From Williamsia sp. 1138 (GTDB lineage Bacteria > Actinomycetota > Actinomycetes > Mycobacteriales > Mycobacteriaceae): a DNA stretch of 64,000 nt. Positions 1-64,000 of this stretch are shown here, in pieces. The notes below the pieces were generated by a model. That model did no database searches. It was not told the DNA's origin and saw only the letters and a program-made list of their open reading frames with translations. The first letter of the stretch is position 1. The number at the start of each line of letters is the position of its first letter. Made by a program: the position numbers and the translations under genes. The stretch is from NCBI RefSeq assembly GCF_002095435.2, contig NZ_MJEJ02000038.1:62001-126000 (forward strand), written 5' to 3'.

Positions 1-92
1 ACGCCGTGCGCGATCATGGTGCCGCCGATGGCAGCGCGGAGCAGGAGTTGAACCGCGGTGTGGTCGGAAGTCTTCGTGAACAAGCGTGTCAT
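1..92 (-). CDS. DoxX-family membrane protein, N-terminal fragment (runs off the window)
   Basis: Read on the minus strand, an ATG at 92 opens a frame of 30 codons that continues to the window edge. It begins MTRLFTKTSDHTAVQLLLRA and goes on with a glycine-rich hydrophobic stretch ending in HG. This looks like the first transmembrane helix of DoxX-type small membrane proteins, which often start with a short polar leader and an 'R..IG..mi.HG' segment. A GAAGGG ribosome site lies just upstream. It is divergent from the benzoate transporter, leaving about 130 bases of shared promoter region. Only the first quarter of the gene is visible, so the family call is tentative. Confidence 0.5.
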   Translation of the reverse strand, partial: MTRLFTKTSDHTAVQLLLRAAIGGTMIAHG

Positions 93-224
93 CTTGGAAC
101 CCTTCGCTGTGTCTGATGGCCCGTTGCAGAACCCCAGGTCGACACTAGGCAAGACCCTGGTGTGACGGGCAACACATCCCTCCATGATTCGTGAAGCAGC
201 CCACCACAATCAGGAGATCCCGTG

Positions 225-1577
225 ATGACCTCACCACCGACTTGGTCCGGACCGGAGCACCGCAAGAGTGTTCTGTGGATCGTCTTCCTCGCCACCGCGG
301 CCATCGTGTTCGACGGATACGACCTCGTCGTCTACGGCACCGTTCTGCCCACTCTGCTCGATGACCAAACGCAACTGGGCAATCTCAGCCCCGGAACAGC
401 CGGCGCGCTCGGTTCGTACGCGCTCGTCGGCGTGATGGTCGGAGCCCTCGCAGCCGGCACTTTCGGAGACCGGATCGGCCGCCGTCGGATGATGCTCATC
501 AACATCGTCTGGTTCTCGGTCGGAATGGCGGTGACGGCCACTGCGCAGAGCATCCTGTCGTTCGGCATCCTGCGCTTCCTGACCGGAATCGGCGTCGGCG
601 GACTCGTGGCCACGGTGGGCGCGATGATCGCCGAGTTCGCTCCGCAGGGAAAGCGAAACCTGTACAACGCGATCGTCTACAGCGGCATCCCGGTGGGTGG
701 CGTTCTCGCCGCGACGCTCGCGATTCTGCTGGAGGACCACATCGGCTGGCGCGGTCTGTTCTGGATCGGCGCTCTCCCGCTCGTCGTTCTGCTCCCGCTG
801 GCGGTGCGCAAGATGCCAGAGTCACCTCGTTGGCTGATCTCACGAGGACGGGTGGACGAAGCGCGAAAGGTCTGCAACGCCACGGGTATTCCGTTCCCTG
901 ACGGTACATCCGCAGCACCTGCCACCGACGGTGTCGGATTCGCAGTCCTGGCGACCAAGAAGTACATCACACCAACCGCCCTGTTGGGATTGATGAGCTT
1001 TTCCGGTTTGCTACTCACCTACGGGCTCAACACATGGCTACCGCAAATCATGAAGAATGCAGGCTTCAATGCCAAAGGTTCGCTCGCCTTTCTCCTCGTC
1101 CTGAACGGTGGCGCAATCGTGGGTGGTCTCATCGCTTCCCGGCTGGCCGACAAACGCGGCCCACAACGGATAGTGGCCACCAGCTTCTGCCTCGCGACGT
1201 TCGCGCTGATCTGCCTGACGCTCGGATTTCCGTTGCCCATCTTGCTTGCCGCTGTTGCCGTGGCCGGAACGGGAACGATCGGCACGCAGGTCCTGATCTA
1301 CGGGTATGTCTCGAATTACTACCCGACCAATGCCCGGGCGGCCGGGGTGGCCTGGTGTGCCGGTTTCGGACGCCTCGGTGGCATCGTCGGTCCGATGATC
1401 GGCGGGCTGCTCTTGGGTGCGGGCATCAGCTCAGCCAGCGCGTTCTACATTTTCGCCGGTGTCGCTCTGGTCGGTGCCGGGGTCACCCTGTTGGTGCCCG
1501 GCCGGGCCGAGGACAACGTCTCCACCGATGAATCGCGCCCGACGACGTCGTCCCTGACCCCCCTGGGTAGTGACTAG
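225..1577 (+). CDS. benK: MFS transporter of the aromatic acid:H+ symporter type (BenK/PcaK-like)
   Basis: This is a 450-aa, twelve-helix major facilitator protein. An N-terminal DGYDLVVYG motif in the first helix is typical of the aromatic acid:H+ symporter family, and the cytoplasmic loop motif GDRIGRRRMM follows helix 2. CAGGAG at 211-216 favours the ATG at 225; a GTG at 222 is possible but closer to the site. It directly precedes benA on the same strand with about 100 bases between, so benzoate or a close analogue is the likely substrate. The symbol rests on this context and the family motif; PcaK- or VanK-like specificity cannot be ruled out from sequence alone. Confidence 0.8.
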   Translation: MTSPPTWSGPEHRKSVLWIVFLATAAIVFDGYDLVVYGTVLPTLLDDQTQLGNLSPGTAGALGSYALVGVMVGALAAGTFGDRIGRRRMMLINIVWFSVGMAVTATAQSILSFGILRFLTGIGVGGLVATVGAMIAEFAPQGKRNLYNAIVYSGIPVGGVLAATLAILLEDHIGWRGLFWIGALPLVVLLPLAVRKMPESPRWLISRGRVDEARKVCNATGIPFPDGTSAAPATDGVGFAVLATKKYITPTALLGLMSFSGLLLTYGLNTWLPQIMKNAGFNAKGSLAFLLVLNGGAIVGGLIASRLADKRGPQRIVATSFCLATFALICLTLGFPLPILLAAVAVAGTGTIGTQVLIYGYVSNYYPTNARAAGVAWCAGFGRLGGIVGPMIGGLLLGAGISSASAFYIFAGVALVGAGVTLLVPGRAEDNVSTDESRPTTSSLTPLGSD

Positions 1578-1675
1578 GCATCTGCCTAGTGTGACCCAGG
1601 ACACTCACTGCCAATCTGGCAAAAGCCCACTTTCTCCCGCTGGCGACGGCGCCAGACCTTTTCAGGAGGTACATC

Positions 1676-3091
1676 ATGAGCGCTCCTACCGCAGACAATC
1701 TCAGCCACATCGCGACGGTACTGTCCGACGCAGTCATCGACGACCACGACGCCGGTATCTTCCGCGCGAACCGCCGAATCTTCACCGACGAAGACGTCTT
1801 CGAACTGGAGATGAAGCACATCTTCGAGGGCAACTGGATCTACCTGGCGCACGAAAGCCAGCTCCCCAACCCGGGGGACTACTTCACGACCTACATCGGC
1901 AGGCAGCCGGTCGTCATCACCCGCGCCAAAGACGGCGAGATCCACTGCTTGATCAACGCGTGCGCACATCGCGGCGCCATGCTGTGCCGACGCAAGACCG
2001 ACAACCGGATGACGTTGACCTGCCCGTTCCATGGCTGGACGTTCCGCAACGACGGCACCCTGCTCAAGGTCAAGGATCCCGACAACGCCGGCTATCCCGA
2101 GACGTTCGATGTCAACGGATCTCACAATCTGACGAAGGTCGCGCAGTTCGACAGCTACCGCGGCTTCCTGTTCGGGAGCCTGAACCCCGATGTGCTCACC
2201 CTCGATGAGCACCTCGGCGACACCACCAAAGTCATCGACATGCTCGTCGACCAGTCGCCCGACGGGCTCGAGGTGTTGCGGGGTTCTTCGACCTACACCT
2301 TCGACGGCAACTGGAAGGTGCAGGCGGAGAACGGCGCCGACGGCTACCACGTCAGCGCGGTGCACTGGAACTACGCGGCGACGACCTCCCGTCGCGGCAC
2401 GGGGGAGTCGAAGAACGACACCAAAGCGCTCGATGCCGGCGGCTGGGGCAAATCCGGCGGCGGCTACTGGTCGTACCCGAACGGGCACCTGTGCCTGTGG
2501 ACCTGGGCGGCCAACCCCCAGGACCGTCCGCTGTGGGATCAGATGGACGAGCTCAAGAAGCAGCACGGCGATGCCAAGGGCGAGTTCATGGTCAAGGGCT
2601 CTCGCAACCTGTGCCTCTACCCGAACGTCTACCTGATGGACCAGTTCTCCACGCAGATCCGGCATTTCCGACCCATCGCACCCGACAAGACCGAGGTCAC
2701 CATTTACTGCATCGCCCCCAAGGGGGAAAGCGACGCGGCCAGGTCCCATCGAATCCGGCAGTACGAGGACTTCTTCAACGCCTCCGGTATGGCTACGCCC
2801 GACGACCTCGAAGAGTTCCGCTCCTGCCAGCTCACCTTCCGCGCGCAGGCTTCGCCCTGGAACGACATGAGCCGCGGTGCCGAGCACTGGAAGAACGGAC
2901 CGGATCCCGTTGCAGAGTCCCTGGGTATGGACGGCGTCATCTCGTCCGGGCTCAAGAACGAAGACGAGGGTCTGTACCCGGTGCAACACGGTTATTGGCT
3001 CTCGGCAATGCAAACCGCCCTGGACAACGAACGTCTCGCCGAATCCGACGGTGTCGCGTCTCGCAACGGCACAGCCACGAAGGAGGCATGA
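1676..3091 (+). CDS. benA: Benzoate 1,2-dioxygenase large (alpha) subunit, Rieske oxygenase
   Basis: This 471-aa protein is the catalytic subunit of a ring-hydroxylating dioxygenase, expected to convert benzoate to the cis-1,2-dihydrodiol carboxylate. The Rieske [2Fe-2S] ligands are Cys96-x-His98 and Cys116-x2-His119. The mononuclear iron ligands include His225 and His230 in the segment [12 protein letters not shown]. The N-terminal run of about 50 residues ([33 protein letters not shown]) matches BenA of Rhodococcus-like bacteria as I recall it. AGGAGG sits six bases before the ATG. The stop codon touches the start region of benB, and the benABCD order supports the assignment. Toluate or anthranilate dioxygenases are the nearest alternatives. 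Confidence 0.92.
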
Positions 3092-3093
3092 TC

Positions 3094-3609
3094 ATGACCA
3101 CCACCGAAACCTCCAGCACCCTGATCACGCAGAATGCGATCGAGCAGTTCCTGTACCGCGAGGCCCGATACCTCGACGATCGGGAGTTCGAGAAGTGGCT
3201 CGAGTGTTACGCCGACGACGTCGTCTACTGGATGCCGTCCTGGGACGACGCGGACCTGCTGGTCGAGAATCCGCAACGCGACATCTCCCTGATCTACTAC
3301 GGCAACAAGGGTGGACTGGAAGATCGTGTCTTCCGGATTCGGACCGAGCGTTCTTCGGCGACATCGCTTCCCGAGCCGCGCACCAGTCACAACATCAGCA
3401 ACGTCGAGGTGATCGAACGACGCGGAGATTTGGTCGACGTCCGGTTCAATTGGCACACCATGTATTTCCGTTACAAGACCGTCGACCCCTACTACGGGAC
3501 GTCCTTCTACACGATCGATTTCTCTGGGGAGCAGCCCCTTATCCGGCGCAAGACGATCGTCCTGAAGAACGACTACATCCACCACGTGGTGGACATCTAC
3601 CACTTCTGA
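3094..3609 (+). CDS. benB: Benzoate 1,2-dioxygenase small (beta) subunit
   Basis: This 171-aa protein has the alpha+beta cone fold sequence of ring-hydroxylating dioxygenase beta subunits: an early acidic segment (EARYLDDREFEKWLECYADD), the YWMPSW region, and a C-terminal strand ending in YHF. The beta subunit is structural and stabilises the alpha3beta3 hexamer. Two ATGs are possible: 3088, which overlaps the benA stop as ATGA, and 3094. AGGAGG at 3081-3086 is one base from the first and seven from the second, so 3094 is chosen. It is translationally coupled to benA and ends ten bases before the next gene. Confidence 0.9.
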   Translation: MTTTETSSTLITQNAIEQFLYREARYLDDREFEKWLECYADDVVYWMPSWDDADLLVENPQRDISLIYYGNKGGLEDRVFRIRTERSSATSLPEPRTSHNISNVEVIERRGDLVDVRFNWHTMYFRYKTVDPYYGTSFYTIDFSGEQPLIRRKTIVLKNDYIHHVVDIYHF

Positions 3610-3619
3610 AGGGCGCATC

Positions 3620-6346
3620 ATGACAACCACCCAGGAGGCACCCGCCGATACGGGCGGTCACCAGGTCGCCCTCTCTTTCGAAGACGGCGTCACTCGATTC
3701 ATCAACTGTCGCACCGATCAAACGGTCGCGGACGCGGCCTACCGTCAGCGAATCAACATCCCGCTCGACTGTCGAGATGGAGCGTGCGGCACGTGCAAGG
3801 CGCTGTGCGAGTCAGGTGACTTCGACGGCGGCACTTACCTGTCCGATGCCCTGTCCGACGACGAGGCCGCTGCCGGGTACAGCCTGCCCTGCAGCATGAA
3901 GCCGCGGTCCGACCTCGTGCTGCAGATCGCGGCGACGTCAGCCATCGCCAAGACCGAGGCTGCCACGTTCTCCGGGAAACTTACGGAGCTGGAGAGGATC
4001 TCGCCGACCACAGTGCGATTCAGTGTCGAGATCCCCAACCGGTCCGATCTGGTGTTCTTGCCGGGACAGTACGTGAACATCTCGGTGCCCGGGACCGATG
4101 TCAAGCGCTCGTACTCGTTCAGCAACGGCCCACACGAGGAGCGGCTGACCTTCCTCGTCAAGCTCAATTCCGGTGGCGCCATGTCGGACTACTTGACCGA
4201 GCGAGCGGAAGTCGGTGACGCACTGACATTCACCGGCCCACACGGATCGTTCTTCCTTCGCGAAGCAGATCGGCCGGTGCTGCTGCTCGCCGGCGGAACC
4301 GGTTTGGCGCCGATACTCTCGATGCTGCGCAAGCTCCGCCGCGAGGGAAGCGAGCGCACCGCCCACCTGATCTATGGGGTCAGCACAGACGACGACCTGG
4401 TCGAAACCGCAGAACTCGACGAACTCGCTTCGACGCTCAGTGGTTTCACCTGGGATCACTGCGTGTCCGACAAGGAGACCACCGCGGTCAACAAGGGCTA
4501 CGTCATGAGCCTGATGAAGCCAGACCATCTGCACGATGGCGACGTCGCCATGTACCTCTGTGGTCCACCGCCGATGGTCGAAGCCGTACGGGCGCATGTC
4601 AGGGACGCCGGCATCGACCCGACAGGGTTCTACTACGAGAAGTTCGCCCTCGCGGCAGCGCCCGGTTCGCCCGACACCGCATCAGCGGCAACGGCCGACG
4701 CCGAACCTGAGATGGTCGAAGAGCTACTGCTGTCGCCTGATGCCCGGGCGATCGCGGGTCAGGAAGTGCTGCACGTCTCGACCCTCGAGGCCTGGCCGGA
4801 GTCGGTCACGGTCTCCGATCACGGTGACGTGGTCCGGCGTATCGCCGGACAGCTGATTTCACCGCGCTTCGTCGACGGCGACGAGAAGTCCTCCGGCCCG
4901 GTTGATCCGGACGCCGGCCTCGTCTCCGGTCCCGACACCGGGGCTCGCACCATCGCTGGACAAACGGTGTTCCCGGCAGTCGAGGCCGTCGTCCCTGCAC
5001 CGCCGGCTCCTGAAGTCACCCCGGCGGCACCGGCCACGTCTGCGGAGACCCCACCGATCACCGTCGGCGACGGCGGCTACGAGATCGGCGAGGATCATCC
5101 GGCGGTCCACGAATCCGATGCGATCTTCGAGGCGCGGCGAGCCTTGGAGCTCGGTGCTCTCGAAGTGACCCTGGGGCGGCTGAACAGCAGGCAACTGGCC
5201 GGGTACAGGTTGCTCGCCGAATCGACGCTGCCGCACGTAGACGGCGACCACTTCGTGAACGCCGCGGAGTACACCGAGACCAACGCCGCGTTCCACGACT
5301 ATCTCTTCACCTTGACCGGTAATCAGCATCTGCTGCAGGCGTACACAGCGCTGGGCGTGAAGGGGCGGATGAGTGAGGTTCTCCGAAACGCGACGTGGTG
5401 CCACCCACTGTGCGCACAGGACCACATGGACATCGTCTCGGCGTTCGAGGCGGGGGACCGCGACGAAGCTCGTTCGCTGATCGTCGCGCATGCCGATCGC
5501 TCGAAGGAGACGATGCGGCGGGCGATGGCGGACAATCTGGCAGCGCAGGCGCCGCGCTTTGTGACACCCGGTAGATTCGCCGGAAAAGTTGTTGTCGTCA
5601 CGGGAGCGGCGCAGGGCATCGGCGAGCGCATTGCCCGTCGGATCAGCGCCGAGGGCGGCAAACTCGTGGTTGCCGACCGTTCCGAGATCGTCAAGGAGTT
5701 GGCCGACGAACTATCTGTCAGCGGCCCCGAAACCTGTCCTGTCACAGCAGATCTCGAACACTGGGAGGGCGCGGACAACCTTGTCCAGCAGGCGTTGTCG
5801 GCATTCGGACGAATTGACGTCCTGATCAACAACGTGGGCGGCGCGATCAATTTCAAACCGTTCATCGAGTTCACGGACGCCGAGATTCGAGCCGAGATCG
5901 ATCGCTCGCTGTTCACGACGCTGTACGCCTGCCGGGCCGTCTTGCCATCGATGGTCGAGCGGGGCGACGGCGTGATCGTCAACGTGTCCTCGGCAGCCAC
6001 CCGGGGAATCAACCGCATCCCGTATTCGGCGGCAAAGGGCGGCATCAACGCCATCACGGCGTCACTTGCCATGGAGTACGCCGATGCCGGAATCCGCGTG
6101 GTCGCGACGGCGCCGGGCGGGACGGAGGCGCCTCCGCGGCGTATTTCGCGCGGTACACCGGAGCCGAAGGACAGCACCGAGCAAGGCTGGTTCCAGGCGC
6201 ACATCGACCAAACGCTCTCGTCGTCGCTGATGCACCGGTACGGCACCCTCGACGAGCAGGCAGCGCCGATCTGCTTCCTGGCCTCGCCGGAGGCGTCGTA
6301 CCTGACCGGGACGGTGTTGCCGGTCGCGGGCGGTGATCTGGGCTGA
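3620..6346 (+). CDS. benC/benD: BenC - FCD-like domain - BenD fusion (dioxygenase reductase plus cis-diol dehydrogenase)
   Basis: The 908-aa protein joins two pathway steps. Residues about 14-105 form a plant-type ferredoxin with Cys51, Cys56, Cys59 and Cys91. Residues about 115-345 are the FAD/NAD reductase (RSYSFSNGP, LLLAGGTGLAP, YLCGPPPMVEAV), together the usual BenC. Residues about 350-490 are a proline/alanine-rich linker with three R-x-IAGQ motifs. Residues about 498-640 resemble the FCD ligand-binding domain of GntR regulators (AFHDYLFTLTGN; HMDIVSAFEAGD; late His), with Asn in place of the usual Asp before FH. Residues about 645-908 are an SDR with TGAAQGIG, NNVGG and catalytic Tyr802 and Lys806, matching BenD, which oxidises the diol to catechol. 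There is no stop or frameshift across the joins. Confidence 0.88.
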   Translation: MTTTQEAPADTGGHQVALSFEDGVTRFINCRTDQTVADAAYRQRINIPLDCRDGACGTCKALCESGDFDGGTYLSDALSDDEAAAGYSLPCSMKPRSDLVLQIAATSAIAKTEAATFSGKLTELERISPTTVRFSVEIPNRSDLVFLPGQYVNISVPGTDVKRSYSFSNGPHEERLTFLVKLNSGGAMSDYLTERAEVGDALTFTGPHGSFFLREADRPVLLLAGGTGLAPILSMLRKLRREGSERTAHLIYGVSTDDDLVETAELDELASTLSGFTWDHCVSDKETTAVNKGYVMSLMKPDHLHDGDVAMYLCGPPPMVEAVRAHVRDAGIDPTGFYYEKFALAAAPGSPDTASAATADAEPEMVEELLLSPDARAIAGQEVLHVSTLEAWPESVTVSDHGDVVRRIAGQLISPRFVDGDEKSSGPVDPDAGLVSGPDTGARTIAGQTVFPAVEAVVPAPPAPEVTPAAPATSAETPPITVGDGGYEIGEDHPAVHESDAIFEARRALELGALEVTLGRLNSRQLAGYRLLAESTLPHVDGDHFVNAAEYTETNAAFHDYLFTLTGNQHLLQAYTALGVKGRMSEVLRNATWCHPLCAQDHMDIVSAFEAGDRDEARSLIVAHADRSKETMRRAMADNLAAQAPRFVTPGRFAGKVVVVTGAAQGIGERIARRISAEGGKLVVADRSEIVKELADELSVSGPETCPVTADLEHWEGADNLVQQALSAFGRIDVLINNVGGAINFKPFIEFTDAEIRAEIDRSLFTTLYACRAVLPSMVERGDGVIVNVSSAATRGINRIPYSAAKGGINAITASLAMEYADAGIRVVATAPGGTEAPPRRISRGTPEPKDSTEQGWFQAHIDQTLSSSLMHRYGTLDEQAAPICFLASPEASYLTGTVLPVAGGDLG

Positions 6347-6386
6347 ACGCGCAAGTCGGTGGTCGGTCGACGATTAGGCTTGATCG

Positions 6387-9050
6387 ATGAGATCGGCGAC
6401 GGTGTGTGTCGGACGAGAAGGCGAACTCGCCGCGCTCGCCGGGCACCTGTCGGACGCCGGGACCGGTGACGCCACGATCGTGGCCGTGACGGGCGAGCCG
6501 GGCATCGGGAAGAGCTCGGTCGTGCGATGTCTCGCCGAGCATCACAAGGGACCCGTGTGGCAGGCGCGCTGCGCACCATGGGAAACGGAAACCCCTGGCG
6601 CTGTTCTCCACCAGCTGTTTCAGCAGGACCTGCCCGGCTCGCCGATGGTTGTCGCCGATCAGATTCTTGATCACCTGGAGTTCGAGGACGGTACGGGCGG
6701 CGCCCGTCTCATCGTGATCGAGGATGCTGAGTTCGCCGATGAAACCTCGCTCCACGCGCTGGTATCTGCGGTGCGCCACCACCGGGGCCTGCGGCTGCTG
6801 GTCGTGCTCACCGTGGGAGATGCCGAGTCTGCGGCTGCGACGCTCGCGTCGGAGGTCCTTGTGATGTCTGGGTTGGCGGTATCTGGTGTCGCCGAACTCG
6901 CCGGGAATCACGGGTACACACTGCATCCGGCGGTCGCTCAAGCCCTCACCGGTCACACGGGCGGGAACCCGGGACACGTGGTCGCATTGCTCGACGAGGT
7001 CTCGGACACGGTGTGGACGACGCCGGGGGCGTCGCTGCCGGCACCGAGGCATGTTGTTGCAGACGTCCGCGAGCGGTTGTCGCGGTGCGGTGCGCAGGGA
7101 CGGGCGTTGGCGATGGCCTTGGCCATCCTCGGTGAGGAAGGCTCGCTCACCGAAGCCTCGCAGCTGGCAGATCTGACGTCTCCACTGGCTGCCATCGATG
7201 AGGCTTCCGCGGCTCGTCTGGTGACCCGGTCGCTCGAACCCGGGCGGATCTACGAGGTGGATCTGATTGATTCGATGACGCGCGTTGCACTGGTGGAGCT
7301 GATGGGCGCGCACGCCGCAGGGGAAGCGCACCAACGCGCCGCCGACATCGTGATCGACCGCGGACGCAGCTTGATCCACCGTGTCAGTGCGACTCCGACG
7401 CCCGACGCCGAACTTGCTGACGAAGTCGAAGCGCTGGCCCGAGAACGTGGTGCCGGTGGGGCCTGGGCCGAGGCGGCCGGGCTCTTCCGGGAAGCGAGTC
7501 GGCTCTCGCTCGACCCAGCGCTGCGTGATCAAAGGCTCATCCGCACAGCGGACTCGCTGGTCGCTGCCGGCGACGTCGCGAGTGCGCTCGCCTTGGTTCC
7601 AGCCCTCGAGGCATTGCGGGAGACACCGCTGCGGGACGCCGTTCTGGCGTACCTCGCAATCGTGCGCGGCCGGGCCGCCGAAGCGGAACTCCGTCTGGGT
7701 CGTGCCTGGGACATCGTCGATCCCGAATCAGATCCCGATTCAGCGGCGCTGATCGCTCAACGGTTCGTCCTGCATTCGTTGAGTCGTTGCCGGAGTGCAG
7801 AATTGGTCGAATGGGCCGACAGGGCGCTGCAGCTCGCAGACTACGACTCGCCGGCGGGTATCGAAGCCGCCGCCATACGTGGTCTCGGTCTGGGCTCGTC
7901 CGGCCGGCCTGATCTGGCCGCCGAGGCGTATGCGAGCCTGTCCGAACGGGTGCACCACGGAGTCCAGGCTCAGCGGGTGACTCTGGGGCGCGGGTGGCTA
8001 CAGCTGGCCCAGGATGATCTCGACGGGGCCAGGAGCACACTGGAGACGGCGGTGGCCACCGCGCATCTGGGAGGGTCAGCGCGAATCACATTGTGGGCGT
8101 ACGGGTGGCTCGGACGTGTGCAGTTCCTCACCGGTGATTGGGATCAAGCTCTGCGGACCGTGGCTGCCGGTCGTGTGCTTGCGGAGTCCAGTGGGATCGT
8201 CTTGGCGACGCCGCTCTTGGAGTGGACCGTCGCACAGATCGGCGCACTTCGAGGCACGTGGCAGGACGCCGACGCAGCGGTGCAGAGAGCAGGCGCCGTG
8301 ACGCAAGACTACGAGATCATGAGAGCGCCGGTGTTCTTCGCGCGAGCACACATCGCCGAAGCGTCCGCCGACTACGGCGCCGTGGTCAGAGCGCTCGACG
8401 AAGTCCGCAAGATGTCGTCGACCACGTCTTTGAGACACCCCGGATTCTGGCCGTGGGCTGACATACTCGCCAACGCGCTGGTGGTGGACGGCAAGCTTGA
8501 TGCCGCCGAGGAGTTCCTGCAGTCTCAAGAATTGGTTGCCGACGAGATGGGCCATCGATCCACCCAGGCGCGGCTCGGCTACGCGCGCGGCAGATTGCTC
8601 GGCGCGACAGGCGATCTGGTCGGTGCCCGACGATCCTTCGAGCGTTCACTGTCGCTGCTCGACGGGCTGCCGCTGCGATACGACCTGGCCCGCGTGAACT
8701 TCGCCTACGGGCAGACCCTGCGACGAGCGGGCAAGCGCGGAGAGGCCGATCCGGTGCTGACGGCCGCACGCGACATCTATCAGTCCCTCGGGGCGACCAC
8801 ACTGGTGGAGCGCTGCGAGCGTGAGCTCCGCGCGGGCGGCGTCAACGCCAAGCTGCCCCGCGGCGACATCAGCCTCACGCCCCAGGAAGAGGCTGTGACC
8901 AGGCTTGTCTGCCAAGGCTTTTCGAACCGCGAGGTGGCCTCGGAGCTGTTTGTGTCAGCAAAGACGGTCCAGTATCACCTGACGCATGTCTACGCCAAGC
9001 TGGGGATCCGGTCACGGGTCGACCTGGCTCGGGTGTACGGAACGGACTGA
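6387..9050 (+). CDS. LAL-type LuxR transcriptional regulator with AAA-type ATPase domain (BenR-like)
   Basis: This 887-aa protein has an N-terminal ATPase with Walker A GEPGIGKSS (about residues 34-42), a long helical repeat region resembling TPR or MalT-type sensors, and a C-terminal LuxR helix-turn-helix (LTPQEEAVTRLVCQGFSNRE, then VSAKTVQYHLTHVYAKLGI). Large ATP-binding LuxR regulators usually activate nearby operons on binding an inducer. It lies 40 bases after the benC/benD fusion on the same strand. LuxR-type BenR is known as the benzoate regulator in Corynebacterium glutamicum, so control of the ben operon is the natural inference. The ATG at 6387 has no strong ribosome site. Confidence 0.8.
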   Translation: MRSATVCVGREGELAALAGHLSDAGTGDATIVAVTGEPGIGKSSVVRCLAEHHKGPVWQARCAPWETETPGAVLHQLFQQDLPGSPMVVADQILDHLEFEDGTGGARLIVIEDAEFADETSLHALVSAVRHHRGLRLLVVLTVGDAESAAATLASEVLVMSGLAVSGVAELAGNHGYTLHPAVAQALTGHTGGNPGHVVALLDEVSDTVWTTPGASLPAPRHVVADVRERLSRCGAQGRALAMALAILGEEGSLTEASQLADLTSPLAAIDEASAARLVTRSLEPGRIYEVDLIDSMTRVALVELMGAHAAGEAHQRAADIVIDRGRSLIHRVSATPTPDAELADEVEALARERGAGGAWAEAAGLFREASRLSLDPALRDQRLIRTADSLVAAGDVASALALVPALEALRETPLRDAVLAYLAIVRGRAAEAELRLGRAWDIVDPESDPDSAALIAQRFVLHSLSRCRSAELVEWADRALQLADYDSPAGIEAAAIRGLGLGSSGRPDLAAEAYASLSERVHHGVQAQRVTLGRGWLQLAQDDLDGARSTLETAVATAHLGGSARITLWAYGWLGRVQFLTGDWDQALRTVAAGRVLAESSGIVLATPLLEWTVAQIGALRGTWQDADAAVQRAGAVTQDYEIMRAPVFFARAHIAEASADYGAVVRALDEVRKMSSTTSLRHPGFWPWADILANALVVDGKLDAAEEFLQSQELVADEMGHRSTQARLGYARGRLLGATGDLVGARRSFERSLSLLDGLPLRYDLARVNFAYGQTLRRAGKRGEADPVLTAARDIYQSLGATTLVERCERELRAGGVNAKLPRGDISLTPQEEAVTRLVCQGFSNREVASELFVSAKTVQYHLTHVYAKLGIRSRVDLARVYGTD

Positions 9051-9077
9051 CACTCTGCCGGCGGAGGAGCCCGTCAC

Positions 9078-9135
9078 CCACCCGTTTTCGCGCCGCCCAC
9101 CTGTTATTCCGGCTGGGCGGCGCCACAACGGGTGG
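9078..9135. terminator. Bidirectional terminator hairpin between convergent genes
   Basis: GCGCCGCCCA at 9090-9099 pairs perfectly with TGGGCGGCGC at 9114-9123. An outer arm CCACCCGTT at 9078-9086 pairs with AACGGGTGG at 9127-9135. It sits exactly between the convergent stop codons of the LAL regulator and the lipase. A T-run (GTTTT) lies inside the left arm rather than after it. Confidence 0.7.
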
Positions 9136-9149
9136 CTGGGGAAAGTGAC

Positions 9150-10412
9150 TCAGACGGTGCAGGCGCCGCGGACCGGGATGCCGGCGAGCCGGTCGCGGAT
9201 GAAGCTCAGCCCGACCGGGTAGTCGACCGCGGACGGCGCCAGGTGATTGTTTCCGCTGCCTTGATTGACGGCCGGTAGCTCGTTGGTGTTCAGGACGGCG
9301 GTGCCGCCCTGGGCGCACCAGTCGCGAACCAGTCCGACGGCCTGACCGTAGGGGATGAAGTCGTCGTGTCGGGCTCCGGTCACCATCACCGGTATGGCCG
9401 GGACGCGGCGTCCGATGCGCTGCTCGTCGGCGACTGTGCGCGCCACCGGGACGTCGCGGATGACCTCGTCGAGACGGCGACCGTCGGTGGTCCACTCCGA
9501 GGTCGAATGCCCGCCGTACTTGCCGCGCGAATCGAGCAGGCACTGAGTCGCGACATCGGCCAGCACCGCGTGACCGTGATCGTTCAGTCGGCTGCCGAGC
9601 GGTTCGCGCAATTCGGGATACCGGGCCAGGAAGCCGTTGATCGTATACCCGATTGCGGCAACCAATCCGGTGCCGTCGATGTGCTCCTGCACGGCCAGCA
9701 GATCGGCAGGCGGTGAGCTGGCATACCCGGCAACCAGATTCAGCTCGGGCGCGTATTCCGGTCCGAGCTCTGCAGCCGAGGCAACCGCGGCTCCGCCTTG
9801 CGAATGACCCCACAGCACCACTGGCTGGTCTGGTGTCGCGGCCGCGCGTGCGCCGTCCAAGATGGCGTGACCGGACTCTGCGCGGTTTACGTACGTATGC
9901 GTTCCAGGAGTCCCGAGTCCGACGTAGTCGGTGACGAACACCCGAAAACCTTGCGCCAGGAACGTCGACGCGAAGATCCCCTCGTAGTTGATGGGGGTGC
10001 TGGTCCCGGTGTGCTGGAACCCGGTGTCGAAGATTCGGGACGGTGCACATTGATCGCCTTGTCCCTGGGTTCCGGGGCCGATGACGGCCAGTGGTTGTGG
10101 ACCGGGCCCGCCCCAGCCGACCCGCGGCTCGAGCACTGTGCCGGATACGGGAACCGGTGCGCCGTGAACGTCGGTGGTGGAGTAGATCAGGCGCTGACCC
10201 GCGCCTGCGCCTCCTGCCGCCACCAGCGGTTGGGACCGCAGCACTGCGCCGGGAGGACCTGGTACGAGCGAGCTGGTGTCGTAGAAGTGGTCCAGACTCG
10301 CCCCGTGGTCGTCGGGTGCTGACGTCGCCATGCCCGGGATGCCGAATCCTATTGCCAGTGCGGTCAATACGGAGACGACGACACTCTTCCTGCGTCTGCT
10401 GCTCAGGTGCAC
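9150..10412 (-). CDS. Secreted triacylglycerol lipase/esterase, LIP family
   Basis: This 420-aa alpha/beta hydrolase starts with a signal peptide: basic SSRRRKS, then a hydrophobic stretch ending GMATSA. The nucleophile elbow is GHSQGG. The acid lies in the segment GARHDDFIPYGQ and the histidine in SGNNHL. Overall layout (FYDTSS..., PGAVLRSQPL, YVGLGTPGTHTYV) matches the Candida-lipase-A-like LIP family that is common in Rhodococcus and Mycobacterium. The GTG at 10412 is chosen because it puts the basic signal-peptide residues at the N-terminus; upstream codons in this frame antisense the neighbouring lipoprotein gene. It is expected to act outside the membrane on acylglycerols or other esters. 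Confidence 0.82.
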   Translation of the reverse strand: MHLSSRRRKSVVVSVLTALAIGFGIPGMATSAPDDHGASLDHFYDTSSLVPGPPGAVLRSQPLVAAGGAGAGQRLIYSTTDVHGAPVPVSGTVLEPRVGWGGPGPQPLAVIGPGTQGQGDQCAPSRIFDTGFQHTGTSTPINYEGIFASTFLAQGFRVFVTDYVGLGTPGTHTYVNRAESGHAILDGARAAATPDQPVVLWGHSQGGAAVASAAELGPEYAPELNLVAGYASSPPADLLAVQEHIDGTGLVAAIGYTINGFLARYPELREPLGSRLNDHGHAVLADVATQCLLDSRGKYGGHSTSEWTTDGRRLDEVIRDVPVARTVADEQRIGRRVPAIPVMVTGARHDDFIPYGQAVGLVRDWCAQGGTAVLNTNELPAVNQGSGNNHLAPSAVDYPVGLSFIRDRLAGIPVRGACTV

Positions 10413-10589
10413 GTCAGGGACCCTAACCGCCGTCCGGGTCGTGCTCAAGGGTTCGAATCGGCGGGGTCCTGATAGTGACTGCAGGCTTGCTAGTGGTAAC
10501 AGGAAGTGAATTCGAGATCGGTGCGGTAGCCCCGTCGGACCGGCCGGGATAGGTTCGCGGTGTCGGGACAACTGCGTGTGGGGAGATGT

Positions 10590-11660
10590 GTGAGCAAGCG
10601 ATCTGCGTTGACGATGGTGGCGACGGCGGCTGTGGTGGCCGCGCTCGTGTCGTGCTCGGACGACTCCGGTGACAGTGGCACGGCCGGTTCTTCGGCGTCT
10701 GTGGCGCCGGCGTCGGGCGAATCGTTCGATCTCCAGGCTCACCGGGGTGGCCGAGGTGAGTACACCGAAGAATCCCTGGAAGCATTCGACAAGGCGCTGT
10801 CGCTCGGTGTCAGCACCCTGGAATTGGACATCGTGCTGACCAAGGACAAACAACCGCTGATCTGGCACGATCCGAAGATCGACGCGACCAAGTGCAGCGA
10901 CACCGCACCGGCCGAACCCGGCGACCCGCAGTTCCCGTACGTCGGAAAGCTTGTTCATGAGCTGACGCTGGCCCAGGTACGAACTCTCGACTGCGGCAAG
11001 GTGCTCGAGGGCTATCCCGATGCACAACCTGTGGCGGGCAACAAGATTGCGGTACTCCCCGAATTGTTCGAGCTGGTCGACCAGCGTGGCGCCGACGCCG
11101 TGCGGTTCAACATCGAGACGAAGGTCGAGGGGGAGAACCGCACCGAGTCCGCGACGCCCGAGGAGTTCGTCGACGTGATCCTGTCTGCGGTCACCGCCGC
11201 GGACAAGGTCGACCGGGTGAGCATTCAGAGTTTCGACTGGCGCACCCTGCCGCTCGTGCACCAGGCTCAGCCTTCGATTCCGCTGGTGCCGCTCTGGGAC
11301 GAGACCACCTGGAAGCAGGACTCGCCCTGGCTCGGGCCGGTGGACTACGACGCTGCCGGAGGCGATGTGATCGCAGGTGTGCAGACGATCGACGGTGTGT
11401 CGGTGCTCTCGCCCGGTTACGTCGATCCCTACCCGGATGGTCAGGTGCCGCCCGCCGGCTACACCTTGGTTGCGAACCAGGATTTCGTGACCCGCGCACA
11501 CGACGCCGGATTCACCGTGATTCCGTGGACCGTCAACGACGCCGCGGTGATGAACGCCCAGATCGAGGCCGGCGCCGACGGGATCATCACGGACTACCCG
11601 ACGAGGCTGCGTGAGGTCATGTCCGAGCGGGGTATGGCTGTGCCACCACCTGTTCGGTAG
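10590..11660 (+). CDS. Glycerophosphodiester phosphodiesterase, predicted lipoprotein (GlpQ-like)
   Basis: This 356-aa protein begins with a lipoprotein signal whose lipobox is ALVSC (Cys22), so it should be anchored on the outer face of the membrane. The GDPD signature is present: the N-terminal QAHRGG with the His-Arg pair, the acidic pair in ELDIV, HDPKID, and IETKVE later. It should hydrolyse glycerophosphodiesters to glycerol 3-phosphate plus an alcohol. The GTG at 10590 is preferred over an in-frame start at 10560 because GGGGAG lies just upstream and the signal peptide starts there. The gene ends directly in a CT microsatellite. It is divergent from the lipase at 9150-10412. Confidence 0.82.
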   Translation: MSKRSALTMVATAAVVAALVSCSDDSGDSGTAGSSASVAPASGESFDLQAHRGGRGEYTEESLEAFDKALSLGVSTLELDIVLTKDKQPLIWHDPKIDATKCSDTAPAEPGDPQFPYVGKLVHELTLAQVRTLDCGKVLEGYPDAQPVAGNKIAVLPELFELVDQRGADAVRFNIETKVEGENRTESATPEEFVDVILSAVTAADKVDRVSIQSFDWRTLPLVHQAQPSIPLVPLWDETTWKQDSPWLGPVDYDAAGGDVIAGVQTIDGVSVLSPGYVDPYPDGQVPPAGYTLVANQDFVTRAHDAGFTVIPWTVNDAAVMNAQIEAGADGIITDYPTRLREVMSERGMAVPPPVR

Positions 11661-11690
11661 CTCTCTCCCTCTCTCTCTCTCTCTCTCTCC
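11661..11690. repeat. CT dinucleotide microsatellite just after the lipoprotein stop codon
   Basis: Directly after the TAG at 11658-11660 comes a pure pyrimidine run; 11669-11688 is ten uninterrupted CT units, preceded by an imperfect CTCTCTCC block. Simple dinucleotide tracts of this length are uncommon in GC-rich actinobacterial DNA. Being outside the coding frame it cannot shift the upstream protein. Confidence 0.85.
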
Positions 11691-12088
11691 GAGAAGTCGT
11701 GTTACACAGGCGCACTACAGTGCGTCGATGGCCGATGTGGGCTTATGTTCAATGATGAAGCTGAAGCCGGCGTTCCGGTCGCTGAATCCATGTGCATGCC
11801 AGGGCTAAGGGGTCGGCGGTGCTCGGTGAACCCGCCGCCACGCAGACGGATGGTCTTGAGTGGTTAGGAGTCGGCGTGCCAGTGCATGGTGATGGTGGCT
11901 GCTGACCGCTCGGGTGAAGGCGTGTCGGTGGTCCCGCCGACCTGACGCCAGCCCGCCCACACCACAGGAAATCGTTCCCGGATCGATGGCGCCCTGTGCA
12001 TCCCCCGAGTCAGCTGATCGGGTGTGGCTTCGCGATGGCACCGCCGAACGACGAGGCAGACCGCACCCCGCGATCGCTGCCTAGAGCG
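11691..12088. other. Intergenic stretch without a recognisable gene
   Basis: About 400 bases lie between the lipoprotein gene with its CT tract and the stop of the next lipase. Short frames on both strands show no ribosome site, no family motif and arginine/proline-rich composition typical of antisense frames. No RNA gene or clear hairpin was recognised. Confidence 0.5.
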
Positions 12089-13372
12089 TCACTGCACAGT
12101 GGCCGGTGCGAGGCTGTTGCCGACGGGGATGGTGGCGCAGTTGCTGTGGGTGGGCAGCCCAGCGAACCGTGCGGCGAAGAAGGGAAATGCCTGAGCTTCG
12201 AACGGCGGGAACGCTTCTTGGTGGGTGAGCCCGTTGTACTGGGCGTAGGTGACGTCGACACCGCGGCGGCAGTATTCGTGGGCCAGGGCTTGTACGTCGC
12301 CGGTGATCATGACGGTGTCGCCAATGGCATTGGCGTGCCCGACCGCGAGCAACATCGGAACGTCCGGGGTGCCTTGGCTGCCCATGATGTTGTCATTGAT
12401 CGCCTCGACCACCTGCGGCACGTCCAGGAGCGAGGTGTAGGGCGCTTTGACCATGTCTGCGTCTGTGAGACCGGGGTAGTCCGAGGCGAATTCGGCGATG
12501 CACAGTGAGCTGACTGCGTCGGTGACCTGCTGACCCTGCGCGGAGAGGAAGGTGCTTGTGTCGATGTCGTAGGTGCGTTGGTAGGCGACGACGAGTGCCG
12601 GGATGACCCCGGCCCATTGCTTGCTGCCGCTGACGTAGGGAAGGTTGTGGGCCAGATCGACCGGCAACCCTCCGGCGGCCACTCCGACGATGTTGAGTTC
12701 CGGCGCGTACGCCGGTGCGATCTCGGCTCCCCACTGCGTCGGTACCGAGCCGCCGGAGTATCCGAGCAACCCGACCGGCGTCGAGGCGGGCACACCCAGG
12801 AGAGCTTCGGCGGCGCGAATCCCGTCGAGCGCTGCGTACCCGGATTGGCGGCCGATGGTCCATTCGAGGTTTTCGCCCTCGTAGTCGGGTGCGACGACGG
12901 TGTACCCGGCGGCGAGGTACCCGGCGATCACTGCTTGTTCGGCCTCGGCGATGGTGCTGGTCGAGCCACCGCTGAGGACGTACGACGGGTCGCATTGGGA
13001 CCCCAGCGCGTCGTAGGCCATGTGGTAGGAGATGAGCTTGGTGGGGCCCGGGACCAGCGGTCGCAGCACCGTTGCGACGGTGACCGCGCCGGCGCCGAAT
13101 TGATCGGTCGTGCGGTAGAGAACCTGGGTGCCGGTGATGGGCGTCGTGATGGTCGGGGTCTGGAACGTCATGGGCCGAGTCCGCAGCACCGCCCCACGGT
13201 CGATGTTCGTCAGCGACCCGTCGTAGGTGTAGAAGGGATCTGCCGAAGGTATGGGCGAGCCGGGTCCGGGGTCAGCGTGTGCGGCAGGCACCGACACTGC
13301 CGTGACGGACAGGAGAAGAAGGAGCGATACGGCGGCAGCACGAAGGCCTTTGGTCCGACCACGAGTTGGCAT
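12089..13372 (-). CDS. Secreted lipase/esterase, LIP family (second copy type)
   Basis: This 427-aa protein has an N-terminal signal peptide (MPTRGRTKGLRAAAVSLLLL, cleavage likely after AHA). The alpha/beta-hydrolase nucleophile is GYSGG, the region HMAYDALGSQCDPSY is typical of LIP-type lipases, and the late TH in NGLTHQE is the probable catalytic histidine. It is related in layout to the lipase at 9150-10412 but clearly diverged, so not a recent duplicate. The ATG at 13372 is chosen because it places the basic residues and hydrophobic core correctly. It should be exported and act on acylglycerols, polyesters or similar esters. The gene stands alone. Confidence 0.82.
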   Translation of the reverse strand: MPTRGRTKGLRAAAVSLLLLLSVTAVSVPAAHADPGPGSPIPSADPFYTYDGSLTNIDRGAVLRTRPMTFQTPTITTPITGTQVLYRTTDQFGAGAVTVATVLRPLVPGPTKLISYHMAYDALGSQCDPSYVLSGGSTSTIAEAEQAVIAGYLAAGYTVVAPDYEGENLEWTIGRQSGYAALDGIRAAEALLGVPASTPVGLLGYSGGSVPTQWGAEIAPAYAPELNIVGVAAGGLPVDLAHNLPYVSGSKQWAGVIPALVVAYQRTYDIDTSTFLSAQGQQVTDAVSSLCIAEFASDYPGLTDADMVKAPYTSLLDVPQVVEAINDNIMGSQGTPDVPMLLAVGHANAIGDTVMITGDVQALAHEYCRRGVDVTYAQYNGLTHQEAFPPFEAQAFPFFAARFAGLPTHSNCATIPVGNSLAPATVQ

Positions 13373-13557
13373 AGGAGTATTAGAACACTGACTCCGCAGA
13401 TAGCCCTGACGTACATGCATACCCATCGAATGGGTGTGTGGCCTCCCTGCGCAGTATTGGCGGCCTCGGCATCGACTGTGGGGCAGCGTGGCGCCCGTCA
13501 AGCCGGGGACGTATGTACCGTTGTGCGGCAACGTAACTCGAATTATGGGTGAACGGA

Positions 13558-13890
13558 TCAGATGTGGCGCGTCGCGCGGTCGGGCTTATCCGGGACGACG
13601 AACAGGTCGCCGGTGACCAAGGAATGGCGCTGTGTACCGAGCGTCACTTCGCCGGAACCCTCGAACACCTGGAAGATCGAGGATCCGACGTCGCGACGGG
13701 TCGCTGTGGTTGTTTCTGGACGCGGGCGGTGGAACTCGCACCGTATCGTCAGGAGTACGTCGCCACCGTCTGCCGGATTCGTGTATTTGATGGCAGCGTG
13801 TCCCGGTTCGCGTTGGCGGAACCGCGGCGTCGGATGATCGCTGTGCAGGCTGCGTGAGCCTGTGGCAAGGGCCCTGGACCAGGTGATTGC
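13558..13890 (-). pseudogene. Remnant of gentisate 1,2-dioxygenase (C-terminal cupin only)
   Basis: A minus-strand frame carries KYTNPADGGDVLLTIRCEFH followed by GSSIFQVFEGSGEV and HSLVTGDLFVVP. This is the C-terminal cupin of gentisate 1,2-dioxygenase (family pattern: YvNP..GGdv..TiraE.HrL, then GSSvwqVfEGsG, then GDlFvVPsW). The family is about 350-380 aa; only about 90 residues can be matched. The sequence diverges right after FVVP and stops, and no N-terminal cupin is found upstream before the amidohydrolase. I read it as a decayed or truncated gene. The frame is open from 13938, but the first 45 codons do not look like this family. Confidence 0.6.
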
Positions 13891-13971
13891 CTCAGGTCCA
13901 CGCGGGCGCCCTGATGTCATCGGTCGGACTGAACCCACGCGTCATAGCCGACCTCTTTGACAACTGGCGCT

Positions 13972-15264
13972 TCAGGCGGGCACCGGCGTTCCGCTGTGGG
14001 TTTCTTTGAGTTCGCTGGGTCGGGCTTCGGTGCCGTCGCCCGGATCTTTGTGGAAGTTACCGTCTTTCATGATCCCGACGATGCGGGAGCGGTCTTGCAG
14101 GATGGTGATGTCTTGCAGGGGATCGCCGTCGATGAGGATGAGGTCGGCGAGGAATCCGGCTTTGACCTGACCGAGCTGGTCTGGCATCCGCATGATCTCG
14201 CCGCCCAGCGCGGTTGCTGCGAGCAGGGCTTCCTTGGGCGTGTAGCCGAGGAGCTCGACGAAGTGCTGTAGGTCGCGAGCGTAGGTGCCGTGTGGGGTCC
14301 ACGCGAAGCCGTAGTCGCCGCCGGGCAGGACTCGGATGCCGCGCTCCTTCATCTTCTTCAAACCTGCGATGGCGCATTCGAGTTCGTGTTTGTAGCCGGC
14401 GGCTTCGGCGGCTTCGGGTGGGTATCCGAAGGCTGCCGCGTCGTTCAAGGTGGCGACGAGCCAGTTCAGGCCGGGCGCGACGAAGACCTCGTCCTTCTTG
14501 GCTTCGAGCATGTCGAGGCCTTCGTCGTCGATGAAGGAGGCGTGGTAGATGATGTCGACGCCGTTGCGCAGGGACATCTTCACCGATTCGCCGGAGCGGG
14601 CGTGCGAGCAGACCCGCAGACCTCGCCGGCGGGCTTCGGTGGTGGCAGCGAGTGTTTCTTCGTCGGAGAAGTAGTTGTCCTCGGCGTGTTGGTTGCCGGT
14701 GATCTCTTCGCCGGACATGCTCAGCTTGACCAGATCGGCACCCATTTCGACGTTGCGGCGCACCTGTTTACGCATTTCTTCAGGTCCATCGGCGAACGCG
14801 GTGATCCCGTCGACGAGGGCGCCGCCGGTGACCGCGATCTCCTGGCAGTTGGCCAGGTAACGCGGGCCGGGGATCTGCCCGTCGTTGATGGCGTTGCGGA
14901 TCACGACGTCCAGGCGTGGCTTGGCCGCAGCTGCGCCGACGCACATGGTGTAGCCGTAGTCGATGTACGTCTGCGCCGACCGCGCACACAGCAGTGTGTG
15001 TTCCTCGACGCCCATCGTTCCGAGACCGGGAAGGTCGGCGGAGTTGACCCACGAGAAATGGGTGTGGGCGTCGCACAGACCCGACATGAGGAACTTGCCC
15101 TGGCCGTCGATGACCCGGACGCCGTCCCGGGGGAGGTCCCCGGACTTGGGGCGGACATCGGCAATGGTGTTGCCGGTGACCAGAACTTCACCTTCGAAAG
15201 GGTCAGAACCAGAGGAGTCGAAGATGCGGACATTGGTGAAGAGGATGGACTGTTCAGACGACAT
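13972..15264 (-). CDS. Amidohydrolase-superfamily metal-dependent hydrolase
   Basis: This 430-aa protein has the amidohydrolase layout: a beta-sandwich start with MSGLCDAHTHF (the HxH metal pair), a central lysine in ADLVKLSMSGEE, histidines in VCSHAR and IIYHAS, the late Asp in LPGGDYGF, and a C-terminal strand segment with KAGFLADLILIDGDPL. It belongs to the imidazolonepropionase / prolidase-like branch, cytoplasmic, hydrolysing an amide, lactam or related bond. The ATG at 15264 is followed on the same strand by nothing but the gentisate dioxygenase remnant. Upstream, 25 bases away, is the FAH-hydrolase fusion, so the two probably form one operon. Substrate unknown. Confidence 0.78.
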   Translation of the reverse strand: MSSEQSILFTNVRIFDSSGSDPFEGEVLVTGNTIADVRPKSGDLPRDGVRVIDGQGKFLMSGLCDAHTHFSWVNSADLPGLGTMGVEEHTLLCARSAQTYIDYGYTMCVGAAAAKPRLDVVIRNAINDGQIPGPRYLANCQEIAVTGGALVDGITAFADGPEEMRKQVRRNVEMGADLVKLSMSGEEITGNQHAEDNYFSDEETLAATTEARRRGLRVCSHARSGESVKMSLRNGVDIIYHASFIDDEGLDMLEAKKDEVFVAPGLNWLVATLNDAAAFGYPPEAAEAAGYKHELECAIAGLKKMKERGIRVLPGGDYGFAWTPHGTYARDLQHFVELLGYTPKEALLAATALGGEIMRMPDQLGQVKAGFLADLILIDGDPLQDITILQDRSRIVGIMKDGNFHKDPGDGTEARPSELKETHSGTPVPA

Positions 15265-15288
15265 CTGTCGTCTCCTTTCGAGAAGCGA

Positions 15289-16950
15289 TCAGGGCTTGGT
15301 GAGGAACTCGGTCAGAAGGCTGGTGACGGTGTCGGGGTCTTCGAGGCTGTGCCAATGTCCGACGCCCTCGAGGACTTGGAGCTGGGCGTGGGGGTAGATC
15401 GAGAGGAGGTCGTCGTTGGTGGCGATGGGGCTGACCTTGTCCTCGTCGCCCGTGATCAGCAGGACCGGAGCGTTGATCGATGAGAAGTCGGGTTCGACGG
15501 CGGCTGCCAGTGCTTCGCAGGCGTTGGCGTATCCATCGGGACTCTGACCGAGCAGTAGTTCGCGCACTGCTGCCACGCTGAGCGGCCGATCGCTCTTGGT
15601 CCTCTCCGACAGTGCGGCGGCGACGATGGTGTCGGCGACTGCGGACATCCCGCCTTCCCGGACCGCACGGGCCCGAGCCCGGGTCGCGGTCTTCGCTTTA
15701 TCAGGCTGCTGGCGAACTGCTCCGAGCAGTACGATCTTGCTGACCCGGTCGGGATGACTCGCCGCGAACGTCGTCGCCACCAGTGTGCCCATCGAGTGCG
15801 CCACCAGGGCGGCCTGGTCGATGCCTTCGCCATCGAGTAACGCCAGCAGTTCGCTGACCCAGCCGTCGATGCTGTTCGGGCCGGCTGCGGGGGAGCGCCC
15901 GTGACCCGACAAGTCGTAGCGCAGCACCCGATGTGTTTCCGCGAGTGCTTTGACCTGCGGCTCGTAAATAGTGGTCGCGCCGCCGAGTCCGTGAATCAGG
16001 ACCGCGACCGGGCCGTCGCCGGATTGCTCGGTGAACAGTCGGTGAGCGCCGGCGCGGGTGAGGTGATCGCGGTCAGCGGGCTCGCCGACGACGTTGCGCA
16101 GTACGCCGAGTCCGGTGGCCGAGACGGTGACCTCGTCGCCGATCTGTAAGTACTTGGGTGGGTCGAATCCGATGCCGACACCGACGGGGGTTCCGGTCGC
16201 GATCACGTCACCGGGTTCGAGTGTGATTCCGGCCGAGAGGGTTTCGATGATGGTGGGTACGTCGAAGATGAGCTGTGCGGTGCTGGCGTTCTGGCGCTGC
16301 TCACCGTTGACATGGGTCTGTAATTGCAGGTCGGTGATGTCGACCTCGTCGGCGCTGACCGCCCACGGTCCCAGCGGGCAGAACGTGTCGAGGGATTTTC
16401 CGATGAACCACTGTTTGTGGTCGCGCTGCAGATCGCGGGCGGTCATGTCATTGACCAGGGTGTAGCCCCACACATAGTCGAGGGCGTCGGCCTTGCTGAC
16501 CTTCGAGGCGCGTTTGCCGATGATGACGCCGATCTCGCCCTCGTAGTCCAGGGCCGAGGTGATGTCAGCATGCGGATCGATGGCGTCGCCGGAGGCGATG
16601 ATCGAGGCAGCCGGTTTGGTGAAGACCACCGGATGCTCCGGTACATGTTGGCCGTCGGCCGACCCGGTGGCGTCAAAACCGCTTTTGGCGAACTCGGCGG
16701 CATGTTCGGAGTAATTGCGACCCACGCAGAACACATTGCGGTGCGGAACGATCGGGGCGAGGAGTTTGCCGGGTTCGGCGGTATCGGCGACGGTGAGTCG
16801 CTCAAAGGCAGTCGGACCGCCGGAAATCACCGACTGCAGGTCCCGGACCTGTTCGCCGGTGTCGGCGAAACTGATGGCGCGAGCTGCACCTTCCTCGTCG
16901 ACGGCACACAGACGTGCTCCGTCCGGGCTTTGAATTCGTGCAAACCGCAC
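15289..16950 (-). CDS. Fumarylacetoacetate-hydrolase-family domain fused to an alpha/beta hydrolase
   Basis: The 553-aa protein has two catalytic domains. Residues about 1-280 are an FAH-family domain with FCVGRNYSEHA, the acidic metal-binding DYEGEIGVIIG, VNDMTARDLQ and IATGTPVGVG; such enzymes hydrolyse acylpyruvates or decarboxylate/isomerise ring-cleavage products. Residues about 290-553 are an alpha/beta hydrolase with LIHGLGG, nucleophile AHSMG, acid in TGDEDKVSP and histidine in GVGHWHS, like 3-oxoadipate enol-lactonase or C-C hydrolases. Both sets of catalytic residues look intact. It starts with GTG at 16950, divergent from a GntR regulator across an operator-rich gap. A two-step ring-fission product pathway in one polypeptide is likely. 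Confidence 0.85.
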   Translation of the reverse strand: MRFARIQSPDGARLCAVDEEGAARAISFADTGEQVRDLQSVISGGPTAFERLTVADTAEPGKLLAPIVPHRNVFCVGRNYSEHAAEFAKSGFDATGSADGQHVPEHPVVFTKPAASIIASGDAIDPHADITSALDYEGEIGVIIGKRASKVSKADALDYVWGYTLVNDMTARDLQRDHKQWFIGKSLDTFCPLGPWAVSADEVDITDLQLQTHVNGEQRQNASTAQLIFDVPTIIETLSAGITLEPGDVIATGTPVGVGIGFDPPKYLQIGDEVTVSATGLGVLRNVVGEPADRDHLTRAGAHRLFTEQSGDGPVAVLIHGLGGATTIYEPQVKALAETHRVLRYDLSGHGRSPAAGPNSIDGWVSELLALLDGEGIDQAALVAHSMGTLVATTFAASHPDRVSKIVLLGAVRQQPDKAKTATRARARAVREGGMSAVADTIVAAALSERTKSDRPLSVAAVRELLLGQSPDGYANACEALAAAVEPDFSSINAPVLLITGDEDKVSPIATNDDLLSIYPHAQLQVLEGVGHWHSLEDPDTVTSLLTEFLTKP

Positions 16951-16968
16951 TACTACCTCCCATGTCTA

Positions 16969-17007
16969 ACCAATGTGAACCAAATTAGGTGTTTGGTATG
17001 TATTGGT
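16969..17007. promoter_or_regulatory. Probable GntR operator: nested inverted repeats of ACCAAT/ATTGGT and ACCAAA/TTTGGT
   Basis: ACCAAT at 16969-16974 mirrors ATTGGT at 17002-17007, and ACCAAA at 16979-16984 mirrors TTTGGT at 16992-16997. Both pairs share one centre near 16988, and half-sites on each side are ten bases apart, one helical turn. A further TAGGT at 17013 keeps the ten-base phase. The site lies 19 bases upstream of the FAH-fusion start and faces the divergent GntR gene. Confidence 0.7.
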
Positions 17008-17088
17008 CAGAATAGGTCGAGACGGTGTGATCGTCAACACTCATCAGTCGGTGCTGCAATCGCAACTTCTGGGCCGTAGCGCGCTATA

Positions 17089-17103
17089 TTGGTTCGAATT
17101 GGT
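17089..17103. promoter_or_regulatory. Second GntR half-site pair (TTGGT repeated at ten bases)
   Basis: TTGGT at 17089-17093 and again at 17099-17103 repeats the ten-base phasing of the site at 16969-17007. It lies 23 bases before the GntR start codon, where binding would give autoregulation. Confidence 0.5.
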
Positions 17104-17126
17104 CCTGAGGAAGGGGGCTGGTAGTC

Positions 17127-17801
17127 GTGACGCTTGCAGTAGGTCCGGTGGCAACAGCGCGGCGCCACCTCGAATCGGTGATCAGCGACGGCGGCTTCGC
17201 GCCCGGCGACAAGCTGCCCACGGAGCGGGAGCTCGCTGCCAGTGCCGGGGTCAGCCGTGCGGTCATTCGTACTGCGCTGGACGAACTTGCCGATTCCGGC
17301 GTCGTGGTCCGCTACGTCGGCCGCGGAACGTTCTTGGCCCCCCAGACGATTCCCGAATCTTCAACCAATGCTGGATTTCCCAGCCCAGCGGAGATCATGA
17401 CCTCCCGGCTGGTTCTCGAGCCCGAGATATTGCCGGTGACCGTGTCGGCCGCGACGCAGCAGGACATCGACGAGATGCACCGCTGCCTGCGTGGCGGCGA
17501 CGCAGCTCGCGCGTCGGAAGACTTCGAACGCTGGGACACGCTGCTACATCACAGTTTTGCTCTCGCTACCCACAATGCTGTGCTGATCAATCTCAGCCAG
17601 TTGCTGATCGACAGTCGTAATCAACCTGTCTGGGGCGGACTCAAGCGCCGCACCTTCAGCGCCGAACGGCGCCAATGCTATTGCGATGAACACAAAGCTA
17701 TCGTCAGTGCGATCGAAGATCGAGACCCGGACGCCGCGCGTGAAGCCATGCGGGTACACCTACGGCACGTGCGCACAACGCTTCTCGGCGACCACGCCTG
17801 A
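17127..17801 (+). CDS. GntR-family regulator, FadR/FCD subfamily
   Basis: This 224-aa protein has an N-terminal winged helix (GDKLPTERELAASAGVSRAV, then VGRGTFL) and a C-terminal helical FCD ligand domain (about residues 90-220) with a histidine in LHHSFALATHN and the late HLRHV. FCD regulators bind small carboxylates, often through a metal. It is divergent from the FAH-hydrolase fusion and amidohydrolase, with repeated TTGGT half-sites between. It is therefore the likely repressor of that operon and of itself. The start is GTG at 17127, with a GGAAGGGGG purine run upstream. Its FCD domain is separate from the FCD-like domain inside the BenC/BenD fusion. Confidence 0.85.
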   Translation: MTLAVGPVATARRHLESVISDGGFAPGDKLPTERELAASAGVSRAVIRTALDELADSGVVVRYVGRGTFLAPQTIPESSTNAGFPSPAEIMTSRLVLEPEILPVTVSAATQQDIDEMHRCLRGGDAARASEDFERWDTLLHHSFALATHNAVLINLSQLLIDSRNQPVWGGLKRRTFSAERRQCYCDEHKAIVSAIEDRDPDAAREAMRVHLRHVRTTLLGDHA

Positions 17802-17847
17802 CGTGCGGGTGACGCCCGGTCCACGTGGTGGACGTCGCACCGGGACA

Positions 17848-18846
17848 TCAGTTGTGGGTGATGACGACTTTCCCGGCTTTTGTCTTACCGGCTTCGACGT
17901 AGGCGAGTGCTTCGACGGTCTTGTCGAACGTGAACGTGGAGTCGATGACGGGTCGTAGGTGGCCGGCGTCGTACAGCGCGGCCAGGTCGCGGAGCTGCTC
18001 TCCGCTGGGTTGCATGAAGAAGAACGAGTACTGGACGCCGCGTTTCTTTGCGGCGGATCGCACTTTGCGGCTGAGCAGGGACAGGATGACCTTGAAGGGT
18101 GCAGGGGCGCCGAGTTGGGTGGCGAATCCGGCGTCGGGTGGGCCGGTCACACCGATGTCCAGGCCTCCGGGGGCGAGGACGGTCAGGGTTTTCATGAGGT
18201 TGTCGCCGCCGACGGCGTCGATGGCGAGGTCGTAGCCCGAGTGTACGTCGGCGAAATCGGTGGTGCGGTAGTCGATCACGACGTCGGCGCCCAAGCTGGT
18301 GACCAGATCCGTCGACGCGCTTCCGGCGGTGGTGGCGACGTGCGCACCGAGGTGTTTGGCCAACTGGATCACGGTGGATCCGAGGCCGCCGGCGCCGGCA
18401 TGGACGAGGACCCTCTGACCGGGCTTGATGTGGGCCTTCTCGACGAGCATCTGCCACGCGGCCAGGGCGACGAGGGGGACCGCAGCCGCTTCTTCGAACG
18501 AGAGTGTTGTCGGATTATGGGCTGCGTCGTCCTGGTGGATGGCGATGTATTCGGCGAACGTTCCGATTCTCAGGTCGCGGGGTCGAGCATAGATCTCGTC
18601 GCCGATGGCGAAGTCGGTGACTTCGGAGCCGATGTCGGTCACGACGCCGGACACGTCGTGTCCCAGGATCATGGGCATCGGGTATTTGAGGAGTTGTTTG
18701 AACTCGCCACTGCGGACCAGGTGGTCGAGTGGGTTCACGCTGGCGGCAATTACTTTGACGTAGATGTCGCGCGGTCCGACAGCGGGTGTGGGTACCTCGG
18801 CGGCGTGAATCGGGCCTTTGTACGTGTCGATGACGAACGCTTTCAC
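17848..18846 (-). CDS. NADP-dependent zinc-free MDR oxidoreductase (quinone oxidoreductase-like)
   Basis: This 332-aa medium-chain dehydrogenase/reductase has the catalytic-domain pattern ILGHDVSGVV and the nucleotide fold HAGAGGLGSTVIQLAKHLGA. It lacks the structural-zinc cysteines of alcohol dehydrogenases, which places it with quinone oxidoreductases and enoyl reductases that use NADPH. It is the last gene of a minus-strand run after two alpha/beta hydrolases, 36 bases from the nearer one, so probably co-transcribed under the TetR operators near 20.7 kb. A role in reducing an alpha,beta-unsaturated or quinone-like intermediate is plausible; the substrate cannot be told. Confidence 0.8.
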   Translation of the reverse strand: MKAFVIDTYKGPIHAAEVPTPAVGPRDIYVKVIAASVNPLDHLVRSGEFKQLLKYPMPMILGHDVSGVVTDIGSEVTDFAIGDEIYARPRDLRIGTFAEYIAIHQDDAAHNPTTLSFEEAAAVPLVALAAWQMLVEKAHIKPGQRVLVHAGAGGLGSTVIQLAKHLGAHVATTAGSASTDLVTSLGADVVIDYRTTDFADVHSGYDLAIDAVGGDNLMKTLTVLAPGGLDIGVTGPPDAGFATQLGAPAPFKVILSLLSRKVRSAAKKRGVQYSFFFMQPSGEQLRDLAALYDAGHLRPVIDSTFTFDKTVEALAYVEAGKTKAGKVVITHN

Positions 18847-18882
18847 CGGATTCTTCTTTCTCGAGTCGGTTGATTACTGGGG

Positions 18883-19728
18883 TCAGGTGTTGTCGGGGCC
18901 GTCGAGGAACTCGAGGACCTCGGGTACGAACTCGCGGTAGTGCTGGAAGACGCCGCCGTGGCCGGAGTTGGGGTAGATCACGACTTTTGCGTTGGGCAGT
19001 CGGTTGGCCAGGTCCACCGAGTGTTCACTGGCGACCATCACATCGTGATCGCCGTTGGCCACCAGGACCGGGTGGGTGATTGCGGTCAGGTCATCGGGTG
19101 CAGCTTTGCCGCCGGCGATGATGGCCCGTAGCTGGGCGAGGCGCGCCTGCAGAGAGATGGTGGTGTCGCGGTCGGTGGTGCGTTCGGCAAGCCGGTCGAA
19201 ATACGCTGCGGCAGCTCGTTTGCCGTCGGGGGTACGTGGAAAGAACAGGTAGTTGCGGGCGTCTTTGCGGGTAACCGCCGCCTTGAGGTAGGCGCCGCCG
19301 ACGATGGTGGCCATCTTGTCGATGCCGCCGCCGCCACGCGGTCCGGTGCCTGCCAGCACGATCTTGCGCACGAGGTCGGGGGCCTCGAGCGCGACGACCT
19401 GGGCCACACCACCGCCAAGGGAGAAACCGAACAGGTCGACCTTGTTCACACCAAGGGCGCGGATGAAAACGATGGCGTCCGAGGCCATGTCGTCGATGGT
19501 GGCGGGAACTTTCGATCCGGATCCACCGACCCCACGGTTGTCGAAGGCGATGACCCGGTGTTTGCCGGCGACGCCGTCGATCACCCGGGGATCCCAATCG
19601 TCCAGGGTTGCGGTGAAGTGGTGCAGAAACACCACCGGCACACCGCCGGTGGGGCCGAGGTCGCGATAGACAAAGCGGACGCCATTGACGTCGATGTTCT
19701 TGGTTGGTGCGTTCTTCCAGTCGGTCAC
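18883..19728 (-). CDS. Alpha/beta hydrolase
   Basis: This 281-aa enzyme has the oxyanion-region motif FLHHFTATLDDWDPR, nucleophile GFSLGG, acid in ANGDHDVMV and histidine in NSGHGGVFQH. The HHF pattern in place of HG and the order of motifs match a family of hydrolases common in Gram-negative and Gram-positive aromatic clusters. It is strongly similar along its whole length to the neighbour at 19807-20697 (both carry NWDPRV-type, DNRGVGGSG and AGTGP segments), so the two arose by an old duplication. Cytoplasmic, no signal peptide. Substrate unknown; esters or lactones are typical. Confidence 0.8.
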   Translation of the reverse strand: MTDWKNAPTKNIDVNGVRFVYRDLGPTGGVPVVFLHHFTATLDDWDPRVIDGVAGKHRVIAFDNRGVGGSGSKVPATIDDMASDAIVFIRALGVNKVDLFGFSLGGGVAQVVALEAPDLVRKIVLAGTGPRGGGGIDKMATIVGGAYLKAAVTRKDARNYLFFPRTPDGKRAAAAYFDRLAERTTDRDTTISLQARLAQLRAIIAGGKAAPDDLTAITHPVLVANGDHDVMVASEHSVDLANRLPNAKVVIYPNSGHGGVFQHYREFVPEVLEFLDGPDNT

Positions 19729-19806
19729 AGGTGAACTTCCTCAGAGGTCGTGTGCAGGTCCGCAGCAGCAGGGGAGTGCGGCGAGAATGGCAGGAGTGCG
19801 GTGTGG

Positions 19807-20697
19807 CTAGGCCGCCAGGAACTCCAGTGCAGCGGGAACGAATTGGTCGTGTGCCTGGAAGATGCCGCCGTGCCCGGCGTCGGGGTAGACGCGCAGAGTG
19901 GCGTTCGGCAGCCGGCGGACCAGGTCGTAAGAATTGCTGGTCGGCACCATCCGATCGTCTTCCCCGTTGGCAACCAGCACAGGGTGGGTGATCACGCTCA
20001 AATCGGCCGGTGCCGCGGTGCCCCAGCTGTGGATCGCGCGAAGCTGAGTGCGGAAGGCTCGCAGCGAGATCTTCTTGTCGCGGTGGGTTGTCCGTTCACC
20101 CAAACGGGCGATGAACTCCCGCGACTGCGCTGTGCCGTGGGCGGTGCGGGTGAAGAAGAGGTTCTGCTTGGGGTCTTTACGCGTCAGCACGGCTGTGATC
20201 GAGTCCGCGTAGGTCACCCGGGTGACCTTGTCGATACCCGCGCCGCCGGCTGGACCGGTACCGGCGAGGATGATTCTGCGGACCAGCCCGGGGCGCTCGG
20301 CGGCGATGACCTGCGCGATGAATCCGCCCATCGAGAAGCCGAGCAGGTCAACCCTCTCGAAGCCAAGGGCGTCGATGACGGCGGTCGCGTCGCGTGCCAT
20401 CTCCTCGATGGTTGCCGGCGTTGTACCGCCCGAACCGCCCACGCCCCGGTTGTCGATGACGACCACCCGGTGCTGCGCGGCGATGCCGTCGACGACGCGT
20501 GGATCCCAGTTGTCCAGGGTGGCACCGAGGTGGTTCAGGAACACCACCGGGATTCCTTCGGCCGGCCCGTAGGCGCGGTAAACGAAGTCGGTGCCGTCGA
20601 CCGAGATCGTCTGGTTCGCAACGGTTGTCCACGATGTGGCCGGTGCCACGCCCGGCGATGCCGTGTCGTCCCGGTTGTCAGCGCTGTGGTGTGTCAT
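19807..20697 (-). CDS. Alpha/beta hydrolase, paralogue of the adjacent gene
   Basis: This 296-aa hydrolase has FLNHLGATLDNWDPRVVDGI, nucleophile GFSMGG, acid in ANGEDDRMVP and histidine in DAGHGGIF. The ATG at 20697 is chosen because GGAGG lies seven bases upstream; the frame stays open further but that would run through the operators. It is the first gene of the minus-strand unit with the paralogous hydrolase and the MDR enzyme. A palindrome lies 18 bases before the start, so the divergent TetR regulator very likely represses it. Confidence 0.82.
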   Translation of the reverse strand: MTHHSADNRDDTASPGVAPATSWTTVANQTISVDGTDFVYRAYGPAEGIPVVFLNHLGATLDNWDPRVVDGIAAQHRVVVIDNRGVGGSGGTTPATIEEMARDATAVIDALGFERVDLLGFSMGGFIAQVIAAERPGLVRRIILAGTGPAGGAGIDKVTRVTYADSITAVLTRKDPKQNLFFTRTAHGTAQSREFIARLGERTTHRDKKISLRAFRTQLRAIHSWGTAAPADLSVITHPVLVANGEDDRMVPTSNSYDLVRRLPNATLRVYPDAGHGGIFQAHDQFVPAALEFLAA

Positions 20698-20714
20698 GTG
20701 TGCCTCCGACTGTT

Positions 20715-20732
20715 GTAAACAGATCTGTGTAC
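20715..20732. promoter_or_regulatory. TetR operator copy 1 (near-palindrome GTAAACAGATCTGTGTAC)
   Basis: The 18-base site is a palindrome around AGATCT with one mismatched pair. It lies just upstream of the hydrolase start at 20697. The identical 18 bases occur again at 20761-20778. Confidence 0.8.
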
Positions 20733-20760
20733 TTGCACAGTAGGGCACCCTCGAGCAGAT

Positions 20761-20778
20761 GTAAACAGATCTGTGTAC
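20761..20778. promoter_or_regulatory. TetR operator copy 2 (identical to copy 1)
   Basis: It is an exact second copy, 46 bases start-to-start from the first, 48 bases before the TetR start at 20826. Identical sites serving two divergent promoters are the usual TetR arrangement. Confidence 0.8.
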
Positions 20779-20825
20779 TATTAGTGGGGCACGCAACAGT
20801 TCGAGTTGATTGGTCGGTGGTTTCG

Positions 20826-21410
20826 ATGGCAGAGGCAACGCAGGCCGGCAGTCCACGCCGGGGCGGTCGGGGGGCCCGGGACCGCATACTCGCGAGCGCG
20901 GCCGAACTCTTCTATGTAGAAGGAATCAATGCGACGGGCGTCGACCTGATCGCGTCCCAAGCTGACGTCTCCAAAAGGACTCTGTACAAGTACTTCCCGA
21001 GCAAGACTGTGCTGGTGGAGCAGTACCTGGCGTTTGTTCGCGAGATGGTGACCGACCCTCGGGAGGCTGACGCGAGTGGGCCGCGGGAACGCCTGATGTT
21101 GCTGTTTCCGGTCCCTGATCCGGGTGACGGCCTTATGCGCGGCTGCCCCTTCCACAATGCGGCGGTGGAAGCCGCTGCAGTGATGCCGGAGGTCGCGGAC
21201 TTCGTGCACGTGCAGAAGCAGGCCTTCGCAGCGGCGATCATCGAACTGTGCCGCGATTACGGCGCTGGCGATCCAGAGCTGTTGGGACACCAGATCGCGC
21301 TGCTCTACGAAGGCGCCGCGGCACTGTCGACATCGCTCGACGACCCCCAGCCCTGGGTGTACGCACGAACGACCGTCGAGATGCTGCTCGATCAATCGCG
21401 ACCCGACTGA
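20826..21410 (+). CDS. TetR-family regulator
   Basis: This 194-aa protein has an N-terminal TetR helix-turn-helix (ASAAELFYVEGINATGVDLI, then ADVSKRTLYKYFPSK) and a helical ligand domain containing RGCPFHNAAVEAAA, a pattern seen in TetR proteins of the YxaF/LmrA-like C-terminal group. It is divergent from two alpha/beta hydrolases and an MDR enzyme, with two identical palindromes between, so autoregulation plus repression of that operon is inferred. The ATG at 20826 follows a weak ribosome site; a GTG nine bases earlier is possible. Confidence 0.85.
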   Translation: MAEATQAGSPRRGGRGARDRILASAAELFYVEGINATGVDLIASQADVSKRTLYKYFPSKTVLVEQYLAFVREMVTDPREADASGPRERLMLLFPVPDPGDGLMRGCPFHNAAVEAAAVMPEVADFVHVQKQAFAAAIIELCRDYGAGDPELLGHQIALLYEGAAALSTSLDDPQPWVYARTTVEMLLDQSRPD

Positions 21411-21461
21411 GCCGAGGCGACGGCAGGACGTGCTCCCTGGAGATGGCCCAAGTCGGCTGGT

Positions 21462-22103
21462 TCAGCGTGGTGGGTCCACCTCGAGGATACGGTTGACCGC
21501 GTCGACGCCCAGGGCGGCGAGCGTCGCCACCAGCTCCCCGCGTTCGAGCGTCACGTCGCCGCGCAGCCAGAGCGCGACCCCCTCGGTGGTACCTCCGACC
21601 AGCACGCGGGCGATGAGCTGAGCTCGTGGGTCATCGGCACGATCGTCGGCGAGGAGAGTCAGCAGCTGGCTCACGAAATGGGCCACTGCATGATCTCGCG
21701 CTGCGCGGAGCCCGCGGTTTCCGGGCGCCTCGAGATACAGACGTGCGACCCGTGGATCGTCGAACGCGATGAGGATCTCTTCGACCGCGACTTCGATCAG
21801 TCGGGCTCTCGACGCGTCCTTGTCGAGTTTCGCGGTTGCCGCGGCGATCCGATCGGCCGCCTGTGAGAGCACGTCGGTCAGTGCCTCACCGGTGAGCTCG
21901 TCGAGATTGGAAAAGCTCAGGTAGAGATGCCGTTTGGAGACCGATGCGTGCTCACAGATCGCTCCTACGCTCAGCGATTCGATACCGCCCTCGTGGACGA
22001 GGTCGAGGACGGCCTCGATCAGCCGATGCCGGCGCGATAGTCGGCGTTCTGTAGCGCTTTGCCCACCGTAGTGTCGCCCGGCGGGCTCGGTGGTCGGCGT
22101 CAC
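21462..22103 (-). CDS. TetR-family regulator divergent from the LDI-like operon
   Basis: This 213-aa protein has a TetR DNA-binding domain at about residues 25-75 (LIEAVLDLVHEGGIESLSVG, then HASVSKRHLYLSFSNLDEL) and a helical C-terminal domain. It starts with GTG at 22103. The gene faces away from the small membrane ORF and the linalool dehydratase/isomerase-like gene, and a perfect GAAACCG/CGGTTTC inverted repeat lies between them. It is convergent with, and 51 bases from, the previous TetR gene, to which it is not closely similar. Control of the LDI-like operon is the simplest reading. Confidence 0.82.
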   Translation of the reverse strand: MTPTTEPAGRHYGGQSATERRLSRRHRLIEAVLDLVHEGGIESLSVGAICEHASVSKRHLYLSFSNLDELTGEALTDVLSQAADRIAAATAKLDKDASRARLIEVAVEEILIAFDDPRVARLYLEAPGNRGLRAARDHAVAHFVSQLLTLLADDRADDPRAQLIARVLVGGTTEGVALWLRGDVTLERGELVATLAALGVDAVNRILEVDPPR

Positions 22104-22187
22104 GTGCTCATAGTGCCAGTGCCGGTGACCTGGTGTCTTATGCCGGTCCGAACGTTGACGGCGAGCGACGCACCACCTACGCTAACC

Positions 22188-22209
22188 GAAACCGAAACGA
22201 CGCGGTTTC
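22188..22209. promoter_or_regulatory. Probable TetR operator, perfect inverted repeat GAAACCG-N8-CGGTTTC
   Basis: GAAACCG at 22188-22194 and CGGTTTC at 22203-22209 are perfect complements with an eight-base spacer. The site ends 15 bases before the start of the small membrane ORF (22224), so binding would block that transcript. An extra ACCGAAAC overlaps the left arm. Confidence 0.6.
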
Positions 22210-22223
22210 AGATGGAGGTTCCG

Positions 22224-22388
22224 ATGCTGTGTTGCACGATCTTGCTGCTGCTGATGGTCGGCCTGCGCAAACTCTTCGTCATCGCCTCGTGCACCGGGCG
22301 AGAGGTCTCGTCGGCGACGGCGATGCCGCCGGCCGCACGGCGGGTCGTCACAACAGACGAGCCGGTGTCCGCGGGGTTCGGGCGATGA
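22224..22388 (+). CDS. Small membrane protein, 54 aa, coupled to the LDI-like gene
   Basis: The reading MLCCTILLLLMVGLRKLFVI gives one N-terminal membrane helix with a Cys-Cys pair, followed by a short hydrophilic tail. GGAGG at 22214-22218 is five bases before this ATG, which decides the start over an ATG at 22212. The stop TGA overlaps the ATG of the next gene (ATGA at 22385-22388), so translation of the two is coupled. I do not recognise a family. It may help insert or anchor the downstream membrane-bound enzyme, but that is a guess from position and topology. Confidence 0.6.
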   Translation: MLCCTILLLLMVGLRKLFVIASCTGREVSSATAMPPAARRVVTTDEPVSAGFGR

Positions 22389-24313
22389 GCTCGACGCCAG
22401 TAGTGCGGCCGGGTGAGCGTGTTCCGGCCCGGTTGTTGCCGAGTTCGCGCCCGGTGTTGTCGCCCGTGACGAGAGGCAAGTTCGGCCGAGTCGCGGTGGT
22501 GTACGCGCTGCTGTGGTCCGGTGGTCTGCTGGTCGCCGCCACCGGCAACACGGTTGCCGGGGTTGCGGCCATGGGGCTGCTGCTTCCCGGCGGTGGGCAT
22601 CTGGCATCAGGTCATATCGCACATGCAGCAATGGCGCTGGCGGCGTTCGGACTCGCCGTACTGGTTTGGTGGATGATCGGCGCGGTCATCGCCCCGATTG
22701 CCGTGTGGTTGGCGTTCCTGCTCGAAGCGGCGATGACACATTCCCATTCGCACCTGTCGATCACCTGGATCGCGATCACAGCCGGTCTGGTCCCGTGCAT
22801 CGTGGTGGTCGCTTTCGCCGTGCATCTGCTGCGTCATCGCCACCAGGTGGTGGTCGCGCGCCGAGTGAACACCGAACTCGCACATGTCACCTTTGTGCAG
22901 ACCGCGGTGCCGTCGACTCCCGAACCGTCAGTCGGTGAGGCCACGGCGGATGACCTTGCGCATCTTCGCTTTGCGCTCGACCTTGCTTTGCAGCCACTGT
23001 CGGAATTCGCGGGCTTCGATCGCCGCGATCAGTTCCGTGAGGCGGCGCTTCGTTACCAACTCTGCGTCCTGGGTTACGCGCTGTCGATGTACCGATACAC
23101 CGCAGCGCCGGCGTTCGCCGGTTATCTGGCCGAAGCTCAGGAGCAGTCGATCCTCAAAATGGGGGACAAGCGGGTCTGGGGTTACTGGGCACTGGAAAAC
23201 GCTTGGGGACGCATGTCTCTCGGCCGCGATCCGGTCGACAACCACGACAACGTGATGCTGACCGGATGGCAGGGAGCCGCGGTCGGGATGTACGAGAGCT
23301 TCGGCGACAACCGCTTCTCTCGGCCAGGTGGTCTGACCTACACCTGGTCCGACAGCCAACAGTATCGGCATGATTTTCACGACCTGGCGGAATCCATCCA
23401 CCGCAACATGCGCCGGTCGGCCTACACACTGTTCTCCTGCGAACCACGCTGGATCTATCCCGTCTGCAACACCTTTGGTGTCAACACCCTCGTCGCGCAT
23501 GATCGGTTGCACGGTACAGACTTCCATGCCGACCTCAGCGAGCCGATCGCGCGAGCGTACGAACAGGAGTTCACCCGCCCGGACGGCAAACTCATCGGTG
23601 TCCGTAACGAGACCCTGGGGCTGTCGTGGAACATCTGGGCCAGCGACGGTGTCAGCCTTCCCACGACCTACTGGATGAACGCCTTCTTGCCCGACCAGGC
23701 ACATCGGGCATGGTGGCTGACGAAGCGGAACTCGCTCGAGTTCGACGGAGAGCGCTATCGGCTCCCGCGAACGGCAGCCAACCGATGCGATGTCGGCAAC
23801 TACTCGTTCGGTAGCGACTCGTTTGCCCACACCTTCCTGTCGCTGACAGCTCGCGAGATGGGCGATGACGAGATCGCAGACAACGCATTCGCCTACGTCG
23901 ATGAGAAAGAAGACGTCGAACGCTCCGCCGGCGTCGCTCGGTATGAAGGACTGTCGACGCAAGGCAACTTGTACTCGTTGCTCTCACGCTTCTCCCGGCC
24001 GGCCGCCAATCGAGACTTGATCGGCGCGGGCCTACCCGCCCATTGGCTCGCGGGTCCACGTCTTGCCGAGGCCGCGTACCCAGATGTTCTGGTGGCCCGC
24101 GCCGTCACCGACGGTCGAGCACTTGATTTGGTCCTCTATCCCGGCGATGGTGGCGTTCGCACGACAGTGGTGGTCGATCAACTCCGGCCGCACCACCGAT
24201 ACGCGGCGCTGGGAACGCTCGATGCCACGGTCGAAGCAGACCGCCACGGCCGGGCACGCGTAGATCTCGACATCGAAGGACGCACCGTTGTCCGAATGGA
24301 GCCCACCTCGTGA
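22385..24313 (+). CDS. Linalool dehydratase/isomerase-like protein with N-terminal membrane domain
   Basis: The 642-aa protein has about four transmembrane helices in residues 30-160, then a large catalytic domain resembling linalool dehydratase/isomerase (LDI) of Castellaniella. Family landmarks are YRYTAAPAFAGYLAEAQ, VWGYWALENAWG, DNVMLTGWQG, FGDNRFSRPGGLTY and CEPRWIYPVC. The two cysteines in the last motif (Cys352 and Cys361, nine apart) match the spacing of the LDI active-site pair Cys171/Cys180. Known LDI isomerises geraniol/linalool and dehydrates linalool to myrcene without cofactors. The gene is followed by an MpaB-family gene with a four-base overlap. The substrate here may be a terpenoid alcohol or another allylic alcohol. 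Confidence 0.75.
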   Translation: MSSTPVVRPGERVPARLLPSSRPVLSPVTRGKFGRVAVVYALLWSGGLLVAATGNTVAGVAAMGLLLPGGGHLASGHIAHAAMALAAFGLAVLVWWMIGAVIAPIAVWLAFLLEAAMTHSHSHLSITWIAITAGLVPCIVVVAFAVHLLRHRHQVVVARRVNTELAHVTFVQTAVPSTPEPSVGEATADDLAHLRFALDLALQPLSEFAGFDRRDQFREAALRYQLCVLGYALSMYRYTAAPAFAGYLAEAQEQSILKMGDKRVWGYWALENAWGRMSLGRDPVDNHDNVMLTGWQGAAVGMYESFGDNRFSRPGGLTYTWSDSQQYRHDFHDLAESIHRNMRRSAYTLFSCEPRWIYPVCNTFGVNTLVAHDRLHGTDFHADLSEPIARAYEQEFTRPDGKLIGVRNETLGLSWNIWASDGVSLPTTYWMNAFLPDQAHRAWWLTKRNSLEFDGERYRLPRTAANRCDVGNYSFGSDSFAHTFLSLTAREMGDDEIADNAFAYVDEKEDVERSAGVARYEGLSTQGNLYSLLSRFSRPAANRDLIGAGLPAHWLAGPRLAEAAYPDVLVARAVTDGRALDLVLYPGDGGVRTTVVVDQLRPHHRYAALGTLDATVEADRHGRARVDLDIEGRTVVRMEPTS

Positions 24314-25194
24314 AACTACGTCCCGGTCACCTCGTCTCCCGACGGATCAACACGTTGGATCCGGTCGCCGACGCCGCCGAAATAGCTCGGCTGTCCCTGG
24401 TCACCTTGCACGGCAATCCATCTCTCACCTACGCCCTGTTCACTGTCGCGTTCATGAAACAGGTGGCGGTTCCGACCATGGCCCGAATCCTGTACCGCCG
24501 CGGGGGTGGGGACATCATGCAGTTCCCGGCGAGGCGCAACGACGACACCCTGTTGTTCTTCGGGCAATTACTCGATCATGGGCCGACGTCGCCGACCGGG
24601 CGTGCATGGATCGCGCGCCTGAATGAGATCCACGCGCATTTCCCGATCCGCAACGACGACTCGTTGTACACACTCTCGACCCTCGCACTCGATCCACACC
24701 GGATCACCTCGGACCTCGCGCATTCCCCCTTCACTACAACAGAATTGGAAGCGCAGTGGCGCTTCTGGCGCTCGGTGGCCGAACTGCAGGGTCTCGACGG
24801 CCTGCCTGAGACACGCGAAGCGCTCGAGAGATGGGCACGGTCCTACGAGCAACAAGAGTTCGCACCGACCATCGAGGGCCGTGCCGTGGCTCGCTCGCTG
24901 ATCGAAGCGTTCGCAGAGCGTGTTCTGCCCCAACACCTGAGGCCGTACGCGGACCACATAATCTCGGCGTTCTGTCCACCGAATCTCCGGCAGGTTCACG
25001 ACCTCCCGCACCCCTCACGGCCCTTGCAACTCGCGACCCGAGTGGCAGTCGCCACGTACGCTGGGTCCACGCCGCTACGCCTGGTCGACCTCGACCGATC
25101 CATGGTCAACACATTCGGAGTCCGAAAATACGGTGAGCGAGAACCGTCCGACGTCGGCTATCAGAGGTCACAGCGCGAGGATCAACCCAGCTGA
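24310..25194 (+). CDS. MpaB / rubber-oxygenase-like family protein (DUF2236-type)
   Basis: This 294-aa soluble, mostly helical protein starts with GTG at 24310, overlapping the LDI-like stop. The central segment GRAWIARLNEIHAHFPIRND with later LDPHRI and ELEAQWRFWRSV resembles the catalytic domain of the MpaB / latex-clearing-protein superfamily, where Arg and His residues near R..L..iH bind or face a heme. It could oxidise or cleave an unsaturated product made by the LDI-like enzyme. The match is by motif impression only, so the family call is moderate and the reaction is unknown. Confidence 0.55.
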   Translation: MKLRPGHLVSRRINTLDPVADAAEIARLSLVTLHGNPSLTYALFTVAFMKQVAVPTMARILYRRGGGDIMQFPARRNDDTLLFFGQLLDHGPTSPTGRAWIARLNEIHAHFPIRNDDSLYTLSTLALDPHRITSDLAHSPFTTTELEAQWRFWRSVAELQGLDGLPETREALERWARSYEQQEFAPTIEGRAVARSLIEAFAERVLPQHLRPYADHIISAFCPPNLRQVHDLPHPSRPLQLATRVAVATYAGSTPLRLVDLDRSMVNTFGVRKYGEREPSDVGYQRSQREDQPS

Positions 25195-25273
25195 GGAGCC
25201 TGTTGCGACGATCCACTGCGGCAGGAGTCGATGTGCTCAGGGCTCGGCGTGATGCAGCCCTGCGCTCAGTACG

Positions 25274-25996
25274 TCATGCACCCGGGCTGCGGGTGGTGTG
25301 AGTGGAGCTGTCTTCACCTCTGGTCAGTGGTGGGAGGTGTTCGATCCGCCCGGCGACGCGGGCACACAACCGGCTCGCCGAGCGCGCCAAGTCCGCGAAC
25401 CGCGTCTGCGTCCGGGAATGACTGTCGAGCCGGTCGCGGGACCTGTCCAGGATGGTGAGCGGGGCTGCTGCCAAGACGTTGCCCGGGGGCCTGCGGGCGA
25501 CGACCGGGTGGGGGCGGGTTGGGGCGCTGCGGCGCACCGCTTCCCACGCCAGGCCCAGTCGTACGAGGTCGACGGCGCTCGCGTGCTGCTGTAACCGTGG
25601 CAGGAGGTGGTCTTCCTCGTCGCGTACATCCTCACGCAGAAGCTCGGCGATCGTGGCAAAGAGGTCATGGTGTTGCCGGGAGTCGACATCGAGTAGTTCG
25701 AGGGCGGTGAACCTTTCGTTGATCTCTTGGTGTTCTTGTTCGATCTGCAGGGTCAGCTGTTCACCGTCGGGCACGTTGCGACGGATGAAAGGCCAGAGCA
25801 CGGACTCCTCGGCGAAGGCATGGGGAAAGACCAAGCGGCACAACCTGGTCAGCAGCTCTTGACGCTCGTCGCCGTCGGCCAGATCGATGGAACTGATCAG
25901 CCGGTCGAGCTCGATGTGGTCTCGTTTTTGGCGGGTCAGGACGCTGCGTGGTCCGCCGAGCTGGGTGTCGGACTGCTGCGAGAGTGAGACATACAT
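25274..25996 (-). CDS. Hemerythrin-like HHE domain protein
   Basis: This 240-aa protein has an HHE cation-binding four-helix bundle at about residues 20-160: KRDHIELDRLI, PHAFAEESVLWPFI, EQEHQEINERF and DVRDEEDHLLPRL supply the His and Glu ligands for a diiron site. Such proteins sense or store oxygen, nitric oxide or iron. The C-terminal 80 residues are basic and proline-rich with no clear fold. AGGAGG precedes the ATG at 25996. It is divergent from the Mn catalase, which suggests a shared oxidative-stress role. Confidence 0.8.
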   Translation of the reverse strand: MYVSLSQQSDTQLGGPRSVLTRQKRDHIELDRLISSIDLADGDERQELLTRLCRLVFPHAFAEESVLWPFIRRNVPDGEQLTLQIEQEHQEINERFTALELLDVDSRQHHDLFATIAELLREDVRDEEDHLLPRLQQHASAVDLVRLGLAWEAVRRSAPTRPHPVVARRPPGNVLAAAPLTILDRSRDRLDSHSRTQTRFADLARSASRLCARVAGRIEHLPPLTRGEDSSTHTTRSPGA

Positions 25997-26134
25997 GGGT
26001 ACCTCCTCGTACTGAGTCGGCCACAGGTACGACCAGGTGCCGACGCATTCGAACGCGAGAATGCCACGGCATTTTGTATGGCTGTGGTGTTCATGCCCCT
26101 CATCGAGGCGCGATAAACCTTCATGGTTCACGCG

Positions 26135-26162
26135 GGTTTGAACTCGCCGGGACGGGGGGATA
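26135..26162 (+). promoter_or_regulatory. Possible SigF/SigB-type stress promoter for Mn catalase
   Basis: GGTTT at 26135-26139 is followed after 17 bases by GGGATA at 26157-26162, close to the general-stress pattern GTTT-N15-17-GGGTA known in mycobacteria and relatives. It is about 190 bases upstream of the Mn catalase start. The rest of the 350-base gap between hemerythrin and catalase shows no gene. Confidence 0.35.
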
Positions 26163-26348
26163 CTGGTGACATCCAAGTGGCGGTCGGGGAATCGTCCTGG
26201 CGTGTTCTTGGGTGCTTTCGGTGCGCTACGGCGGCCATGGCGCGGGTCTGACCCTGGCTCGCCTCCCATCCATGTACTCGTGTGCACTCTTTCGGTGCCT
26301 CCAGTCTGCGGGCACACATTCGGTGGCTATCTTGTGAATGGAGCCAAC

Positions 26349-27251
26349 ATGTTTCGTCATACTGACCATCTGCAGTTCGACGTCAAGCCGGAGAAGCCCG
26401 ACCCGGTGTACGCCCATAAATTGCAGGAACTCATCGGTGGGGCTTTCGGTGAGATGACCGTGACCATGCAGTACCTTTTCCAGGGCTGGAACTGCCGCAT
26501 GGAGGGCAAGTACAAAGACCTCATCATGGACATCGCGACCGAGGAGATCGGTCACGTCGAGATGCTCGCGACGATGGTGGCCCGGTTGCTCGAGGGTGCT
26601 CCGGCGACCGAGTCGAGTAAAGCCGCCGGCGGCGACCCGGTCGTTGCCGCAGTCATGGGCGGCATGGATCCGCAGCAGGCGATCGTCGCCGGCGGCGGCG
26701 CTCTGCCGGCGGACAGCAACGGGTACCCGTGGAACGGCCGTTACATCGTCGCCAGCGGGAACCTGCTCGCCGATTTCCGCGCGAACGTGACCGCGGAGTC
26801 GCAGGGCCGTCTGCAGACGGCGCGTCTGTACAACATGACCGACGACCCGGGGGTCAAGGCGATGTTGAAGTTCAATCTCGCCCGCGATACCCATCACCAG
26901 AACCTGTGGCTGGCCGCCATCGAGGAATTGCAGGCCGACGGTCTGGAAAGTGTTGTCGCGCCGGATGCTTTGCTCGACGAGGAATACGCCGAACACGCCA
27001 CCGACCTGTGGCATCTGTCCGATGGTGAGTTCTCTTCGACCGGAGGATGGGCGAACCGGTTGGCACCGGATGGGGTCCATCAGATGGGGTTCAATGCCGA
27101 TCCTCAGCCGCTCGGTGACAAGGCAAGCCCGCCGCCGCCCGACCCGAAGCTCTACGCGACGTATGACGGTGCCAAAGGCACTCCACAGAATGCGCAGTTG
27201 GGCACCGAGAAAGGTGTCATGGGCAAGTTGAAGGACGCCATCCCCGACTGA
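26349..27251 (+). CDS. Manganese (non-heme) catalase
   Basis: This 300-aa protein is a dimanganese catalase, breaking hydrogen peroxide to water and oxygen. The ferritin-like ligands are visible: the first Glu in LIGGAFGEMTVTMQYLFQGW, the EExxH of ATEEIGHVEM, a Glu in NVTAESQGRLQ and His in ARDTHHQN. The length matches the family. The C-terminal tail is proline/lysine-rich. Start ATG 26349 with GGAG upstream. It sits in a stress group with hemerythrin and an alcohol dehydrogenase and is followed by a strong hairpin. Confidence 0.9.
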   Translation: MFRHTDHLQFDVKPEKPDPVYAHKLQELIGGAFGEMTVTMQYLFQGWNCRMEGKYKDLIMDIATEEIGHVEMLATMVARLLEGAPATESSKAAGGDPVVAAVMGGMDPQQAIVAGGGALPADSNGYPWNGRYIVASGNLLADFRANVTAESQGRLQTARLYNMTDDPGVKAMLKFNLARDTHHQNLWLAAIEELQADGLESVVAPDALLDEEYAEHATDLWHLSDGEFSSTGGWANRLAPDGVHQMGFNADPQPLGDKASPPPPDPKLYATYDGAKGTPQNAQLGTEKGVMGKLKDAIPD

Positions 27252-27265
27252 GGCGCCACGTGAGG

Positions 27266-27303
27266 CGTCGGTGGTGGCGGGCGTGAGTTCGCCGCCACCG
27301 ACG
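27266..27303 (+). terminator. Hairpin terminator after Mn catalase
   Basis: CGTCGGTGGTGGCG at 27266-27279 pairs with CGCCGCCACCGACG at 27290-27303 with one G-U wobble and a ten-base loop. No T-run follows, as is common in actinobacteria. Confidence 0.6.
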
Positions 27304-27404
27304 CGGTACACGCGTCGACGGCGCACATGAGCACAACCCCTCCACGATCCTGACGTACGCCAGGACCACGGCGAGCACACATCACAATCTGAGCGGGAGA
27401 GAAC

Positions 27405-28553
27405 ATGAAATCGATGGTCTATCGAGGTCCGTACAAGATCAGGGTCGAGGACAAGCCCATTCCTCCGATCGAACACCCCAATGACGCGATCGTCCGTGTC
27501 ACCCGGGCCGCTATTTGTGGATCCGACCTACACCTCTATCACGGGATGATGCCCGACACCCGCGTCGGAATGACGTTCGGCCACGAGTTCATCGGAATCG
27601 TCGAAGCGGTCGGCGGGTCCGTCCAGAATCTCGCCGTGGGTGACCGAGTGATGGTGCCGTTCAACATCTACTGCGGATCGTGCTACTTCTGTGTGCGTGG
27701 GTTGTACTCCAACTGCCACAACGTCAACCCCAATGCGACCGCTGTCGGTGGCATCTACGGGTACTCACACACGTGTGGTGGTTACGACGGCGGGCAGGCC
27801 GAGTTCGTGCGCGTCCCGTTCGCCGACGTCGGCCCCGCCATCATCCCGGACTGGCTGGATGAGGACGATGCCCTCATGCTCACCGACGCCCTGGCCACCG
27901 GCTACTTCGGCGCCCAACTGGGCAGTATCAGCGAAGGGGACACCGTCGCCGTATTCGGCGCCGGCCCGGTCGGACTGTTCGCGGCGAAATCCGCCTGGTT
28001 CATGGGCGCGGGCCGGGTCATCGTCATCGACCACCTGGAATACCGGCTCGAGAAGGCGCGGACGTTCGCCCACGCCGAGACCTACAACTTCGCCGAGTAC
28101 GACGACATCGTGGTCGAGATGAAAAAGGCGACCGATTACCTCGGAGCGGACGTGGTCATCGAAGCCGTCGGCGCGGAAGCCGACGGCAACTTCATCCAGC
28201 ATGTCACCGCAGCCAAGTTCAAACTGCAGGGCGGATCGCCGGTCGCCCTGAACTGGGCCATTGACTCGGTCCGCAAAGGTGGCACAGTCGCGGTCCTGGG
28301 GGCGTACGGGCCGATGTTCAGTGCCGTGAAGTTCGGCGACGCGATGAACAAAGGACTGACGCTTCAGCTGAATCAGTGTCCGGTCAAACGGCAGTGGCCG
28401 CGACTGTTCGAACATGTCAAGAACGGCCACATCAAGCCGAGTGACGTTATCACCCACCGTATTCCGCTGGACCATATCGCCGAGGGCTACCACATCTTCT
28501 CCGCCAAGCTCGATGAGTGCATCAAACCCGTCATCATTCCCGCCACCACCTAG
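27405..28553 (+). CDS. Zinc-dependent alcohol dehydrogenase (formaldehyde dehydrogenase-like MDR)
   Basis: This 382-aa enzyme has the catalytic zinc ligands in AAICGSDLHLYHG and GHEFIG, and the four structural-zinc cysteines in CGSCYFCVRGLYSNC. The NAD fold is VAVFGAGPVGLFAAK. The length and the region around IDHLEYRLEKA resemble the glutathione-independent formaldehyde-dehydrogenase-like branch of zinc MDRs that often sits with stress genes. It oxidises a primary alcohol or aldehyde with NAD(P)+. It is followed 11 bases later by a small hypothetical gene with its own AGGAG, likely the same operon. Confidence 0.85.
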   Translation: MKSMVYRGPYKIRVEDKPIPPIEHPNDAIVRVTRAAICGSDLHLYHGMMPDTRVGMTFGHEFIGIVEAVGGSVQNLAVGDRVMVPFNIYCGSCYFCVRGLYSNCHNVNPNATAVGGIYGYSHTCGGYDGGQAEFVRVPFADVGPAIIPDWLDEDDALMLTDALATGYFGAQLGSISEGDTVAVFGAGPVGLFAAKSAWFMGAGRVIVIDHLEYRLEKARTFAHAETYNFAEYDDIVVEMKKATDYLGADVVIEAVGAEADGNFIQHVTAAKFKLQGGSPVALNWAIDSVRKGGTVAVLGAYGPMFSAVKFGDAMNKGLTLQLNQCPVKRQWPRLFEHVKNGHIKPSDVITHRIPLDHIAEGYHIFSAKLDECIKPVIIPATT

Positions 28554-28564
28554 GAGCCACCATC

Positions 28565-29131
28565 ATGCCGTACACAGCACACATACCCCGGCGCTACTCC
28601 AGCGAGGATCTGAGAGCCCGGATCCCCGGATGGGGTGTCGACCTCGACCCCGCCGACCGGCCATCGGTTCCCCAGGAACGATTCGACCCCGACGCCACCG
28701 GGGCGCATTGGGGCTTCCCGGACCGCCAACGCGAAACGTGGCCGCGTGAGCGCTCCATCGAACACCAGTCTCTGACCCCCGTGTTCGGGACCTCCACCCC
28801 TCCCGCCGGGCTTTCCGGAAAGGTGCGCCGCATCGCCTATCGCTATAGCGAAGGGCGCGCCGCCCACTGGTTGCTGCTGCTGGCCGCCGACCGCGTGAAC
28901 GCCGCCGAGAGCCACCTCGCCTCGTTCGTGCGCGGGCGCCCGGACAACCCGATCACCGAAACCGGTGTCGCCGGCGAGATCGGACGGGGCGCGAGCGCGC
29001 GGACCGGCACGAAGCGGGTGGACAAGAACCACATGTGGCTCGACCCGATCGTGGTGGCAGCCCCTAGGATCACCGGTACGGTGCTCGCCGCCTATCTTGT
29101 GCGCAACGCGATCAGACGGCTGGCTCGGTAA
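28565..29131 (+). CDS. Hypothetical protein, operon partner of the alcohol dehydrogenase
   Basis: This 188-aa protein is not recognised. It is rich in Arg and Pro in the first 80 residues (SSEDLRARIPGWGVDLDPAD), has a middle segment AHWLLLLAADRVNAAESHLA, and ends in a short hydrophobic helix with a basic tail (TGTVLAAYLVRNAIRRLAR), which could touch the membrane. AGGAG lies before the ATG at 28565, immediately after the dehydrogenase stop, so co-expression is likely. The middle resembles an unannotated protein often found beside this type of dehydrogenase, but no function is claimed. Confidence 0.7.
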   Translation: MPYTAHIPRRYSSEDLRARIPGWGVDLDPADRPSVPQERFDPDATGAHWGFPDRQRETWPRERSIEHQSLTPVFGTSTPPAGLSGKVRRIAYRYSEGRAAHWLLLLAADRVNAAESHLASFVRGRPDNPITETGVAGEIGRGASARTGTKRVDKNHMWLDPIVVAAPRITGTVLAAYLVRNAIRRLAR

Positions 29132-29180
29132 CAACGCACGCTCCTCCACGGAGAAGGTGATATTCCGGTCAGACATGTGA

Positions 29181-29384
29181 AAGGAGCAGGTCTTCCCCGG
29201 TGCGGAATACACGATCGACATGGTGCCGAAGGTGCGCATCGAGATCGCGGTAGATGACCCTGATGTGGAGACGATTCTGAACACTGTCGTCGATACTGCG
29301 CGCACCGGGCGGATCGGAGACGGAAAGATCTGGGTGATTCCCCTGCAGACCGTCCAGCGAGTCAGACCGGTTGCCGACCCGTAG
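29181..29384 (+). pseudogene. Truncated PII (GlnB/GlnK) signalling protein, C-terminal half only
   Basis: The frame reads PGAEYTIDMVPKVRIEIAVD and continues to TARTGRIGDGKIWVIPL, which is the C-terminal half of PII proteins (family: RGAEY.vDFvPKvriE, then GkiGDGKvfV). A TGA at 29178-29180 blocks the frame before the T-loop region, and the first half (the start, KPF segment and most of the T-loop) is missing. An ATG at 29220 could express only 54 residues, with no ribosome site. I read it as a remnant. It lies between the hypothetical gene and the ANTAR gene, far from the ammonium transporter at 57.8 kb. Confidence 0.6.
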
Positions 29385-29446
29385 CCTCCGCGCGGGTTCC
29401 GCTGCGGCGCGTTGGCGTGACCTACGGCCGCGACGCCGTGGGGTGA

Positions 29447-30142
29447 CTACCCGCCGGTGCCGGCTGATCCGCGTTCGACGAGTTGCACAGCGATCTGCAC
29501 CAGCGGAACGTTCGAGTCCTGAGATAGCTTGCGCAACAATTCGAATGCGCGTACAGGGTCAACGGCGAAGCGCTCCATGATCATTCCCTTGGCCTGACCT
29601 ATGACATCGCGGCTGGCCAGCGCAGACTCGAACTGTTCGCTCTTGCGGATGCCGTGCAAGGCGACCGCTGCGTGGGTGCCGAGCATCAGGCCTACTTCGA
29701 TGTCGGTGGCCGAGAATGCCCCAGCTGTAGAGCTGAACAGATTGAGCGCACCGATCGCGCCGCCGCCGGTGTACAGCTGGAACGACAAGCTGCTGCGAAC
29801 CCCGGCTGCAATGGCCTGCGGACAAAAGTGAGGCCAGCGGCGTTCGGCGGTCAGGTCGTCGCTGTGGATGATCCGCTCGTCGAAGGCGGCGTCGATGCAG
29901 GGGCCTTCGCCGAGTTCTTCCTGGATGCTGTCGAGCCGTACCGGGAGGTCACTGGTCGGGGCGTGGGAGCGGAACTCTTTGCGTTTGGAGATCAGCAAAA
30001 TATCTGCCGACTCTGCGCCTTCGATCAGGTCGACCGCCGCGGCGGTCACCAGCCGCAGGGTCTCCTCGAGTTCGGGCTTGTCGGCCATGGTCCGAACGAG
30101 CTCGGCCAAGGTGGCGGCCAGGTCGGGAACGTCGTTGCTCAT
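29447..30142 (-). CDS. GAF-ANTAR protein (RNA-binding antiterminator)
   Basis: This 231-aa protein has a GAF sensor at about residues 20-170 (ADILLISKRKEF, ELGEGPCIDAAF, GVRSSLSFQLY) and a C-terminal ANTAR domain (ASRDVIGQAKGMIMERFAVD, then LRKLSQDSNVPL). ANTAR domains bind paired hairpins in nascent RNA and prevent termination. This domain pair is abundant in mycobacteria and relatives and often reacts to stress. Start ATG 30142 with AAGGCG upstream. No obvious ANTAR target hairpin pair was found beside it, so its target may lie elsewhere. Confidence 0.85.
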   Translation of the reverse strand: MSNDVPDLAATLAELVRTMADKPELEETLRLVTAAAVDLIEGAESADILLISKRKEFRSHAPTSDLPVRLDSIQEELGEGPCIDAAFDERIIHSDDLTAERRWPHFCPQAIAAGVRSSLSFQLYTGGGAIGALNLFSSTAGAFSATDIEVGLMLGTHAAVALHGIRKSEQFESALASRDVIGQAKGMIMERFAVDPVRAFELLRKLSQDSNVPLVQIAVQLVERGSAGTGG

Positions 30143-30332
30143 GCGCGCGCCTTCGGTCGTCGGTGTGCGCGTGCAAACGAGGGCTCAGCCTACAAACGCA
30201 GGTTCACGTGAGCGTACCGCGCAGCGCCCACCCCACCTTCGGGGAACGGTGTTTGTCGATCAGCCGCTCGCGGTACCTGGAACACAGGTTGGTGTGCGGC
30301 CATGGCTACATGACCAACTCAGGTGTCCCGGG

Positions 30333-31880
30333 TTACAAACCATAGCCCGGGGCACCGCCCGGCCGCCTGCGCCGGGCGCCGTTCAGGGATGACGCGATGG
30401 CGTTCCGTAGTTGCTCATGGTCATCGAACTGAAGTGTGCGGGCGCCGTATCGTTGGATTGGGTCACTGCCTCTGCCGGCGACGACCAGCGAGTCGTCCGG
30501 TTGGGCAATTGCAACGGCGTGTTCGATGGCCGCAAGGCGATCGGGTTCTTCGATGACCTGTGCGCGGCCGGCCCGATGAGCGCCGAGCAAGACCTGTGAC
30601 CGAATGGCGGTGGGATCCTCGTCCTCGGGGCTCTCGTCGGTCACGATCACCACGTCGGCATGCGACGCTGCGTAGTTGCCCAAGGCTCGCCGCTTGTTCG
30701 GGTCGCGGCCGCCCGTGGCTCCGGCAACCACGATGATGCGGCCCGCTGTCAGAGACCTCAGGTACGGCAGCAGTGCTCGCTGACCAGCCGTGTTGTGCAT
30801 GTAGTCGACGATGGCCGTGAAGGGTTGACCAGCGTGAACAGGCTGGCATCGGCCGGCGATCGCGGTAATCGAGGACATCCCGTCAGCGGCAGCGTCGAGG
30901 TCGATTCCGTCAGCCACGAGAGCTGTGAGGGCGACGAGCGCGTTGTCGACTTGAAACGCCCCCATCGTGTGCAGGCGCACGTGTGCGTTGCCGCTGGGAG
31001 CATGCACATCGAAGGTTGACCCTGTCGCGTCGCAGACGACGTTGTCGGCGTAGACATCTGCTGCGGGATCCTGTTTTCCGCAGGTCCACACCTCGGCGCC
31101 GGCCGCGGCGGCGAGGCGGCGTCCGTACTCATCGGAGGTGTTGATCACGGCCAGGTCGGTACATTCAGGTTCGAACATGGATGCTTTTGCCGCGTAGTAA
31201 TTCTCCATCGTGCCGTGATAGTCGAGGTGGTCGGGCGCAAGGTTCGTGAAAGCCATTGCGCGGTAACTGATACCGGCGACGCGCCGTTGAGCAATGGCAT
31301 GTGAGGAGACCTCCATCGCGCACGCGGTGACTCCCGACCGGCGAAAGTGTGCCAAGGTCTGGTGCAATGTTGCCGCCTCGGGTGTGGTGCGTTCTGGTAC
31401 CCACTGGCAACCGGGCCCCCGGATGCGAGCTCCCGAGATCAACCCCGGCATCTCGCCCGCTGCGGACAGACCCGCGTCCATGAAATGCGCGGTGCTGGTC
31501 TTGCCGTTGGTGCCGGTGACTCCGAACACGCGGGGAGAGTTGGATGATGTGTCGTAGAACCACGCACAGAGCGGCCCGACGATCTCCCGCGGATCATTGA
31601 CGATCACGGTCGGTAAGACGGTCGATGGACGATCGCTGATGATGACCACTGCGCCTGCGCGCGCCGCCTCCGATTCGAACTCCATTCCGTGCCAATTGTT
31701 TCCGCGCATAGCGACATACACGTCGCCCGGACGCAGCGTCCGTGAATCGTCCCGGACGTCGTGGGCGACCGCGAGGTGATCTCGCGCAGTCCCGCCCAGT
31801 ACGGGACTGTTCAAGTAGGCAGACACGTCGGCGACGGTCACACACGGCGCCGGTGTCCGTGAGGTGACCACACGTTCCAC
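30333..31880 (-). CDS. MurE-like Mur ligase paralogue
   Basis: This 515-aa protein has the three Mur-ligase domains: N-terminal substrate domain (DSRTLRPGDVYVAMRG), central ATPase with GVTGTNGKTS and MEVSSHAIAQRRV, and a C-terminal domain. The first two match MurE, which adds diaminopimelate or lysine to UDP-MurNAc-dipeptide. The DNPR motif that marks diaminopimelate-adding MurE (family: tsDNPR.E.P) is here TDESPEDEDP, without the arginine. The segment usually DYAHTPD reads DYMHNTAG. The gene is solitary, outside any division/cell-wall cluster. It is probably an accessory ligase with another amino acid or acceptor. The GTG start is uncertain by several codons. Confidence 0.75.
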   Translation of the reverse strand: MERVVTSRTPAPCVTVADVSAYLNSPVLGGTARDHLAVAHDVRDDSRTLRPGDVYVAMRGNNWHGMEFESEAARAGAVVIISDRPSTVLPTVIVNDPREIVGPLCAWFYDTSSNSPRVFGVTGTNGKTSTAHFMDAGLSAAGEMPGLISGARIRGPGCQWVPERTTPEAATLHQTLAHFRRSGVTACAMEVSSHAIAQRRVAGISYRAMAFTNLAPDHLDYHGTMENYYAAKASMFEPECTDLAVINTSDEYGRRLAAAAGAEVWTCGKQDPAADVYADNVVCDATGSTFDVHAPSGNAHVRLHTMGAFQVDNALVALTALVADGIDLDAAADGMSSITAIAGRCQPVHAGQPFTAIVDYMHNTAGQRALLPYLRSLTAGRIIVVAGATGGRDPNKRRALGNYAASHADVVIVTDESPEDEDPTAIRSQVLLGAHRAGRAQVIEEPDRLAAIEHAVAIAQPDDSLVVAGRGSDPIQRYGARTLQFDDHEQLRNAIASSLNGARRRRPGGAPGYGL

Positions 31881-32028
31881 CTGCGAGGACTACCCACTCG
31901 ACACGCGTGCAAACTCCGAGCCCAGCTGAAATGCGGCCGACCGGCCGACGGCACCGCGTGTAACCGACACACGCCGGCGGCGGCGTCAGGCCGGACGCGT
32001 CGCTGAGTGAGTCACAGGAGCGAGATGG

Positions 32029-33081
32029 CTATTCGATGACCATGTCGATGCTGCCGGAGACCGGGACGGACTGGCATGCGAGCCGTACGCCTTTTCCTAA
32101 TTCGTAGGTGTCGAGCGTGTCGTTGACACGCATTTCGACTTCACCGGCTTTGAGTGTGAAAGCACATGCGCCGCAGTTGCCTTCGCGGCAGACGAAGGGG
32201 GCGTCGATGCCGTGGTCGAGCATCGCGTCGAGGAGAACGGTGTCGGGCGGGCAGTGGAAGGTGTAGTCCTCGCCCTCGACCTCTGCGGTGACCGGCGTTC
32301 CCACGTCTGTCGCGGTGGGGGGAGCGGCGACCGACGTATGGAACGGGTTGGCCTGGATGGAGGTGAAGACCTCACGGTAGATGGCGTCGGGGGAGAGTCC
32401 CGCGGCGACGAGGGCGTCGTGCGCGAGGTCCATGAATACCGCAGGGCCGCACAGGTACGCATCCGAGGCGGGCGATGAAGGCATCAGGTTGCGCAGTCCG
32501 GTGGCGGTCGGCATGCCGCGGTCAGACTCGAGCCAGTGGATCACCTCGAGGCGGGTGGGATGACGTTCGACCAGGTCGTCCAAAGTGTCGGCAAACATCA
32601 CCGATTCGGCCGACCTGTTCGCGTAGATCAGCTCGACCCGCTCGTGGTGGACGGCCAGCGCGGTTTTGAGGATCGACAGGACCGGGGTGATACCGCTGCC
32701 TGCCGCGACGAGGACGAGTGGCTTGTCCCACCGCGACGGTACAAATGAGCCCGCGGGCCGAAGCGCCGAAAGGGTCAAACCGACGGCGGCGTTGTCGCAG
32801 AGCCAATTGGACGCGTAGCCGCCCGGGGTGCGTTTGACAGAGATTGCCGGACGATCGTCGCAGTCCGGGCTGCTCGAGAGCGAGTAGCACCGCGCTACCG
32901 AGCGGTCCTCCTCATGCGGGATCTCGAGGGTGAGGAATTGGCCGGGGCGGTAGTCGAACGGCGCCGGACGGTCGGTGTCAGAGGTGGACAAGACGAGGGT
33001 GACGGCGTCTGACGTTTCCTCGATGACGTTCTCGACCTGCAGTCGAAGAGTTCGTGCACTGGTGGCCGAATCGATGGTCAA
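32029..33081 (-). CDS. Oxygenase reductase: FAD/NAD(P)H domain plus C-terminal [2Fe-2S] (KshB-like)
   Basis: This 350-aa protein has the FNR layout: FAD-binding RCYSLSSSP, NAD(P) segment LVAAGSGITPVLSI, and a C-terminal ferredoxin with Cys ligands in CREGNCGACAF and a later LACQS. It resembles KshB, the reductase of 3-ketosteroid 9alpha-hydroxylase, and other class IA oxygenase reductases. TTG at 33081 is chosen because AAAGGA lies upstream and the flavin domain starts right after. No Rieske oxygenase is near; it is divergent from the operon at 33.2-37.5 kb that contains a diiron protein, to which it may pass electrons. Confidence 0.82.
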   Translation of the reverse strand: MTIDSATSARTLRLQVENVIEETSDAVTLVLSTSDTDRPAPFDYRPGQFLTLEIPHEEDRSVARCYSLSSSPDCDDRPAISVKRTPGGYASNWLCDNAAVGLTLSALRPAGSFVPSRWDKPLVLVAAGSGITPVLSILKTALAVHHERVELIYANRSAESVMFADTLDDLVERHPTRLEVIHWLESDRGMPTATGLRNLMPSSPASDAYLCGPAVFMDLAHDALVAAGLSPDAIYREVFTSIQANPFHTSVAAPPTATDVGTPVTAEVEGEDYTFHCPPDTVLLDAMLDHGIDAPFVCREGNCGACAFTLKAGEVEMRVNDTLDTYELGKGVRLACQSVPVSGSIDMVIE

Positions 33082-33173
33082 GAGGCATCCTTTCGTGCAT
33101 TGTCTGCACTCGGCCAACGCTCGTCGGCTTGCTCCGGTGGAATCAGGTCCGCTGATCTGTCTCCTAAACCGTA

Positions 33174-33187
33174 CCATTGACAAATGG
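33174..33187. promoter_or_regulatory. Palindrome CCATT-N4-AATGG between divergent reductase and lipase genes
   Basis: CCATT at 33174-33178 and AATGG at 33183-33187 are perfect complements around GACA. The site is in the 130-base gap between two divergent units, where a repressor such as a TetR protein would act. No regulator gene is adjacent. Confidence 0.5.
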
Positions 33188-33212
33188 CACAGTTTCCGAT
33201 GATGCTGTGGTT

Positions 33213-34205
33213 ATGACAACGAGAGGCGCCGTCGTGCCACCGCGAGGATCTCGGCGGTCCCGGTGTGCGGCGCGGATGACTGCGTCGACGCTACGTCCGA
33301 TCGCGTCCCGGCTTCCGTACGACAAGGGTGGCGTATGGGTGGCGCGCGTACTTGTCGAGGTCGCAATGCGTATGTGCGGCAGACGCTTGCGCGGAACGAG
33401 GGTCACAGCGGTCAGCAACGACGGTGTCGTCGGGGAGTGGGTGGATGCCAAAAGATCCGGATTCCCGGACGAGAGTGCGTCGGGCGGAGCCGACGGGGTC
33501 GTGCTGTACCTGCACGGCAGCGCCTACGCGATTTGTTCGGCGCGCACGCACCGCGGCCTGGCGTCGCGACTCTCCCGTGAGGCGGGTCTGCCGGTGTTCG
33601 TGGTGGACTACCGACTCGCACCCGAGCACCCGTTCCCGTTTGCCGCGGACGACGTCGAGCGGGCGTATCGGTGGCTACTGGGCCGCGGCTATGACTCCGG
33701 CAGCATCGTCGTCGCGGGAGACTCCGCCGGCGGGCACCTCGCGCTGGACCTGGTCATCGACAACGCCCGGCGGTCCGTACCTCAGCCCGCTGCGGTGGCG
33801 CTGTTCTCACCACTGATCGACCTGACGTTTGATCTCGCCGAGGGTCGAGAGCGCGTGCGGCGCGATCCGATGATCTCCGCTGCCGGTGCGCGGGCGCTGA
33901 CCACCCTCTACACATCCGGTCACGAACCAGATATCCCGCGCCTGCGACTGGCGGTCGAGGCCGGAACGGTGCTGCCGCCATTCCTGGTGCAGGCCGGTGG
34001 CGCCGAGATGCTGGTCGCCGACGCCGAATATCTGCGCGACCTGGTCGAAGCCAACGCGGGTACGTGCACGCTCGAAATCTGGCCCGATCAGATGCATGTC
34101 TTTCAGGCGCTTGATCGCATTTGTCCGGAGGCGACGCCGGCGTTGCGGCGGGCAGCACAGTTCGTCCGCGCCGAACTCGGTCACAGCGCAGCCTCCATTG
34201 ACTAG
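33213..34205 (+). CDS. HSL-type alpha/beta hydrolase (LipR/LipW-like)
   Basis: This is a hormone-sensitive-lipase-family esterase, about 330 aa. It has the oxyanion segment YLHGSAYAICS (HGS in place of HGG), VVDYRLAPEHPFP, nucleophile GDSAGG and a late Asp/His in WPDQMHVFQ. The start is uncertain: in-frame TTG at 33177 lies inside the palindrome, ATG 33213 is the first ATG, and ATG near 33276 also fits the family. It opens an operon with an SDR, a diiron protein and a Baeyer-Villiger monooxygenase, the same gene types as the mymA operon of Mycobacterium tuberculosis (lipR, sadH). Confidence 0.8.
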   Translation: MTTRGAVVPPRGSRRSRCAARMTASTLRPIASRLPYDKGGVWVARVLVEVAMRMCGRRLRGTRVTAVSNDGVVGEWVDAKRSGFPDESASGGADGVVLYLHGSAYAICSARTHRGLASRLSREAGLPVFVVDYRLAPEHPFPFAADDVERAYRWLLGRGYDSGSIVVAGDSAGGHLALDLVIDNARRSVPQPAAVALFSPLIDLTFDLAEGRERVRRDPMISAAGARALTTLYTSGHEPDIPRLRLAVEAGTVLPPFLVQAGGAEMLVADAEYLRDLVEANAGTCTLEIWPDQMHVFQALDRICPEATPALRRAAQFVRAELGHSAASID

Positions 34206-34233
34206 TCCGCTCCATAAGAGAAATCGAGAAAAC

Positions 34234-35106
34234 ATGTTCGGATTCCGATCGACCCCATCGCCGTCCTACGGCGCCGACGCCGTGGTGACAGGCGCGGGAA
34301 GCGGTATCGGCCGCGCCTTTGCCATCGAACTCTCCCGGCGTGGTGGCCGGGTCGTGTGCGCCGACATCTCACTCGAACGAGCCGAAGAGACAGTCCGGCT
34401 TCTTGCCGGTGCCGGCTACGCAGTGCAGTGCGACGTCGCCGATCGATCGCAGGTGGAAGATCTCGCTTTGTTCGCCGAACTCGAATTCGGTGGCGCCCCA
34501 ACGCTGGTGATCAACGATGCTGGCGTCGGCATCGGCGGACAACCGGTGGGCAACGTCGGCCTCGAGAACTGGAACTGGGCTTTGAGCATCAACTTGTGGG
34601 GCGTCATCCACGGGTGTGAAACGTTCGTTCCTCAGCTGCGTGCAGCCGGGCGCGGGGGAGTCATCAACGTCGCATCTGCCGCCGGCTTCGCCGCAGCGCC
34701 GACCATGGGCCCGTACAACGTCGGCAAAGCCGGAGTCATGTCGCTCTCGGAAACCCTGGCGGCAGAATTGTCGGGAACCGGTGTGCGCGTGAGCGTACTG
34801 TGCCCGACGTTCGTCAAGACCAACGTCGCCGTCGACGGTCGTATCACCGAGCAGTCGTCTCAACTCGCGCAGAAATTGATGCGATGGACGGGATTCTCGC
34901 CCGACCGCGTCGCCGTCGGCACTCTCGACGCTTTCGACAAAGGCCGCCTCTACGTCGTTCCACAGCTCGATGCCAAGGCGATCTGGCTGGCCAAACGACT
35001 CGCTCCAGCCCTCTATGCCCGCGGCGCCGGGCTGCTCAACCGACTGATGCCGAATGAGCCGGCCTCGCCCACCATCCTCCAAACCGCTTCAACGACAGGA
35101 AAGTGA
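34234..35106 (+). CDS. Short-chain dehydrogenase/reductase (SadH-like)
   Basis: This 290-aa classical SDR has TGAGSGIGRAF for the cofactor, INDAGVGI, and catalytic Ser...Tyr-x3-Lys in VASAAGFAAAPTMGPYNVGK. An acidic residue after the second strand (VCADIS) favours NAD(H). The C-terminal extension of about 40 residues ending LNRLMPNEP is seen in SDRs tied to lipid or BVMO clusters. GAGA before ATG 34234; it ends three bases before the next gene's first possible start. It may make the ketone that the downstream monooxygenase converts to an ester, which the hydrolase upstream would split. Confidence 0.85.
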   Translation: MFGFRSTPSPSYGADAVVTGAGSGIGRAFAIELSRRGGRVVCADISLERAEETVRLLAGAGYAVQCDVADRSQVEDLALFAELEFGGAPTLVINDAGVGIGGQPVGNVGLENWNWALSINLWGVIHGCETFVPQLRAAGRGGVINVASAAGFAAAPTMGPYNVGKAGVMSLSETLAAELSGTGVRVSVLCPTFVKTNVAVDGRITEQSSQLAQKLMRWTGFSPDRVAVGTLDAFDKGRLYVVPQLDAKAIWLAKRLAPALYARGAGLLNRLMPNEPASPTILQTASTTGK

Positions 35107-35108
35107 CG

Positions 35109-36035
35109 ATGACACAGAACTTCGATTTCGACGCCATGCTGGACAAGATCAAGGACAAACAGTGGGCCCTGGCCGACATCGACTGGGACGCAACGGGTGC
35201 GGAGCTGATCAGCCCCGAGTTGCACGCCAAACTCAAGCCGTTCATGTCGGATCTGATGTGGATCGAAGACGTCGGTGCCCGCGGCTTCGCAGCCATGGCG
35301 CGTAAGGCCCCGACCGAGACCCTCCGGGACATCTACCGTCACTTTCATGCCGAGGAACAAAAGCACGCCAACGCCGAACTGGCGCTGATGCGGCGGTGGG
35401 GAATGCTCGAGAACGACGAGATCCCCCAGCCGAACGTCAACGTCAAACTGATCATCGACTGGTTGGACAAGTACTCCGATCAGACACCTCTCGCTGTGCT
35501 CGGCACCGTGATTCCCATGCTCGAGGTCGCTCTCGACGGCGCGCTGGTGAAGTTCATCGTCGATGAGATCGACGACCCGGTCTGCCAAGAGGTGTTCAAA
35601 CGCATCAACGCCGATGAGTCACGGCACCTCGCAGTTGATTTCGAGGTCATCGAGCTGCTCGGCCATGCGAAAATGCGCAAGATCATCGTCGAGACCGTCG
35701 GCGCCTGGATGCACCCGTCGCTGATCATCGGCACCCTGCGTTACATTCCGTTGCTGAACAAGATGCGCGACAACATCGTTGAGATGGGTGTCGATGAAGA
35801 GCGTCTCTACACCGCCATGAAGCGATTCAAGAAGGTCGGTGAACGCACCCCCTTCCCGAAGCGCTTGCCCATGTACCGCTTCATCAGCTGGCACGGCTCC
35901 GTCGTGATCAACCGCAACCACCCCTATCACCGCTTCGCAGACGGCATGGTCACGCTGACCGCCAAATACCCCAAACGCTTGCTCCGCGACCAGCCCACCT
36001 GGTCGAAGGAACTGACCTACGAGCCCGTCGCATGA
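35109..36035 (+). CDS. Ferritin-like diiron protein
   Basis: This 308-aa, mostly helical protein carries the classic diiron pattern: Glu in LMWIEDVGARGF, EExxH in HAEEQKHANAE, Glu in VIPMLEVALDG, and DExxH in NADESRHLAVDF. It is similar to uncharacterised metal-dependent proteins found in mycobacterial BVMO/lipid clusters; desaturase or N/C-oxygenase chemistry is possible. AGGAA with seven bases to ATG 35109 decides the start over GTG 35103. The stop overlaps the ATG of the monooxygenase (ATGA). Its need for electrons could be met by the divergent KshB-like reductase. Confidence 0.7.
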   Translation: MTQNFDFDAMLDKIKDKQWALADIDWDATGAELISPELHAKLKPFMSDLMWIEDVGARGFAAMARKAPTETLRDIYRHFHAEEQKHANAELALMRRWGMLENDEIPQPNVNVKLIIDWLDKYSDQTPLAVLGTVIPMLEVALDGALVKFIVDEIDDPVCQEVFKRINADESRHLAVDFEVIELLGHAKMRKIIVETVGAWMHPSLIIGTLRYIPLLNKMRDNIVEMGVDEERLYTAMKRFKKVGERTPFPKRLPMYRFISWHGSVVINRNHPYHRFADGMVTLTAKYPKRLLRDQPTWSKELTYEPVA

Positions 36036-37537
36036 GCGGCCGAGAGGTGTTGTCCGTCGCGGTCATCGGCGGCGGATTCGCCGGCGTCGGCGCGGCGATC
36101 AGACTCAAACAACGCGGAATCAAAGATATCGCCATCCTCGAGCGTGGCACCCGCCCCGGAGGGACATGGCGCGACAACACCTATCCCGGTGCAGCGTGCG
36201 ATATTCCCTCACGGCTCTACTCCTACAGTTTCGCACCGAATCCGGATTGGTCACACACCTACTCCGGCAGCGAAGAGATCCTCGCCTACGTCGATTCGAT
36301 GGTCGACAAGTTCGACCTGGGCCCGTACTTCCGTTTCGAACACAACGTGGCCGATCTGACCTGGCACGAGGACTCGTCCTTGTGGGAGATCACCATCGAC
36401 GACCGTGAACCGGTCTTCGCTCGCGCCGTTGTCATGGCGTCGGGCCCCCTTGCCAACGTGAGCCTCCCGAAGATCCGCGGCATCGAAACCTACGAGGGCG
36501 AGAAGATCCACAGCGCCCGCTGGAACCATGATTATGACTTCGCGGGCAAGAAAGTTGCCGTCGTGGGCACCGGCGCGAGCGGTGTGCAAATCGTGCCGGA
36601 ACTGGTGCGGGTAGCGGACTCGGTGAAGGTCTTCCAGCGCACACCCGGGTGGGTTCTTCCGCGTACCAACTTGAGCACACGCCGGGTGACGCGAGAGGTG
36701 TATCGGCGCCTGCCCTTCACGCAGACACTGGCCCGCAAAGCCTGGTTCTGGGGCCATGAGTCCGTCGCTTTGGGCGTGGTGTGGAAGTCGCCGTTGACCC
36801 GCGTGGTCGAGGGGGTGTCCAAACTGCACCTGCGCGCACAGGTGCCCGATCCATGGATGCGCCGTCAGCTCACGCCTGAGTTCCGGGCCGGATGCAAACG
36901 ATTGCTGATGACCAGTCAGTACTACCCGGCTCTGCAGAAGGACAACTGCACATTGGTGACCTGGCCGATCGCCAGTATCTCGGAGAAGGGCATCCGCACC
37001 GTCGAGGGAATCGAGCACCAGTTCGACGCCATCGTCTTCGCGACGGGATTCGACGTATCCAAGGCGGGCACACCGATTCCGATCACCGGACGCGGAGGCC
37101 GCGTCCTCGCCGAGGAATGGAGCGCAGGCGCGTACGCGTACAAGTCCGTTGCCGTCTCGGGATACCCGAACATGTACTTCACCTTCGGTCCGAACTCCGG
37201 TCCGGGCCACAGCTCGGCGTTGGTCTACATGGAAGCGCAGATCGACTACATCGTCGACGCCATCGCCACTGCGGTGAACCAGGACTTCGTCCTCGACGTC
37301 CGCGCGGACGTGCAAGCGCAGTACAACGAAGAACTGCAACGACGATTGACCAAGACCACGTGGAACTCGGGCTGCTCGAGCTGGTACCTCACCGAGGACG
37401 GTTTCAACGCCACCATGTATCCCGGCTTCGCCACGCAGTACGTGAAACAACTCGAGACGGTTGTCTTACCGGACTATTCGGTGACGGCCGCGAACACCGC
37501 CGGCGTGGGTGGTGATGTGCTGGTCGGGACTATCTGA
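36032..37537 (+). CDS. Baeyer-Villiger-type flavin monooxygenase (MymA-like)
   Basis: This 501-aa class B flavoprotein monooxygenase has the FAD motif VIGGGFAGVGAAIRL, the NADPH motif GTGASGVQIVPEL and the BVMO fingerprint YEGEKIHSARWN (family F-x-G-x3-H-x3-W-P/D; here Tyr first and Asn last). QRTPGWVLPR and FATGFDVSKAG also fit. It inserts oxygen beside a ketone or oxidises N/S centres using NADPH. It is last in the operon, and its start overlaps the diiron gene. The gene order resembles the mymA operon without the acyl-CoA synthetase. Confidence 0.85.
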   Translation: MSGREVLSVAVIGGGFAGVGAAIRLKQRGIKDIAILERGTRPGGTWRDNTYPGAACDIPSRLYSYSFAPNPDWSHTYSGSEEILAYVDSMVDKFDLGPYFRFEHNVADLTWHEDSSLWEITIDDREPVFARAVVMASGPLANVSLPKIRGIETYEGEKIHSARWNHDYDFAGKKVAVVGTGASGVQIVPELVRVADSVKVFQRTPGWVLPRTNLSTRRVTREVYRRLPFTQTLARKAWFWGHESVALGVVWKSPLTRVVEGVSKLHLRAQVPDPWMRRQLTPEFRAGCKRLLMTSQYYPALQKDNCTLVTWPIASISEKGIRTVEGIEHQFDAIVFATGFDVSKAGTPIPITGRGGRVLAEEWSAGAYAYKSVAVSGYPNMYFTFGPNSGPGHSSALVYMEAQIDYIVDAIATAVNQDFVLDVRADVQAQYNEELQRRLTKTTWNSGCSSWYLTEDGFNATMYPGFATQYVKQLETVVLPDYSVTAANTAGVGGDVLVGTI

Positions 37538-37688
37538 TTCAAACAACTCCGGACGGCTCGACGCGACTTCGCTTGATCGACAGACTCTCCCCGCGAGGGA
37601 TTCGCCGGCACGTACATCGCCGATTCGCTGTTCTTCCATCGGATCTGGTACTCAACAAGGACGGGCTAGAAGGCGCCTGCCCGCAGCA

Positions 37689-37723
37689 GGCCAGATCCAT
37701 TGCCGTCGGCAATAGATCTGGCC
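37689..37723. terminator. Bidirectional hairpin between convergent monooxygenase and permease
   Basis: GGCCAGATCCATTGCC at 37689-37704 pairs with GGCAATAGATCTGGCC at 37708-37723 with one mismatch and a three-base loop. It lies between the stops at 37537 and 37765. Confidence 0.75.
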
Positions 37724-37764
37724 GCAGTGCGACGTCGAACCCGGTACTGGCGGACTTCAGAGGT

Positions 37765-39429
37765 TCACTTGCGGACTGTCTTCGTTTGCGCCTCAGGTGC
37801 CAGCGGCTGGTCCGATCTGAACTGCTTGGCTTCCTTGACTGCCGCTCGCTGGAACTCAAGGTCGTCCGATGCGCAGGCCAGGCAGATTGCCTCGTGACCA
37901 GCCGCTGGGTCGCGGTCCATCTCATAGGCGATGTAGCTGTCTTCACAGCGGTGACACTTGATCCGCGCCTCCCACGGATCGTCGACTTCAGTGCGGGGGT
38001 CGTGAGGGCGAGGCATGGTGAACCAATCTTCACGCCGGAAGGCCAAGGCAGTTCCGTAGATCACGGCGGCCAGCACGAACGACACCGGCGGCGCCCACAC
38101 GGCACCGATTGATCCGCCGGTGGCGACCATGATGATTCCGAAAGCCGAGGACACGCCCCACGCTGAGACACCGGCTGGGTTCACCGCAGGCACACGGCCC
38201 GGGCGGAACTCCAACGAATCGGCGCGGATCGACCGCAGACGCATCCAAGCGATGTGCGTCAACGCGATGGCGACCCATCCGACGATTACCACGCCTTGAT
38301 ATTGGAGAGCCTGCACGATCCACGTCAAAACGTTGGTGAGCATCATCAGGTAGACGAGGACTGCGACCACCACCACCCAGAAGGTGCGAGGCATCTGGAA
38401 CTTCAGCGTCCGGGCAAAGAAGTTTTGAAAGTTGGTCGACGCCAGGTAGAAGTTGCCGCTGTTGACCCGGGTTTGACTCACCACGACCCACATCAGGCCC
38501 CAGATACCCATCATGCCGATGATGCCCAGAATTGCGGACTCCTCGGACAGTGGGCCGGCGATGGTGATCGTCTGTGCCAGGAAAATCCCCACCATCGCGT
38601 TGATCAGTAACGTCACGATATAAAACGGGGTGCCGAAGCTGAACCGGGCGTTGAACTTAGCGTCTTCAGGTCGACCGAATCGGGCGTAGTCCCAGGCCAT
38701 CATAGTCACGACCCACACGCCCATGTAGATTACGAATGCGTACCACCAGCCGGGAACGCCGAGTTCAGCTGTCGACTCAGGTGTGTAGGTGAGCCAGTCG
38801 TTGCTGTAGCCGTATTCGATGATGGTCCAGACCACCGAGCCGACGAGACCGATCACATAGAGCGGCAACAGGACCCCGTTGAGCTTGTCGAGCCACGTGG
38901 TCACCCCGCGCCACGCCAACGGCGCCTGGTAGAGGACGACGACCAGTGACCAGAAGGCAATCGGCAACGCTCCGAAGTACGCGTGGAGTGCCGACGCGAC
39001 GATCGATCCCTCGGCGACCACGTAGTACGCGATGGTGATCCCGAAGAGTGCTGCGGCGAAGGCTGATCCGGCACGTCCGAAAAGGACCCTTGAGAACAAG
39101 GAAACACTGGTACCGGTCTCGTTCGCTACCTTGGCGGCGATCGAGTTGATGACCCCGTACACGATGACCGACAGGCCGATCCCGATGATCGAGTTGATGG
39201 TGCCGACGGTCAGTGCGACGGTGGCGCCGATGACGACGAAGAACATCGCGCTCATCAATCCGAACCACGCCATCGAGACCGATGCTCGACCGGTCCGCCA
39301 GGAGTGCGGCACGATGTGCATCGAATAGTCTTCGCTGGCCGCCTTGGCCATCACGTGCGGATCGTCGGTGAATGAGACTTTTAGATCAGGTATTCCGCTG
39401 GCCGCTGGTCTGCGAGCTTCTGTGGTCAT
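37765..39429 (-). CDS. NCS1-family permease with C-terminal zinc-ribbon-like tail
   Basis: The 554-aa protein has about twelve membrane helices and belongs to the nucleobase-cation-symport-1 group (purine/cytosine/hydantoin permeases, such as Mhp1). After the last helix, the cytoplasmic tail contains CHRCEDSYIAYEMD and later CLACASDD, two CxxC pairs about 28 residues apart, like a rubredoxin or zinc ribbon. It is downstream of hyuA and hyuB in the same direction (95-base gap, AGGA before the ATG), so a hydantoin, cyclic ureide or lactam is the expected cargo. Confidence 0.8.
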   Translation of the reverse strand: MTTEARRPAASGIPDLKVSFTDDPHVMAKAASEDYSMHIVPHSWRTGRASVSMAWFGLMSAMFFVVIGATVALTVGTINSIIGIGLSVIVYGVINSIAAKVANETGTSVSLFSRVLFGRAGSAFAAALFGITIAYYVVAEGSIVASALHAYFGALPIAFWSLVVVLYQAPLAWRGVTTWLDKLNGVLLPLYVIGLVGSVVWTIIEYGYSNDWLTYTPESTAELGVPGWWYAFVIYMGVWVVTMMAWDYARFGRPEDAKFNARFSFGTPFYIVTLLINAMVGIFLAQTITIAGPLSEESAILGIIGMMGIWGLMWVVVSQTRVNSGNFYLASTNFQNFFARTLKFQMPRTFWVVVVAVLVYLMMLTNVLTWIVQALQYQGVVIVGWVAIALTHIAWMRLRSIRADSLEFRPGRVPAVNPAGVSAWGVSSAFGIIMVATGGSIGAVWAPPVSFVLAAVIYGTALAFRREDWFTMPRPHDPRTEVDDPWEARIKCHRCEDSYIAYEMDRDPAAGHEAICLACASDDLEFQRAAVKEAKQFRSDQPLAPEAQTKTVRK

Positions 39430-39524
39430 GACTGGTTCCTAGGTGAGGTGGTGATGAGACGGAAAGGACGGGCCGGGCGCCCCCGCGGCCCTGAGGGGGC
39501 GCCCGGTCAGTGAGGCGGGCGAAA

Positions 39525-41537
39525 CTAGACGGTGGCGTAGTCGTGGACTGTCAGCGTTCCCTTGACGTACGGAACGTTGGCATCGTCGGTCCAGTGGACG
39601 ATGGTGCGACGCTGCAGCATGGCGCGGAACTGTTCGGTGGTCGTCGTCAGCACCTCGCCACTACCCCAGTCCAAGATCACGCCGTACTGGCGCAGGCAGT
39701 CCATCTCGTTGATGAGGCCGGACTTGTATTCGGCAGACACCTCGAGGGGATCCCGCGTCATCCAGGCCTGCCGGTTGTTCCGAATGTACTCCCGCGCAGC
39801 ACGTGTGGCCTCGACATCGACCTCGTACTCGAAGATCTCCGGGTCGATCTCTTTGATGACGACACCGTAGTCCTTCTCGGCCCGGGCGATGGTGACGTAG
39901 CCGTCGATCACGTCTTCGAGAATGGAGTCGACGTCGCGTTGCAGGGCGTCGCCGAGACCGCCGCCGCCGGCGGATGGCCGGGTGAACTCGTCGCCCGCCT
40001 TGATCGGCACCGCAGCGAAGATCGAACCGAGATACTCCTCGCGATCGGTGCCTTTGTTCAGCCACACGCCGTGCGGAATCGACGGCAGCCCGCCCCACAG
40101 TCCCCAGGTGACGGAGCGCTCGCGGTCGCAGCAGTATGACATCACCGTCTTGCTGCTGGCGGTGAGGTAGCCGCCCTTCTCCGCACCGACACCACCGCGG
40201 AACTTACCGGGGCCGCCGGAATCCGGGACCAACTCGTGGCGGGTGGTGAGGACTGGAGCCAACCGTTCTTGCCCTTCGAAAGGCTGTGTGCCGTACTGGA
40301 CTCCGAAGACCGCGGCCGAGGCGTTATGTCCGTCCCCGCCGTTGCGGGCGCCCCACCCACCCATCATCCAGTCGTACCACATGAAGCTCTCGTCGCCGTC
40401 CTTCCGTTTGTCACGACCACCGACCAACAGGTATTCCAGGTTGAACGTGCAGGCCATGGCACGATGCGGCTGGATATCGGACCAGATCTCGAAGACCGAG
40501 CTCATGATCTTTTCGAAAGGGCCGGAACAGAATCCGGCGCAGGGCGATGGCCAGTCGGCATTGACGACCGAACCGACCGGACCGAGATCCGCGGTGACCA
40601 CACGGTAGAAGCCCGAGTTCAAGGGAATGTCCGGGAACTGCATCTTGGTGCCGGCGACGATTCCGGCGAAGGACCCGCCGAACCCGGCGTTGAGCATCGA
40701 GGCAATCGACGCGTGCGAGCCGCTGAGGTCGTAGTGGCATGTATCGCCGGAAATCGTCATCTTCATGGTCACCGGGATGAGCCCTTCTTCCTCACCCGGG
40801 TCCTGGTCGATGTAGTCCTCGGTGTACCAGACACCGTCGGGCAATGCGCTGATCTTGGCGCGGGTCAGATCTTCGACATAGTCCTGGACTTCGGCCATGG
40901 CGGTCTTGATGGTCTCGACGCCGTATTTGTCACAGAGACGCTGGATTTCGCGTTCCGCCACGCGGGTGGCTTCGGCCTGCGCCTGCATGTCGCCAATGAT
41001 GTCGCGAGGATTCCGGGTGTTCTTGGCGATGAGGTACGCGACGTCTTCGAGGAACTCGTCCTTGCTCCACAGCCGGGTCGGGGGGATCCGCAGGCCCTCG
41101 CCCATGTGGTCGAGTGCCTTGACGTTGAACGAACCCGGTGTCGCGCCGCCGACGTCGGCCCAGTGGCCGTTGGCCTGCGCGTAGCCGAGCAGTTCACCCT
41201 GGTAGTAGATCGGCCGGATGATCCGGGTGTCGTTGAAGTGGCTGCCGCCCTCGTAGACGTCGTTGATGACGAAGACGTCGCCGGGGTGGATGTCACCATC
41301 GAATTGCCGGATCACGGCTTTGGCGGTGTAGTGCAGAGTGCCGACGTGGGCCGCGATGTCGCCGGTGCCTTGCATGACGGTGTCCCCGTTGGGGTCACAG
41401 AGAGCCGATGAGAAGTCGCGCGAGTAGATGACGAACGAGTAGCAGGTTCGGAGAATCTGTTCGGCCATCTGATCGACGGTGTTGATGAAGGCGTTCTTGA
41501 GGACTTCGAAAGTCACTGGATCGAGTGATGTGGGCAT
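39525..41537 (-). CDS. hyuB: Hydantoinase B / oxoprolinase-type subunit
   Basis: This 670-aa protein is the HyuB partner of ATP-dependent hydantoinase/oxoprolinase enzymes, also related to acetone carboxylase alpha. Typical segments are DPVTFEVLKNAFINTVDQMA at the start, GDIAAHVGTLHY, HPGDVFVINDVYEGGSHFND, and NGGDGHNASAAVFG. It has no nucleotide motif; HyuA supplies ATP phosphotransfer. It follows hyuA by 42 bases with AGAGG before the ATG. Likely substrates are N-methylhydantoin, hydantoin or 5-oxoproline. Acetophenone/acetone carboxylase would need extra subunits, which are not seen. Confidence 0.85.
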   Translation of the reverse strand: MPTSLDPVTFEVLKNAFINTVDQMAEQILRTCYSFVIYSRDFSSALCDPNGDTVMQGTGDIAAHVGTLHYTAKAVIRQFDGDIHPGDVFVINDVYEGGSHFNDTRIIRPIYYQGELLGYAQANGHWADVGGATPGSFNVKALDHMGEGLRIPPTRLWSKDEFLEDVAYLIAKNTRNPRDIIGDMQAQAEATRVAEREIQRLCDKYGVETIKTAMAEVQDYVEDLTRAKISALPDGVWYTEDYIDQDPGEEEGLIPVTMKMTISGDTCHYDLSGSHASIASMLNAGFGGSFAGIVAGTKMQFPDIPLNSGFYRVVTADLGPVGSVVNADWPSPCAGFCSGPFEKIMSSVFEIWSDIQPHRAMACTFNLEYLLVGGRDKRKDGDESFMWYDWMMGGWGARNGGDGHNASAAVFGVQYGTQPFEGQERLAPVLTTRHELVPDSGGPGKFRGGVGAEKGGYLTASSKTVMSYCCDRERSVTWGLWGGLPSIPHGVWLNKGTDREEYLGSIFAAVPIKAGDEFTRPSAGGGGLGDALQRDVDSILEDVIDGYVTIARAEKDYGVVIKEIDPEIFEYEVDVEATRAAREYIRNNRQAWMTRDPLEVSAEYKSGLINEMDCLRQYGVILDWGSGEVLTTTTEQFRAMLQRRTIVHWTDDANVPYVKGTLTVHDYATV

Positions 41538-41579
41538 GTCATACCTCTAACGGTGGGTGATGTTGTGGTGGAGAAGGAG

Positions 41580-43631
41580 TCAGACGTCCTGGCTGAGGAT
41601 CAGGTTGCCCCAGGCATCGACACGGGCGGTGGTCTGCGGCGGGACCACGGTCGTGGAGTCGAGCTGATCGACGATGCACGGACCGGAGAGCACGGCGCCG
41701 GCGGGAAGATCGGTGCGGTCGTAGACCGGGGTTTCCAGTCGCGCCGTCTCGTCGGGGAACAGGACCTGACGAATCTCGGTCGGCACCGGGGTGAAATCAG
41801 CCGGGTCGATCACATCGGCGGGCTTGGCGTCGACCCGCGGGGTCAATCCGATGGCGCGCACCGAGATCCGGTAGATCTCCACGCCCGCATCGTCGCTCGC
41901 GTAGTTGTGCTCTTTGAGATGGGTCGCATGGAATGTCGCGACCACCTCGTCGAGGCCACCGAACGGCATCGTCACCGGCACCGCAATTGCTCGCCACTGA
42001 CCGTTGTAACGCATGTCCAGGTAGTACTCGAAGACCATGTCGGCGTCGTCGACGTGCTCGGCTGTCAGTCGCTGGCGACCCTCGTCCTGGAGGTCCTTGA
42101 ACGTCTGCGCGAGGTGGGCGAGGTCGGCATCCGCTGCATCGGTGAGGTACATCCTGGTGATGTCGTGCTGGACGTCCACGAGCATGCAGCCCATCGCCGA
42201 CGTCACTCCGGGATGCGGCGGGACGATGACGGTCGGGATTCCCAGCTCTTTCGCCAGGTAGGCGACGTGCAATGGACCGGCCCCACCGAATCCGACCAAT
42301 GCAAAGTCCCGGGGATCGTGACCCTTGCGGATCGAGATCAGGCGCACGGCGTCCGCCATGTTCGCGTTGGCGACCTTGATGATCGACTGAGCCGCGGTCT
42401 CCACCTCGAGACCCAGTGGCGTGGCCACCTTCTCGACTGCCTTGAACGCCGATGCGACGTCGAGCTCTTTGACACCACCGGCCAACTCCTTGCCGATGGT
42501 TCCCAGGATCAGGTTGGCGTCGGTGTTGGTCGCGAGTTCTCCGGCGGCGCCGTAGCACGCAGGGCCGGGATCAGACCCCGCCGACTGCGGGCCGTTGCGC
42601 AGCGACCCGGCGTCGTCGAGGCAGGCGATCGATCCGCCGCCGGCACCGATCGTCAGGACCTCGATGCTCGGAAAGCAAATCGGGTACCCGAACTCGACGC
42701 TCCACATGTTGGTGGTTCCCAGAACGCCGTTGTCCGTCAGGGAGACATCGGTGGATGTGCCGCCCATGTCGAACCCGATCGAGTTCTCGTATCCACACTG
42801 ACGCGCGATGTGTCGGCTGGCGATCGCGCCTGCAGCGATACCGGACGCTGCCAGACGCGCTCCGTACTTCTCTGCCATTTTGGGGGTCATCACGCCTCCG
42901 CCCGAATGCAGCAGCAGCACGTCATTGGTGTAGCCGCTCTCCTCCAGACGAGCCTCCAGGGTGCGCGCATACGGTCCGATGATCGGGACCAGCGCGGCGT
43001 TGGCGACCGTTGTCGAGAACCGTTCGTATTCAAAGATTTCGGGAAGCACGTCACTCGACGTCGTTACCGCGACACCCGGGAGTTCTTCAGCCAAGATCTC
43101 CGCCATCCGGTTCTCGTGTACCGGATTTGTGAATGAGTTGATGAAACACACTGCGATGGTTTCGATTCCACGACGCTTCAGGATTCTGGCGACGTCGCGG
43201 GCACCGGCCTCATCCAGCGGCTCGAGGATCTCGCCGTCGTAGCCGACGCGCTCGGACACGGTGAGACGGTGACGGCGGGGAACGAATGGCTTGCCGACCT
43301 CCTCGTAGGGATCCCAGGACTCCCGGTCACCACGACGAATCTCGATGACGTCGCGAAAGCCCTCCGTGGTCACGAGCGCGATCTTGGGGAACGTCCGGGT
43401 GATCAGCGCATTGGTCGCGATTGTTGTTCCGTGAGAGAAGAACTCGACGTCCTCCCAGTTCACTCCCGCGCGGTCCATGCCGGCGAGAACACCTTCGATC
43501 GGATCGGACTGTGTCGGGTACTTCGCGGTGGTGATCGCACCATCACCGTGCTGGACAAAGATGTCGGTGAAGGTTCCACCGATGTCGACGGCGGTGCGGA
43601 TCTTCCGCGGCCTGCTGATGGCTTCGGTCAT
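41580..43631 (-). CDS. hyuA: Hydantoinase A / oxoprolinase-type ATP-binding subunit
   Basis: This 683-aa protein has the N-terminal phosphate-binding motif AVDIGGTFTDIFV, the DEAGARD and FGGAGPLHVAYLA segments, and GFDMGGTSTDVSL, all typical of HyuA. It phosphorylates the cyclic amide for ring opening with HyuB. GAGGAGG six bases before ATG 43631 decides that start over an earlier GTG in the same frame. It is the first gene of the minus-strand hyuA-hyuB-permease unit and is divergent from an AmiC-like sensor. With HyuC at 46.9 kb this makes an N-methylhydantoin or hydantoin route plausible. Confidence 0.87.
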   Translation of the reverse strand: MTEAISRPRKIRTAVDIGGTFTDIFVQHGDGAITTAKYPTQSDPIEGVLAGMDRAGVNWEDVEFFSHGTTIATNALITRTFPKIALVTTEGFRDVIEIRRGDRESWDPYEEVGKPFVPRRHRLTVSERVGYDGEILEPLDEAGARDVARILKRRGIETIAVCFINSFTNPVHENRMAEILAEELPGVAVTTSSDVLPEIFEYERFSTTVANAALVPIIGPYARTLEARLEESGYTNDVLLLHSGGGVMTPKMAEKYGARLAASGIAAGAIASRHIARQCGYENSIGFDMGGTSTDVSLTDNGVLGTTNMWSVEFGYPICFPSIEVLTIGAGGGSIACLDDAGSLRNGPQSAGSDPGPACYGAAGELATNTDANLILGTIGKELAGGVKELDVASAFKAVEKVATPLGLEVETAAQSIIKVANANMADAVRLISIRKGHDPRDFALVGFGGAGPLHVAYLAKELGIPTVIVPPHPGVTSAMGCMLVDVQHDITRMYLTDAADADLAHLAQTFKDLQDEGRQRLTAEHVDDADMVFEYYLDMRYNGQWRAIAVPVTMPFGGLDEVVATFHATHLKEHNYASDDAGVEIYRISVRAIGLTPRVDAKPADVIDPADFTPVPTEIRQVLFPDETARLETPVYDRTDLPAGAVLSGPCIVDQLDSTTVVPPQTTARVDAWGNLILSQDV

Positions 43632-43751
43632 GGGTGCCTCCTCGGCGGTTACTCGGACGGTCCATACGAAACCGCGTCGTAGCCACATCAACAATTGGCG
43701 CATCACCCAACTGCCGCGCCTTTGCGACTGGACGTTGACACACCCCGCCTA

Positions 43752-43837
43752 ACCGATACGTCTCTGACCTGCAGACATATGTCGACGACGTACGTAACAA
43801 CCAGATGACCGATACGCGTGCGTTACGTTTGGTCATC
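43752..43837. promoter_or_regulatory. Repeat-rich control region between hyuA and the AmiC-like gene
   Basis: In the 323-base divergent gap, ACCGATACG occurs at 43752-43760 and again at 43808-43816. GATGACC at 43804-43810 mirrors GGTCATC at 43831-43837. CGTAAC near 43792 mirrors GTTACG near 43822. These overlapping repeats are likely binding sites for the PucR or another regulator. No gene is seen in the gap. Confidence 0.5.
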
Positions 43838-43954
43838 GGATCGAAACGTCGCCGAAGTCCGATTTCGCGACTTGACCGCGCCCTCGCGTCGTTCCCAAAG
43901 ATGCGGCTACAGTGGGCTTGTTCGCTGTCGACAACCACCGAGGGGAGTGCGTGA

Positions 43955-45058
43955 GTGAAGATCGGCATGCTCTTCTCGTTGACCGGCCCGCAGGCCCAGA
44001 TGGAACAGTCGATTCTCGACGGTGCCCTGTTGGCCGTCGATGAGATCAACAGGGATGGCGGAATCCGCGGTCAGGAGCTGTCCCCAGCCATCTACGACGA
44101 TCACTCCGAGGTGTTGTCGAGTGCACGCGGGATCAACCATCTGTGCGAGACCGAGCACGCAAACGTGATCGTCGGTGGCTACACGTCGGCGAGCCGCGTC
44201 GCGATGATTCCCGCCATCCACGCCAACCGGGCACTGTTGATGTATCCGACCTATTTCGAGGGCGAAGAAGCCGATGCCCGAGTCTTCTATTGCGGGGCGG
44301 CCCCCAACCAATACCTTGCCGACTATCTGAGCTGGGTCGCCGACAACCTCGGCCGGCGGGTTTACATCATCGGGTCGGACTACGTGTACCCGCGCGTGCT
44401 GGCCGAGGCCATCGCCCGGCACGGCGCCCACCTCGATGTCGAGACCGTCGGGAGCTGGTACGCCCCACTCGGCGAGACCAACTTTCAGACGGTGCTCGAT
44501 GACATCCGCCGCAGACAACCGTCGGCGATCATCTGCAACCTGGTCGGATTGGACTCGACCACCGCGTTCTACCAACAGTTTCATCGCGCGGGATTCACCG
44601 CCGCGACATTGCCGATCGCTGCCACCGTCACCACCGAAGTCGATCTCGCCCACATGGCGTCGGAGTTGACCGACGGGCATTTCATGACCGGCACCTATTT
44701 TTCCGGGGTCGATTCGGACGTCAACAGCGCATATCGGAAGTCTCTCTTGGAAGTTCGGGGACAACGGTGGTCGCATCCGGCTCAGGTCGGTGCGTACAAC
44801 GCTGTGCATTCGATCCGGATCGCCGCCGAACATTCGAACTCTTTCGATCCGGCCCACCTGTCGGCCGCTCTGCTCGGGGTTCGCTTCGAACGCAATCCCG
44901 AGGGGCTACCGTTCTATTTTCTCAACAATCACTACAGCGCCCACCCGTCGTATGTCGCTCGGGCATCCAATGGCGAATACGATGTCCTCGAGGAGTTCTC
45001 ACCGCGGCTACCCGAGCCCTGGTGGTCCGGAAAACGGTCACTGACCGCTCCCCGGTGA
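43955..45058 (+). CDS. AmiC/UrtA-type ligand-binding protein without signal peptide
   Basis: This 367-aa periplasmic-binding-fold protein begins directly with KIGMLFSLTGPQAQMEQS and has no signal peptide or lipobox. Family features are DEINRDGGIRGQEL, VIVGGYTSASR, and YPTYFEGEEAD. It resembles AmiC, the cytoplasmic amide sensor of the Pseudomonas amidase operon, and urea/amide-binding proteins of ABC systems. No ABC permease or ATPase is near, which supports a sensor role. GTG 43955 is preceded by AGGGGAG. Its 3' end overlaps the convergent PucR gene by 21 bases. The likely ligand is the hydantoin-like substrate. Confidence 0.78.
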   Translation: MKIGMLFSLTGPQAQMEQSILDGALLAVDEINRDGGIRGQELSPAIYDDHSEVLSSARGINHLCETEHANVIVGGYTSASRVAMIPAIHANRALLMYPTYFEGEEADARVFYCGAAPNQYLADYLSWVADNLGRRVYIIGSDYVYPRVLAEAIARHGAHLDVETVGSWYAPLGETNFQTVLDDIRRRQPSAIICNLVGLDSTTAFYQQFHRAGFTAATLPIAATVTTEVDLAHMASELTDGHFMTGTYFSGVDSDVNSAYRKSLLEVRGQRWSHPAQVGAYNAVHSIRIAAEHSNSFDPAHLSAALLGVRFERNPEGLPFYFLNNHYSAHPSYVARASNGEYDVLEEFSPRLPEPWWSGKRSLTAPR

Positions 45059-46546
45059 CTCGCGCAAACACAGCGCCAGGTAGTAGTCCGAACGGTCGGC
45101 CGTGGTGTGTAGTCCGCGACCGGTCAGCCTCTCGATACGTTTGAGCCGGTATCGGAGCGTGTTGATGTGGATCCCCAGTTCCGTGGCGGTGGCGGCCCAT
45201 TGGCAGTCCAATGCCAGAAACGTTCTCAGCGATTCCAGGTAGCTGGTGCCTTTATCGCGATCGTAGGCGATTACCGGCTGCAGCAACGCCCTGTCTAGAA
45301 CCGCTGCCAGTTCGGGCTCAGCGGAGAGCAATGTCGCCGCCAGCGGGACCGCCAGCGGGATCGCGTCCATCTCCGCGACTGCCGATCGGGCATGGCGATC
45401 CGCGAGCTGGCGTGCGTTGATCAGGCCGCGAACCAGGTCGTCGCTGCCTCGGAGAACGCAGGAACTCACCCCCAGTGACAGCGCCTGCTGGTGGCGGAAC
45501 TCGAAGAGGTCCGCAAGAACCATCAATTGATGCTCAAACCCGGTGATTTCGTCCGAACTCCCGAATTCGCCGTCCGCCAGTGTAATCAGCGCATACGCAC
45601 AGTTGCCATATACAGAGGCGACGCAAATTCCGCTGTCGAGCAATCCCAGATCGCGAAGAGCGTCGCCGACAGTCTCTCGTTCCGCGTCCATGTCATCGGG
45701 TAAGACTGCTGCGATTGCCCGCACCCGGCTTCCTGGCGCAAGATCGAATGATTCAACCCATGGATCGAGTGTGGCAGAAGCAACGTTGGCCTCGATCAGT
45801 TCTCGAATCAGCGCGGCTTCGATCTGCCGGCGAGCGGACCGCTTCACCTCGATGGCTTCGGTATGCGTGTTGATTTCGCGGACGAGACCGTCGATGCGAA
45901 GAAGGTTGAGCGCGGAGCGATTCGGATTGGCGATCGCCAGTGTGTGGCCCAATCCGGGTAGATCGACGTTGAGTGTGGTGGCCGCACTCATGCTCTGCTG
46001 TAGTGGCGTGGGATTACGGGCAACGATCTTGATCAATTGAGCGACGTCTACAGGCGTGCTGGACACCACACCGCCCTGCATGACGAGCCAGGCTTGAGTT
46101 CCTGTGTCCGCGGTGAAACTGTCGAGGGCGTTCCGGATGGCATCGAGGTCCGAGGGTCGGGCGGCCCTGGGGTCGATGCCGTTGGCCTGTTGCGTCAGGG
46201 CAGCTCTCAGTTCATCGAAGGTCTTCGACTTCGGCAACAGAAACACTGGTATCGCAGCGTGGACGCATGCCTCCACGAACTCGGGCGGGAGGTTGAGATC
46301 ATCGTTGTTGACGACGACCGCCAGCGCACCAGTCAACTTCAGTTGCGAAGGAATCGCTTCCGGAGATGGGAGAGATGGCCACGTCGTCGAGGGCACGTAG
46401 ACCACGGATCCGTGGACGAGGTCCAATGGGCTTTGTGACGTCATTTCCACAACGCTCGTTATCGTGCGCGACAAAATACTGTCGGCGGCCCCCGGCATGA
46501 GAGATCTGAGTCTGACGCGTGTGACGAAGTCGTCGACCGTAGTCAT
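45038..46546 (-). CDS. PucR/CdaR-family transcriptional regulator
   Basis: This 502-aa protein ends with the PucR C-terminal helix-turn-helix (DCQWAATATELGIHINTLRY, RLKRIERLTGRGL). It has an N-terminal PucR-type sensor region of about 140 residues and a GGDEF-like middle. PucR regulators govern purine, allantoin, proline and related nitrogen catabolism. It lies on the minus strand between HyuC and the AmiC-like gene and is the likely activator of the hyu genes. The last 21 bases overlap the AmiC-like gene end to end. Confidence 0.85.
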   Translation of the reverse strand: MTTVDDFVTRVRLRSLMPGAADSILSRTITSVVEMTSQSPLDLVHGSVVYVPSTTWPSLPSPEAIPSQLKLTGALAVVVNNDDLNLPPEFVEACVHAAIPVFLLPKSKTFDELRAALTQQANGIDPRAARPSDLDAIRNALDSFTADTGTQAWLVMQGGVVSSTPVDVAQLIKIVARNPTPLQQSMSAATTLNVDLPGLGHTLAIANPNRSALNLLRIDGLVREINTHTEAIEVKRSARRQIEAALIRELIEANVASATLDPWVESFDLAPGSRVRAIAAVLPDDMDAERETVGDALRDLGLLDSGICVASVYGNCAYALITLADGEFGSSDEITGFEHQLMVLADLFEFRHQQALSLGVSSCVLRGSDDLVRGLINARQLADRHARSAVAEMDAIPLAVPLAATLLSAEPELAAVLDRALLQPVIAYDRDKGTSYLESLRTFLALDCQWAATATELGIHINTLRYRLKRIERLTGRGLHTTADRSDYYLALCLRESPGSGQ

Positions 46547-46596
46547 GCGACTCCTTACGGTCTCGGGCGGTCACCGAGGCTGGCTCCTACACGAAT

Positions 46597-46694
46597 TGGG
46601 CGCGACGCCCAGTGGTGACTCACGGGTGCGTCTCTCGTCTCCAAGGGTAGCGGGACGTGGGCGAGCCCATCGGCCTCCCCGCCCCGTGAGTCAC
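46597..46694. repeat. Structured intergenic element with long inverted repeats
   Basis: GTGACTCACGGG at 46615-46626 and CCCGTGAGTCAC at 46683-46694 are a perfect 12-base inverted repeat 56 bases apart. Next to it, TGGGCG-CGA-CGCCCA at 46597-46611 is a perfect six-pair hairpin. The element lies in the 363-base gap between the PucR start and the HyuC stop, so on the minus strand it could be a terminator for HyuC or part of the PucR leader. No gene is seen in the gap. Confidence 0.6.
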
Positions 46695-46909
46695 TCTGCG
46701 AAGTTGCGGTCAGGGTTGTCTCTGGCACCAGGGGCAGGTTAGCTGCATCACTTATCCATTCGTCGTCTCAGAGACGGCCTCGACCCTATTGAGCCGCGGT
46801 GTCGCAGCGTACCGACCTGGCCTGACGCGCGCACCCGGCGATGGCTTGGGGAGTGGGACGATAGTCGGACGCGCCCCGAGGGTGGGTCTCGGATTGCGGG
46901 GTGCGATCG

Positions 46910-48145
46910 TCACTGATCACGTTGCCCGGAGACCCAGTCTGCCATCACATCTGCCAGTGCCTCGGCCCCTCGATGGCAGTCCGCGGCGTCAGCAAATTCG
47001 AGGGGTGAGTGCGAGACCCCTGTCGGGTTGCGGACGAACAGCATCGCGGTGGGAACCTTGGCCGAGAGTATGCCGGCGTCGTGTCCGGCTGCGGTCGGGA
47101 GGACCGGGATCTCGCCGAGGTGGCCGAGCGCGGTTTGGAGTCGTTGTCGGGTGTCGGCGGGGAATTCGACGATCGGCGTGACGGATTCGGCTTCGATGGC
47201 CAGTCCGATGCCGTCGGTCTCGGCGTACTTGCGGGCCTCGGCCGAGATCTGGTCCACCATCGCGGTCAGCGTCGCCTCGTCTGCGGCACGGGCATCGAGC
47301 CAGGCCAGCACTTCCGATGGGATCGCGTTGGCGCCGTTGGGTAGAACCCGAACCTTGCCGAAGGTGGCGACGGCGTCGTGCAGTGTCGCGGCGCCACGTG
47401 CGGTGTGGACCGACGACGCGAACGCAAGCATCGGATCTCGGCGGTCGACCAGACGGGTGGCACCGGCATGATTGGCCTCGCCGGTGAAGCTGAACAGCCA
47501 CCGGCCGTGCGGCCAGATCGACGATGCGACTGCGATCGGCTGATCGACGAGATCGAGTCCGCGACCCTGCTCGACGTGCAGTTCGACGTACACCCCGACG
47601 CGATCGGTCAGGGTCGGGTCGGTACCGATGTGCGAGGGGTTTCGCCCGGACCGGGTCAGGGCCTCGGCCAAGGTGATCCCGTCGGCGTCGCGAAGTCCCC
47701 GTGCGCGCTCAGGTGTCAGGGCGCCGGTGGTCAGCTGCGACCCCACACACGCCACACCGAACCGCGCACCTTCCTCATCCGAGAACGCCGTCACAGCAAT
47801 CGGTTTAACCGGCACCACTCCGCGCGCCCGCAGGATGTCGACGGCGATGAACGACGACACCACTCCGAGCGGTCCGTCGTAGGCGCCGCCGTCGGGCACC
47901 GAATCGAGGTGGGAGCCGGTGACGAATGCGTCGGTCGGGTCGCCCTCCCAGCCGTCCGGCATCCACCATGCCCACACGTTGCCGTTGCGGTCTTCGTCGA
48001 CGGACATGCCGCGGTCGGTGGCGGCGCCGGTGAACCATTCGCGCAACGTCATGTCGGCGTCGTTCCAGGCGAAGCGGCGGTAACCGCCGGTCGTGGCCCG
48101 GCCGACGTCGAGGATCGACGCCCACATGGAGTCGAACGAGGTCAT
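46910..48145 (-). CDS. hyuC: M20-family N-carbamoyl-amino-acid hydrolase / allantoate amidohydrolase
   Basis: This 411-aa dimetal hydrolase has GSHLDSVPDGGAYDGPLGV, the catalytic pair in AFSDEEGARFG, ELHVEQG, a dimerisation-domain GANAIPSEV, and the late metal His in AAGHDAGIL. Such enzymes hydrolyse N-carbamoyl-L-amino acids, allantoate or ureidoglycolate, releasing ammonia and CO2. AAGGA precedes ATG 48145, 15 bases after the XRE-cupin gene, so it is the tail of the methylamine operon. It could finish N-methylhydantoin breakdown (N-carbamoylsarcosine to sarcosine). Allantoate specificity is the main alternative. Confidence 0.8.
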   Translation of the reverse strand: MTSFDSMWASILDVGRATTGGYRRFAWNDADMTLREWFTGAATDRGMSVDEDRNGNVWAWWMPDGWEGDPTDAFVTGSHLDSVPDGGAYDGPLGVVSSFIAVDILRARGVVPVKPIAVTAFSDEEGARFGVACVGSQLTTGALTPERARGLRDADGITLAEALTRSGRNPSHIGTDPTLTDRVGVYVELHVEQGRGLDLVDQPIAVASSIWPHGRWLFSFTGEANHAGATRLVDRRDPMLAFASSVHTARGAATLHDAVATFGKVRVLPNGANAIPSEVLAWLDARAADEATLTAMVDQISAEARKYAETDGIGLAIEAESVTPIVEFPADTRQRLQTALGHLGEIPVLPTAAGHDAGILSAKVPTAMLFVRNPTGVSHSPLEFADAADCHRGAEALADVMADWVSGQRDQ

Positions 48146-48160
48146 GTCAGTTCCTTACGG

Positions 48161-48817
48161 TCATTCCGAGTAGTTGTCGGGGTAGGCGGTCACGGCGAGA
48201 AACCGGATGGGCAGTCGGGTGAGTGCGATGGGCCCGTGGACGCCTTCACCGTCGAGCAGCAACGAGTCACCGGCCTGCAAGGTGTACTCCGAATTGTCGT
48301 GGCCGTAGACCATCTCGCCCTCGAGCATGTGGAGCAGTTCGGTTCCCGGATGCTGGAAGCGCGGTGTGGATGTCGTCTTCTCGCGCAGTGTCACGACGAC
48401 GGCTTCCAGCCGCCGATGTTGTCCGCGCAACGCCCCGAGCAGTTCGTAATGATGTCCGGAGCGCGTCCCGCGGCCGACGATCTCGGCGCCGGTCCCGGCC
48501 CGCGTGAACACCGACTCACGCTGGGTCTTGTCGCCGCGGAACAGGGAGGTGACCGGGACATCCAGCGCAGCCGCCAATTTCGACAACGTCGCCAGACTGC
48601 AGGACGTCTGCGCATTCTCGATCTTCGACAGCATCGACTTGGAGATCCCGGTGACTGTCGCCATCTCGCTGACCGAGAGGCCGGCGCTGATCCGCAACCG
48701 TCGGGTCTGTGACCCGATCAGCACTTCGAGCGGACCGGCGCCGGCGTCGTCGAAGACCTCGCGCGGAGTCGTGTCCTCCACGACTGCCGGCGAGAAGGCG
48801 GACTCGGGCAGGCTCAC
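48161..48817 (-). CDS. XRE-family regulator with cupin domain (copy 1)
   Basis: This 218-aa protein has an XRE helix-turn-helix at about residues 30-90 (RISAGLSVSEMATVTGISKS, MLSKIENAQTSCSL) and a C-terminal cupin (FQHPGTELLHMLEGEMVYGH, GDSLLLDGEGVHGP). Such regulators bind a small ligand in the cupin. It is closely similar along its length to the gene at 59246-59908. GTG 48817 overlaps the MgsC-like stop as GTGA, giving coupling. It likely governs the methylamine operon. Confidence 0.85.
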   Translation of the reverse strand: MSLPESAFSPAVVEDTTPREVFDDAGAGPLEVLIGSQTRRLRISAGLSVSEMATVTGISKSMLSKIENAQTSCSLATLSKLAAALDVPVTSLFRGDKTQRESVFTRAGTGAEIVGRGTRSGHHYELLGALRGQHRRLEAVVVTLREKTTSTPRFQHPGTELLHMLEGEMVYGHDNSEYTLQAGDSLLLDGEGVHGPIALTRLPIRFLAVTAYPDNYSE

Positions 48818-50157
48818 ATCTTCCCGGGGATCCAGGTGGTCCCCGCCAGCGGTACGCGGGCCATCGCCGACGACTCGACGGTCAGGGCCACCAGGTCCTC
48901 GGGCTCGAGGTTCCGCAGATGCGACTTGCCGCACGCGCGAGCCAGGGTCTGCGCTTCCATGGTGAGGACCCGCAGGTAGTTCGCGAGACGGCGGCCACCC
49001 TCGACCGGATCGAGATTCTTCGACAGTTCCGGATCCTGAGTGGTGATCCCGGCAGGATCGCGACCGGCCTGGAAGTCGTCGTAGAAACCGGCGTCACTGC
49101 CGAGCTCCTGATACTGCTTCGCATACCGAGGGTTGTTGTCACCCAAAGCGATGAGCGCCGCAGTACCTATCGCGACGGCGTCGGCACCCAGGGCCATGGC
49201 CTTGGCCACGTCGGCGCCCGAACGGATCCCGCCGGAGACGATCAGCTGGACTGATCCACTTTCTCCCCTCGCTCCGCTCGACCCGCGATGCTGGCCCATC
49301 TCCTGCAGTGCCTGCACCGCTTGCGGGATCGCGGCCAGGGTCGGGATGCCCACGTGTTCGATGAACACGTCCTGGGTGGCGGCGGTGCCACCCTGCATAC
49401 CGTCGACCACCACGACGTCGGCGCCGGCCTTCACCGCGAGCTTCACGTCGTAGTAGGTACGGGTGGCCCCGACCTTGACGTAGATCGGCTTCTCCCAGTT
49501 GGTGATCTCACGCAGCTCGATGATCTTGATCGCGAGATCGTCCGGTCCGGTCCAGTCCGGATGGCGGCACGCGGACCGCTGGTCGACGCCCATCGGCAGC
49601 GTCCGCATACCGGCCACGCGTTCGGTGATCTTCTGGCCCAGCAGCATTCCGCCGCCGCCGGGTTTGGCGCCCTGTCCGAGAACGATCTCGATGGCGTCGG
49701 CCTTGCGCAGGTCGTCGGGGTTCATGCCGTACCGCGACGGAAGGTACTGGTACACCAGGTTCTTCGACTGGCCGCGTTCTTCTCCGGTCATGCCGCCGTC
49801 ACCGGTGGTCGTCGACGTTCCGACTTCACTGGCACCGCGTCCGAGAGCCTCTTTGGCCTGCCCGGACAGCGCACCGAAGCTCATGCCCGCGATGGTGATC
49901 GGGATGTCCAGGTGCAGCGGGAACTTCGCGTTGCGGTCACCGAGGACGACGTCGGTGTCGCACTTCTCCCGGTAGCCCTCGAGCGGGTACCGCGACATGG
50001 ATGCGCCGAGGAACAGCAGGTCGTCGAAGTGGGGGAGTTTTCGTTTGGCGCCCCAGCCACGGATGTCGTAGATCCCGGTGTCGGCGGCGCGCTGGATCTC
50101 GGCGATGACGCCGCGATCGAAGGTCGCCGATTCACGCAGGGTCGGGTTGTAGGTCAT
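48814..50157 (-). CDS. mgsC: FMN-binding glutamate-synthase-like subunit (MgsC-like)
   Basis: This 447-aa protein matches the FMN/Fe-S barrel of glutamate synthase as a stand-alone subunit: DDLLFLGASMSRYPLEGY, IAGMSFGALSGQAKEALGRG, GDGGMTGEERG, QGAKPGGGGML, and VDGMQGGTAAT. With the amidotransferase and GXGXG subunits it forms N-methylglutamate synthase, which converts methylamine (or gamma-glutamylmethylamide) plus 2-oxoglutarate to N-methylglutamate. AGGAG eight bases before ATG 50157 decides this over ATG 50163. The assignment depends on the neighbours; a genuine small glutamate synthase is the alternative. Confidence 0.8.
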   Translation of the reverse strand: MTYNPTLRESATFDRGVIAEIQRAADTGIYDIRGWGAKRKLPHFDDLLFLGASMSRYPLEGYREKCDTDVVLGDRNAKFPLHLDIPITIAGMSFGALSGQAKEALGRGASEVGTSTTTGDGGMTGEERGQSKNLVYQYLPSRYGMNPDDLRKADAIEIVLGQGAKPGGGGMLLGQKITERVAGMRTLPMGVDQRSACRHPDWTGPDDLAIKIIELREITNWEKPIYVKVGATRTYYDVKLAVKAGADVVVVDGMQGGTAATQDVFIEHVGIPTLAAIPQAVQALQEMGQHRGSSGARGESGSVQLIVSGGIRSGADVAKAMALGADAVAIGTAALIALGDNNPRYAKQYQELGSDAGFYDDFQAGRDPAGITTQDPELSKNLDPVEGGRRLANYLRVLTMEAQTLARACGKSHLRNLEPEDLVALTVESSAMARVPLAGTTWIPGKM

Positions 50158-50184
50158 GGTCATCGCTCCTAATACGCCGGGATG

Positions 50185-50913
50185 TCAGTACGACGAGGCG
50201 TTGTCGACGTGGAAGTTGTAGAGCTGCCGGGCGGAGCCGTAGCGGGTGAAGTCGGTGGGATCGGCGTCGATGCCGGCGGTGGCCAGCAGGTCGGCGAGCT
50301 CGGCCAGGTGTTCGTCGTGCATCTGTTTCTTGATGCAGTCGGCGCCGAGGGAGGCGACGGTGCCGCGGACGTAGATCTTGGCCTCGTAGAGCGAATCACC
50401 TAGGGCTTCGCCGGCATCGCCGCAGACGACGAGACGTCCGGCTTGGCCCATGAAAGCGCTCATGTGTCCGATGTTGCCGCCGACGACGATGTCGACGCCC
50501 TTCATCGAGATCCCGCAGCGTGCAGCGGCATTGCCCTCGATGACGAGGAGTCCGCCGTGGGCGGTGGCGCCGGCCGACTGTGACGCATCGCCGGTGACGT
50601 GGACGCGTCCCGACATCATGTTTTCGGCCAGCCCGACACCGGCGTTGCCGTTGATCGTGACCGTGGCCTGCTGGTTCATGCCGGCGCAGTAGTAGCCGAC
50701 GTGCCCGTCGATGGTGACGTCGATGTCCTTGTCGAGGCCGCAGGCCAGGGCGTGTGCACCCTGGGGGGCGGTGATGACGGACGCTTGAGGCGCCGACGCC
50801 GATTGCAGCGTCTCGTTGACGGCGCGGACGGTGGTCGTGTGAAGATCGAAGGTTGCGGTCTCGGTGGTGTCGTTCACCGGGTTGATCGCGGTCTCGGTCA
50901 CTGACGGTGCCAT
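50185..50913 (-). CDS. mgsB: GXGXG-domain glutamate-synthase-like subunit (MgsB-like)
   Basis: This 242-aa protein is a right-handed beta-helix GXGXG domain, as at the C-terminus of glutamate synthase: DGHVGYYCAGMNQQATVTIN, GNAGVGLAENMMSGRV, GGNIGHMSAFMGQ, GDAGEALGDSLYEAK. It is a structural and channel-forming partner of the MgsA and MgsC subunits. ATG 50913 lies inside the end of mgsA (16-base overlap) with GAGG before it. Confidence 0.82.
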   Translation of the reverse strand: MAPSVTETAINPVNDTTETATFDLHTTTVRAVNETLQSASAPQASVITAPQGAHALACGLDKDIDVTIDGHVGYYCAGMNQQATVTINGNAGVGLAENMMSGRVHVTGDASQSAGATAHGGLLVIEGNAAARCGISMKGVDIVVGGNIGHMSAFMGQAGRLVVCGDAGEALGDSLYEAKIYVRGTVASLGADCIKKQMHDEHLAELADLLATAGIDADPTDFTRYGSARQLYNFHVDNASSY

Positions 50914-51797
50914 ACGTACACCTCTTCTGGTTCGGGTTCGAAGATGCGGGCGGTTTCGACGCCGGGCAGTCCTGCCAGCGCACGGTATTCGGAAGCCATC
51001 GCGACCCAGCGGTCGGTTTCGGCGATGACGGCGGGCTTGCACGAGATGGGGTCGCGGACCACGGCGAACGAATCCTTGTTCGACACCAGCAGCGTGTAGA
51101 AGCCGTCGAAGGTCTCGTTGAGCATCAGCAGCGACTTCTCGAGATCGACACCCTCGGACAGTTGCTTGGCGATGAACCGCGCGCCGACCTCGGTGTCGTT
51201 CTGGCTGTCGAAGACGACGCCGCCCCGCTCGAGTTCATGCTTGATGCTCATGTGGTTGGAGAAGGAACCGTTGTGTACGAGGCACTGATCGGTGCCGACG
51301 GAAAACGGGTGTGAACCCTCCGCGGTGACGGCCGATTCGGTCGCCATCCGGGTGTGGGCGACACCCTGCCAGCCCGAGGCGTTCGGCAGGCCGAAGCGGT
51401 GCGCGAGCTCGGTCGGGTTGCCCATTCCCTTGAGCACGGTGACCTCGCTGCCGAATCCGATGATCCGGGCTGCCGGTGCGACACCGCGGACGGCAGCGAC
51501 GAGCTCGTCCGACGGCACCGCCGCATGCAGGACGGTGGTCGGATCGAGGTCGAGGACCGTCGCCTCGACACCGAGCGCAGAGGTCAGCGCCGCCGCCAGT
51601 TCTGGTGTAGACAGCGGGTTCTCGAGGAGGGAGACGGTGGCGTGGCCCTCCGGAGACCACGTGGGGTCGCCGTAGATGGACATGCCGGCCGAGTCGGGTC
51701 CGCGGTCGCACATCTGGTCGAGCATGCCGGTCAGCAGCGCGCCCAGTTCGGGATACAGTGCCCGGTCACGTAGGTGCAAACCCACGATTCCACACAT
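50898..51797 (-). CDS. mgsA: Class II glutamine amidotransferase subunit (MgsA-like)
   Basis: This 299-aa protein starts MCGIVGLHLRD; after Met removal Cys2 is the N-terminal nucleophile. VAHTRMATESA and CLVHNGSFSNHMSI are the glutaminase-domain motifs. In the N-methylglutamate pathway it would release methylamine from gamma-glutamylmethylamide for transfer by MgsB/C. AGGAG precedes the ATG. It lies between the GMAS-like gene and mgsB, the usual order in methylamine clusters. Confidence 0.82.
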   Translation of the reverse strand: MCGIVGLHLRDRALYPELGALLTGMLDQMCDRGPDSAGMSIYGDPTWSPEGHATVSLLENPLSTPELAAALTSALGVEATVLDLDPTTVLHAAVPSDELVAAVRGVAPAARIIGFGSEVTVLKGMGNPTELAHRFGLPNASGWQGVAHTRMATESAVTAEGSHPFSVGTDQCLVHNGSFSNHMSIKHELERGGVVFDSQNDTEVGARFIAKQLSEGVDLEKSLLMLNETFDGFYTLLVSNKDSFAVVRDPISCKPAVIAETDRWVAMASEYRALAGLPGVETARIFEPEPEEVYVWHRQ

Positions 51798-51828
51798 GTG
51801 AAACTCCTGTTCTTGATGGTTTGGAAGG

Positions 51829-53253
51829 TCAGAAAGCTGTCAGATACTCGTCGATTTCCCAGGCGGACACCGTGTTGTGCCAGGCGAAGAACTCTTCGCG
51901 TTTGCGCTGGGCGAAGTACTCGCTGACGCCGGGGCCGGCGACGTTGAGTGCTGCGGTGAGGACGTCGTCCTTGTCGAGGGCGTCCATCGCGTGCAGCAGG
52001 GTCATCGGCAGCATCTCGCTGGGGCTGTCGCCGCTGCCCGGTGTGCCGGGATCGAGATTGCGCTTCACGCCGTCGAGTCCGGCGGCGATGGCACCGGCCG
52101 CGGCCAGGTACGGATTGGCCGAACCGTCACCGCCGCGCAGCTCGACGCGGTTGTGGTCGGGCACGCGCAGGTAGTGGGTGCGGTCGTTGCCGCCGTAGGT
52201 GGCGAAACGTGGTGACCAGGTGGCGCCACTGCTTGTGGTGGTGGCGCCGGTTCGTTTGTACGAGTTGACCGTCGGCGCAATGACGGCCTGCAGGGCGCAG
52301 GCGTGTTCGAGGATGCCTGCGATGAATCCGTAGGCGGTGCTCGAGAGTCCGAGGCCCTTCTCGTCCGAGGTATCGGGGAAGACGGCGCCGGCCTCACTCC
52401 ACAGCGACAGGTGCATATGCATGCCCGAGCCGGTGCGATCGGTGAACGGTTTGGGCATGAATGTGGCTTGCATGCCACGCCTTTCGGCGATGACCGAGAG
52501 CAGGTAGCGGGCAGTGATCACGCGGTCGGCGGTGATCATGGCATCGGCGTAGTCGAAGTTCTGCTCGAACTGGCCGTTCGCGTCCTCGTGGTCGTTGGCG
52601 TAATTGCCCCAGCCCAGCGAGTTCATCGCGGTGGAGATCTCGGTGAGGTGGTCGTACATACGGGTGACGTCGCGGGCGTCGTAGCAGGGCTGGCGTTTGG
52701 AATCGGCGGGATCGGCCGTGGTCAGAGCACCGGAGGAGTCCTTGTTCACGAGAAAGTACTCGATCTCGGCACCGACGTTGACGGTGAAGCCCAGTTGGGC
52801 GGCCTTGCGCAGCGTCTCCTTGAGGATGATGCGAGGTGCGAAGGGCCACGGCTTGCCCTCGACGTGCGGATCGCAGTGCACCAGGGCCAATCCGGGCTGG
52901 ACGAAGGGGATCGGGGTGAACGACGACGCATCGGGCATCGCGACGAGATCGGAGTCCTTGGGCTCCTGGCCCATCATGCCGGCGGCGTAGCCGGCGAACC
53001 CGACGCCGTCTTCTTCGAGGAGGCCAACGGACTGCGCGGGAACGAGTTTGGCGCACGGCTTGCCCGACATCGTCACGAACAGCGCGAGAATGAAGGTGGT
53101 TCCCGTGGATTGGACCAGCTCGGTCAGTGTCGGTTCGGCGCTCACCCGGTCTGGGGCAGGTACCGGTGTGGGGGTGAAGGCGTCGGCGGTGTCGATGGCC
53201 ATGTCGGGCTCCTGGTCGGGGGTTTCGGTCTGGGGAAGGGACGTGGTGGTCAT
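51829..53253 (-). CDS. gmaS: Glutamine synthetase-family gamma-glutamylmethylamide synthetase (GMAS-like)
   Basis: This 474-aa protein has the glutamine synthetase core: AEIEYFLVNK, the second-metal HEDANGQFEQNF, FMPKPFTDRTGSGMHMHLSL and NRVELRGGDGSANPYLA. The proline-rich first 40 residues are extra. It lies with mgsABC and the dimethylamine monooxygenase operon, so it probably ligates methylamine to glutamate with ATP instead of ammonia. Other members of the same branch act on ethanolamine, isopropylamine or polyamines. The start codon overlaps the stop of the FAD oxidoreductase (ATGA). Confidence 0.82.
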   Translation of the reverse strand: MTTTSLPQTETPDQEPDMAIDTADAFTPTPVPAPDRVSAEPTLTELVQSTGTTFILALFVTMSGKPCAKLVPAQSVGLLEEDGVGFAGYAAGMMGQEPKDSDLVAMPDASSFTPIPFVQPGLALVHCDPHVEGKPWPFAPRIILKETLRKAAQLGFTVNVGAEIEYFLVNKDSSGALTTADPADSKRQPCYDARDVTRMYDHLTEISTAMNSLGWGNYANDHEDANGQFEQNFDYADAMITADRVITARYLLSVIAERRGMQATFMPKPFTDRTGSGMHMHLSLWSEAGAVFPDTSDEKGLGLSSTAYGFIAGILEHACALQAVIAPTVNSYKRTGATTTSSGATWSPRFATYGGNDRTHYLRVPDHNRVELRGGDGSANPYLAAAGAIAAGLDGVKRNLDPGTPGSGDSPSEMLPMTLLHAMDALDKDDVLTAALNVAGPGVSEYFAQRKREEFFAWHNTVSAWEIDEYLTAF

Positions 53254-54440
53254 CGCATCTCGCCTGCTCCCTCATAGGGATTCAGGCTCAGCAAGAGATC
53301 GTTCTCGGCGAACCGGCCGTACCGGAAGTCGGTCGGTTCCACATTCGGCAATGTCGTTGTCCCGGTGGTGATGAGGTCGGCGACGAGCTCGCCAACGGCG
53401 GGGGAGATCTTGAACCCGTGGCCGGAGAATCCGGTCGCGAGGAACAATCCGTCCACCGGCGAGGGACCGATGATCGGGTTGTAGTCGGGTGTGACGTCGT
53501 AGGCGCCGACGTAAGATCCGGTGACTCTAGGGTCGGGCATCCGCGGGATCCGCTGGTCGAGCTTCATGATGTTCTTCTCGATCGCCGAATCGTCTGCGCG
53601 GTTCACGTAGTTGTCGGGGTCGATGTACTGCGGCGCCTGGTGATCGGAATTGCCCACCAGCAGCTCGCCGTTGGGTTCGCGGCAGATGTACTGCAGGCCG
53701 GCGAGGTCCGAGAGAACCGGAACCTCGGGAGTCGGTACGCCCTGATCGACCAGCACCAACTGCGCGCGCTGGGCTTTGACATCGACGGGCACGCCGACCG
53801 TCTCGGTCAGTGCCGGTGTCCACGGCCCGGCGGCGACGATGACGTGGTCGGCATGAACCTCGGAACCATCCGCGAGCGTGACGCCGTACACGACCCCGCC
53901 GGCGTTCTGCAACAGAGCGGCCACCGGGGTGGACTGGCGCACCTTGACGCCGAGTTTGCGACCGGCGGCTCCAAAGGCCATGCCCGTCATGTAGGCCTCG
54001 CCGCGGCCGCCGAGGGGTTCGTAGGCGAAAGCCGCGAAGTCGTCGAGATGCAACCCCGGCCACAGGTCGCCCATGGTGTCGTGGTCGATGAAGTCGACGT
54101 CGATGCCTAGGCCCTGCATCATCGCGACGTTCGCTTTGAGGGGCACGGTGTTGTTCTCGCCGACACCGACGACGTAGCCGCACTGCCGGAACGCCATGTC
54201 GTCGTCGAAGAGCTCGGTGGCGCGCGCGAAGATGTCGACGCTGTACCAGGACATCGCCGCCAACGACGGTGTGCCGTAGTGGCAGCGGACGACGCCGCTC
54301 GATTTGCCCGTCATACCCGAGCAGAGGGTGTCGCGTTCGAGTACGAGGACATCGGATTCCCCACGGTTCGCGAGTGACCAGGCGATGGCGAGCCCTTCCA
54401 GGCCGCCGCCGACGATCACGTACTTCGCTGTTTCTGTCAC
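53250..54440 (-). CDS. FAD-dependent DAO-family amine oxidase/dehydrogenase (sarcosine oxidase beta-like)
   Basis: This 396-aa D-amino-acid-oxidase-family flavoprotein has the FAD motif YVIVGGGLEGLAIAWSLA, GKSSGVVRCHYG (region of the flavin-linking His/Cys in sarcosine oxidases), and the C-terminal FLATGFSGHGFKISPAVGEL. It likely oxidises N-methylglutamate, sarcosine or a related N-methyl amine, giving the demethylated amine and formaldehyde or methylene-THF. GTG 54440 has GGAAAG seven bases upstream and fits the family N-terminus; in-frame starts at 54491 and 54512 also exist. It heads the minus-strand operon. The other three subunits of MgdABCD-type dehydrogenases are not seen. Confidence 0.8.
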   Translation of the reverse strand: MTETAKYVIVGGGLEGLAIAWSLANRGESDVLVLERDTLCSGMTGKSSGVVRCHYGTPSLAAMSWYSVDIFARATELFDDDMAFRQCGYVVGVGENNTVPLKANVAMMQGLGIDVDFIDHDTMGDLWPGLHLDDFAAFAYEPLGGRGEAYMTGMAFGAAGRKLGVKVRQSTPVAALLQNAGGVVYGVTLADGSEVHADHVIVAAGPWTPALTETVGVPVDVKAQRAQLVLVDQGVPTPEVPVLSDLAGLQYICREPNGELLVGNSDHQAPQYIDPDNYVNRADDSAIEKNIMKLDQRIPRMPDPRVTGSYVGAYDVTPDYNPIIGPSPVDGLFLATGFSGHGFKISPAVGELVADLITTGTTTLPNVEPTDFRYGRFAENDLLLSLNPYEGAGEMR

Positions 54441-54716
54441 TGTCCGTCTTTCCGCTGGTGTTTCTCGCTGTGATCCGGTGTTGTCTGCCATGAAACACAC
54501 AAAATGTGTCAACGGCGTTTCCTGACGGTGACCTACATGTGACTGATTTCGCTCCGGCCTGTCTCGATCGCGCGAATCTAACCCGTGCTGCCTGGGTTTT
54601 CGGCGAAGTTTACGCGCACGTCACCTGCCCTATGGTTTCCTAGCACTATATTAAGTTTCACATTCATTTTACGGCGCTCTGCCGCTCTGCCCCTACTTCC
54701 CATCAAGGAGAAGCTC

Positions 54717-55103
54717 ATGACCGCAACAGATTCCGACCAGGCCGTCGCCGCATTCCGGGTCACCTCGGACTTCTGGGCGACGCTGCCGCAGATGCCACTG
54801 GCGCAATACCCCGGGACTGAAGGCTTCATCGACGACGTCTACGCAAATCCGGAGGGGTCGGAGATGTCCGCGGGGTACTTCGAGCTACGCCACACCGATG
54901 CGCCGCTCGATTACTACTACGCGTACGACGAGATGAAGGTCGTCCTCGAGGGTGTCTTCCGCCTGGAGAACCTGGAGACCGGTCAGGTCGAGACCGCCGG
55001 GCCCAAGGATGCGATCTTCTTCCCCAAAGGGTCGCGTATCCGGTTCACCACAGAGGACCGGGCGATGGCCTTCTTCGTCGGTCACCGTTCGTTCGCGCCG
55101 TAA
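54717..55103 (+). CDS. Small cupin protein of the dimethylamine operon
   Basis: This 128-aa single-domain cupin (YYAYDEMKVVLEGVFRLENL, then KDAIFFPKGSRIRFTTEDRA) resembles EutQ/DUF861-type cupins. AAGGAG precedes ATG 54717. It is the first gene before the dmmA-, dmmB- and dmmC-like genes, only 14 bases from the next, and is divergent from the FAD oxidoreductase. It may bind an amine or a metal; no function is known to me for it in this pathway. Confidence 0.8.
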   Translation: MTATDSDQAVAAFRVTSDFWATLPQMPLAQYPGTEGFIDDVYANPEGSEMSAGYFELRHTDAPLDYYYAYDEMKVVLEGVFRLENLETGQVETAGPKDAIFFPKGSRIRFTTEDRAMAFFVGHRSFAP

Positions 55104-55117
55104 CCGTGGCGGTGTCG

Positions 55118-55621
55118 ATGGCCACCACCACCGTTCCCCGGTGGCCGGCAACCTCATTCTCGGACGTCGAACTCGACCCCTCGGCGTCGCACCACCTCGT
55201 CCTGACCACCGATCACGCGGCGGCCGACCACGTCGGACATCCGACCGGAGCGTCGGTATTGCATATGTCCGGCGCTGATGATGACGCGCTGGCCGAGGCG
55301 CTGCAGGCGGCGCGGGTGGGCTGGCGCTTTGTGGTGGTCGGGAGCGGAGCGGCGCTCGTCCGGGTCCGGACTGCCATCCTCGCGGCCGGTGCCATTGACG
55401 CTGAGGTGAGTGTCGTCGATCTCGGTGGCGGCGATGGCTTCGCAGCCGGCGAGCGCGACGTGTATTGCGCCCACTGCCACGCCATCACCACCACAACGGC
55501 CGGTGTCGACGAATCACTGACCTGTTCCGGATGTGCCTCGCCACTGGTGATCTACTACCACTTCTCCAGTCGGCACCACGCCTACTTGGGATTTCATCCA
55601 GATGCGGAGGAACTGCCGTGA
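55118..55621 (+). CDS. dmmA: Dimethylamine monooxygenase subunit DmmA-like
   Basis: This 167-aa protein has a Rossmann-like first 110 residues and a C-terminal zinc-finger-like part with YCAHCHAITTT and LTCSGCASPL followed by YYHFSSRHHAYLGFHPDAEE. The C-terminal pattern is what I recall for DmmA of the dimethylamine monooxygenase DmmABC. It overlaps the reductase start (GTGA). ATG 55118 is chosen; a GTG at 55106 is possible and neither has a strong ribosome site. Confidence 0.78.
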   Translation: MATTTVPRWPATSFSDVELDPSASHHLVLTTDHAAADHVGHPTGASVLHMSGADDDALAEALQAARVGWRFVVVGSGAALVRVRTAILAAGAIDAEVSVVDLGGGDGFAAGERDVYCAHCHAITTTTAGVDESLTCSGCASPLVIYYHFSSRHHAYLGFHPDAEELP

Positions 55622-56604
55622 CCCATACGGTGAACGCTCCCCATACCCAGCTCACGGGCACCGATCTGCTGGTCACCGTCGACGCCGTTCGGGAGGTCTG
55701 CGACGGCATCCGTGAAGTCAGATTTGCCGGCGCGCACCCGTTGCCGTCGTTCACGCCCGGCAGCCATATCGGCGTGCGGTGGGGGACGGGAACGCAGAAC
55801 CCGTATTCCCAGAACTCCTATTCAATGACCGGACCCACGACCGACCCCGATCACTACGCAATCTGCGTGCGCCGTGACGACGCGGGGAAGGGCGGCTCGG
55901 CGTGGATTCATGCGCTGCAGGTGGGTGATGAGGTGATCATCACCCGTCCGCGCAGTGCGTTCGCCCCGATTTCGGTTGCGCGGCATCATGTCCTGATCGC
56001 CGGCGGCATCGGTGTGACGCCTATCCTGTCGCACGTACGGGCAGCGGTGCAGTGGAACCGGTCGTTTGAGGTGATCTACTCACATCGGCCGGGATTCGGC
56101 GCACTCGTTGACGAACTGGGAGATCTCTGCGGTGACCGACTCACCGTTGTCCATGACGTCGCCGCGTTCTGGTCACACCTGAATCCGGTCCTCGGTGACT
56201 CGCCGCTCGGCACCCACCTCTACACCTGTGGTCCCGCTGTGCTGATCGATGCGGTGGCCACCGCAGCCACGACGGCGGGATGGCCTGCGCAACGAGTGCA
56301 TTCCGAACAATTCGCGTCCGCGGTCTCCGCAGGCGGCAAGCCGTTCGCCGCCAGGCTCGGCCGCACTGGTGTGCTGGTACCCGTCGGCGCCGAGGTCTCG
56401 CTTCTGGAGGCACTACTCGAACGTGGTGTCGCAGTGCCCAATCTCTGCCGCCAGGGCGTCTGCGGTGAATGCAAGACCACGGTCCGGGGCGGACGGATCG
56501 ATCACCGGGACTTCTATCTGACCGATGACGAGCGAGCCGAGGGCGACGCGATCATGCCGTGCGTCTCCCGGGCCGCCGGTGACCAAGTGGAATTGGACCT
56601 GTAA
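55618..56604 (+). CDS. dmmB: Dimethylamine monooxygenase reductase DmmB-like (FMN/NAD, C-terminal [2Fe-2S])
   Basis: This 328-aa phthalate-dioxygenase-reductase-type protein has a flavin domain (SQNSYSMTGP, lacking the usual Arg of RxYS), NAD segment HHVLIAGGIGVTPILSHV, and a C-terminal ferredoxin with CRQGVCGECKTTV and a final Cys in IMPCVSRA. It passes electrons from NAD(P)H to the heme subunit. GTG 55618 has GGAGG seven bases upstream. VanB-like reductases of Rieske demethylases are similar, but no Rieske oxygenase is next to it. Confidence 0.85.
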   Translation: MTHTVNAPHTQLTGTDLLVTVDAVREVCDGIREVRFAGAHPLPSFTPGSHIGVRWGTGTQNPYSQNSYSMTGPTTDPDHYAICVRRDDAGKGGSAWIHALQVGDEVIITRPRSAFAPISVARHHVLIAGGIGVTPILSHVRAAVQWNRSFEVIYSHRPGFGALVDELGDLCGDRLTVVHDVAAFWSHLNPVLGDSPLGTHLYTCGPAVLIDAVATAATTAGWPAQRVHSEQFASAVSAGGKPFAARLGRTGVLVPVGAEVSLLEALLERGVAVPNLCRQGVCGECKTTVRGGRIDHRDFYLTDDERAEGDAIMPCVSRAAGDQVELDL

Positions 56605-57582
56605 ATGACCGCAGCAGATATGTACACGCAGAACGATATCGAGAATTTTCCGTTCCCTTTTCCGAAGGACCAGTACCGCTACAGCGCCAACGTCGAGCCG
56701 ACCGGTACGCAGCGGGTGGTGATCGACGATCACTATCGCCGGGAACTTGACGAGCGCGCCCGGATCCTTGCGGCCGATCCCAGCCGGTCGCAATGCCTGC
56801 CGCACATGATCCCTGCGGCCTGGGACGCCATGCTCACCCTCATGCACGATCTCGCCGACGGCTATCCGCAGCACATGACCCTGGAACGGATCACCGCCGA
56901 ACCGGCCGCGTACCGGTGGCGTAACGCGCTGCTCGACATCGACCAGACCTTCACGTTCGGTGCCGGCGACACACTTCCCGCCGACCCGCTCGACTACATC
57001 TGCGGACAGATGCAAGAAGACGTCGTGCTGCTCGATCAGCGCGACGACCAGATGTGGGGTGACGCGGGCGTTGTGACCTTCGCCGCCGATTGGTCGTTCG
57101 GCTTCGACGTCGGCATGAGTTTCTTGCAGATCCACGGCCCGGTGCCGCGGCTGCACAGCGAGAAGATCGCCACGCGGGCGCACGAATTCATCAAGCGCCT
57201 GGAACCGGCTCAGAGCTATCGCCGCACCAACTGGACGCTGACGGTCGATGGCAAACTCGACACCTCCACCGAGACCTACCCGCAGTGGGGTAGAGATCGG
57301 CGCACTCTCTCCGGCGGACCACTCGAGGACGTGGGGGACCGGCTCTTCCTGCGGACCGAAGTACAGCACTTGATCCGACTGCCACAGTCCAATGCGGTGA
57401 TGTTCCTGATCAGGACGTACCTGCTGCCGTTCTGGGCCATCGCCACCCTGCCGGAATGGGCCGACCGGCTCTACCGCGTCCTCGAAGACCTGCCCCTCGA
57501 CATGGCCGACTACAAGGGCATCACCCGCACTCGCGGCCAGGGGATGCGCTGGCTCAGCACCTACGGCCCGGTCACACCGTGA
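56605..57582 (+). CDS. dmmC: Heme-dependent N-demethylase family (DUF3445), dimethylamine monooxygenase DmmC-like
   Basis: This 325-aa protein has the DUF3445 layout: FPFPFPKDQYRYSANVEPTG, LLDIDQTFTFGAG, QMQEDVVLLDQRDD, the central DWSFGFDVGMSF, PVPRLHSEKI and LRTEVQHLIRLPQSNAVMF. Known members bind heme and demethylate secondary amines with O2. The ATG follows the previous TAA without gap. With DmmA and DmmB it completes a dimethylamine monooxygenase giving methylamine and formaldehyde, the substrate of the divergent GMAS/Mgs operon. Confidence 0.82.
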   Translation: MTAADMYTQNDIENFPFPFPKDQYRYSANVEPTGTQRVVIDDHYRRELDERARILAADPSRSQCLPHMIPAAWDAMLTLMHDLADGYPQHMTLERITAEPAAYRWRNALLDIDQTFTFGAGDTLPADPLDYICGQMQEDVVLLDQRDDQMWGDAGVVTFAADWSFGFDVGMSFLQIHGPVPRLHSEKIATRAHEFIKRLEPAQSYRRTNWTLTVDGKLDTSTETYPQWGRDRRTLSGGPLEDVGDRLFLRTEVQHLIRLPQSNAVMFLIRTYLLPFWAIATLPEWADRLYRVLEDLPLDMADYKGITRTRGQGMRWLSTYGPVTP

Positions 57583-57761
57583 CCGTCGAGGTCATGGCAC
57601 TGACTGTCGCTCAACACTTTTAGACGAAACGTTCATTTCGGTCCTTGTAACACGGCCGCAACCGGCGGTCTCGAATATGCAACACGCGCGTGGTCCACTA
57701 TTGGTGAATTCCGATTCCCCTAAGCAGACCTTCGTCTGCGCCCAACTCTTGAGGAAAAACA

Positions 57762-59126
57762 ATGGACGAAGCAATCGCGGCCGCCGATACGGCGTGGCTG
57801 CTGGCGGCATTTGCTGCGGTGAGCTTGATGGTTCCGGGCCTGGCGATGTTCTACGGCGGCATGGTCAGCGCCAAGAACACACTGAACATGGCGATGATGA
57901 CCTTCGGTGCGTTCGCTGTCGTCGGCATCCTCTGGATCCTGTTCGGATACTCGGCAGTGCTGGGCAATTCGCTTGGTGGACTGGGAATCCTGGGCGATCC
58001 GCTGGAGTCCATCGGACTCGCCTCGTTGCTCGAGGCGCCCGCTGACCCGGGCCTGCCGCCGGCACTCGTCGCCGGATTCCAACTGCTGTTCGCCGGCATC
58101 ACCGTCGCACTCATTTCCGGTGCCGTCGCCGACCGCATGAAGTTCGGTGCGTGGATGGTCTTCGCCGGCATCTGGGCGACCCTGGTGTACTTCCCGGTCG
58201 CGCACTGGGTCTTCGCCTTCGACTCCGAAGACGGATCGATCACCGGCGGTTGGATCGCGAACCAGCTGGCGGCGATCGACTTCGCGGGTGGAACCGCAGT
58301 CCACGTCAACGCGGGTGTCGCAGCGCTGGCCCTGGTCATCGTTCTCGGCAAGCGCCGGACGTTCCCGGCCGCCCCGCGTCCCCACAGCCTGCCGCTGACC
58401 ATGCTCGGCGCGGGCATCCTGTTCTTCGGCTGGTTCGGCTTCAATGGCGGATCGGCACTCGCCGCCGGCAACAGCGCGGCTGTTGTCGTCCTCAATACCG
58501 TTGCTGCAGCGTGTGCCGGTATCTGTGCCTGGCTTCTTGTCGAGTATTTCCGCGAGGGTCACGCGACCTCGCTCGGTGCCAGCTCCGGCCTGATCGCTGC
58601 GCTCGTCGGCATCACCCCCGCCTGTGGTGCGGTGTCGCCGATGGGTGCATTGCTCGTCGGTGCCGCCTCTGGTGCCATCTGCTGCCTCGCGGTCTCGATC
58701 AAGTTCCGTTTGGGCTATGACGATTCGCTCGATGTCGTCGGAATCCACATGGTCGGCGGCATCCTGGGCACGCTGCTCATCGGCTTTATCGCCGATCCGG
58801 CTGCGCCCAACGGTGTTGCGGGACTCTTCTACGGCGGCGGACTGGACCTGCTCTGGCGTCAGAGCGTCGCCGTCCTCGCGGTGTTCTTCTACTGCTTCAT
58901 CGTCACCTGGCTGATCGCGAAGGCGATCGACAAGACCATGGGTCTGCGAGCCCACGAAGATCATGAGACAGAGGGACTAGATGTCTCCGTCCACGGTGAA
59001 TCGGCCTATGTCATGGAGCACGCAACACTTTCCGGCAAGCCCGTCACCGAGGCCGACGCAGTAGAAGCTGCGGAAGCCATCGCCACCGATGCGGCCGAGA
59101 AGCCCGCGCCGACGGCCACCACCTGA
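57762..59126 (+). CDS. amtB: Ammonium/methylammonium transporter, Amt family
   Basis: This 454-aa, eleven-helix protein has the Amt signatures: WLLAAFAAVSLMVPGLAMFY, the channel histidines in GGTAVHVNAGVAA and DDSLDVVGIHMVGGILG, and AGNSAAVVVLNT. There is no adjacent glnK. It lies after the dmm operon with a separate 179-base leader, so import of ammonium or methylamine in this pathway is likely. The C-terminal 50 residues are acidic and alanine-rich. A long hairpin follows. Confidence 0.92.
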   Translation: MDEAIAAADTAWLLAAFAAVSLMVPGLAMFYGGMVSAKNTLNMAMMTFGAFAVVGILWILFGYSAVLGNSLGGLGILGDPLESIGLASLLEAPADPGLPPALVAGFQLLFAGITVALISGAVADRMKFGAWMVFAGIWATLVYFPVAHWVFAFDSEDGSITGGWIANQLAAIDFAGGTAVHVNAGVAALALVIVLGKRRTFPAAPRPHSLPLTMLGAGILFFGWFGFNGGSALAAGNSAAVVVLNTVAAACAGICAWLLVEYFREGHATSLGASSGLIAALVGITPACGAVSPMGALLVGAASGAICCLAVSIKFRLGYDDSLDVVGIHMVGGILGTLLIGFIADPAAPNGVAGLFYGGGLDLLWRQSVAVLAVFFYCFIVTWLIAKAIDKTMGLRAHEDHETEGLDVSVHGESAYVMEHATLSGKPVTEADAVEAAEAIATDAAEKPAPTATT

Positions 59127-59140
59127 CGGTTCGTTTCTCA

Positions 59141-59183
59141 GCGTCCAGCCCCCTCTCGGCATTGCCGGGAGGGGGCTGGACGC
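59141..59183 (+). terminator. Strong terminator hairpin after amtB
   Basis: The 20 bases at 59141-59160 pair with 59164-59183 with only one T-G wobble and a three-base loop (ATT). The stem includes CAGCCCCCTCTC against GGGAGGGGGCTG. Confidence 0.85.
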
Positions 59184-59245
59184 GACTGCGGATCCGGCGC
59201 GCTTTTCGTTTCACAGCAGTAAACGCGGTCAGCTAGAATCGAGCC

Positions 59246-59908
59246 ATGCCAACGCGGTCATCGAAGACAGTCCGTGACACCGGTGACCCTGCACCCGTGC
59301 AGCGTGAGGTGCTCGGAGAACCACCCACGGGCAACGATCTCGAAGAGGCGATAGCCCGCCAAGTCCGCGCGCTGCGACGCGCGACCGGGTTGTCGGTGGG
59401 GGACATGGCGGAGAAGGTGGGCATCTCGAAGGCGATGCTCTCGAAGATCGAGAACGCCCAAACGTCCTGCAGCCTGTCCACTTTGGCCAGACTTGCCGCC
59501 GGCCTCGACGTCCCGGTCACATCATTGTTCCGCGGCGCCGACAACGAGCGCGAGGCCGTCTACGTCGAATCCGGTCACGGCGCCGTCATCGTCGGACGCG
59601 GCACCCGCGTCGGCCACCACTATGAACTCCTCGGTGCGCTCCGCGGCCAGCACAAACGCCTCGAACCGGTGCTGGTCACGCTGACCGACGCCAGCGAAGT
59701 GTTTCCTCGCTTTCAACACGCCGGGACCGAACTGCTGTACATGCTCGAGGGCGTCATGGTCTACGGGCACGGTGACGCCGAATACACCCTGCGTCCCGGC
59801 GACTCACTGCTGCTCGACGGCGAAGGCATCCACGGTCCGAACGACCTAGTGCGGTTGCCGATCCGCTTCCTGGCCGTTACTGCCTATCCCGACAACCACG
59901 ACGGCTGA
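59246..59908 (+). CDS. XRE-family regulator with cupin domain (copy 2)
   Basis: This 220-aa protein has an XRE helix-turn-helix (ATGLSVGDMAEKVGISKA, MLSKIENAQTSCSL) and a C-terminal cupin (FQHAGTELLYMLEGVMVYGH, GDSLLLDGEGIHGP). It is closely similar to the gene at 48161-48817, including identical runs in both domains. Copy 2 has its own promoter after the amtB terminator, while copy 1 is inside the mgs operon. Both probably read the same amine-related ligand. Confidence 0.85.
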   Translation: MPTRSSKTVRDTGDPAPVQREVLGEPPTGNDLEEAIARQVRALRRATGLSVGDMAEKVGISKAMLSKIENAQTSCSLSTLARLAAGLDVPVTSLFRGADNEREAVYVESGHGAVIVGRGTRVGHHYELLGALRGQHKRLEPVLVTLTDASEVFPRFQHAGTELLYMLEGVMVYGHGDAEYTLRPGDSLLLDGEGIHGPNDLVRLPIRFLAVTAYPDNHDG

Positions 59909-60084
59909 AACACCTCCGCCCTGTCCCGGGCGTCCTCCCGGACACCCTGACAAGATTTCGAGTCTTCGGGTACTGATCCCGCGCCATGAGCGGGCGGGAT
60001 AGGTTCGCACCGTGGAGCGTTGATCGACCGCCTCGGTTGCACGGCGTCCCGGCAATCCATTTCGTGAACGTGAAGGAGTTTGTT

Positions 60085-61068
60085 GTGACGGTGCGGTCAG
60101 CCTTCAGCTTGCCTCTGGTCAGCTCGGTCGATGAGAACCTGGAGCTCGCCCGGCTTGGGGAAGAACTCGGCTACGACGACGTGTGGCTGGCGGACACGGC
60201 GACCATCGACGTATTCGTGCTGGCGGCACTCGTGGCGTCCGCCACCTCGAGGGTGCGGATCGGAACCGCGGTCGTGCCGGTGTTCACCCGTCCGCCGGCG
60301 CTGCTGGCCGCGGCGGCGGCGTCGGTCAGTCAGGTCGCAGGTCCCGATCGGTTCATCCTGGGGCTGGGATCGTCATCGCCTGCCATCGTCGAGGACTGGT
60401 GCGGGATACCGTTCGAGCGTCCCGTGACCCGCGTCCGCGAGACCGTGGAGGCACTTCGGGCCATGTTCGCCGAACCGAAGGTCTCATACTCGGGGACCAC
60501 GACCCGGGTGAAGAATTTTCGTCTGGGTGTGCCGCCGGCCGGTGAGGTTCCTCTGTGGATCGGTGCGCAACGTCCGGTGATGGCCGGGGTCGCTGGCGAA
60601 TTCGCGGATGGCGTCGCCTGCAACTTCATCCCTGCGTCCGCGGTGCCGACCTTCAAGGAGACCGTGGCGGTCGGCGCGGCCCGAGCGACGAAGACGGCTC
60701 CGCTTCCCCTCGTCGTGAGATTGCAGACGATCGTGACGGACGATCGGGCTTCGGCGCTGGAAACACTACGAGCGATGATGGGGCCTTACCTCGCGACCCC
60801 GACCTACAATTCGTTTCTTGCGTCGTGCGGGTATGAAGCCGAGGCCGCGAAGATCAAGGCGGGCTGGGACAATCGCGACCGCGCAGGGTTGGCTGCCGGT
60901 GTCACCGACGAGCTGATCTCAGACCTCGCGATCGTCGGTGACGAGGTCGAATGCCGCGAAAAGGTCGCACGTTTCGTGGAGTCCGGCGTCGACATCCCCA
61001 TGATCCATCCCGTCGTCCGGTCGAAAGCAGAGGCAGCTGCGATGCTCGAGGCGTTGCGCCCGCGCTGA
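60085..61068 (+). CDS. LLM-class flavin (F420)-dependent oxidoreductase
   Basis: This 327-aa TIM-barrel protein has the luciferase-like monooxygenase pattern: ELGYDDVWLADTAT, RIGTAVVPVFTRPPALLAAA, RFILGLGSSSP, and VPLWIGAQRPVMA. Many actinobacterial members use F420; FMN-dependent ones exist. GTG 60085 is preceded by AAGGAG seven bases upstream and matches the barrel start, so the longer frame from 59986 is rejected. Substrate unknown. It ends one base before the convergent GH43 gene. Confidence 0.85.
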   Translation: MTVRSAFSLPLVSSVDENLELARLGEELGYDDVWLADTATIDVFVLAALVASATSRVRIGTAVVPVFTRPPALLAAAAASVSQVAGPDRFILGLGSSSPAIVEDWCGIPFERPVTRVRETVEALRAMFAEPKVSYSGTTTRVKNFRLGVPPAGEVPLWIGAQRPVMAGVAGEFADGVACNFIPASAVPTFKETVAVGAARATKTAPLPLVVRLQTIVTDDRASALETLRAMMGPYLATPTYNSFLASCGYEAEAAKIKAGWDNRDRAGLAAGVTDELISDLAIVGDEVECREKVARFVESGVDIPMIHPVVRSKAEAAAMLEALRPR

Positions 61069-61069
61069 G

Positions 61070-62488
61070 TCACCGCCGATCGAACGACGACGACATCCCG
61101 CCCAGACCGGGTGTCGCCACCTGCCCGGTCTTCCACACCGTGATGGTGCCCATCTCGACCGGGGCGTCGACGGACGGTCCCGCGAAAGCGAAGACGCCGT
61201 AGATCCCCGCGGCGGACTCGGGGGTGATCTCGTACTCGACAGACTTCTCGATGGTTTGTCCCGCAGCAACATTCACCGTCTCGGGACCGACGATGGTTGC
61301 CCCTGTGCTGGTTCCCGGTACGGCTACGTTGACCCAGACCTGACCCGAGTACGGTGCGCCTGCGGGTGCGGTGACAATCAACTTCGCGGCGACGCGGCCG
61401 CCGGCCTCGGTGAGTTTCACCGGGCTGTCGGTGGTGAGAGACACCCGCACGGGGAGCTTCGTGTCGGGCAGCGCGGGCCGGGTGGAGTTCGGAGAACCGT
61501 CACCGATCTCCGGCCAGCCGTTCGCCCACACGATCTTGTCGATCATGCCCTCGCGTCGTTGTGCGCCGCTGGGCAGCTTCAGGTCGGCACGCGGAACAGC
61601 GTGATAGACAATCCAATCCGCCCCGGCGTCGTCGGTCACCACGGTGTTGTGCCCGGGGCCTGCCCACGCCTGGCTGCCCGCCAGCAGGAGTGCGCCGCCA
61701 CCCTTGTTCAGGTCATCGCCCTTGCGATCGAGATACGGACCGGTCAGTGACTTCGACCGGCCGGCGAGGACTCGGTAGGCCGTGTCGGGACCGTTGCAGC
61801 AATGTCCCGCGGACACGAACAGGTAGTAGTAGCCCTCGCGGAAGACGACTTCGGGCCCCTCGAACCGGTCGTCGGCGATGGTCGTGACCGGGGCTCCGCT
61901 CGGGCCTGTTCCCTCGGCGTTGAGGGGTATCGCGTGTACGCCCTTGAAGTTCCCGACGAACATCGTCTTGGACGTGCCGTCGTCCCACAAGAAGGGATCG
62001 ATGGTGCCGCCGACGCCGACGTCTTTCGCGCAGAACACCGGATGGCCGAGGTCGGTCCACGGACCGGTAGGCGACGCCGAAGTAGCTAGACCGACACATG
62101 GATTCGTCGCATCGTACAACGAGTAATAGAGTGAGTACGTACCTGCGGATGTGCTGATGTGGGGTGCCCACGCCAGGTTGCCGGGCCGATGCCACGAAGG
62201 GGCTGTCGGGAAGACGTCGCCTACGTACCGCCAGTCGACGAGGTCGAATGAGGTGAACACCGTCATGTTGTGAGCGCCTTGGCCGTCACCCCAGTCGTCG
62301 GCCGTGGCGTACATGTAATAGGTGCCGTCGTCGGCGCGGATCACGCTGGGATCGGCGGCGACAGGTCTGACGATGGAGTCCGCCCCGGCCGTTGGTGCGG
62401 GTGCGAGCGCTGAAACAACTAGCGCCGCCAGGAATGGAACCAGGGTCAGGCACGCTCGTACCCTGGCCGAAGCCCCATACCCGTGCAT
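61070..62488 (-). CDS. Secreted glycoside hydrolase family 43-like protein
   Basis: This 472-aa protein has a signal peptide (RVRACLTLVPFLAALVVSAL, cleavage near TAGA) and a five-bladed propeller of GH43 type with the three acids in VAADPSVIRADDG, GTIDPFLWDDG and RFEGPEVVFREG. GH43 enzymes cleave alpha-L-arabinofuranosides or beta-xylosides; an arabinan-type substrate, such as plant arabinan or mycolata arabinogalactan, is possible. A beta-sandwich domain of about 110 residues follows. AGGAG five bases before ATG 62488 decides the start over GTG 62503. Confidence 0.8.
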   Translation of the reverse strand: MHGYGASARVRACLTLVPFLAALVVSALAPAPTAGADSIVRPVAADPSVIRADDGTYYMYATADDWGDGQGAHNMTVFTSFDLVDWRYVGDVFPTAPSWHRPGNLAWAPHISTSAGTYSLYYSLYDATNPCVGLATSASPTGPWTDLGHPVFCAKDVGVGGTIDPFLWDDGTSKTMFVGNFKGVHAIPLNAEGTGPSGAPVTTIADDRFEGPEVVFREGYYYLFVSAGHCCNGPDTAYRVLAGRSKSLTGPYLDRKGDDLNKGGGALLLAGSQAWAGPGHNTVVTDDAGADWIVYHAVPRADLKLPSGAQRREGMIDKIVWANGWPEIGDGSPNSTRPALPDTKLPVRVSLTTDSPVKLTEAGGRVAAKLIVTAPAGAPYSGQVWVNVAVPGTSTGATIVGPETVNVAAGQTIEKSVEYEITPESAAGIYGVFAFAGPSVDAPVEMGTITVWKTGQVATPGLGGMSSSFDRR

Positions 62489-62628
62489 GTTGCTCCTCGC
62501 CACCGCGCTATCGATCTGGTCTGGGCAAACCTATACACCTCAAGTAGAGGTTTACTGTTTGCCGCGCGCAGACACCATGCCGTGACCAAAGCGTGTGGCG
62601 ATCGAGACCGCGGACTTTCGGTCTCGAA

Positions 62629-63513
62629 TCAGGCCATCTGCAGCGATTCGATGATGTCGCGAGTTGCCGCACGGCCCTCCGGGGTGGGGGTGAGGGGATA
62701 AATATGCAGACCCGACGGGCAGGTGTGCAACCGCACCTCGGATCCCGCCGCCGCGGCCAGCTCCTGAAAACGGACGGCGTCGGGGTAGAGCAGATCGTGT
62801 GTGCCGATGTGGAGATCTGTCGGGGCGAGGTTGCTCAGATCTCCGTAGATCGGCGAGACCGACGAATGGGTGAGCATCGTGTTGGGTGCCCAGGCCCGGG
62901 CTGCCATGTCGAGCGTGATGCGGCTGAGCCAGGGGTCGCGACGTTCGACAGGGCCGATACGTGGATTGCTCAAGGACAAGTCGAGCCAGGGGGAGATGAG
63001 GATCAGGCGATCGGGTGGGGGTAGCTGCAGTTTGGCGGCTGTCTGGGCCAGCACCAGGGCGAGCCCGCCACCGGCTGAGTCGCCGACAAAGGAGATCGGG
63101 CGCCCGGGGTTCTCTGCGATCACACGCTGGTAGACGGCGGTCAGAAACTCATCGGCGTCATGGTGGTCGTAACGCGGCGCGAGGCCGTAAATCGGCACTT
63201 CGACCTGTATCCCGGCGTCGGCAAGCTGGCCGATGAGCGTCCAGTGGCCCGGCCCGATCTCGCTGACGTAACCCCCGCCGTAGAGGTACAGCACAGTCGA
63301 GTCGGTTCCGGCGGTACGCGAGATCACCCGGTAGGTGGGGAATCCGGCGATGAGCCGCTGGGTGACGATGTGCGATTCACGCAAGTCTGCGGGCGGGGTC
63401 GCCGCGACCTTGGTGCGGTTGATGTAGGCACGCACACTCGCCGCCGTGTCCCCGCGGCGATACGTCTGGAACCGCAGCAACGCTGACAGTGCCTTCATCT
63501 GAATGCTCATCAT
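62629..63513 (-). CDS. HSL-type alpha/beta hydrolase (esterase)
   Basis: This 294-aa hydrolase has LYLYGGGYVSEIG (Tyr-Gly-Gly-Gly in place of HGGG), nucleophile GDSAGG, and a late segment GTHDLLYPDA with CPSGLHIYPL giving Asp and His. It lacks a signal peptide and probably hydrolyses short esters or acylated small molecules. ATG 63513 has no obvious ribosome site; the in-frame ATG just after it is an alternative. It is the next minus-strand gene after the SMR exporter, with a gap of about 90 bases. Confidence 0.8.
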   Translation of the reverse strand: MMSIQMKALSALLRFQTYRRGDTAASVRAYINRTKVAATPPADLRESHIVTQRLIAGFPTYRVISRTAGTDSTVLYLYGGGYVSEIGPGHWTLIGQLADAGIQVEVPIYGLAPRYDHHDADEFLTAVYQRVIAENPGRPISFVGDSAGGGLALVLAQTAAKLQLPPPDRLILISPWLDLSLSNPRIGPVERRDPWLSRITLDMAARAWAPNTMLTHSSVSPIYGDLSNLAPTDLHIGTHDLLYPDAVRFQELAAAAGSEVRLHTCPSGLHIYPLTPTPEGRAATRDIIESLQMA

Positions 63514-63604
63514 TAGAGATGGTACGGACCGATTGTGTGCATGGTCTACGCGAAATCATGAGAATTGGCTGATGATGGAGCTGCGCGCCGGACACGGCCA
63601 ATGG

Positions 63605-63919
63605 TCAGTGAGCCAGTTTCAAACCGATGACAGCGCCGACGATGACGAGTATCAAGACGATCTTCAGAACCGATGCCGCCTCGCTGCCGGAGATCATCGC
63701 GTACGAAACGGTCAGTGCAGCGCCGATCCCCACCCATATCGCGTACGACGTCCCGGTGGGTAGGGTCCGCATCGCATAGGCGAGGCCAAGCATCGAGATG
63801 ACGAGCCCGACGATGAACACGATGGTCGGTGTCAGCTTGCTGAAACCTTCGGACCGACCGAGCGCGGTGGCCCAGACGGCCTCGAAAACACCGGAGGCAA
63901 CCAGTACCAGCCATGCCAT
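63605..63919 (-). CDS. gdx: SMR-family guanidinium exporter (Gdx/SugE-like)
   Basis: This 104-aa, four-helix protein starts MAWLVLVASGVFEAVWATAL with the essential Glu of helix 1 in GVFEAVWA, and has TLPTGTSYAIWVGIGA in helix 3. These are Gdx/SugE-type features rather than EmrE. It exports guanidinium in exchange for protons. GGGAG lies six bases before ATG 63919 and is inside a hairpin below a guanidine-III riboswitch, which agrees with the function. It is single, not the paired SMR type. Confidence 0.88.
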   Translation of the reverse strand: MAWLVLVASGVFEAVWATALGRSEGFSKLTPTIVFIVGLVISMLGLAYAMRTLPTGTSYAIWVGIGAALTVSYAMISGSEAASVLKIVLILVIVGAVIGLKLAH

Positions 63920-63922
63920 GAC

Positions 63923-63945
63923 GTACTCCCTTCATGGGGAAGTAC
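63923..63945 (-). promoter_or_regulatory. Ribosome-site-masking hairpin of gdx
   Basis: On the minus strand GUACUUCCC (63945-63937) pairs with GGGAGUAC (63930-63923), leaving one bulged base. GGGAG is the gdx ribosome site. The 5' arm overlaps the last bases of the riboswitch helix, so the two structures exclude each other. Confidence 0.65.
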
Positions 63946-63983
63946 CGTCTTGTCGGCGTCCGGGTACGGTTTCGATCGTCCGG
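63942..63983 (-). ncRNA. Guanidine-III (ykkC-III) riboswitch
   Basis: The minus strand reads CCGGACGA, then AACCGTACCCGG, then GACAAGACGGTAC. These are the conserved blocks of the ykkC-III/guanidine-III pseudoknot as I recall from the Thermobifida fusca example. CCGG at the 5' end pairs with the CCGG after GTAC, and ACCGT pairs with ACGGT at the 3' end. It lies 22 bases upstream of the gdx start, before a guanidinium exporter gene, exactly where this class is found. Binding guanidine would hold ACGGU and free the gdx ribosome site (ON switch). Confidence 0.85.
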
Positions 63984-64000
63984 GGTGATCATCGTTGATC

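Follow-up and report, generated by a model that had tools for sequence, protein, structure and literature searches.

A variant guanidine-III riboswitch before a probable gdx gene of Williamsia, and a candidate Shine-Dalgarno hairpin that shares bases with its pseudoknot

Results

The locus

The window, by which we mean the whole 64,000-nucleotide stretch of Williamsia sp. 1138 DNA that was analysed, carries at its far end, on the minus strand, a guanidine-III (ykkC-III) riboswitch followed by a short exporter gene. The features are listed below, with helices P1 and P2 named after PMC5696562 and single nucleotides numbered as in the T. fusca riboswitch.

63605..63919, minus: probable gdx gene, encoding a 104-aa SMR-family exporter (open reading frame and family matches)
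63923..63930, minus: hairpin 3' arm GGGAGUAC, containing the Shine-Dalgarno (SD)-like GGAG (folding)
63938..63945, minus: hairpin 5' arm GUACUUCC, the putative anti-Shine-Dalgarno arm (folding)
63939..64000, continuing to about 64005 past the window end, minus: guanidine-III aptamer RF01763 (Rfam)
63944..63948, minus: 3' strand of pseudoknot helix P2, ACGGU (sequence)
63953-63945, minus: block ACAAGACGG (sequence)
63960..63963, minus: 3' strand of pseudoknot helix P1, CCGG (sequence)
63966..63970, minus: 5' strand of P2, ACCGU, including the ligand-contacting G17 (sequence)
63969-63960, minus: block CCGUACCCGG (sequence)
63973..63975, minus: third strand UCG, replacing G9-G10-U11 of T. fusca (Rfam alignment, with a gap at the consensus G)
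63976..63979, minus: ACGA core, A5-A8 (sequence)
63983-63976, minus: block CCGGACGA (sequence)
63980..63983, minus: 5' strand of P1, CCGG (sequence and Rfam consensus)
63984..64000, minus: in-window part of the 5' hairpin GGUGAUCA ACGA UGAUCACC, which extends beyond the window end (locus sequence L001)

Membership of the riboswitch class is confirmed. The preliminary description had proposed guanidine-III from the blocks CCGGACGA, CCGUACCCGG and ACAAGACGG, all of which are present, and had named a covariance-model search as the check; the RF01763 match on the minus strand at 63939-64000 scores 38.3 bits although it is cut by the window end, against a gathering cut-off of 36 bits for this Rfam model, and on the host contig, where the match is whole and runs to about 64005, it reaches 44.9 bits (E 9.6e-8). 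This is the sole gathering-level Rfam match within the 64-kb window, and the match on the contig is the sole one to RF01763 in the 6.08-Mb genome. The coordinates given earlier, 63923-63983, were correct, with the minus strand left unstated. The element is an unremarkable representative of a known riboswitch class, and its gene is a textbook one. The riboswitch was matched in 262 of the 401 genomes drawn from the family and in four of nine genomes of the genus, our own included.

The gene behind the aptamer starts at the ATG at 63919-63917 (minus), and the aptamer ends 19 nt upstream of its frame. Among 20 SMR models the best is the NCBIfam SugE model NF008512, at 90.1 bits and below its cut-off of 126, while the best PDB match of the 104-aa protein is 6wk5 (E 1.1e-22, 83.4 bits), which we take to be Gdx-Clo, with the best EmrE-named chain far behind (E 3.3e-7, 33.8 bits). 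Together with the open reading frame itself, these matches bear out the earlier assignment of a gdx-type gene, and by its sequence relatives the 104-aa SMR exporter is probably gdx, exporting guanidinium. A gdx of at least 85% identity occurs in the same four of nine genus genomes as the riboswitch, and identity to the nearest named Williamsia relatives at the locus is 85-92%; the other five of the nine genomes had neither the riboswitch nor a close gdx, their best paralogue reaching 28-29% identity.

A third strand without the regular-triplex letters

Both interlocked helices are present in the window, P1 pairing CCGG with CCGG and P2 pairing ACCGU with ACGGU over 5 bp, and the letters of C6, G7 and G17, which contact the ligand in the T. 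fusca structure (PMC5696562), are found in the ACGA and CCGUACCCGG blocks. In that structure a regular triplex is made by G9, G10 and U11, and P2 is seven pairs long (PMC5696562); these three letters are absent from the window aptamer, which has UCG instead. We regard the triplex letters as typical of the class rather than defining it, because the RF01763 model accepts a sequence that lacks them.

The substitution follows lineage. UC at positions 9-10 occurs in 17 of 185 distinct leaders, exactly those of the Williamsia-like and Nocardia-like groups described below, where it goes together with a 5-bp P2; G9 is present in 165 of the 185. An exact-pattern search for U9 through 394 genomes of the taxonomic class found four, namely our own, one of a Nocardia-like genus and two others with UGGG. 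The Nocardia-like genus has the UCG variant only in part, as some of its members keep G9; an ordinary G9 aptamer is found at L095-L097, L101 and L106 (genus g22) and in Nocardia seriolae (L080). The window aptamer is a lineage variant with a UCG third strand and a 5-bp P2, a feature that the preliminary description overlooked. Such an aptamer raises the question of whether guanidine can be sensed without the regular triplex.

A hairpin over the ribosome site

Between the aptamer and the gene, GUACUUCC and GGGAGUAC pair exactly around a 7-nt loop. The SD-like GGAG lies within the 3' arm, at 63929-63926 and 6 nt from the ATG, and the last two bases of the P2 3' strand, G63945 and U63944, belong also to the hairpin 5' arm. 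Both the arms and their GU overlap with P2 had been pointed out in advance; they are exact in the sequence and are supported by related lineages. The 32-nt hairpin region folds at -10.5 kcal/mol, and at -5.6 kcal/mol when the two shared pairs are withheld and 6 bp are left. Since only two pairs are shared, the pseudoknot would weaken the window hairpin and not abolish it.

Dinucleotide shuffles of the window linker folded equally well in 26 of 300 cases (p 0.087); shuffles were as good in 8 of 200 for the 32-nt region and in 1 of 200 for the bare 23-nt hairpin. The Williamsia arms show no compensatory change among only four distinct leaders. Because the window hairpin alone is no more than suggestive, the comparative evidence carries it.

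Comparison across leaders

We collected 219 aptamer loci, of which 185 distinct leaders were left when identical ones were dropped, and 179 before an SMR-like start when six more were set aside. Leaders were collected by pattern and not by Rfam, except for 14 loci put to Rfam, all 14 of which were over the RF01763 cut-off. Groups were drawn from the linker letters after inspection, so that the group statistics that follow are not blind. A local hairpin starting within the P2 3' strand and folding at -7 kcal/mol or below was found in 5/5 Williamsia-like, 12/12 Nocardia-like and 15/15 Tsukamurella-like leaders; elsewhere a fold of this stability occurred in 8/14 leaders of the TGTT group, 2/67 other U-closing leaders and 23/66 of the rest. 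The hairpin was better than linker shuffles (p<0.05) in 2/5, 11/12 and 15/15 leaders of the three hairpin groups, and in 4/14 TGTT-type, 9/67 other U-closing and 5/66 remaining leaders (0/12 plus 5/54). The TGTT-type (Prescottella-like) leaders, some of which have hairpins before the start codon, were considered as further support and rejected, as only 4 of the 14 beat their shuffles.

The letters of the arms differ between lineages at shared-strand positions 6-9, and pairing is kept in most rows. A MAFFT alignment of Williamsia and Nocardia leaders misaligned the 3' arms, and pairs were taken from per-sequence folding. When arms were swapped between groups, the window 5' half paired as well with only 3 of 138 foreign 3' halves; the corresponding counts were 0/132 for ten of eleven Tsukamurella arm pairs and 4/132 for the other, 0 to 4 of 131 for the Nocardia-like group, and 23/138 for Williamsia sp. 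1135 (L003), where the effect is weaker. Exceptions are L206, the one of 16 Tsukamurella-type (g30) places without the hairpin, and other Nocardia-type genomes (g22), which have an ordinary aptamer and no hairpin. On this sequence comparison the hairpin starting inside P2 is lineage-specific, most other leaders being without it. Its pairing and register are conserved across lineages while its letters change, which argues against a chance complementarity between a C-run and a purine-rich SD; despite the marginal single-sequence shuffles, that explanation was already disfavoured and is most improbable.

A gdx tree of 81 proteins, covering the named loci and the window, places all 15 hairpin-labelled rows (four Williamsia, four Nocardia and seven Tsukamurella) in one 21-row clade, whose support of 89/85 is below the starred level. 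The hairpin label changes four times on the tree, against a mean of 14.0 for shuffled labels, and none of 500 shuffles was as low. A single origin of the hairpin with later losses is possible on this tree, which has few columns.

Covariation in Tsukamurella

Tsukamurella-type leaders (L005, L008, L015 and others) resemble the window in having an SD hairpin that starts inside the P2 3' strand before an orthologous gdx, but differ in that G9-G10 are kept, P2 has 8-9 bp, six bases are shared and the hairpin folds at -11.5 to -17.9 kcal/mol. In an alignment of 15 of these leaders (13 distinct rows), the hairpin is 97.7% paired, against 30.0-47.5% with slid partners, and two of its pairs carry changes in both arms; its covariation score was reached by 7 of 500 shuffles and its number of double-changed pairs by 45 of 500. 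All of P2 is paired (100%), one of its pairs has changed on both strands, and this pair has a base in common with the hairpin. The resulting three-strand column (P2 5' strand ~ shared base ~ hairpin 3' arm) reads G~C~G in nine of the 15 leaders, A~U~A in two, A~U~G in two and G~U~G in one, and the remaining leader has A~U with no hairpin partner in its fold. Such a column is the pattern that would be expected of a strand with two alternative partners, as suggested here by few events in related species.

Competition energies and access to the SD

Blocking the P2 strand cost the fold downstream of it a mean of 4.8 kcal/mol in Williamsia-like leaders (shuffled tails, 2.2), 7.0 in Nocardia-like ones (2.1) and 12.2 in Tsukamurella-like ones (3.8). 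This cost was significant (p<=0.05) in 1/5, 9/12 and 15/15 leaders of these groups, and in 8/14 TGTT-type, 2/67 and 15/66 leaders of the other groups; for the window itself 24 of 200 shuffles were as costly (p 0.12). P2 duplexes average -5.0, -5.0 and -13.0 kcal/mol in the Williamsia-like, Nocardia-like and Tsukamurella-like groups, close enough to the competition costs to suggest two states near balance, although the two measures, having letters in common, are not independent.

Predicted opening of the SD speaks against such a switch. With P2 blocked, mean SD accessibility in the three hairpin groups goes from 0.10 to 0.33, from 0.22 to 0.27 and from 0.34 to 0.36, and in these folds a clear rise is seen in only two of five Williamsia-like leaders and in none of the other two hairpin groups; it stays mostly flat because the shortened hairpin remains. 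The predicted unpaired SD with P2 blocked is 0.05, 0.03 and 0.42 in three Williamsia leaders and 0.86 in the window, where it rises from 0.014 to 0.862 because an alternative hairpin, CCAUGA/UCAUGG, then pairs the start codon. This alternative hairpin joins 63937-63932 with 63921-63916 (minus), and its 5' part is missing from the other three Williamsia linkers. Folding of whole leaders, in a set of 103 for which the SD picker chose badly in some rows (e.g. L002), likewise gave no general opening of the SD, with 0.52 accessible without and 0.44 with the pseudoknot.

Discussion

Like the T. fusca guanidine-III riboswitch (PMC5696562), the window element is built from the blocks of an H-type pseudoknot, CCGGACGA, CCGUACCCGG and GACAAGACGG, and as in other guanidine-III riboswitches the aptamer precedes an SMR exporter gene, close to the ribosome site. 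It differs from T. fusca in its P2 of 5 rather than 7 bp, in UCG instead of G9-G10-U11 and in a local SD hairpin that shares bases with P2. We infer that the aptamer binds guanidinium, that binding turns gdx on and that control is exerted through the hairpin. In the absence of guanidine, GUACUUCC would pair with GGGAGUAC and hide the Shine-Dalgarno sequence; by taking the last two bases of the P2 3' strand, this OFF hairpin would oppose pseudoknot formation. Once in place between G7 and G17, guanidinium would hold the pseudoknot, P2 would retain the shared bases and the hairpin would lose its two outer pairs, worth about 5 kcal/mol, so that ribosomes might start on gdx more often and its product export guanidinium.

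We think it rather probable that the riboswitch controls the guanidinium exporter at the ribosome site in this way, through competition between P2 and the SD hairpin. Exchange of the P2 3' end as a translational ON switch is the most likely mechanism, and would be strong in Tsukamurella and marginal in the Williamsia window. The preliminary description had called translational ON control readable from the sequence; the SD hairpin and its overlap with P2 stand, but the 6-bp residue at -5.6 kcal/mol leaves little predicted opening of the SD. A broader reading, which we offer tentatively and on balance doubt a little, is that Williamsia and some Nocardia have a trimmed aptamer whose outer P2 letters were ceded to the SD hairpin, and that they share with Tsukamurella an OFF state made by strand exchange at P2.

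The alternative that survives best is control mainly through mRNA stability, in which the pseudoknot, once held by guanidine, stops RNase E from scanning inward from the 5' end, and translation is constantly braked by the SD hairpin. This mode has already been reported for guanidine-III (PMC12186494, citing Richards and Belasco 2021), and of 151 occurrences of a -10-like TANNNT, counted over 194 distinct upstream regions, 98 fall 25-29 nt upstream of CCGG (in L001, TACCAT is 29 nt upstream of it), a position from which transcripts may begin near the 5' hairpin. It would leave unexplained, however, both the hairpin start that is kept inside P2 despite letter changes between lineages and the three-strand column of Tsukamurella, and as the main mechanism we consider it unlikely. 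The stability mode may nonetheless act alongside the SD switch, and perhaps the riboswitch combines such a switch with protection of the mRNA from RNase E.

Less likely again is that P2 is paired in both states, the ligand ordering the third strand only and affecting the SD through stacking or steric crowding. According to the summary in PMC5696562 of published probing of a T. fusca riboswitch, both P1 and P2 are resistant to cleavage whether or not guanidine is present, which counts against melting or exchange of P2 as a general rule, and Williamsia shares two pairs only and keeps a fairly stable residual hairpin. The probed construct came from another lineage, however, and in Tsukamurella the overlap is six bases and the hairpin matches P2 in stability, so that the two cannot coexist there. 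That the real OFF state uses a more distant anti-SD, in the 5' hairpin or a P1 strand, is very improbable. The idea comes from some mycobacterial leaders, in which complementarity of the 5' hairpin to the start region was seen by eye, but the distal duplex of the window does not outdo linker shuffles (p 0.69) and p<0.05 was reached in 0/32 Williamsia-, Nocardia- and Tsukamurella-like leaders and 0/12 of the mycobacterial group.

If competition between P2 and the SD hairpin is correct, strand exchange at P2 would supply the competing structure left unspecified in PMC5696562, whose available text speaks only of 'competing structures', without naming a specific one, and describes the way in which guanidine-II and -III function as 'less well established'. 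A hairpin with conserved register and changed letters would be an explicit OFF state for one clade, in contrast with the control by mRNA stability that another member is reported to use. For guanidine-II (mini-ykkC), translational ON control of guanidine exporters is predicted (PMC12186494); unlike the window element, this riboswitch consists of two hairpins whose loops read ACGR. The ACGA loop of the window's 5' hairpin was considered as a link to guanidine-II and rejected, as folding gave such a loop at only 5 of 219 loci and Williamsia soli has CUGA.

A TetR-like gene, recognised by eye at 1607-2179 (minus) of L001 and past the window end, runs in the same direction and ends 39 nt before the aptamer; this gene, and a lipase-like gene after gdx, are present at 6/6 Williamsia loci (three species, two each) and at 0/5 Tsukamurella, Nocardia and Nocardia-like loci. 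At L086, L093, L107, L108, L112 and L113 the aptamer stands before frames whose first residues are unlike those of SMR exporters. Between Williamsia species the TetR-like protein is 98-100% identical, compared with 85-92% for gdx.
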